From: a virus
Length of the DNA: 29,759 bases
Direction: 5' to 3' (one strand)
IMG/VR virus record: IMGVR_UViG_3300008050_009173
Location: 1 to 29,759 of that record
Shown here: positions 1 to 29,759 of the stretch, in pieces
Layout: each line of letters starts with the position of its first letter
How positions within the stretch are numbered: the stretch's first letter is position 1
Program-made: the position numbers and the translations under genes
The notes under the pieces: generated by a model
Told to the model about the DNA's origin: nothing
Database searches by the model: none
The model's input: the letters and a program-made list of their open reading frames with translations, nothing else

Positions 1-801
1 ATGCAAGAGCAACTGCTGATGAGTCAGTATGGCATGGGCCAGGACGATGCATCCAGGACGCTAGAGATGCTGTCAGAACTCGATGATGCTCGCCGGTCTG
101 GAGACTCCGGCGCTGTAGCGGCCCTAGAGGCTCAACTTAGTGAGTCGCGAACCGCGGTGGACGAGACCTTGGACGAAACCAAGAAGATATCTCTCCACAC
201 TGGAAGGCTAGTCGCCATGGCCCAGATTGCACAGATAGACAACATAAGGGGCCTTAGGGGGCGGGCTGGGGATGACGCCCGTCACATCGAGAGTGCCATG
301 CGAGCCCTATTTAATCGCGTTGCCGAAATGGGCGGCGATAGCGACCAAGCCGCCATGGCAAATAGAGACTGGGACCAGATGAGCGCCGTCATGGGAAACC
401 TTAGAGGTGTCGATAGTTCAGACGACCTCGACGCAGCTGAGAGCGCGATAGTTTCCAACGCAGAAAGGACCCTCAGTAACCTAAATGAGGCCGGCGATAT
501 GTCACCGGAAGAGCTGGATATGCTAGATAGATTAAAAGAACGGGTTGGGGAATACACGAGGAATGGGACATACATAGCACCGAATAGCCAGGAAGCAGAA
601 GCTGCAGCCCTCGCCGGTCGCAGCGGCACGTCCGGAAGTGGCTCGAGTGGGCGCAGCGGATCCAGCTCCGACCTCGCCTCATCTATGAATCGGCTCAGCC
701 GAGCCCTCGAGAATCAGCCACAAAGAGTGGTAGTAACACCCGCCAACAGCCTGCTGGCGCTAGTTGAGGCCGCCGGCGTCCCCGATGGTGGCTCACAATG
801 A
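1..801 (+). CDS. Possible C-terminal part of tail tape-measure protein (left edge, start uncertain)
   Basis: The frame is open from base 1 to a TGA at 799-801, giving 266 residues. The first codon is ATG, but nothing upstream is visible, so it may be an internal methionine of a longer protein. The sequence is mostly predicted helix with many Ala, Glu, Asp and Arg. It then has a Ser/Gly/Arg-rich low-complexity linker (about residues 205-225) and a short C-terminal piece ending in a hydrophobic helix-like stretch (TPANSLLALVEAAG). A helical protein just upstream of hub and spike genes is where myoviruses place the tape-measure protein, which sets tail length; this assignment rests on position and composition, not on a family signature. 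It could instead be a tail chaperone or an unrelated structural protein. The stop overlaps the next start by 4 bases (ATGA), which suggests translational coupling. Confidence 0.4.
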   Translation: MQEQLLMSQYGMGQDDASRTLEMLSELDDARRSGDSGAVAALEAQLSESRTAVDETLDETKKISLHTGRLVAMAQIAQIDNIRGLRGRAGDDARHIESAMRALFNRVAEMGGDSDQAAMANRDWDQMSAVMGNLRGVDSSDDLDAAESAIVSNAERTLSNLNEAGDMSPEELDMLDRLKERVGEYTRNGTYIAPNSQEAEAAALAGRSGTSGSGSSGRSGSSSDLASSMNRLSRALENQPQRVVVTPANSLLALVEAAGVPDGGSQ

Positions 802-1769
802 CCAGAAAGATAAATTCAAGCTTTACGCAGACAAGAGAAACTATAATGTTTTTCCTTCCGACATATTTGACGGAAGATCAGTCATCAGATCCGGCCACGG
901 GTGTTCCGATTTCATATGGGGAGGACGGAACTTTCGGGAAGGACGCGAAGGTTATGTACCTAAATCCCCAAGAGTTTAATATATCAGAGAAAAAAGTTAT
1001 TTCATCTCAAATGACAAAGGGCGGGTATATGGTCCAATATTGGGGAGAGGAGCTTCCAAGTATAAACGCCAGCGGAACAACCGGCTCAGCAGGAATTGAG
1101 GGTATAAATGTACTAAGAGACATCTATCGTCATGAGCAGATTCATTTTAGAAAAGTTTTAAAGCATAGAGCCAGAGAGGCTGCTAGTAAAAAAGCAGCAA
1201 ATGATGCGCTAACTAATGCCATAGAATCCCAGTCAAGGGACGGATTTGGGGGTTTTATGACTAACGCAGCTGACCTGGTCACCGGCGGAGCCTGGTCGCA
1301 GACTGTGAATGGATTTAGTAATGCAATAGATATGATTGGGAATGCATTTTCTGGAGCCACCCCCGGCGCCGGAGAGCTAAAGACATCGTCATTTCTTACG
1401 GCACCAACTTTGGCGTCATTTGCAACTCAGGTCGATATGTACTACCAAGGGGAGATGTTTCGCGGGTTCTTTTTAAGCTTCAACGTAAAAGAATCCGCAA
1501 CGAGTCCCGGCTTGTTTAATTATGACTTTAGCTTTACTGTAACGCGAAGGACTGGTGTTCGAGAAAACTTTATGCCATGGCATCGCAAGGCTCTCGGCCC
1601 AGACGGCAAAACTAGAACTGCCACTGAGCCAAATGTCAGCGGAGATGAGTTTGATTATAGGGGCTCAAATAAGAGCATAGAAATAAGTGAGCTAAGCTTT
1701 GAAAGCAATCTGTCAAGGGGAATTTTGAAGCCAATTAGGATTAAGATCGCCGAAGACGGAGACGAATAA
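798..1769 (+). CDS. Tail/baseplate-junction structural protein, function not established
   Basis: The product has 323 residues and starts at the ATG overlapping the previous stop; a GGTGG lies 6-8 bases upstream. Residues about 50-110 (LNPQEFNISEKK, then TKGGYMVQYWGEELPSI and an SGTTGS turn) look like a motif I remember from tail-tube-proximal or baseplate proteins of large phages, with an 'NPxxF ... GG-hydrophobic-QxWG ... SGTTGS' pattern. A central part (about 110-195) is helical and Ala-rich. The C-terminal part (about 205-320) is beta-rich, with DMYYQGEMFRGFF and alternating beta strands. In myoviruses and related injection systems, proteins between the tape measure and the hub commonly join tube to hub (T4 gp48/gp54, LysM-type gp53-like proteins). 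No LysM motif is obvious here. Placement upstream of the hub supports a tube-hub adaptor, but this is inference. Confidence 0.5.
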   Translation: MTRKINSSFTQTRETIMFFLPTYLTEDQSSDPATGVPISYGEDGTFGKDAKVMYLNPQEFNISEKKVISSQMTKGGYMVQYWGEELPSINASGTTGSAGIEGINVLRDIYRHEQIHFRKVLKHRAREAASKKAANDALTNAIESQSRDGFGGFMTNAADLVTGGAWSQTVNGFSNAIDMIGNAFSGATPGAGELKTSSFLTAPTLASFATQVDMYYQGEMFRGFFLSFNVKESATSPGLFNYDFSFTVTRRTGVRENFMPWHRKALGPDGKTRTATEPNVSGDEFDYRGSNKSIEISELSFESNLSRGILKPIRIKIAEDGDE

Positions 1770-1840
1770 GCGCTCATCTTCTTGATAAAAAGAGCGGTAA
1801 ATTATCCGTCTTTTGGTAAAATAAGTTAGTAATTTAAGTT

Positions 1841-1852
1841 TAGGTTTGTAAA
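1841..1852 (+). promoter_or_regulatory. TAGG ribosome binding site before a GTG start; 83-base gap
   Basis: The gap 1770-1852 is one of three gaps over 50 bases. AGG at 1842-1844 sits 8 bases before a GTG start at 1853. The context TTTAGGTTT recurs before the gene at 9229 with the same 8-base spacing. A 5-bp inverted repeat (CGCTC/GAGCG, about 1772-1797, loop about 16) lies just after the previous stop but is too weak to call a terminator. The AT-rich gap could hold a promoter; no clear -35/-10 pair is visible. Confidence 0.4.
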
Positions 1853-4800
1853 GTGGCTAAAAAAAATGACATCATTGCCGATGGATTGAAATATGTTGAG
1901 AATGCCGTTAATGGAATTCTCAGAGGAGAGGCTACGGCATGGGTCGATACAAAGAGCACCGATAGCAATCACCAGTCCCTTACGGAGTCTGGTTATAGTA
2001 TTTTTTTGAATCAAGATAAAAATTCATCTTTTACGCCAAAGTCTAGAAACGTAGTAAGTATGTCCCCAGAGGCGGTTGTACTTATTAAGAAGAAGGCATT
2101 TTCGTCACTGAAGTCTTCAAATGATTTAAAATGGATGGACGATACTGAAAAGATGTTTTTAAGGGCGACCAAAGCTCTTTTTGCAATAAAGGTCCAGCAG
2201 CTTCGAGCATATGAGTCTCTGACCAAGTTTAAGGATTATTATGCAGAGCATAAAGAATATAATCTCAGCTTGCTATCTCAATTTCTAAAAGAAGCAGAGT
2301 CTACGGCCGACGCCAAGGCCCTAAAGTCTAACGACTTTTCCGGGGGAGTCTTCTCGGATATAGGCGATGTGTTCGGATATACCGCCGGACAGGATGCCGC
2401 CCGAAGGGTGACGGAGGAGATTGCTGATATAATAAAGAGAAATGCATTCTCTTATGACTCCACGTTAACAACCTGGGTTGTTGATCCTGAAAGTGAGGAT
2501 AATTACTCAATTGGCCCCGGAACCGGGGTCATAGAGATGTCTTCATTCTTTTCTTTTACGACATCTTGCGATGTATCTTCCAATCCAAGCTCTGCGACGA
2601 TAAATATAGAGAATCCATATAGGCTAATGACAGTTCTTGAGGGAGATATTGAATCTGCAATAGATGAGGCCGTAAATGGTACTCTTGGCCTCTTGAGCGC
2701 CCTTGCCAACGGTGAGGGATCCGTTGCCCTTGGAGGCAAGGTCCCTCCGATTGATGGCGGAGAAATAATATCTACAGCACTGGAAGCCTCGGGCCTCGGA
2801 GATATTTTAGGAGGAACAACTGTAAACTTAAATCACGTAAGAGAGAGGCTTAGAAGCTTCTATTTGGGTAAGGGGCTCGTGAACCCAGCAGACAGTGTTA
2901 ATTTCTTTATACGAGGAAATCGAACAACAGAGTCGTACGAGGACGGCGGAGGATATTCGTCGATAACTATGGATAAGACGGGCCTAGAAGTTGACGACGT
3001 AATGATTAGGGCGGAAATGAGGCTGAATACCAGCGGATTAGTTGATGCCGAGTCTTACAGGAAGCTGAGACAGACTGTAGATAACTCTTTTGGCATGATC
3101 TCCGTGTATGGCGGATTTGTGAAGAGCGTATCGGAAAGCTTCCAAAGCGGAAAGTGGAAGATGACCATTAACTGTGTAGATAATATGGCCTGGCTCCAGT
3201 GGTCTAGGTTTAATATATCGCCATCTCTTAGCGATCCAAAGGGCATCTTGGAGGACCCACTAACTCCATTCGACATTCCATTGGATGACACCGGCGCTGT
3301 TGTGTACGGAGAGGGGCAGCAGCTCCTTCAGGAGAATAAAGACTTATTACATTCTGGACTGCTATCGTATGACTCGGGGCTGCTCGCCGGCCAAAATGCT
3401 TCTGAGGGAAATATTCTTCAGGGGCAATATAATGGAGCAGGGTCTCTCGATGGAGCAAAGGTTTTGCAGCATCCGAGCGGATTTGTTTACAGGTGGAAGA
3501 CGGGAATTATTACTGCAACTGCAGGCTTTCAGGTGGCCGACCCAACTCAGGAGGCAAATCGACAATCTCAAACCGATCGATCTCAGTATGGATTGACGGT
3601 TGCAGAAGATGTTTTGTCAAATCTCGATATAGCAAATATTTTGAGCGTTCTCATAATCGGAGAACCCTACAATGTAGAGACTTTTATGAAGAGGACTTTT
3701 GAGGCCCACTCTAGAATTAATAGGTCATCAACAACTCTCGATCCGGCGGACCCACTGAGTGCAGTAATTGAGTCTGTGCGTCGTCAAAATGATTATTATG
3801 GAAATTTTCAGCCATATAGAATGATTACAATGAGTAATTCGACAATACAGCAGACTATATCTGCAGTTGGAAAGCTCGAGGTTGCAAAGAACTCTGTAGA
3901 TCTACTTCAGAGAAGAAAGATTTCAATAAAAAGAAGAATATCAGATCTCAGAAAGAATGCTCACACTCAAAACGGAATACTTATAAATGCACTAGAGGCA
4001 GAGATTCAGTCTATAAGCGCCGCCATAAGCGATCACGTCAGGGTGGGGCTTCAGGCTGGGCAAATTTCTTCGGCAGATAATGCTGTAATTCAATTTAGTC
4101 TTTTTGGGTCTAATCCGTCGCTTCCAACTTCGAGCAATGAAGCCAGAGAGCATGATATAAATAGGGCCACAATGTTATTGGGAGCTCAAAGAAAAATCGA
4201 TCAAGTAAGACTTAATTCAGATAATAATTTGTTTATTGTATCAGATCAATATGATTATAATACTGACTTAAGACCATTCCTTCTTCGGCTCAACCGATCT
4301 GGGTGGAAGCTATTTGACTCAGATTATGTTGATGTTTATAACAAGTGTACTGCGGCAACTAGTCATTTGAAATTAGAGTTCTTTTGCAATCCAAACGGAC
4401 ACCTGGAGTTTAGGCCGCCGGCATGGAATAAGGTTCCATATAGCGTTTTAGAAGAGGCAATAAATATGAGTCGAGAGACTGGAAGAACTATAATTCCAGA
4501 CTTTATAACAAATATGTTTCAGACGAGAATAGATAGCCTTTATTTGGATATTCATACGCAGAATATTAGAATAGTATTGATAGCCCTAATGTTGGGTCGA
4601 TATCCAGATAGTACGTTGATTCCAAATATGATAACTTCCGGTGGCGACTCTTTGGAGTTCTTTGGAGTAAAGTCTCCAGAGCCAAAAGGATTTTTTGGAA
4701 ATCTTTTAGGAGGAATCCCGGGAATGTCATCTGGAGCCACTAATGATTCGTCAATTCCCCTTACTCGGGTTGGAGATTTAACAGAGCAGAATAATGTTTC

Positions 4801-6712
4801 TCTTGGAAACGGAATTAATATATCATTTACAAGCACGGAAGAAAAGGGAGACGTCTTAGACGCGGATACGGAAACAATATTGGGCGCATTCGATGTAATA
4901 TATAGGGAGTCTGCCGGTGTTTCTGATGATCTATATGGAGCCATATTGGGGATCGGAACCCCTCCTGCGACGGCCGGAGGCGCGGCAACTGTTGAAAACC
5001 TAAACGCAATAAGAAACTCCTTTATGTCCAAAACAGGGAGGGATCCGGCCAAGAATCTTGGGATAGATTTAAATATAGGATTTCAAAGTAAGGACTTCTT
5101 CTTTGGGTCGGCTACGGGCTCCGACGCTGCAGAGAGGGCTGTAGATAATCTTTTGGGCGAAAGTGATATTCTAAGCAAGCTAGAAAGCGCTATTTCAGAG
5201 AGGGACTCCTTGGTGTCGCTGCTTAAAAACAATATAGCAAAAAGAACGGAGCTCGAAGAAATTGAGCAAATGTTTTATGGAGATTATGGCTCAGAGGATG
5301 AGATAAAAAGCATGAGCGGGAATAGCGCTATTGCAAAACTCACTCGCGGCCTAAAGTCAATCGGAGAGCCCCTTCAGGCGGTTAATCGTGGGATTAATGC
5401 TATAAAGGATATTTTAACGGGGTCGGCGGCAAAAGGGTCTATTTTTGACCATTTGATTGAAGATGACCGAAGAAACCTTTTGGGTCCAGGTTCTGGCTCT
5501 AGGTTTATAATCGGAGAAGAAAATATATTATCTGCTAGCTTTTCGGAAAATCCACCGGAATTTACAAGAGTGGATATAAAAGGAGATCTGCCACTCGGCG
5601 TAGCAGATGCTCTTGAGCGCTCGCTCGAGGGTTATTATCTTTGGGCGGGGGCAACGGACTTTGATCTCTGGCGTCAATATGGGTACAAGCAAAAGAATAT
5701 AAAAGTTCCATTTATTAGCGACCCAGAGTCTCAGGGTAGGCCGTATGCTATTTTGGAGCTACAAATGCAAAGAGCCCTCATCAATAAGGGCTCTGTAACC
5801 TTGGCGGGAAACGAGTTTTATCGACCAGGAGATGTGGTTTACTTATCAGAAAAGGGGCTTCTTTATTATGTAAATTCTGTAAATCACTCATTCTCCATAG
5901 GCCAGTCCTTTACTACGACCTTGGATCTTACATATGGGCATCCTCCCGGGATCTACCTCCCCACGCCACTTGATGTAATCGGGCAGCAGTTTGCAAAGGA
6001 CCCAATGAAGCACAGCACAATAACATATAGAAACGAAAGAGGGGATGATAATTATAGACCATTGCGCCCGGATTGCTCCCTGGTGTTTCCCTCCACCCCT
6101 GGCGCGGGCGTTGCTGAGCTTCTGGCGTATGGAGATAATCAGGTAAGGTTTACAAATATGATGATCGATCTGGCCGGCACTGCCGTTGGAAATAGATACG
6201 TTCTAATAAGAACGTTTGTAAAATCAAAATATGATAATTCTGCAAAATCTGATGCAGAAAGAAACTCCAGCACCGTCAAGTCTTTGCTAATGGATCCGCA
6301 GCAGGTATCTCATCAGCCTTCTGGCACGTCTGGGCTGGATGTTCTTATGGAAACTGGGAGGGACCTGTTTATGGGGACCGGAACTTCGAAAGAAGTCTCT
6401 CCAATGAGGCTCCCCAATAATATTATGGCCAGTCCCGTTCCGGAAGATAAAATTTTAGAGCAAATTGTATATTTAGAAAAAGAAGATGAAAATACCGTTG
6501 GAACAATCAGGTGCATGAATGTGGATATCGCAGGAGATCTAAGTGCTGCTGGTATCAGCATAAGTGATGCTGATATTCTTGGAGTCTTTCCAAAAGGGGG
6601 TCCCAAGCAGAAGACATGGCTGGATTTGCGAATAATGATGAGTAATACAGAAAATGTGATCGAAATAGGGATAATCGATATTCCGGGATCAGTAAGTGAG
6701 GCTGGGGGGTAG
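1853..6712 (+). CDS. Baseplate hub protein, gp27/gpD-like, very long
   Basis: The 1,619-residue product starts with GTG. Two signatures support a hub role. Residues about 225-275 contain SSFFSFTTSCDVSSNPSSA followed by ENPYRLMTVLEGDIESAIDE, the type of strand seen in the first tube-like domain of hub proteins. Residues about 1320-1374 contain FYRPGDVVYLSEKGLLYYV, NHSFSIGQSFTTTLDLTYG and HPPGIYLPTP, typical of the C-terminal barrel of gp27/late-control-D-like hubs. Known hubs are about 350-400 residues (T4 gp27 is 391), so more than 1,000 residues are extra. These include a charged helical stretch (about 680-740), a helix pair near 1105-1155 that may be coiled coil, and a C-terminal extension of about 245 residues beyond the barrel. 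The hub binds the tail tube above and the spike below. The next gene, the spike, begins 2 bases after the stop. Confidence 0.7.
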   Translation: MAKKNDIIADGLKYVENAVNGILRGEATAWVDTKSTDSNHQSLTESGYSIFLNQDKNSSFTPKSRNVVSMSPEAVVLIKKKAFSSLKSSNDLKWMDDTEKMFLRATKALFAIKVQQLRAYESLTKFKDYYAEHKEYNLSLLSQFLKEAESTADAKALKSNDFSGGVFSDIGDVFGYTAGQDAARRVTEEIADIIKRNAFSYDSTLTTWVVDPESEDNYSIGPGTGVIEMSSFFSFTTSCDVSSNPSSATINIENPYRLMTVLEGDIESAIDEAVNGTLGLLSALANGEGSVALGGKVPPIDGGEIISTALEASGLGDILGGTTVNLNHVRERLRSFYLGKGLVNPADSVNFFIRGNRTTESYEDGGGYSSITMDKTGLEVDDVMIRAEMRLNTSGLVDAESYRKLRQTVDNSFGMISVYGGFVKSVSESFQSGKWKMTINCVDNMAWLQWSRFNISPSLSDPKGILEDPLTPFDIPLDDTGAVVYGEGQQLLQENKDLLHSGLLSYDSGLLAGQNASEGNILQGQYNGAGSLDGAKVLQHPSGFVYRWKTGIITATAGFQVADPTQEANRQSQTDRSQYGLTVAEDVLSNLDIANILSVLIIGEPYNVETFMKRTFEAHSRINRSSTTLDPADPLSAVIESVRRQNDYYGNFQPYRMITMSNSTIQQTISAVGKLEVAKNSVDLLQRRKISIKRRISDLRKNAHTQNGILINALEAEIQSISAAISDHVRVGLQAGQISSADNAVIQFSLFGSNPSLPTSSNEAREHDINRATMLLGAQRKIDQVRLNSDNNLFIVSDQYDYNTDLRPFLLRLNRSGWKLFDSDYVDVYNKCTAATSHLKLEFFCNPNGHLEFRPPAWNKVPYSVLEEAINMSRETGRTIIPDFITNMFQTRIDSLYLDIHTQNIRIVLIALMLGRYPDSTLIPNMITSGGDSLEFFGVKSPEPKGFFGNLLGGIPGMSSGATNDSSIPLTRVGDLTEQNNVSLGNGINISFTSTEEKGDVLDADTETILGAFDVIYRESAGVSDDLYGAILGIGTPPATAGGAATVENLNAIRNSFMSKTGRDPAKNLGIDLNIGFQSKDFFFGSATGSDAAERAVDNLLGESDILSKLESAISERDSLVSLLKNNIAKRTELEEIEQMFYGDYGSEDEIKSMSGNSAIAKLTRGLKSIGEPLQAVNRGINAIKDILTGSAAKGSIFDHLIEDDRRNLLGPGSGSRFIIGEENILSASFSENPPEFTRVDIKGDLPLGVADALERSLEGYYLWAGATDFDLWRQYGYKQKNIKVPFISDPESQGRPYAILELQMQRALINKGSVTLAGNEFYRPGDVVYLSEKGLLYYVNSVNHSFSIGQSFTTTLDLTYGHPPGIYLPTPLDVIGQQFAKDPMKHSTITYRNERGDDNYRPLRPDCSLVFPSTPGAGVAELLAYGDNQVRFTNMMIDLAGTAVGNRYVLIRTFVKSKYDNSAKSDAERNSSTVKSLLMDPQQVSHQPSGTSGLDVLMETGRDLFMGTGTSKEVSPMRLPNNIMASPVPEDKILEQIVYLEKEDENTVGTIRCMNVDIAGDLSAAGISISDADILGVFPKGGPKQKTWLDLRIMMSNTENVIEIGIIDIPGSVSEAGG

Positions 6713-6714
6713 TA

Positions 6715-9168
6715 ATGGTTTCTGGTTTAAATCCATTTAAAGCTTATTCAATGCTCTCATATACCGTCGTAGGAGTCGATGGTCGTGGAGGTGTTCTTCT
6801 CGAGTCCGATGATTCCGCGGGAACGTCAATCCCATCTGTTTCGGCATCGATCCCACAGTGGTTGGCGGGAACGGATCACGGAATAGTCTCCGGAGGAACA
6901 TCCCTGAATGGAATGAGGGTATTTGCGTGCAGAATCGCGAACACCGATGAGCTGGTCATAATGGGGGTAAAAACACCGCCGATTCATGTAAATGAAAGTG
7001 GAATCGACCCATCAGATCGGCCAGCCGGGCTTACTCCCCTTCCGAGGAGCATGCTTGAAAATGGAGAGTTGTGCATACTTGGCCCATCTGGCTCCATGGT
7101 TCTTTTGGATAATGATGGAGTGGAAATATCGGTTCCAAGCGGATCCGGATATAAGATTGGCTCCCTGGACGGAAGTGCTACTCGAACTCAGATTTCAGCT
7201 TTATTTCATGGCGCAGTTAGGGCAGATGCGGGCGGGATAGTTAGGTCAACAACGGTTCGAAGAAGCGGCTCCATGATGCCATCAATTCCGAGTAACGACG
7301 ATACGGATCTTAATATATCTAGAGACCTTTCGGGCAGCGAAAGAGGGCTGTTTGCCGCCACCGCCGAAGAGTTCTCCGACGGCGGCGCACCGAGAAATAT
7401 TCCAAGAAGTGAATTTAGACAAGTTATAAATGAGTTCCCAAGTTATGTGGGCTTTGCGGGATTCGGCCCGGAATCTGCACTGATAATGGAGACAATGCCA
7501 GTACATGGGGCCACAACTGGAGGTCTCAAGTTCCGCAGAGGAATGAGTCACAAGAATGCATTATTTTTAGACTCAAGTCAGCTAATTGAGGTAATTGGCG
7601 GAAGCGTAGTTGATATGGGATCCAATGTTTTGGATATAAACTACGGAAAAGTAAGTATTGGTGGGGCCGATGGCGCCGTTCCCACCACGGATGTTGGCAG
7701 AGGCTTTGAAAAGGCAAGAAGAATATCCAGAAGAGAGCTTGGTTACCACTTTCAGCTGTCGACATCTACGGAAATAAGCAGCCCCGTCGAAACTGCTAGT
7801 AATTTCGTTTTTGGAATCGACAAAGAGGGGGTTGCAAAATTAAATGTTCCAAGGAGCTCTCCTACCGGAAACATCCCATATGTAACTAATGCAAAATTGT
7901 ATAATAACAATGGAGAAATATCGGTCGAGCCAGCACTCCCTACCTCCGATGAGGATATTCCGATAACGTTGAGATCTAAATCTGGAATGGTAATATATCC
8001 AAAGATAAATCATCCATTTCCATCTCAGCGCACAAAGCGTGGTACTGGGGTTAGGTTTGCAAATTCATCGGGGTACTTTCCGGAGGAGGGGGAAACTGCG
8101 AGGGTAAATACCACAAAGCATCATAATATGTATGCCGCAGCTGAGATGTTGATCGCGAATACTATTTCGAAAATTTATATTCCCCCAAACAATATAACTC
8201 CGACGGGAAAGATTCCACGAGGAGCTCCTAGTCGTCCAGAGGGGTTTGAGATATGTACCGGCCCGCTAAGAGGAGACGGAAGAGAGGAGTCAAAGCCCCA
8301 TTCGGGATCTATGGCGAAAATAATTGTCTCCCCAAAGGGGTCTGCCATTGACTCCGGAGGCGGAGTCACGGTGTGCGGAAAGGACAGGACTAGTAACTAT
8401 AATGAAGATGGAACGCGTGCAAACGGGTTTTTTGGGAATGTATTTGACATAACGTCTATTGAGCCAGCCCCGGATGGAGGATCCGCTGTCGAAATATCTC
8501 AAGTGTCTTCTGGGGCTCCAATATCTTCCGCCGGCGGAAGAAGTATGAACGTAAACCTCGAGGGCTCACTAGAGATGTCTGTTGGGGCGGATGACGCCGA
8601 CAAGAAGAGCGTGGTGTTGGATACGGCAGGAAGTCTGATCGCATGGCTGGGGAAAGATAAAAATAACAGGAGTGCAGTCGTACAGACAGACGGAGACGTA
8701 GCGATTAGCGTTGGAGGGATGAGCTCTGGGGGGTTCAGTGCCGGCAGGTTTGATCTTAGAGTAAACGTAGTAAACAAGGGCACCTTAGATGCTCATTATA
8801 ATAGTGAGCCGCCAGAAAAGACGATGCCGACGAAAGGCTCCCCGGGTGATGCCGAAGTACTCCCGCCATATGCATCAGACTACATTATATCGATCGGCCC
8901 CCACGGCCTAGTTATAGCAGGAATGAATCCCCATACTCCGATGGTTATTAGGAATGATGGCAATCTAATGTTAGAGGCGACCGATAAATTAATTTTATCT
9001 GGAACGAAAATTATGATGAGAGAGGGAGGCAAGGCCGAGCGGCCTTCGCATCAGGACACAGTATCTGCATCGGATAAGGGTAGCGCAAATCCTCTGGATA
9101 TAGCAACATCTATAAAGGAGGCCATCGAGGTCGCTGCAGAGTCGCTTGTCCCCAAATCGTGCGAATAA
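6715..9168 (+). CDS. Central baseplate spike protein (gp5/gpV-like, no lysozyme domain seen)
   Basis: The product has 817 residues; ATG lies 2 bases after the hub stop with a G-rich stretch just upstream as ribosome site. Residues about 10-90 form a compact beta-rich unit (YTVVGVDGRGGVLLE to DELVIMGVK) compatible with the OB-fold head of spike proteins. The C-terminal region (about 605-775) has short repeating beta segments such as NLEGSLEMSV, VVLDTAGSLIAWLGKD, VVQTDGDVAISVGG and RNDGNLMLEATDKLILSG. These resemble the D-G-x-hydrophobic repeats of trimeric beta-helix spikes. The long middle part (about 170-600) is Gly/Ser/Pro-rich and unassigned; I see no lysozyme-like catalytic segment and no PAAR tip motif. 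The role would be to cap the hub and pierce the cell envelope on contraction. The position directly after the hub supports this strongly. Confidence 0.7.
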   Translation: MVSGLNPFKAYSMLSYTVVGVDGRGGVLLESDDSAGTSIPSVSASIPQWLAGTDHGIVSGGTSLNGMRVFACRIANTDELVIMGVKTPPIHVNESGIDPSDRPAGLTPLPRSMLENGELCILGPSGSMVLLDNDGVEISVPSGSGYKIGSLDGSATRTQISALFHGAVRADAGGIVRSTTVRRSGSMMPSIPSNDDTDLNISRDLSGSERGLFAATAEEFSDGGAPRNIPRSEFRQVINEFPSYVGFAGFGPESALIMETMPVHGATTGGLKFRRGMSHKNALFLDSSQLIEVIGGSVVDMGSNVLDINYGKVSIGGADGAVPTTDVGRGFEKARRISRRELGYHFQLSTSTEISSPVETASNFVFGIDKEGVAKLNVPRSSPTGNIPYVTNAKLYNNNGEISVEPALPTSDEDIPITLRSKSGMVIYPKINHPFPSQRTKRGTGVRFANSSGYFPEEGETARVNTTKHHNMYAAAEMLIANTISKIYIPPNNITPTGKIPRGAPSRPEGFEICTGPLRGDGREESKPHSGSMAKIIVSPKGSAIDSGGGVTVCGKDRTSNYNEDGTRANGFFGNVFDITSIEPAPDGGSAVEISQVSSGAPISSAGGRSMNVNLEGSLEMSVGADDADKKSVVLDTAGSLIAWLGKDKNNRSAVVQTDGDVAISVGGMSSGGFSAGRFDLRVNVVNKGTLDAHYNSEPPEKTMPTKGSPGDAEVLPPYASDYIISIGPHGLVIAGMNPHTPMVIRNDGNLMLEATDKLILSGTKIMMREGGKAERPSHQDTVSASDKGSANPLDIATSIKEAIEVAAESLVPKSCE
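8524..8541. repeat. Perfect 18-bp palindrome inside the spike gene
   Basis: Bases 8524-8541 (TCTTCCGCC/GGCGGAAGA) read the same on both strands, with no loop. They lie within the coding sequence, encoding SSAGGR. Symmetry stops at the next base on each side. Whether it has any function is unknown; Ser-Ala-Gly-Gly-Arg codons could produce it by chance. Confidence 0.9.
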
Positions 9169-9228
9169 CAGTCTCGATTAAATAAGATGTTTGTAGTAAT
9201 ATATTGCAATAGTTTTTAGGTTTAATAA
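9169..9228 (+). promoter_or_regulatory. AT-rich leader with TTTAGGTTT ribosome-site context before the giant gene
   Basis: This 60-base gap separates the spike gene from the 2,554-codon gene. AGG at 9218-9220 lies 8 bases before the ATG at 9229, in the same TTTAGGTTT context as the gene at 1853. A 10-bp palindrome (TATTGCAATA, 9202-9211) precedes it. The AT-richness could suit a promoter, but no consensus elements are clear. Confidence 0.35.
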
Positions 9229-12200
9229 ATGGCAGAAAAAGCATCAGAAATATTACCGCTAATAGTTGGCGCAAAAATTCCAAGCTCGAACGAGGAGTAC
9301 TCCCTTTATCGTGTAAACTGTGAGGCAAATAACTCCACAGAGACCTCGAAGTCTGGCGACTTACAGGTTTTGCACCCTTGTAATGATGACAATTACTTGC
9401 CGTTATCCGGCGGGGCGGTTGCCGCCATCCCAAGTCCACTCGGAGTATTTACCTCTGATGGCATTCCTGACAGTTTAAAGAGCAATAATTTACAACGTTA
9501 TGGTTCGACAATTTCTGCTGTAAAAAGCCTATTTCTCGACGACCCCATAATGGAGGCCGCTGCAACTGACGGGAGCAACATAAATTTCTCAAAACTCATA
9601 GAAAGGGTTCGAAAAGCCTCGACGAGGGCTCTCAAGGGCATGCCATCAGACTTGCCGTGGGGAGTGGGAGGCCCTCCGGAGCTATATTTGGCGGGGCATA
9701 CTCCGACGGACCGAAGAGACTCTGTTTTAGATTATGAATCTTTAAAGGCAAATCTCGGCTCAGATCAGCCAATATCCGGCAAAGAGATCGGAAAATTTAA
9801 GTTTATTCCGATAGAAGCCCTTGCATCATTAATTATGGTTCTCTCGGGGAAGGACGAAGCCTCAGAGGCGGGGCCAGACGACAGAAGTGGAAAGGGCCTT
9901 TATAATGCAGTCGGTCCAAGCGGAAGGACCATGGGAGAGCTGGCAGAGTCGTTATGGCAAAAGGCATCTGCAAGCAGCCCGATCGAGACGGCAGATGACA
10001 TAGCCGTAACAGATATAATGAATGCTGTTTTGGATCTGTTTCCCATCTTTAGGGTGTCAGAGGACGATATCAATGCGCCCAACCCGGAAAGGATAGTCGG
10101 GTACTATACCGCTTATAATAATACATTATATGCAAAGTTTCCAGAACTAAGCGGAACAGATTCTTCTGGGTCGTCACCAAATATGCATGAAATCGGAGAA
10201 GAAGACTCCGAGACTCCCGGTCCGCTATTTTTTCTAAGGGTGTTTTACGGGTCCTCAAGCATACAAGAAAGCATAGCGATAAACCACTTGCCGCCGCCAT
10301 CTTTGGGCTTGAATTCTGAGTCCGCTGATTATCCTGTGCATGGAAACCTGGAAATAACCCTGGACGCCGAGGGTTTAAATCCGGATATGCTTCATAAGTA
10401 TAACTTCTTTCTATCACCACTCATGACTCGCCCCGACGATCTGCCGCTAAGCTCTCAGGGCATGGAGCTTTCTCCTGGAGAAATAGAGGTAGTAACGTCT
10501 CCTGTTCTGACGAGAGCCACCACTGGGGCTCCGACCATAGGGGGATTTGTGTTGAACCCGTGGTTCACCCCCGCGAGGACTTTGAATTCGTCCGGAAATT
10601 TTAATATATCTACCACCCTGGAAGACCAGACATCTATTACTCTTACGGGGGCCGCAGAACACAGTATCTCCCTGTCTGTGGGAGATGTTGGGATCCCGAA
10701 TGTCAACCTCCCGACATTCGTTGGATCTGTGGATCTTCTTGTGGGAGAAAAGAATCGATCAGATGGATTCTTGGGCGATTCTTCTGATAATGATGATATT
10801 TATTTTAACAATAACTCGTCGCATTTAAAAAGGATGCTATCGTCTACTAGGCCAAAGTTTTTCAATATTAATTTAGTATCTAGCCTTTGGGCGAAGAATC
10901 TCTCTCCGGCGACTTCTGGAAAAGAAGATGGAGAGCCGGTGGTTCGAGTAACGTTCGACGGCCTTGATATAAGGAAGAAGTTCAGGCCGCCAGCCGATAA
11001 TATTAAATTTGCAGTTTACGTCATGGACGAGATCGGTCAAATTGCCCGGGCAACAAATTCTGTGCTACAACTAAGCCTCCCCTCCCCAAGCCTTGGTCGC
11101 GTCACCCCGGGAGGCTTCCAGGGGGACCTTCCTATGTATGGCTCTGAGCGGGCAATTGTGACGATTAGCGGGAGTGACTTTGACGAGGTAGTCGGGGTTC
11201 GTTTTAGCCCGGCAAATTCTCTGGACCCAAGCCTGGCAACTGATCATTACTTTTCGGACGGTGTCTTTAGGGGAATTGTTAGCGAGAACTCTATAGGGAT
11301 CATGGGGGTTGATGACTCTGCAGATTATGGTACGCTAACGGGACTGGGCTCGAACGTTGGGCCCGTGACTCTCGGCCTAATAGATCGAGTGGGAGGGATC
11401 CACTATGGTGCTGGGCGGACTGGGCTTGCTTATATATCTCCCGGTGGAACGCCGAGCGCAGATAGGCCATCGAGAGATGAGGTCCCGCCTCCACTTGTAC
11501 TGATTGAGCATCCAGAGGAGGAGTTTGAGGCCGCAAAGTTTTTTGAAAATAGCTTTAGTGCAGTCCCTCTCTTGATGGATGGAGGCAGTGCAAAGTTAAA
11601 GATAAAGTCAAATAACAAACTGTTTCGATCTGGAAATAAATTATTTGGATACCTAGCGTTAAAATCTACGGAGAAAAACAGGAAGATAATAAAGGACTTC
11701 TCGATGCCATCGGAGGTTGTTTCTTTGCGCGCTGGCGATGGCGAGAATTATATTGTTGCAATAAATGTTATTTATAGATTTAGTGACTCTAACTCTGGTG
11801 ATTTTTATCGGCTGTCAAACAAAAATAGTATTTTAAAATTCCCCGGATCAAGCTATGTCGGATATAATTTTTCTCAGCTTCCGAGTGCAGATGGTCCCTC
11901 GAAGATACTTATAACTAACAAAGAAATAGAGCTGGCGGCACCTGCTGACAACGATGGCGCCGCTGCCGGCGATCCGGATCCTTTGGAGGTTACATTAGAG
12001 CCGAATGGATATGGAACGGTAGATATAGATGGATTTTCTCACCCTCCAACAATCCGCGGGCTATATCTTAAGCTACCCGGCAGTGACGATGTACAGACCA
12101 ATGCGAGGGAGTCCGACATCAATGGTAAGCTGAAAAAGAAGCTCGAGAAAAGAAACCTTGAACCCAGCGAATATGGAAAGAAGCTGAAGGCCGGAAACAA

Positions 12201-15200
12201 AGTCAGCCTGTTGGGTGTTCACGTTGATCTTCCCGCTGGAGCAGGGAAGTACAAGGGATATATTGGAGGAAAAAGGCTTAGTAGAAAGCTTGGATTCGAA
12301 AGCCTGACTGGCCGTAGGGTTAAGTTTGGTGGCGGTGCATTATTTGTATTTAAAGGAAAGCAGATCGACGACGACGGATGGCTCGATGTTGAGATAAGAA
12401 AGAAAGATAAAAACTATGGGGTTACCTATGGCTCTTCCGTATACAACCGAGTTACCGTCAGCATAGAAGGGGATGAGCCATTCGAAACTGTTGATGGCGT
12501 TAAGATTTATAATGGTAGCGATCTAAAAGTTTTAAAAGGTGAAAGTGACATCAACCAGGGCAGTCCAAGCCAGGTAGTCGGCGAACCGGTGGATAGTAGT
12601 AGTGTTATCATTCCAACGGAAAGGCTAATACTCGCGCCATCTAGTTATCCCCGTCCAGGCGGATCCGCATCAGATGTTGAGTTTATGAGCGAAGTGGTTT
12701 TAGTCCCAAATATAGGGCTCAAGCTGGGCCGTGAGGCCGGTACGGGTGACAATAAAATTATTCATGGAACGCGATTCGAAGGCATTCCGGATGAGCTTAT
12801 TGTCAATTTAAGTCCGGGCGGATATATTTCCCAAGTTATAAATTCAGACATTCTGGGAGAGATCGGCGCAGCGTTAGGGGCGGAGAGCGAAAATAAAGTT
12901 GGCGGGATACCTCCGGACTTGTGCTCGGAAATATCACGATCACAGGCCCAATCGGAGCCCGATCCCACTGGCTCGGGAGAGGTTGGGGCGGCGAGCGACT
13001 CCGGCTCTGCGGGCGGCGGGGCATCGGGCTCCGAAGAAGAGGGGGGTTCCGGTACGGCAGCAGGGGCTTCGGATCAGGCCGCTGCGCTGGCCCAGGTCGA
13101 GGACCAAGTCGCAGCGGCAGAGCCAAGCGATACTGGCTTGCTGGATGGCGCCGTGAATGCTGTCGTTGAGGGTGCCGAGGCTCTTGATGACGCATCAAAG
13201 GCTGCAAATGAATTTGTTGATGATGTAAATAATCTCACTAACGTCTTAACGGACGACTTATCGTCCGCGGCGGACTTCGTTGAAAACTTTTTGAATGATT
13301 TCGCAGGAAGCATAGAGGGACTCTTAAACTCTATGATAGGCTCGAGCGCAAAGCTTGTTGGGACAGATCTAGAAGGAATAATTATTCCAAGTGGAGCAGA
13401 AGTCTCTGGAGCCCAGATACATAATAAGGAGGGGTCCAGGGACTACAAGCTGGTCCTTGAAATGGAGATAAGGAACGCCTCATCTATTCGATTTAATATT
13501 CCGGAAATAGTCGAAGTAAAGAAGGAGGGTGATGAAAATATTTATCTTCCAAATCAGTCGGAGAGTGTGACTGCGGGCACGTTTCCAATTTCAAAGTTAT
13601 CAATCAGAACGGGGGAAAAACTAAGAATAAAGTCCATTGGAGTCACAGAGACTACGAAGTTTGAAATTTCCGGAATAAGAGCGAACAGAGCGGGTGCAAT
13701 CTCGTTCTTGGGCCCAACGCAATTAACGACGATTATTGTTCCGGATATGAGTTTATCACCAACATTTTCTATGGATGGCTGTGTAACGTTTGGTCTGACA
13801 AACTCTAACGAAAATATGATGAGAGGGATTCTCCAGCTTGGGACGGAAAAAACATTTTCTTTAGAAGATGATTTTGGAGACATGCTAGAGAGGATGGGCC
13901 TGGATGACATAAAAGATAGAATTGAAATGTTCCAGCTAAGGATCGGCGCCTGGATCGGGGACAAGTCTATGGCCGCAAAGGAGTTCCTGAATAGCTTCTG
14001 TGACTTGTCCTTTCATCTTACCGCTGAGCTAAAGTATCATCTTGATGACTTAAAGACATTATATATTCCAATTAAAGTTATTTTGTGTATTATTGATGTT
14101 ATTTGTGCGTTAATGAATCCATTTAAATTGGCTTATGCAATAATAAGATTATTTGCTTGCCTTTTTGAGTTGCTGCTGCTTCTTCCTCAGATCGCAATTC
14201 CTATTGCGGTACTGTTTCTGCTTCTGCACCTATTGGAGCTTCTCCAGTGCGTTATTCTGAAGATCCTCGGATGGATAGTCGCTATAAATGATATAATTAC
14301 ATCTTTAGATGCGGCTATTACATATAAAAATTATGCGGCGATAGTAACCCTGGAGGAAACTCTTAATGAGCATATTTTTAGTCTGGAAACCGATCTTGAG
14401 GTTCTTGAGCCAATAATTACAATTCTTGGAATGATTCTAGAAATAATTCAAATGTTCTTCCGATTCCCATGTGAGATCGAAGAAGATGGAGATCCAGAGA
14501 TGTGCATCTCTCCGTCTATGCTTGCTGGAATTATCTTGAGCAAAGTTATGAGCCCAACGGGAGAGATAACTCCCGACGCCCTTCTTCCTATGGCTCAGAG
14601 CTATACTGCGTTGCCGAAGAGTAACGTTGGAGGCTATGGAAATACTCCGGAGGCCGGATACGATAGTGAGATCGAAAACAAGGATGGCGGGACCTCCGGC
14701 GTACCGGGCAACGTTCTGGTTCGCCCGGGAGAGGCCGGAGTAGGCGATCTCGTCGCTAATTACGAAGAAGTAATGGATACAGAGGGCGAGCTCTTTAGTG
14801 TGCACTTCGGGGAGGAGGAGATCGATGCCGATGGGAATCCGGGCAGGTATGCAAATGTAAAGCCATCGTCGGTAAGGTTTGACAATGGAGATTTTGAGGC
14901 AACTTTCGGTTTATCATTCACAAAGTCGACCAAGGGTGGATTTAAAATCTTCAAGGGTCCAGACCCAAGAGTTGTAACCTTTGAGTTTGAGGAATCTGGG
15001 ATTACTAGCTGGGCTGCATACCACTGGTTCCTCGGAATATTTGTAAAGGCAAAAACACTTGATGAGCTGCAGACTTTGGATGATGGCCCTGTCTTTTTAA
15101 AGAAAGACGGCGATGGGAATTTGCGCTTAAGCGAAGGCACCGACGGCGGATGGGATCTTGTCAGTCCTCGGGATGGTTATAATAATTATTTAAAGGGAGC

Positions 15201-16893
15201 TGGATCGCTCCAGCCTCGCGGTTTAACTCTGGATTTAATATCCTATTCCCAGGAAGTTGATGATAAGGGATTCCCACTGGAAGATCTTACTGAGACCCCA
15301 TATCAAAAGACGTTCCCGGGGATTCCGATGGTTGCCTTGGTTGACGATGAATTTAATGTTTACTTTATAGAGCCAAATGGAATTAATACCGTTGGAAACA
15401 AGATAACATCTATAACTGCTAAAATGATAAATCATCCTTCGGCTCCAAAGCAAAAAGCATCAAAAGATGACTTTACGGTATATAGAACTACCGAGGAAGA
15501 AGGCGGCGGCGGCACCAAAAATGGCGAGAAAATAGTACAACAACAGGCTAATGCAAACTGGATCTTGGCAAATTACGAGGCCGCTTCTGATCCAGGGGGC
15601 TGGAACACCGTGCCCTGGGGGCCCGATGGCGACCCCGGCAGCGGCTATTTTGCCAAAATTCCTGCAAGCAGTTACAACGCAACGTTCGGCGCTGGTGCCA
15701 CCGACCATGACGAGTTCACTCCTCCATTTCCAGATGAAGGGCAACCTTCACCACCAGGCGCTTACAACTATCTGCATACCGATGACGACCACAGTCCCGA
15801 CGACGATCAGCAGGCAATCAGTGAGGCAATCGACACGATAAAAGTACTTGATTTTCCAAGATTATATGTGGTAGATCTTCGCCATTGCGCCGACGAAATA
15901 GCTTCGGCATGTCAGGTGTCAGATATGAATGAAGCATTGTTTGACCTCGGACCGATGGACGCCATTTGGCCGGATGATTTCGGATCAATAGTGGGCGAGG
16001 CAAATGATTGTATAGAGTCATTTAGGGATTATATAAAGGAAAAGTCAAAAAACATACTCACAGCAGCAAGCGATAAAACTCAGTCGATAGAAGATTTTCA
16101 GATAAAACTTAGAGAAACAAAATTCGACGTAGAAGAAGTATACGACGAGCATAAAAAACTAGAGCTGTGTATAGACGATGCAGTTACAAGGGTGTGTCCT
16201 TGGGTGTTTAATCCGTTAAATACCGGATTTAAGATAATAAATGAAGAGCTAGCAGACTCGGGAGATGAACTGGGAGAGGATCCGACCAGGCTCGATCCAG
16301 ATATAATAGATGGCGTTAGTTTTGATTTGCCAACCGTAACTGGTGCATCTGAATTTGCCTCTGGGATTGGAGATATGATAATGATTGAGGCCGGCTCGCC
16401 AGTTTATATAGAGATAGTCCCTCGTGATTCTAAAGATGCGGACTTTCCGATCTCAAGAGACTGGTCCAGCCACGTCGAGCTGAATATAGTAAAAGACAAG
16501 ACTGAGTCTAGGGCGTACTTTATGGAGATAAACGAAGATGGAAATATAATCTCCAGAGAGAGTGAGAAATATTTTGCTTCTATTACATCTCAAACGCCTG
16601 GCGTTGTGCAAATATCTGCATCATTTTGTGATATTCCAATAAGAGCCTGGGCAGACAAGGGGCTCATATTTCCGGAGTCCGCGGAGGATCTCGGAGTAGA
16701 CTGCATTCCGGACGCAGAGGAAGCTCAGGAGTTATTTTCTCCCGGGTCGATTATGCAGGTTGACAGAATCTTAACTATAATATTTACTCCAAAGGTCAAA
16801 TCTGGTATTAATTTTGAAAATGATGCAAGAGATGCCAGCGCCGAGAGCGCGAAGCCATCCCCTCAGGGCTTTGGCACAAAGCTTGAAAACTAA
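9229..16893 (+). CDS. Giant baseplate-associated structural protein with a hydrophobic, membrane-like segment
   Basis: The product has 2,554 residues. I recognise no standard named family for the whole protein. In order: an N-terminal part (1-350) without clear motifs; a long beta-rich region (about 350-1230) including an IPT/TIG-like unit near 620-720 (LGRVTPGGFQG, IVTISGSDFDEVVGVRFS); a Ser/Gly/Ala/Glu linker (about 1237-1300); an amphipathic helical part (about 1300-1365); a beta unit (about 1380-1515); helices leading to a strongly hydrophobic block (about 1613-1690) and a second shorter one (1728-1747); a mixed region with a Gly/Pro/Asp-rich patch (about 2105-2200); and a helical, Cys-containing C-terminal part. 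From memory, large marine phages carry uncharacterised proteins with a similar IPIKVILCIIDV-type hydrophobic stretch, so this is probably a conserved but unstudied family. Its place between spike and wedge genes suggests a baseplate part; a role in crossing the host membrane is inference. Confidence 0.55.
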   Translation: MAEKASEILPLIVGAKIPSSNEEYSLYRVNCEANNSTETSKSGDLQVLHPCNDDNYLPLSGGAVAAIPSPLGVFTSDGIPDSLKSNNLQRYGSTISAVKSLFLDDPIMEAAATDGSNINFSKLIERVRKASTRALKGMPSDLPWGVGGPPELYLAGHTPTDRRDSVLDYESLKANLGSDQPISGKEIGKFKFIPIEALASLIMVLSGKDEASEAGPDDRSGKGLYNAVGPSGRTMGELAESLWQKASASSPIETADDIAVTDIMNAVLDLFPIFRVSEDDINAPNPERIVGYYTAYNNTLYAKFPELSGTDSSGSSPNMHEIGEEDSETPGPLFFLRVFYGSSSIQESIAINHLPPPSLGLNSESADYPVHGNLEITLDAEGLNPDMLHKYNFFLSPLMTRPDDLPLSSQGMELSPGEIEVVTSPVLTRATTGAPTIGGFVLNPWFTPARTLNSSGNFNISTTLEDQTSITLTGAAEHSISLSVGDVGIPNVNLPTFVGSVDLLVGEKNRSDGFLGDSSDNDDIYFNNNSSHLKRMLSSTRPKFFNINLVSSLWAKNLSPATSGKEDGEPVVRVTFDGLDIRKKFRPPADNIKFAVYVMDEIGQIARATNSVLQLSLPSPSLGRVTPGGFQGDLPMYGSERAIVTISGSDFDEVVGVRFSPANSLDPSLATDHYFSDGVFRGIVSENSIGIMGVDDSADYGTLTGLGSNVGPVTLGLIDRVGGIHYGAGRTGLAYISPGGTPSADRPSRDEVPPPLVLIEHPEEEFEAAKFFENSFSAVPLLMDGGSAKLKIKSNNKLFRSGNKLFGYLALKSTEKNRKIIKDFSMPSEVVSLRAGDGENYIVAINVIYRFSDSNSGDFYRLSNKNSILKFPGSSYVGYNFSQLPSADGPSKILITNKEIELAAPADNDGAAAGDPDPLEVTLEPNGYGTVDIDGFSHPPTIRGLYLKLPGSDDVQTNARESDINGKLKKKLEKRNLEPSEYGKKLKAGNKVSLLGVHVDLPAGAGKYKGYIGGKRLSRKLGFESLTGRRVKFGGGALFVFKGKQIDDDGWLDVEIRKKDKNYGVTYGSSVYNRVTVSIEGDEPFETVDGVKIYNGSDLKVLKGESDINQGSPSQVVGEPVDSSSVIIPTERLILAPSSYPRPGGSASDVEFMSEVVLVPNIGLKLGREAGTGDNKIIHGTRFEGIPDELIVNLSPGGYISQVINSDILGEIGAALGAESENKVGGIPPDLCSEISRSQAQSEPDPTGSGEVGAASDSGSAGGGASGSEEEGGSGTAAGASDQAAALAQVEDQVAAAEPSDTGLLDGAVNAVVEGAEALDDASKAANEFVDDVNNLTNVLTDDLSSAADFVENFLNDFAGSIEGLLNSMIGSSAKLVGTDLEGIIIPSGAEVSGAQIHNKEGSRDYKLVLEMEIRNASSIRFNIPEIVEVKKEGDENIYLPNQSESVTAGTFPISKLSIRTGEKLRIKSIGVTETTKFEISGIRANRAGAISFLGPTQLTTIIVPDMSLSPTFSMDGCVTFGLTNSNENMMRGILQLGTEKTFSLEDDFGDMLERMGLDDIKDRIEMFQLRIGAWIGDKSMAAKEFLNSFCDLSFHLTAELKYHLDDLKTLYIPIKVILCIIDVICALMNPFKLAYAIIRLFACLFELLLLLPQIAIPIAVLFLLLHLLELLQCVILKILGWIVAINDIITSLDAAITYKNYAAIVTLEETLNEHIFSLETDLEVLEPIITILGMILEIIQMFFRFPCEIEEDGDPEMCISPSMLAGIILSKVMSPTGEITPDALLPMAQSYTALPKSNVGGYGNTPEAGYDSEIENKDGGTSGVPGNVLVRPGEAGVGDLVANYEEVMDTEGELFSVHFGEEEIDADGNPGRYANVKPSSVRFDNGDFEATFGLSFTKSTKGGFKIFKGPDPRVVTFEFEESGITSWAAYHWFLGIFVKAKTLDELQTLDDGPVFLKKDGDGNLRLSEGTDGGWDLVSPRDGYNNYLKGAGSLQPRGLTLDLISYSQEVDDKGFPLEDLTETPYQKTFPGIPMVALVDDEFNVYFIEPNGINTVGNKITSITAKMINHPSAPKQKASKDDFTVYRTTEEEGGGGTKNGEKIVQQQANANWILANYEAASDPGGWNTVPWGPDGDPGSGYFAKIPASSYNATFGAGATDHDEFTPPFPDEGQPSPPGAYNYLHTDDDHSPDDDQQAISEAIDTIKVLDFPRLYVVDLRHCADEIASACQVSDMNEALFDLGPMDAIWPDDFGSIVGEANDCIESFRDYIKEKSKNILTAASDKTQSIEDFQIKLRETKFDVEEVYDEHKKLELCIDDAVTRVCPWVFNPLNTGFKIINEELADSGDELGEDPTRLDPDIIDGVSFDLPTVTGASEFASGIGDMIMIEAGSPVYIEIVPRDSKDADFPISRDWSSHVELNIVKDKTESRAYFMEINEDGNIISRESEKYFASITSQTPGVVQISASFCDIPIRAWADKGLIFPESAEDLGVDCIPDAEEAQELFSPGSIMQVDRILTIIFTPKVKSGINFENDARDASAESAKPSPQGFGTKLEN
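12937..13131 (+). other. Low-complexity Gly/Ser/Ala/Glu linker within the giant protein
   Basis: Bases 12937-13131 encode about 65 residues (about 1237-1301) composed almost only of Gly, Ser, Ala, Glu, Asp and Gln, for example SDSGSAGGGASGSEEEGG. The DNA is clearly more GC-rich than its surroundings, which leaves both other forward frames open; those frames are shadows, not genes. It probably acts as a flexible or extended tether between the beta-rich N-terminal half and the helical/hydrophobic half. Confidence 0.8.
14065..14469 (+). other. Hydrophobic block with several potential membrane helices
   Basis: Bases 14065-14292 (residues about 1613-1688) encode an almost uninterrupted run of Ile, Leu, Val, Phe, Ala and Cys, such as VILCIIDVICALMNPF, ELLLLLPQIAIPIAVLFLLL and HLLELLQCVILKIL. 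This is long enough for two or three membrane-spanning helices. A second stretch (14410-14469, residues about 1728-1747: PIITILGMILEIIQMFF) follows an amphipathic, acidic helix. No signal peptide is present. In a virion protein, such a block is either buried in a helical core or released to enter a membrane during infection. Confidence 0.75.
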
Positions 16894-16902
16894 GAGGAAT
16901 GT

Positions 16903-18897
16903 ATGAGCGACGATACGACAAGCCCTGAGGGCAGTGACCCCATAGAGGAGTACCTGAGGAGCGCCAACATTATGGCTCGGGGCCTTTTGGGCAACCAGCT
17001 TGCCGCAGCAAGAGGGCTTATGGATCGCTTTACGGACTCTTCGGATGGCGTTTCTGGGGCCTATTCGGATTTAACAGCCGGAGCGAGTGGGGCGCCGCTG
17101 CTTCAGGCAATTGAAAAAATATTATCTGACGCAAAAGATCTACCGGAACTGCTCAGAGGAATGAGGTCATCATGGATGCCAATAGAAATCCTCGAGTCAA
17201 TTGAAAAACATGGGGAAAATACTGTAGTTAATGAGGCCATTCCAAACTCAACCGCCGCAATGGAGTCTTATGAGAATGCATTCATGAGAATGCTTGGAAT
17301 GCCAAGCTCAAATGATATAGATGATTGTCATGCCTGCTTGCTTGATATATCTAGCGACGGAAGAGCATCGCTGGAGAATACGAACTTCGATGAATTTGTG
17401 GGAAGGGCATCCGTGACAAGCGGGCTGTGGGGGACATTAAACAAAAGACAGGAAGCAGAGGGGAGCCGAGTTAGTAATGCGGCATTATTTGACTATATAA
17501 ATAGCAGCTCGGATCCGTTTTCAGAGGCTCCGCCGGTTGGCGATAGCGAAAAAGAAGAGATGAAGAACATAGCTGACGAAATAAATAAAGCAAGGGGCAT
17601 TGGGGCTGGCGACTCCGGCGCGGCGGCTACGGCGGCAGCAGGTCTTGCTGCGCGTACCGATGCAGCCACGGGGGTCCAAATATTGCTTTCGTCCGGAAGC
17701 TCGCTCAATGACGGAGCCGAAGTTTTTACAATTTTGGTCGCCAATGAAATAGATAGCCTCCCAGGCTTGAGCGAGAAAAGGCTGAAAAGAATATTTCTAA
17801 AACTGACAGGCGGCGCGCCACCCGAAACTGTGGATTGGCTCCATGAGCCTGGTAATTTTTATAAGCATGTTTATCTGCTGTTTCCACCGTTCCAAGATGG
17901 GGATATAGAAACTTGCATAAATGAGCCATCAAAGATTATTGCCGAGCCATTCCTTCCGAGGAGCCAAAGGACGATAAATGGAGCCACTATGAAGTCGACC
18001 CTGCTGGAGGCAGTTATAAGGCTGAGAATGGATAGAATCTCTGGAACGCTAGCATTTGCCGGCTCTAGAGACCCGCTTTCTGAGGAGATAAACCTTGGAG
18101 TAGAAATGACCATAGATAAAACCGCCGATAGCATGGGAGTGGTAGAGGCAATGGTTATATCCAGAATGTGGTCCGCAGTGATTGGAATGGTTCAGTGGGC
18201 GAAAAAGAAAAATAAAGACATAAAGAGAACTCCGCAGTTTTCGGCCTCTGAGGATGGTCGAGTGGACTCTAGTTCTCGCCCTTCCGTGGCTCAAACATCT
18301 TCGCCAGCCCCAGAGTCGGATGAGCAGACCAAACTCCGAGCGGCATTATTGTTCGAAGAGTCGGCGATGACATTATTTGGAGAGGCGTCGAGCCCACTGG
18401 CAATAGATCTTCAGAGAAATACCCAAAGAAGCTCCGACATTGGAAGCGCTCATTTTATGGGCCATGTGATGAAAATAGTTGGAGCAAATCAAGATGCAAT
18501 AAGAAGCAAGCTAACTGCATCTGCAGAGAGAAGGGTGGCCGCGCAAAGAAGGGTGGCGGAGAGTGCAATGGAGGATATAATGCTGATCCTGGGAACGAAA
18601 AAGGGAGTTGGAATTCTGGATCTTATGGCCTTTTCTATTGCGCTCTTCTCAATGGAAGAGGGCGGCCTGATAGGCTTGCTGAACGATTCTCAATATGAAA
18701 ATATGAAGAGAGAATTTCCAGACGGTACATTTGATCTTTTTGAAGAAAGAAGCTCAATTGAGGGTGGTAGAAAATCAATAGTTGAGTCCGTAAATGATGT
18801 CGCATTTCTTGCAAATGCCGTATACAGGACGTTCATGGAAACATGGAGCCCTTCGCCGACTCCACCGCCGACGCCGGCCGATCCGCTCGATGCCTAG
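16903..18897 (+). CDS. Helical baseplate-region protein, uncharacterised
   Basis: The product has 664 residues. ATG is preceded by AAGAGG (16892-16897) with 5 bases spacing, overlapping the previous TAA stop. The protein is mostly helical, with Ala/Gly-rich linkers (about 225-260, AATAAAGLAARTDAATG) and a Ser/Pro-rich linker (about 450-475). A conserved-looking C-terminal region (about 537-600) reads RRVAAQRRVAESAMEDIML, then LGTKKGVGILDLMAFSIALF and an acidic, hydrophobic tail. I recall similar segments in unnamed proteins of large phages encoded near gp25 and gpJ homologues, but no function is known to me. The C-terminus is Pro-rich (SPSPTPPPTPADPLDA). No signal peptide is visible; one moderately hydrophobic helix (LDLMAFSIALFSM) is too short for a confident membrane segment. 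Position suggests a structural or assembly role at the baseplate. Confidence 0.5.
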   Translation: MSDDTTSPEGSDPIEEYLRSANIMARGLLGNQLAAARGLMDRFTDSSDGVSGAYSDLTAGASGAPLLQAIEKILSDAKDLPELLRGMRSSWMPIEILESIEKHGENTVVNEAIPNSTAAMESYENAFMRMLGMPSSNDIDDCHACLLDISSDGRASLENTNFDEFVGRASVTSGLWGTLNKRQEAEGSRVSNAALFDYINSSSDPFSEAPPVGDSEKEEMKNIADEINKARGIGAGDSGAAATAAAGLAARTDAATGVQILLSSGSSLNDGAEVFTILVANEIDSLPGLSEKRLKRIFLKLTGGAPPETVDWLHEPGNFYKHVYLLFPPFQDGDIETCINEPSKIIAEPFLPRSQRTINGATMKSTLLEAVIRLRMDRISGTLAFAGSRDPLSEEINLGVEMTIDKTADSMGVVEAMVISRMWSAVIGMVQWAKKKNKDIKRTPQFSASEDGRVDSSSRPSVAQTSSPAPESDEQTKLRAALLFEESAMTLFGEASSPLAIDLQRNTQRSSDIGSAHFMGHVMKIVGANQDAIRSKLTASAERRVAAQRRVAESAMEDIMLILGTKKGVGILDLMAFSIALFSMEEGGLIGLLNDSQYENMKREFPDGTFDLFEERSSIEGGRKSIVESVNDVAFLANAVYRTFMETWSPSPTPPPTPADPLDA

Positions 18898-18923
18898 GCC
18901 GCCTTTGCTGGGGCTTTGCAGCG

Positions 18924-18947
18924 ATAGTAGTTTTTCTATTATTTTTT
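18924..18947 (+). terminator. Possible weak terminator: AT-rich hairpin plus T-run
   Basis: A 7-bp stem (ATAGTAG, 18924-18930, with CTATTAT, 18936-18942; one G-T pair) has a TTTTT loop and runs into a T-rich stretch (18942-18947). A second, short GC-containing stem (TTGCTG/CAGCGA, about 18905-18924) lies just upstream. The stem is AT-rich, so termination would be inefficient. It sits in the largest gap of the window (18898-18991), between the 664-aa gene and the wedge genes. Confidence 0.35.
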
Positions 18948-18981
18948 ACTTAAATATCGAAGTTTAATTGTTTAATTTAAT

Positions 18982-18991
18982 AGGAATATAA
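18982..18991 (+). promoter_or_regulatory. AGG ribosome binding site for gp25-like gene
   Basis: AGG at 18982-18984 lies 7 bases before ATG 18992, in the context AATAGGAATATAAATG. The upstream stretch 18931-18981 is nearly pure A/T and could carry a promoter for genes 7-9. The next gene has a very similar TAGGAATTAAAGATG leader. Confidence 0.45.
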
Positions 18992-19423
18992 ATGTCGTTC
19001 GATCTTAAGATACAGAATGGAGATCTAAGGCTTGTAGCGGGGGGTGGGGTAGATACTGTTGCTGAAAACTCTAAGTTAAAGCAAGATCTTATAAAGATAT
19101 TATTAACCCAAAAGGGCAGCGTAAAATATCATAGAAATTATGGTAGCATAATTGGCGCGCTAAGGGTAGGTCACTATACTGATGAAAATATGATGTCCAT
19201 GGAAATAATAGCATCGGCAAAATCAGCTATTAAAACTCTAATTGCAATGCAAAGAGCACAAGAGAGGCGGCAATTTTTATCTCCAGGCGAGGCAATAGTT
19301 GAAATTAGAAATGTTAACGTAGGCAGGGACCTTGATGACCCAAGATTATATAATATATCCATTTCAGTTATTACCAGAGAGCTAACAGAGGTTAGTGAGT
19401 TTATAACCGTAAGGTTAACATAG
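18992..19423 (+). CDS. Baseplate wedge protein, gp25/gpW-like
   Basis: The 143-residue product fits the length of the gp25-like family (about 110-145 residues). After a short beta start (FDLKIQNGDLRLVAGGGVDTV) comes the typical helix-turn KQDLIKILLTQKGSVKYHRN followed by YGSIIGALRVG, matching the family pattern of a helix, 'L-x-T-x-x-G', then 'N-x-x-Y-G' and a glycine. The C-terminal half has helix SAIKTLIAMQRA and beta strands ending ITVRLT. gp25-like proteins form the core of each baseplate wedge and start sheath assembly. The next gene is a gp6/gpJ homologue, the normal partner in P2, T4 and contractile injection systems. Its TAG stop overlaps the AGG of the next ribosome site, so the two are probably translated together. 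Confidence 0.88.
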   Translation: MSFDLKIQNGDLRLVAGGGVDTVAENSKLKQDLIKILLTQKGSVKYHRNYGSIIGALRVGHYTDENMMSMEIIASAKSAIKTLIAMQRAQERRQFLSPGEAIVEIRNVNVGRDLDDPRLYNISISVITRELTEVSEFITVRLT

Positions 19424-19432
19424 GAATTAAAG
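19421..19432 (+). promoter_or_regulatory. Ribosome site embedded in the gp25-like stop codon
   Basis: TAGGAATTAAAG precedes ATG 19433. The TAG is the stop of the upstream gene (19421-19423), and AGG (19422-19424) lies 8 bases before the start. Terminating ribosomes cover the site, favouring coupled translation. Confidence 0.5.
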
Positions 19433-22400
19433 ATGGCATCATTTAGAACATTTAGCGAAGTAGTAGCAACGATGTTGGAAAGATTAAGATTGGTTCAGCC
19501 AAATCTTGATACCAAGCCCGGATCTGTATCTAGGGATTTGTTTGTAGATATTCAGGCGGACCAAATTGATCGGCTATATAGAACGCTGGCGGCAATATCT
19601 GAAAAACAATCTTTGGCCTCAACCTCTGGTGCGGATTTGGATATGCTTGCATCAAATTTTGGGATAACAAGAGCGGCCGGAGCGTTAGCATCTGGGGTCG
19701 TTATTTTTGCTACAAATTCGATTTCTACTGATATCCTAATTCCATCTGGAACGACCGTTAGATCTAGAAATGGCGTTTCGTTTTCTGTAATCGGCAATTA
19801 TGCAATGACCCCATTTGAGAAGGGAAGGTTCGCAGCAACGGCAAATAGGCTTAGAAAGTCACTAAATATAGCGGGAATAAATAGTAAATATGCGATTGAA
19901 GTTCCAGTTCAGGCAACACGCCCCGGTACTGCCGGAAATGTTGCATCTCTTCAGATTATAGAATCAAATGTTGGATCCGGAGTTAATGTTGTAAATTTAA
20001 CCTCGCTATTTGGAGGATCAAACGTAGAGGTTGACTCCTCTTTTCGTGCAAGGATTTTGTCTATATTTGGAGGTTCAAATACCGGAACATCTTCTGGGTA
20101 TAGAAGCGCAGCGCTCAGCTCTCCGGGAGTTCTGGACGCGATAGTTGTGGAGCCGGGAGATACACTCATGTCGAGAGACGGAACAGAAACTATAGAATTA
20201 GACGGCGGTGAGAGTCGAATTTTATCTTCTGGAACTGGCGGAAAAGTCGATGTATACATTCTCGGAAAAAATATAGTGGAATCTTCAGAGTCATTTATAT
20301 ATACAGATCTATCGGGTAGTGGCGGAGCTAGTGATGAAAGAAATGATGTAATTCTCGGGCAAGCCGGGCAAGACCCAACAAGGACTGCATCGGAGCGTAG
20401 AGTTTTGGCATTTAAAAACGGAAACCTTCCATTTCAGCCGGTCGATTCGATAGTCTCTATTGTAGGAAGCCAGTCGGGGGTCTTCGCGGAAGAATCTACC
20501 GATGAGAATGGGGTGTCCTCTGGAAATTATAGATTAGTGAAAGATCTGAACCCAGAAACAGGCGGAAGCCCGTTTGGATTCGATTCGATTCATTTTATAT
20601 CCGGAGAGAAAGAGGTTCTTGGGGAAATAGTTTCAAAGCCAAGTCTGAATAGTGCTGATGCTCTGAGATATACCGATATGTCCGATATGGGCAGCGTATA
20701 CCAGGATATTAGAATAATAGGAGAAAACTCATCTATATCTATATCTGGAAGAGATTATATCCAATTAAATCACTTTCCAGTTACTAGCGTTTCTTCTATA
20801 AAAAATAAAACAACGGGTGAGACCTATGTGGTGGGCCGCAGCAACAGCTTGTCTGGCGGCGGATCGGAGACCGGGCTAATAAGAATCGAAGGCCGGAGCC
20901 TTCCAAGCTCATCGGACATTCTTGAGGCGGCGTATACATGGAGAAAAAGATTCGATAAGTATATCGATTATGATCATGTTGATAATGAGCGCAGCTTATT
21001 CGATGATTCAAAGTCTGACGTCATAGATTGGGCGCTAAGCAATGGAATCTATAAAGAATCCGCAATAATAGAAAAGACCAGCGATGGCATAGAGTATATA
21101 GTTTCCACCGAGCAGCAAATAAGTAGGGTGGTTTCTGTTTACTCAGTATCCACAATAGACGGAGCCATAGGGGGCGTCCCAAGAGATGGAGTCTTGGGGG
21201 CAATCGGGATAGATCTTGGCGGAGAATACCCCGACATAAAAAATGTTGAGTCGGTGATTACCTCGACTGGGGTCGAAGTTTATAATACAAAAGCTTCAGA
21301 TGGCGGGTTTGCATCTAACATCATATATTTGCCATCGGATTCTCCGGCGACTGCCGGAGAGGCTGTGACTGCGTTCTTTAACAAGGTAGAGTTATTTGAC
21401 ATCGAGGGCGGCAATGGATCGTTCGGCCTAAACTCAATAACTCTTCCTTCCGAGGACATATTATCGGAGGCGCAGGTATTAGACCTCGTAGACGAGACGG
21501 AGCAGTTGGGTTCGGATATTTTTGTAAAATACGTTGCAGAAATTCCAAATATTATTGGCGAAGTGTCCCTGGAGGCGCTGCCGATCCTCGGCTCTGACGT
21601 TTCTAACTCTCTATTTTCTTCTGTAACGTCTGATAGTGCCCAGGGTATGCAGCCAATATTTTTTGACCACGCCTCCGGAGGTGTTTCGAGATTTGGGCCA
21701 GCACAACTAGCCGTCTCGGTGATTGGTGCAGGCTCTCCGGGAAAGATCAAGATCGCAGGAGAAACCCTGACAAGATTTGATCTAGATTTAACCGCAGGGC
21801 TATCAATTGACGGCCTGACAATATCTTTAAAATCAGAGCTCGAAAGCTTCTTTGGGGGAACAATTCCGAATGGAGTGGGCATCGCCAGAATTGATTCGGC
21901 ACAGCTGTTGTCCTCTAACATGACTCTCAGGTTAAAATATGATATTGCCGGGGCGGGCCTGTTGAGTGCGAAATATAGTCCTAAAAAATCTTTCTATGCG
22001 CCGTCTCTTGAGGCGTACAACGTGAGCCTGCCATCCACTCCAAATAACTCTAGTGTTACGGCGATTTCAGGCGATATTATTAGGGTTAGCGTCTTGGTTT
22101 ATAATGACCAAGATGTCGAAGAGCTATATTTTTCAGGGTCTGGCAGTAGCATTACAAATAAAAGATTTGGATTAATAAACAGAGTATCTGTATCATCTGG
22201 ATTTAGAGCCTCGACTGGATTGCTTTCCGGATCTATTTTGATAGATTCCATGAGCCAGCCGGGAAGCAATGATATATATTATGCAGATTACTCTTTTGTA
22301 GCCCCCAAGGAGGGGGAGAGAATAACTATATCTTATAATGTTAATGACGTAATATCTTCTGCAACTAATGCAATCGAAAGTGTTAGGCCAATAACGGCAG

Positions 22401-22741
22401 ATGTTCTCGTAAAGTCTGCAGAAGAGTTATCTATAGATGTATCTGGAACTATAATGATTAATGAAGATTATATACTTAATGTAAATTCCATAATCGAGGA
22501 TGTTTCGAACAATATAACTAACACGTTAAATTCTTCGAGACTCGGGTCCGTGGTTGATTACAGTGATCTTATATCTTCTGCGGCCTCCGTTAAGGGTGTC
22601 GACTCAGTTGATATATCTATGTTTAATGAGTCTGGACTTGGCGGAAGAAAATCATTTATTAAAGCTCTAGATAATCAGTACATCTCTCCCGGATTAATAC
22701 TTTTTGAGGCAGTTTTACGAGAAGAATTTAGGATAAGTTAA
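19433..22741 (+). CDS. Baseplate wedge protein, gpJ/gp6-like
   Basis: The product has 1,102 residues, against about 300 for P2 gpJ and 660 for T4 gp6. The N-terminal part matches the baseplate-J family: helix FSEVVATMLERLRLV, then PGSVSRDLFVDIQADQIDRL, SGADLDMLASNFGITR, beta segment DILIPSGTTVRS, the PGTAGNVAS turn near residue 166, and a conserved DSSFRARILSIFGG helix leading to SSPGVLDAIVVEPGD. The C-terminal end (VLVKSAEELSIDVSGTIMI to VKGVDSVDISMF) also resembles the family's terminal domain. Between them lie several hundred residues of inserted beta modules, one of which (about 447-500, HFPVTSVSSIKNKTTGE) is also found in the next gene. The protein dimerises around the gp25-like core to close the baseplate ring in known systems. 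The next gene starts 2 bases after its TAA. Confidence 0.85.
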   Translation: MASFRTFSEVVATMLERLRLVQPNLDTKPGSVSRDLFVDIQADQIDRLYRTLAAISEKQSLASTSGADLDMLASNFGITRAAGALASGVVIFATNSISTDILIPSGTTVRSRNGVSFSVIGNYAMTPFEKGRFAATANRLRKSLNIAGINSKYAIEVPVQATRPGTAGNVASLQIIESNVGSGVNVVNLTSLFGGSNVEVDSSFRARILSIFGGSNTGTSSGYRSAALSSPGVLDAIVVEPGDTLMSRDGTETIELDGGESRILSSGTGGKVDVYILGKNIVESSESFIYTDLSGSGGASDERNDVILGQAGQDPTRTASERRVLAFKNGNLPFQPVDSIVSIVGSQSGVFAEESTDENGVSSGNYRLVKDLNPETGGSPFGFDSIHFISGEKEVLGEIVSKPSLNSADALRYTDMSDMGSVYQDIRIIGENSSISISGRDYIQLNHFPVTSVSSIKNKTTGETYVVGRSNSLSGGGSETGLIRIEGRSLPSSSDILEAAYTWRKRFDKYIDYDHVDNERSLFDDSKSDVIDWALSNGIYKESAIIEKTSDGIEYIVSTEQQISRVVSVYSVSTIDGAIGGVPRDGVLGAIGIDLGGEYPDIKNVESVITSTGVEVYNTKASDGGFASNIIYLPSDSPATAGEAVTAFFNKVELFDIEGGNGSFGLNSITLPSEDILSEAQVLDLVDETEQLGSDIFVKYVAEIPNIIGEVSLEALPILGSDVSNSLFSSVTSDSAQGMQPIFFDHASGGVSRFGPAQLAVSVIGAGSPGKIKIAGETLTRFDLDLTAGLSIDGLTISLKSELESFFGGTIPNGVGIARIDSAQLLSSNMTLRLKYDIAGAGLLSAKYSPKKSFYAPSLEAYNVSLPSTPNNSSVTAISGDIIRVSVLVYNDQDVEELYFSGSGSSITNKRFGLINRVSVSSGFRASTGLLSGSILIDSMSQPGSNDIYYADYSFVAPKEGERITISYNVNDVISSATNAIESVRPITADVLVKSAEELSIDVSGTIMINEDYILNVNSIIEDVSNNITNTLNSSRLGSVVDYSDLISSAASVKGVDSVDISMFNESGLGGRKSFIKALDNQYISPGLILFEAVLREEFRIS

Positions 22742-22743
22742 AA

Positions 22744-25700
22744 ATGTTATTAAGACCAACTCATTTTACGGTTACATCTAGTACTGGGATAAAGATCGTA
22801 TTCACCGACAACGTATCCGACAAGATTTCAGCCAGTAACTTTACGATAACATCCCTGGGCGGGAATATAGATGACCTGGAGATATTGAGTGTATCGGTAA
22901 AAGATAAGAGCATAGAGATAAAAACCAGACCACAGGTTTCTGGAAACTTTTATTTACTTAAAATGATTGATACTGACGACTCTCCATTTTCTTCAGAGAG
23001 GGGCGCGTCTTTAATAAATGATGATAACTCAAGAGAGATCTTTTTTATAGGAATTGACTCATATAATCCGATTCGCGATAGAATTTTCGAAGAAGTTCCG
23101 CATCTATATAGCCTAGAAAATACATTAATAAAAGATATAGTTAGCTCCCAAGCTGATGAAATATATAAGGCCCAAAAGCACATCGGAGAGGTGTTAAGCG
23201 ACAACTACATATCAGAAACTGTAATTAACGAGCTAAGAACAAGAGGCGCGGGCGCCACAGACCGCCTTGGAAACGAAGGATCGTATAGTGTGGATAGGGT
23301 TTCGAAGATTCCCGAAGGCTTTCCGTCGAGATTCGGAGCAATAGACCTGTCTTCTGGCGGAGAGGCGAGGGAGGGGGCTATGCCATCAAGCGGCCCAGTG
23401 TCGCTCCGCAGGCGAGTGGTAAGCGTAGACATTAGTGAAGATACAAGTGATGGCGAATTTGATGGATATTTAATTAGTCTTGCAAATAAGAATATAATAA
23501 AATTATTGTCCCTAGCGCTCATAAAGGAAAATGATATTTATGATTGCAATAATGAAATAGGAACAGATTATAATATAGAAAGATATAAGTACTCCATACT
23601 GGATAATAAATATGATCGAGAACATTCTCTTTCTTACTTTGAGTTGAAATCAAATCAAATTTTAATATCTGAGTTTGGAAATATAGACAAGCCACGACCC
23701 GGCGATAAGTTAATAATCTCTTATGCGTTTAATGACTTTGGAATTGAGGTGTCGGAAGATTCAGTTAGTGTATTTAACGTAAAACATGTGGCAAAGGAAT
23801 CGATTCCAACCAATATTTCTAGATTCTTTTTGTCTAATGCTCCGATTGTTTTTTCTAATAACGAAGTTGCCGAGATTGGCGGGGTTGCATTTTCACATTC
23901 ATCCGGAGAGCCGGGGCTTCCAAGTGCATTTTTAAAAGAACTAAAGTTTAATACATCAAGACTCCCGATGCTGGAGGGCGAGTACTCGATAAATTACGAA
24001 ACCGGAGAGGTAATAATCGTTGGAGACGGGGTATCTGGAACTGGGTCTAAAAGCCTCGCTGCGCAATATTACTATAGAGACGTATTTGAGAATAATTTAG
24101 ACTATTATGTTGATGGAGGAGATGTTGTCGCCAGCAAGGTGAGAGATCTCGGCGGCCAAGAGGTGAAAATAGAATTCTCTTACGGAGAGGTATTTTCAGA
24201 GGGAGATGATTATAGAGCTCCATGTCACGAGGAGGTCTCGGCCGAGCATGTGGAAAACAACTTTACGTCGTCTTTCTCGGTAGAGACGGCGCATCAGCCG
24301 ATAACAAATGTATTTAGAATTGTAAACCAAACAACGGGAGAAGTATATAAAAAACTATACACTACCGATACGGAAATCCATTTCACTGGCCGAACTCCTC
24401 CAAAGTTTGAGTCTAAAAAATCAGAAATGGCAGAGTTCCTAAAGGTTGATGCAGAAAAAATCGAGCCATTCGAAGAGTTTGTCTCTCCGGCATTTAAGAC
24501 TACGGTTGTATCTGGAGGTTCAAATAGTAACATTAAGATCAAGCCGGGCATCCCGGCAGAGCTGATCGACGAGAACTCAAAAGAATACTTTATAAGAGGG
24601 GAGTCCGATTCGGACGATCTGCCGATTCAGTTTTTTGGCTCCCCCGACTCAGAGGGCGTGATAAACTCTGTTGGAATATCCAACTCCTTGTCGACCCCCA
24701 TGCTGGGCTCGGAAGTGATTATTGGGCCAAGAGTTATTTCCATGGCTCTTTCAAATATTGGCATTTTAAATAAAGAGCTTGACGCCATGGGTGTCTTTTT
24801 TAATTCATCATTATCTTTTTCCAAAGATGATGTATTTATAGAAGAGAGGTTCTTTTCTCCGCTTTCATCTGATTACGACATCAACGAGGCATCAAGATCG
24901 GGGTTTGTATCGTCGGTTTTGTCTAAGCGCGGCGATAAATTTTTTGAGAATTTATCCAGGATAACTCGCGTTGGAGACTATGTTGTTGATTATGCGCATG
25001 GAGTTGTATATCTTGGAATCAATAAGAGCCAGGACCCCCTCGCGCTTGGAACGGCAAAATATAGTTGCTCAAAGATTATAACCAAAAACCCCAACCTATT
25101 AAGCTCGGATCAGATCGCAAAGAAAAACAGAGCTTCTGATTCGATTAAAAATGCAGCCGTAATATATGAAGATTTCTCTCTTGATTCCAATAGTATATCA
25201 CTAATAGATCTAGAGCCATCATTTGAGTCTCCGGAGATTGGAAGTACATTTAACTCTCACGGGGAGGCGGTTTCTGCTGCAACTGTTCTCGGCGACTATA
25301 CGGTTGCCATGATGTCCGATATAAGACAGATAAATGGAATTTACTTAAAAGAATCAGTTGTAGGCGCTAGCCTTGATAGCAGGTACAGATCCAAAAGAAA
25401 ATCGGCCCTCGATGCTTCCTTGTTAACCTCCTTTGTTTCGGACGGCGGCGGAAATATTTATAACGCCTCACATATGAAGATCGACGCCAATGTTATCGAT
25501 CTAAAGAGGCATGATAGTCGCTACCTGATAGAAAAAGATGGGACTTATAGTATAACGGTAAAAGATTCAAATATTAGCAAACTATTATCAATAACCTTGT
25601 CCAAAACGGGAGAAGAGCTGTTTGATGAGAAGCTAAATGTAACAAAAATCGACGATGTTGAAATAGTTTTCTCCAATTCTTTCGATGGCATAGCCTCGGT

Positions 25701-28700
25701 CGGAATTAGGAGCGGAAGCATAAATTCATCAATAGATAACCTAGAAGATTTTCTGCTTGATTCGGATGGAAATAGGTTCGAAATAAATAACTTTGACAGC
25801 CTGACATCAACGCTTGACGTCTTCTCTCCTGCAGTAAATAACGTAGAGGCGCAAGAGCCGACAGTAGGAGCGGGCGCGAAGATCATTGTAAAAGCCACTG
25901 TAGACATCTATGAAGATAGAATGGAGATATTAATTCCGTCGGATGCCGCCGTTGCAAATGGAGATATGGTAGATATATCTTATATCGATAGCAACATCCC
26001 CGAGCCCGGAGATAGTCTCATTGTGGATTATAGGTACGGGAAGATCTTTTTAGATTACTCGTATGTTGCTGACGATATCTATGTATCATATGAATATGGA
26101 GATAATCAAATTGACTGGTCCATCTCCAATGCGATGATCGAGGGGCAGGATTATTATGTATCATACAAATACGGAGCGCTCAGGGATGCTCTGAGGAAAA
26201 ACTTCGGAAACCTAACTGATATACCATTTTTCAAAGACTTCTCTATGTCGACAGACCGCGAAACGTATAGAAGCGCGCTACTGGGGACGCTAGAGGCATT
26301 TACATCTGGGCCGACCGTCCCGGCGTTCAAATCATTGATAGAATCGTTCACACTGATTGAGCCGGAGATAACTGAGTCTCATTTTGGAAACTGGATTCTT
26401 GGGCGAGACTACTTATCTCCGGGTGGAGTTGAATACAGCGGTGTTCTGGATTTCTCCGAGGGTCGATTTGGCTCAGGGCTGATGATAAATGATGATAATA
26501 TTGTTAAAATACCCTCTGATTCAAATATTTCAATAGAAGAGGGAACGCTATCTGCATGGATTCGTCCGGAGTGGGCAGGTATAAATAATGATGCAACCTT
26601 AACGATTAACTTGGATGATATCGGAGAAGATAGGTTTTATTACAATACAACCACGGATCCGTTTAGCCTCAAAAATAAATTTGAATTATTCGAGATATCC
26701 AACGCTGTTGGGACTATAGATTACTCTGGAGATGGAGTCTCTATATCGAACTACAAGATGGTATACGACGAATCTGGACTAGAGAAGGTTTCGTCCGGAG
26801 AGTTTGGGCTAAAGAAAAGCCCACCGGCCCTTTCTCATTTTGGCCCACTTAGGCTCGATACGAGCATAAGAGTTGATACCTTCTCCCTTCCCGAAGCGCT
26901 TGGACATTCTACAGATATATCCCATCACATGTCCGATTTGGACTCTAATTGTGTGGCCGCAATTTCTATCTCTGATAATAATAAATCTCTGCAGATTCTG
27001 CTTAATGTGAAGCCGGTAAGGGATTCCGATGGAAATATTTTAATCTTCGAGACGAAAGAAGAGCATATTGATGCGGTGGAGTATCCGTCATACGAGGGGC
27101 CGTACCCCATACGAGGATGTGTCTGCGCTGTTAGCAATGTTATTGATAATCTTTTGGACTTTAGAAATAAAGACACCCAGGTTATAAGAATTGAGTTGGA
27201 CCACGAGATCGATCTTTCGTCATTCCTGAACAAGAATTTCCTTATCGATGAGTCCCCGTCTGTACTTCAGATCGTCGACTCAAATGGCGGGATATATGAG
27301 GTGTATGCGTTCTTGGATCTTGCAGGAAGAACGGTAAGGGGCGGAATTCCGACCAAAATTGGCGGATTTATTATCGAGAGAATCCCCGGAAATATGCAGC
27401 ATCTTAGCGCCGCAGGGTCGAAGGCCTTGAACGATTACCTTCCGATTGGAAGATTAAGAGTTGTGGCTCAATCTGTCTCCATTCCCCTCGCAACCAGCGC
27501 TTTGTCTGAAGAAATTTTTAATTTTGAGAATATGGACTACCTATTAGATTGGAGCTCTGGTCACGTCAATGTAACAACAGATCATAATCCATTAGATAAC
27601 GTTGTCTCTGTGTTGCTAAAGACGCACCTAAATGCCGGAAAGAAAGCTCAAGTTCTCTACTCGGATCTTATGTCGCATAGCGACTCATCATTTGGGCACG
27701 GAATCTCCATATCTGCTCCAGATAGCATGTGCCAGTCTGTATTTAATATAGGAAAATATAATTATTCCATAAAAAATAGGTTTGGATTGGAAGACATATT
27801 TATTGGAAAGACCGCAAGAAACCCCATGCGTATGCCGTTTTCTGTAAACAAAGATGATTTTCCGCTCGTGTCTTCTGGTCTTCCTCATAATGCGGATGTA
27901 AGCGAGGGGATATTTATAGGCTTCGATGAGACCTGCGAATCACCGCTGTCTGAAGATGCGGGCCAGTGGGTTATTAGGAGTCGAATAGATAAAAATGTAG
28001 TAATTCCATCTGGAGCGTTCCCGATATACGACGATTTCTCCCTGGAGTTTTCCAATCCCCCGGCGGAGTTATCTTCGTTTTTTGCCGCGGGGCTTGTAAA
28101 GTACATTAATGTATTCGGGATTCATATTTTCTCTACGAGCTTGGCTTCAAGCGAAAAAGTCCTGCACGTTGCAAATGTTCTTGCCCAGCTCTTGGATAAT
28201 GACGAAGACGGTCATCCTGATAATAAGCTCGTTATTCAAAATTTGACGGAAAGAAATTCATATATAATAGTCTCAGAAGATAGAGGCGATTTTGACTCAC
28301 TTGAGTCAAGAATTTGGGAAGATAAAGAGTTTAATACTGGTATTGTAATATATTCAAATGACATCTCGGACGAAGCTGTAGATCCAACGACCAGAATGGT
28401 GTGGAGTTTAATAGGTGATGTGGGCTATTCAAATACATACCCGGACAAGTTTGGGCTCTTCGTCGGATCGGAGCTGACAACCGCCATGAATACGGCGCGG
28501 GGAGGATATTATCCTATAGTTCCGGCTGTATACCCGATATCATCGTGGTATCATGATGATAATAAAAATTGTGATTTTGAGTGTCAGATTTCTAAATATT
28601 TATACTGGGGAATATCTTCTCTTCTGGGCGAGTATAGCGAGAATGAAGACCTAATCTCTGAAGAGTGGGAGATTACAAGCAAAGATCAGCTCATGGCTAC

Positions 28701-29759
28701 TGACCCCGCCCTGTATTCTCTCGTCATCAATTCTGATTTTGGCTTCCCGTCAATACTTCCGGATGGAAGCTACAAGGTAGACCGAGCGGTTCGATCGTTT
28801 CAAAATACATTTGAAGAAATTCATTCAAATTATGGTATTTCAGGAAAGGTTACAACAAACGGTGAATTTTCATCGGTACTGAGGGCGAGAAGAAGTGAAG
28901 ATGAAAACGGGTGTCGTATTGGAGCTGTGTGCTCCTCGGAGCTCAGATACTGCGGAGACGGACTGATAGAGGAGTCTGGGTGGAGAAACATCAGGGAGAC
29001 GCAGTCTGAGCTAATAAACGTCATAACCGGAGGGTCGTCCCTGGAGTCAATCCCGTGGGCAAAAGTTGGTGATTTTTCTACCAATGAATCCGGAGGAATA
29101 TATAGAATGAGCGGAGGAGGGCTCTCCGGTGGAGATGAGCTTATTTATTCAAGCCTCCCATGCTCCGGCGGTGAATACTCTGCTTCTGTATTTTTTCGAG
29201 CAAATTACATCGATCAAGCCGGCGGGTCCGAATTTGATGGTGCAATTTCTGGTACGTTTTCCGGAATGATTCCAATTGAAATCGGCGATGGATCAATATC
29301 TATTAAGATCGCCCTAGCTCATGCTAACTTCGGAACTCCACTGGCTGTTATTATGGACGGAGTAGATAACTCCATTTTGGACATAGTATATTTGGACTGG
29401 ATATCTAATGAGTTTATCGGACTAAGCGTAGATAAAGATTTAGATGGAAATATAACAATAAGCGCAGACAGCACAATTTTGTCAAGGCTTGCCGGGTCAG
29501 ATTTTAATGATGCCAATCTGGATGACTGCGATCTCCTGTCCGAGCCATACATTGCGATAAGATGGCTTGACTCATCTGTTTTCGAGCCAGCCTCAGAAAG
29601 ATCTTCCTCTCTGGATTTATCCCTAGTGTCCTTTGAGGGAAGGCACGAGGAGAGGGTGAGTACGCTAGAGAGCAATGATATATTTATAAATACTGATTCA
29701 AAGGTTTTGTTCTCCTTCTTTGCGGGAGAGCCGGCCCTGTTCGTGGATGGTTACGCCGA
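22744..29759 (+). CDS. Giant peripheral baseplate/tail adhesin protein, 3' end cut by window edge
   Basis: The frame is open from ATG 22744 to the window end, 2,338 full codons without a stop; the C-terminus is missing. An AGG (22730-22732) lies 11 bases upstream inside the gpJ-like gene. Residues about 100-165 (DRIFEEVPHLYSLENTLIKD, then helices) follow gpJ in the position of gpI/gp7-type wedge proteins, so a fused gpI-like start is plausible. Beta modules with a Y-x-[IV]-x-Y-x-x-G pattern occur near residues 411-430, 744-760 and 1088-1144. A helical unit (about 1145-1210) includes LGTLEAFTSGPTVPAFK. A LamG-like domain starts near 1232. A conserved phage region begins near 1720 (DETCESPLSEDAGQWVIRSR) and resumes near 2030 (YCGDGLIEESGWRNIRETQ), with a distinct domain between them (about 1786-2012). 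The likely role is outer baseplate structure plus carbohydrate or surface binding. Its domain mix and size fit an adhesin, but receptor binding is inference. Confidence 0.6.
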   Translation, partial: MLLRPTHFTVTSSTGIKIVFTDNVSDKISASNFTITSLGGNIDDLEILSVSVKDKSIEIKTRPQVSGNFYLLKMIDTDDSPFSSERGASLINDDNSREIFFIGIDSYNPIRDRIFEEVPHLYSLENTLIKDIVSSQADEIYKAQKHIGEVLSDNYISETVINELRTRGAGATDRLGNEGSYSVDRVSKIPEGFPSRFGAIDLSSGGEAREGAMPSSGPVSLRRRVVSVDISEDTSDGEFDGYLISLANKNIIKLLSLALIKENDIYDCNNEIGTDYNIERYKYSILDNKYDREHSLSYFELKSNQILISEFGNIDKPRPGDKLIISYAFNDFGIEVSEDSVSVFNVKHVAKESIPTNISRFFLSNAPIVFSNNEVAEIGGVAFSHSSGEPGLPSAFLKELKFNTSRLPMLEGEYSINYETGEVIIVGDGVSGTGSKSLAAQYYYRDVFENNLDYYVDGGDVVASKVRDLGGQEVKIEFSYGEVFSEGDDYRAPCHEEVSAEHVENNFTSSFSVETAHQPITNVFRIVNQTTGEVYKKLYTTDTEIHFTGRTPPKFESKKSEMAEFLKVDAEKIEPFEEFVSPAFKTTVVSGGSNSNIKIKPGIPAELIDENSKEYFIRGESDSDDLPIQFFGSPDSEGVINSVGISNSLSTPMLGSEVIIGPRVISMALSNIGILNKELDAMGVFFNSSLSFSKDDVFIEERFFSPLSSDYDINEASRSGFVSSVLSKRGDKFFENLSRITRVGDYVVDYAHGVVYLGINKSQDPLALGTAKYSCSKIITKNPNLLSSDQIAKKNRASDSIKNAAVIYEDFSLDSNSISLIDLEPSFESPEIGSTFNSHGEAVSAATVLGDYTVAMMSDIRQINGIYLKESVVGASLDSRYRSKRKSALDASLLTSFVSDGGGNIYNASHMKIDANVIDLKRHDSRYLIEKDGTYSITVKDSNISKLLSITLSKTGEELFDEKLNVTKIDDVEIVFSNSFDGIASVGIRSGSINSSIDNLEDFLLDSDGNRFEINNFDSLTSTLDVFSPAVNNVEAQEPTVGAGAKIIVKATVDIYEDRMEILIPSDAAVANGDMVDISYIDSNIPEPGDSLIVDYRYGKIFLDYSYVADDIYVSYEYGDNQIDWSISNAMIEGQDYYVSYKYGALRDALRKNFGNLTDIPFFKDFSMSTDRETYRSALLGTLEAFTSGPTVPAFKSLIESFTLIEPEITESHFGNWILGRDYLSPGGVEYSGVLDFSEGRFGSGLMINDDNIVKIPSDSNISIEEGTLSAWIRPEWAGINNDATLTINLDDIGEDRFYYNTTTDPFSLKNKFELFEISNAVGTIDYSGDGVSISNYKMVYDESGLEKVSSGEFGLKKSPPALSHFGPLRLDTSIRVDTFSLPEALGHSTDISHHMSDLDSNCVAAISISDNNKSLQILLNVKPVRDSDGNILIFETKEEHIDAVEYPSYEGPYPIRGCVCAVSNVIDNLLDFRNKDTQVIRIELDHEIDLSSFLNKNFLIDESPSVLQIVDSNGGIYEVYAFLDLAGRTVRGGIPTKIGGFIIERIPGNMQHLSAAGSKALNDYLPIGRLRVVAQSVSIPLATSALSEEIFNFENMDYLLDWSSGHVNVTTDHNPLDNVVSVLLKTHLNAGKKAQVLYSDLMSHSDSSFGHGISISAPDSMCQSVFNIGKYNYSIKNRFGLEDIFIGKTARNPMRMPFSVNKDDFPLVSSGLPHNADVSEGIFIGFDETCESPLSEDAGQWVIRSRIDKNVVIPSGAFPIYDDFSLEFSNPPAELSSFFAAGLVKYINVFGIHIFSTSLASSEKVLHVANVLAQLLDNDEDGHPDNKLVIQNLTERNSYIIVSEDRGDFDSLESRIWEDKEFNTGIVIYSNDISDEAVDPTTRMVWSLIGDVGYSNTYPDKFGLFVGSELTTAMNTARGGYYPIVPAVYPISSWYHDDNKNCDFECQISKYLYWGISSLLGEYSENEDLISEEWEITSKDQLMATDPALYSLVINSDFGFPSILPDGSYKVDRAVRSFQNTFEEIHSNYGISGKVTTNGEFSSVLRARRSEDENGCRIGAVCSSELRYCGDGLIEESGWRNIRETQSELINVITGGSSLESIPWAKVGDFSTNESGGIYRMSGGGLSGGDELIYSSLPCSGGEYSASVFFRANYIDQAGGSEFDGAISGTFSGMIPIEIGDGSISIKIALAHANFGTPLAVIMDGVDNSILDIVYLDWISNEFIGLSVDKDLDGNITISADSTILSRLAGSDFNDANLDDCDLLSEPYIAIRWLDSSVFEPASERSSSLDLSLVSFEGRHEERVSTLESNDIFINTDSKVLFSFFAGEPALFVDGYA
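26434..27000 (+). other. LamG/concanavalin-A-like domain in the last gene (right boundary approximate)
   Basis: Residues about 1231 onward read SGVLDFSEGRFGSGLMIND, then VKIPSDSNISIEEGTLSAWI and RPEWAG. This is the usual opening of LamG-like jelly-roll domains: '[FA]-x-x-G-[RK]-F-G-x-[GA]-L', a short 'V-x-[IV]-P' strand, then 'G-T-[IL]-[SE]-x-W-[IV]-x-P'. The fold binds sugars or proteins in many secreted and phage tail proteins. The second half is less clear; a long insertion may lie between about 1300 and 1400. Confidence 0.65.
28099..28773 (+). other. Embedded secreted-protein-like domain with presumed metal motif lost
   Basis: Residues about 1786-2010 contain INVFGIHIFSTS, KVLHVANVLAQLLDNDEDG (1806-1824), a D-x-D-G loop, RMVWSLIGDVGYSNTYP (1884-1900), TARGGYYPIVP, SSWYHDDNKNCDFECQ with C1943 and C1947, and ATDPALYSLV...FPSILPDGSY (2010). 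From memory this pattern matches an unnamed family in secreted proteins of bacteria and marine eukaryotes, where the central helix reads like EEVLHLITHVGY. Here the E, H and H positions appear as M1885, S1888 and D1892. The family assignment is from recollection and could be wrong in detail. Confidence 0.5.

What the first reader, a model, noticed from the sequence alone, without database searches (positions are those of the whole stretch)
28099..28773. Cellular secreted-type domain embedded in a phage tail protein, apparently inactivated
The ordered motifs LHxANVLAQxLDNDEDGxPDN, GYxNxYPxxFG, ARGGxxxxxPxxYPxxxWY, a CxxxC pair and FPxxLPDGSY agree, as I remember it, with a family of uncharacterised secreted proteins from bacteria and marine eukaryotes. 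In those, the helix before GY carries an ExxHxxxH-like set that looks metal-binding. Here the equivalent residues are M1885, S1888 and D1892. A cell-derived fold, stripped of its presumed active site and kept intact otherwise, suggests reuse for binding rather than catalysis. Seen: the motifs and the missing residues. Recalled: the family pattern. Inferred: transfer and loss of activity.
Basis: partly seen in the sequence, partly recalled or inferred. Interest (0 to 1): 0.75.

Follow-up and report, generated by a model that had tools for sequence, protein, structure and literature searches.

The report
Dead peptidase domain in phage tail
A giant tail-region protein of an uncultured giant phage carries a spliced-in copy of a secreted bacterial protein with a peptidase-like fold; its presumed metal-binding site has been lost while the rest is kept, and a related phage still has the key residues.

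Summary
Residues 1785-2011 of the giant gene after the baseplate J gene (window 28096-28776) match an uncatalogued cellular family (219 bits; best of 1000 shuffles 7.0). AlphaFold models (pLDDT 92.5 phage, 96.7 cellular) come closest to gluzincin metallopeptidases, chiefly Pro-Pro endopeptidases (Z 8.0 and 8.9), so the cellular protein is probably a zincin-like peptidase with Glu for the first His. In 28 related phage contigs the gene lacks this segment of about 254 residues. Five distinct phages carry it: four degenerate, one (L223) with EExxH intact in the half its contig holds. Best reading: a captured peptidase-fold domain at one site of a baseplate-linked giant protein, inactivated and kept as a binding or spacer module. 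Position and loss of site residues are shown; inactivity, direction of transfer and binding are inferred.

The parts
28024..28785 (+). Inserted segment (P0001 residues 1761-2014): present in the carrier phages; these columns are missing in over 70% of 28 related contigs at the same site
   Evidence: MAFFT of the junction with 28 empty homologues; blastp of P0001 stops at 1755-1784 and resumes at 1994-2034 in them
28096..28776 (+). Pseudo-gluzincin domain proper (P0001 residues 1785-2011)
   Evidence: (A2 profile match, 211.8 bits, model positions 5-236 of 238)
28195..28224 (+). Acidic DNDEDGHPDN loop (residues 1818-1827), EF-hand/dockerin-like spacing, retained
   Evidence: sequence; only weak EF-hand hits with the family profile (best E 0.24)
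28360..28362 (+). D1873, where the cellular family has E (99 of 100)
28384..28437 (+). Helix (residues 1881-1898) that carries EExxH in the cellular family; here R1884, M1885, S1888
   Evidence: (helix 120-137 of the model)
28555..28563 (+). D1938 and N1940, where the cellular family has Y and D (100 of 100 each)
28570..28596 (+). C1943/C1947 pair kept; F1945 and K1951 where the cellular family has Y and E (100 of 100 each); K1951 lies on the model helix of residues 1945-1961
22744..29757 (+). Giant gene after baseplate J (P0001; runs off the window; 3476 aa in L002, 3484 aa in L001, counted from the stop before), with Laminin_G_3-like stretches towards its C-terminus
19433..22741 (+). Baseplate J / baseplate wedge subunit
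   Evidence: PF04865, E 8e-26; phrog_6, E 6e-43
18992..19423 (+). Sheath initiator / gp25-like baseplate protein
   Evidence: PF10934, below its cut-off; phrog_2669, E 2e-12
798..1769 (+). Tail-tube-initiator-like protein (weak match)
   Evidence: PF23980, E 1e-4, below its cut-off

Best explanation
The segment is a captured domain of an uncatalogued family of mostly secreted or lipid-anchored bacterial proteins with a gluzincin (zincin-like metallopeptidase) fold. It sits at one fixed site of a ~3,480-residue protein encoded right after baseplate J in a group of phages, several of them with records over 300 kb. In the cellular family a metal is presumably held by E and H of EExxH on the long central helix plus an invariant E on a later helix. 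In the window phage these residues, and most of the other invariant acidic residues and tyrosines, are replaced, while the structural core, the CxxxC pair and the acidic loop are kept under purifying selection. The domain therefore most likely no longer cleaves or binds metal at that site and works as a binding or spacer module of the adsorption apparatus. Shown: homology, presence/absence at one site, site loss, an EExxH version in a related phage. Inferred: metal binding and peptidase activity of the cellular family, direction of transfer, inactivity and a binding role here.
For: Homology: phmmer E 6e-15 to 4e-57 for the 115 related ORFs among 119 loci; 219 bits vs 7.0 for the best of 1000 shuffles. 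Site loss: of 133 cellular rows (one of them, L128, from a viral-collection contig), 131 keep all 7 site columns and 2 change one, including rows that miss up to 10 of the 40 other conserved columns; the window phage changes 7 of 7 and 5 of 40, L005 6 of 7 and 6 of 40. Fold: (the 50 entries listed for the cellular model are Pro-Pro endopeptidases, lethal factor and M9 collagenases). Presence/absence. Intact relative: L223 has E at 92, EE at 105/106, H at 109 at the same place. Other degenerate carriers: L221, L253. One phage clade is not rejected and has the higher likelihood (p_AU 0.857). No second copy in the 316-kb relative. Tail context. Selection.
Against: No Foldseek match reached E 0.001 (best 0.083 phage, 0.015 cellular). 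Z 8-9 is near the range the tool calls common, and the phage model reaches 8.0 only in the trimmed realignment (0 of 997 chains at Z 8 or more before it), so the fold assignment rests on uniform matches plus motif logic. No coordinates were available, so clustering of the lost residues in one pocket was not measured. The seven site columns were chosen after the losses were seen. dS is saturated, so dN/dS is rough. L223 is cut by its contig end: its C-terminal half, with the presumed third ligand, is unseen. The rooted tree does not place phages inside the cellular family. No activity or binding has been measured for any member, and presence in the virion is unknown.
Confidence: 0.63

Rival explanations
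1. The domain is only a stable spacer or folding scaffold that lengthens the protein or displays other modules; it binds nothing specific.
For: It is absent from 28 related contigs that evidently do without it. In L253 the degenerate domain itself carries an insertion of about 813 residues, as a display platform would.
Against: Two of the replaced positions, S1888 and K1951, are identical in both close phages, and the domain is nearly as conserved as its flanks; neither excludes a spacer.
Confidence: 0.2
2. The domain keeps an active site of another kind, using residues that replaced the old ones.
For: R/K at 1884, S at 1888 and K at 1951 are shared in charge or identity by the window phage and L005.
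Against: Other former site positions differ between the two (D vs V or N at 1873, M/L at 1885, D/N at 1938, N/D at 1940), and L221 and L253 have other residues again.
Confidence: 0.05
3. The domain is a decoy or competitor of the host's own active homologue, binding its substrate or partner.
For: Pseudopeptidases are known to act through protein interactions (abstract of PMC11266112). Intact homologues occur in many bacterial genomes.
Against: Host unknown; nothing shows that the host has the family; a virion protein is poorly placed to titrate an enzyme.
Confidence: 0.07
4. The domain is a decaying passenger with no function.
For: The site is lost in four of five carriers and the whole segment is missing in 28 related contigs.
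Against: Open frame, 73-74% identity with dN about 0.155 against saturated dS, a confident fold, 35 of 40 other conserved residues kept.
Confidence: 0.05

Closest known systems
Pro-Pro endopeptidases (PPEP-1/2/3; peptidase family M34, gluzincins, by recall)
   Same: Overall fold by VIA-align: phage model Z 8.0 (rmsd 4.0, 145 aligned, PPEP-2), cellular model Z 8.9 (rmsd 4.3, 147 aligned). Similar plan to that described for PPEP-3 in PMC12828418 (passages): edge strand, active-site helix, then helices that carry Tyr and the third zinc ligand Glu.
   Different: The cellular family has EExxH where PPEPs have HExxH, a CxxxC pair and an acidic DxDxDG loop, and no significant sequence match to any solved chain. 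The phage domain lacks the site.
Lethal factor, N-terminal region (recalled to be a degenerate peptidase-fold copy used for binding)
   Same: Most full-length lethal-factor rows of the phage model align at chain residues 29-254 (Z up to 7.4, rmsd 5.4, 173 aligned), while most rows of the cellular model align at 556-774, the catalytic part. A known case, by recall, of a dead peptidase fold used for binding.
   Different: Rows whose Z differs by under 1 are tied, both regions appear for both models, and no sequence similarity was found or sought.
M9 collagenase peptidase domains
   Same: Top Foldseek hits for both models (E 0.083 and 0.015).
   Different: Not significant; about 11% identity.
Pseudopeptidases of metallopeptidase families (review PMC11266112; abstract and outline seen)
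   Same: Peptidase fold kept, catalytic residues lost.
   Different: The abstract and section list name cellular families; no phage tail domain is named there.
Zincin-like domains of phage polyvalent proteins (PMC5512222, passages)
   Same: Zincin-fold domains inside very large phage proteins.
   Different: Those passages describe HExxH-type, presumably active domains; ours is in a baseplate-linked gene and has lost the site.

Membership tests
The uncatalogued cellular EExxH family (alignment A2) | Significant full-length profile match | tested here: met
   211.8 bits over model positions 5-236 of 238
The uncatalogued cellular EExxH family (alignment A2) | EExxH on the central helix | tested here: not met
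   R1884, M1885, S1888 in the window; K, L, S in L005. So: homologous to the family, not an active-type member
The uncatalogued cellular EExxH family (alignment A2) | Invariant G, C, C, W, W, P framework and EW motif | tested here: met
   All kept in window and L005
The uncatalogued cellular EExxH family (alignment A2) | Secretion signal or lipobox | tested here: not met
   The phage copy is internal to a 3476-aa protein; 110 of 134 other rows look signal-bearing by a crude pattern
Gluzincin metallopeptidases (clan MA, recalled name) | Fold | tested here: inconclusive
   The VIA-align rows shown for the cellular model are all of this kind, best Z 8.9; for the phage model nearly all, best Z 8.0; Foldseek not significant
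Gluzincin metallopeptidases (clan MA, recalled name) | HExxH plus downstream Glu | tested here: not met
   Cellular family: EExxH plus a later invariant E; phage: neither
Gluzincin metallopeptidases (clan MA, recalled name) | Zinc binding and peptidase activity | not testable with these tools
   Needs protein
Pseudopeptidases | Peptidase fold with lost catalytic residues, conserved as protein | tested here: inconclusive
   Residue loss and conservation met; conditional on the peptidase assignment of the cellular family, which rests on fold and motif
Virion baseplate/adsorption protein | Gene place in the baseplate cluster | tested here: met
   Directly follows baseplate J (E 8e-26); Laminin_G_3 match downstream in L002
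Virion baseplate/adsorption protein | Presence in the particle | not testable with these tools
   Needs proteomics or cryo-EM

The most novel reading that the evidence does not exclude
A jumbo-phage group uses one site in its giant baseplate-linked protein as a docking slot for a peptidase-fold domain of a new EExxH zincin-like family; some phages still carry an active protease there that trims host surface proteins at adsorption, while others have converted the same domain into a non-cutting receptor-binding module. This would be a natural series from protease to adhesin within one phage gene.
Probability: 0.3. Interest if true: 0.82.

Novelty: new variant of a known kind. Interest (0 to 1): 0.66.

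Why it matters
It points to a presumed peptidase family for which none of the 79 members scanned has a significant Pfam match, shows its capture by giant phages with the empty site still visible in relatives, and gives matched carriers with and without the key residues, so that the question 'enzyme or adhesin' in phage tails becomes directly testable. A cellular homologue that lost the same residues (L142) suggests that this conversion may have happened more than once.

Tried and rejected
Rejected: chance resemblance. No significant match by sequence in Pfam, PHROGs, NCBIfam or the PDB. PHROGs and NCBIfam were searched with phage proteins only; PADLOC was not searched. No match in 50,697 phage records or 72,556 plasmids with the window domain (E up to 1) or with L044 (E up to 0.1).

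Left open: common descent of the phage and L142 degenerate sites. L142 ranks 43rd and 63rd of 138 in identity to the two phages and is 57% identical to an intact Aquimarina protein, but the joint clade is not formally rejected (p_AU 0.273). The donor lineage is unresolved. Rooting: with three remote outgroup rows the tree with phages outside all cellular rows has the higher likelihood (p_AU 0.731), possibly by long-branch attraction, so nesting of phages within cells is not claimed. Single or repeated capture: carriers fall in three places on the phage tree (at least 3 changes), while the domain tree allows one phage clade.

Led nowhere: first genome scan with the window protein; Pfam and PDB searches with the extra regions fused to L143 and L009; Pfam and PDB for the 813-aa insertion in L253; a search for the missing half of the L223 domain, which found only the same contig. 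A search for 'EEXXH' with 'metalloprotease' in the paper library gave one paper, on zinc transporters (listing only). In the listings of searches I saw no paper on this family or insertion; one returned none, and these are term searches of an open-access library, so that is not proof of absence.

Rows dropped: of 119 pattern loci 4 were not recognised by the phage profile and 15 of the 115 others were partial, leaving 100; 2 more had X, and thinning at 85% identity left 82, of which the three longest were left out, giving 79 in A2. The pattern itself fixed C, C, Y and W of the CxxxC-YW stretch and allowed D/E, F/Y and E/K there. In one search, 166 of 214 domain hits were long enough, 139 of them distinct; L195, L196, L200 (remote), L142 and the two phages were set apart before the 133-row count. 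In the tree 27 of the 28 empty contigs were used (L238 left out); 25 of those 27 were different.

Full report
What is there. The window is a 29,759-base virus record. Two other contigs hold the same segment at 100% identity, one of 316,664 bases (L002), and a third (L005) at 74%. The large ORFs are co-directional; sheath-initiator-like and baseplate J proteins are followed by a giant gene that runs off the window. In L002 it is about 3476 residues long and its C-terminal part matches Laminin_G_3 (E 1e-10). The finding lies in its middle.

The observation. All motifs quoted are present and in frame. Of these, 100 were long enough to align. A profile of 79 (A2) gives the phage segment 219 bits, against 7.0 for the best of 1000 shuffles.

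A control for selective loss. In 133 distinct cellular rows, 47 columns are at least 90% conserved. I set apart seven (E92, E105, E106, H109, Y159, D161, E172 in A2 numbering). The choice was made after seeing the losses, so the Fisher values (1.3e-5 window, 5.3e-4 L005, 2.7e-4 L142) are only descriptive. The fairer comparison is between rows: 131 of 133 keep all seven and two change one, although some miss up to 10 of the other 40. The window phage changes 7 of 7 and 5 of 40; L005 6 of 7 and 6 of 40. The EExxH columns and E92, Y159 and D161 were not part of the search pattern; at E172 and Y166 the pattern also allowed K and F.

The family. No member of 79 has more than a stray Pfam hit (17 families with one member each, best E 0.0066), and there is no solved relative by sequence (best E 0.24). 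In genome samples it occurs in 2 of 296, 6 of 398 (three strong, the rest weak and one probably false), 23 of 296, 24 of 246, 1 of 240 and 12 of 249 genomes. These samples include their centre genomes, searches are nested groups, and the one hit is the centre itself. So the family is broad but patchy. Remote relatives keep EExxH or show EHxxH. Most members look secreted or lipid-anchored by a crude scan (110 of 134).

Fold. The phage model has mean pLDDT 92.5 and the cellular one 96.7. Foldseek finds no match at E 0.001; the best are collagenase peptidase domains. VIA-align puts Pro-Pro endopeptidases first for both (Z 8.0 and 8.9). The other rows shown are lethal factor and collagenases for the cellular model; for the phage model also M1 aminopeptidases, Certhrax and a putative hydrolase. 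In PPEP-3 the active-site helix carries HExxH, and later helices carry Tyr190 and the third zinc ligand Glu197 (passages of PMC12828418). In the cellular model EExxH lies on the long helix 103-119, after the strand 85-89, and invariant E172 on helix 166-181. I infer a zincin-like site in which Glu replaces the first His. Which of Y159 and Y166 would play the tyrosine part is open; the window phage, L005 and L142 have neither (D or N, and F), L253 has V and A, and L221 keeps Y166 only.

How it got there. A scan with the aligned baseplate J pair gave 79 loci (the three already known contigs among them), and a scan with the two phage domains found a further carrier. In 28 of the related contigs, some of them near-identical, the giant protein aligns with P0001 up to 1755-1784 and again from 1994-2034, and lacks the segment 1761-2014. 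Three of the records, of 332, 335 and 395 kb, have no copy anywhere. Five distinct phages carry the domain at this site: window, L005, L221, L223, L253. L223 has E92, EExxH and the GY after it, but its contig ends there. L221 and L253 are degenerate in other ways; in all four degenerate carriers the H and the later E are gone. In L253 the domain itself is interrupted by about 813 residues of unknown kind. On the phage tree the carriers need at least three changes; on the domain tree one phage clade is not rejected and has the higher likelihood (p_AU 0.857). One reading is capture of an intact domain followed by loss of the site in several lineages and loss of the whole domain in others; repeated capture at one slot fits as well.

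Is it kept for something? Between window and L005 the domain is 73-74% identical, the compared protein 79%; dN is 0.155 with dS saturated (ratio about 0.06). It does not look like decay. The residues that replaced the site are partly shared (S1888, K1951) and partly free. With Laminin_G-like stretches in the same protein, a baseplate place, and the general habit of pseudopeptidases to act by interaction (PMC11266112, abstract), a binding or spacer role in adsorption is the most likely. That last step is inference.

Against my reading: Z 8-9 is close to what the tool calls common; no coordinates were at hand to measure the pocket; the root of the cellular tree does not place the phages inside; a cellular homologue has lost the site too; host and virion presence are unknown.

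Noticed in passing
   Followed up: partly
L253:19606-22044: About 813 residues of unknown kind inserted inside the degenerate domain of another phage: an insertion nested in an insertion.
   Followed up: partly
just past the window's end (29759); L001 and L002: A short DGY-type repeat differs in copy number between two contigs that are identical over the domain (ORFs of 3484 vs 3476 aa).
   Followed up: no
L195, L196, L200, L141, L145, L146: Remote relatives of the family with EHxxH or EExxH, several as larger proteins.
   Followed up: partly
L043, L143, L195, L196: Some members share, in the same protein, an extra region that looks by eye like a ClpP/crotonase-type fold (recalled likeness; the L143 copy gave no Pfam or PDB match).
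   Followed up: partly
window 19433-22741: The baseplate J protein is distantly similar to gp188 of Bacillus phage G (31.6% over 36% of the query), so this phage group may be far kin of phage G.
   Followed up: no
L002:15134-20704: After the giant gene come a 1517-aa ORF with a dockerin-like stretch just under its cut-off and a glycosyltransferase-like ORF.
   Followed up: no
L128:136-843: A 16.6-kb viral-collection contig carries an intact-type family member near its end; host DNA or a cargo gene.
   Followed up: partly
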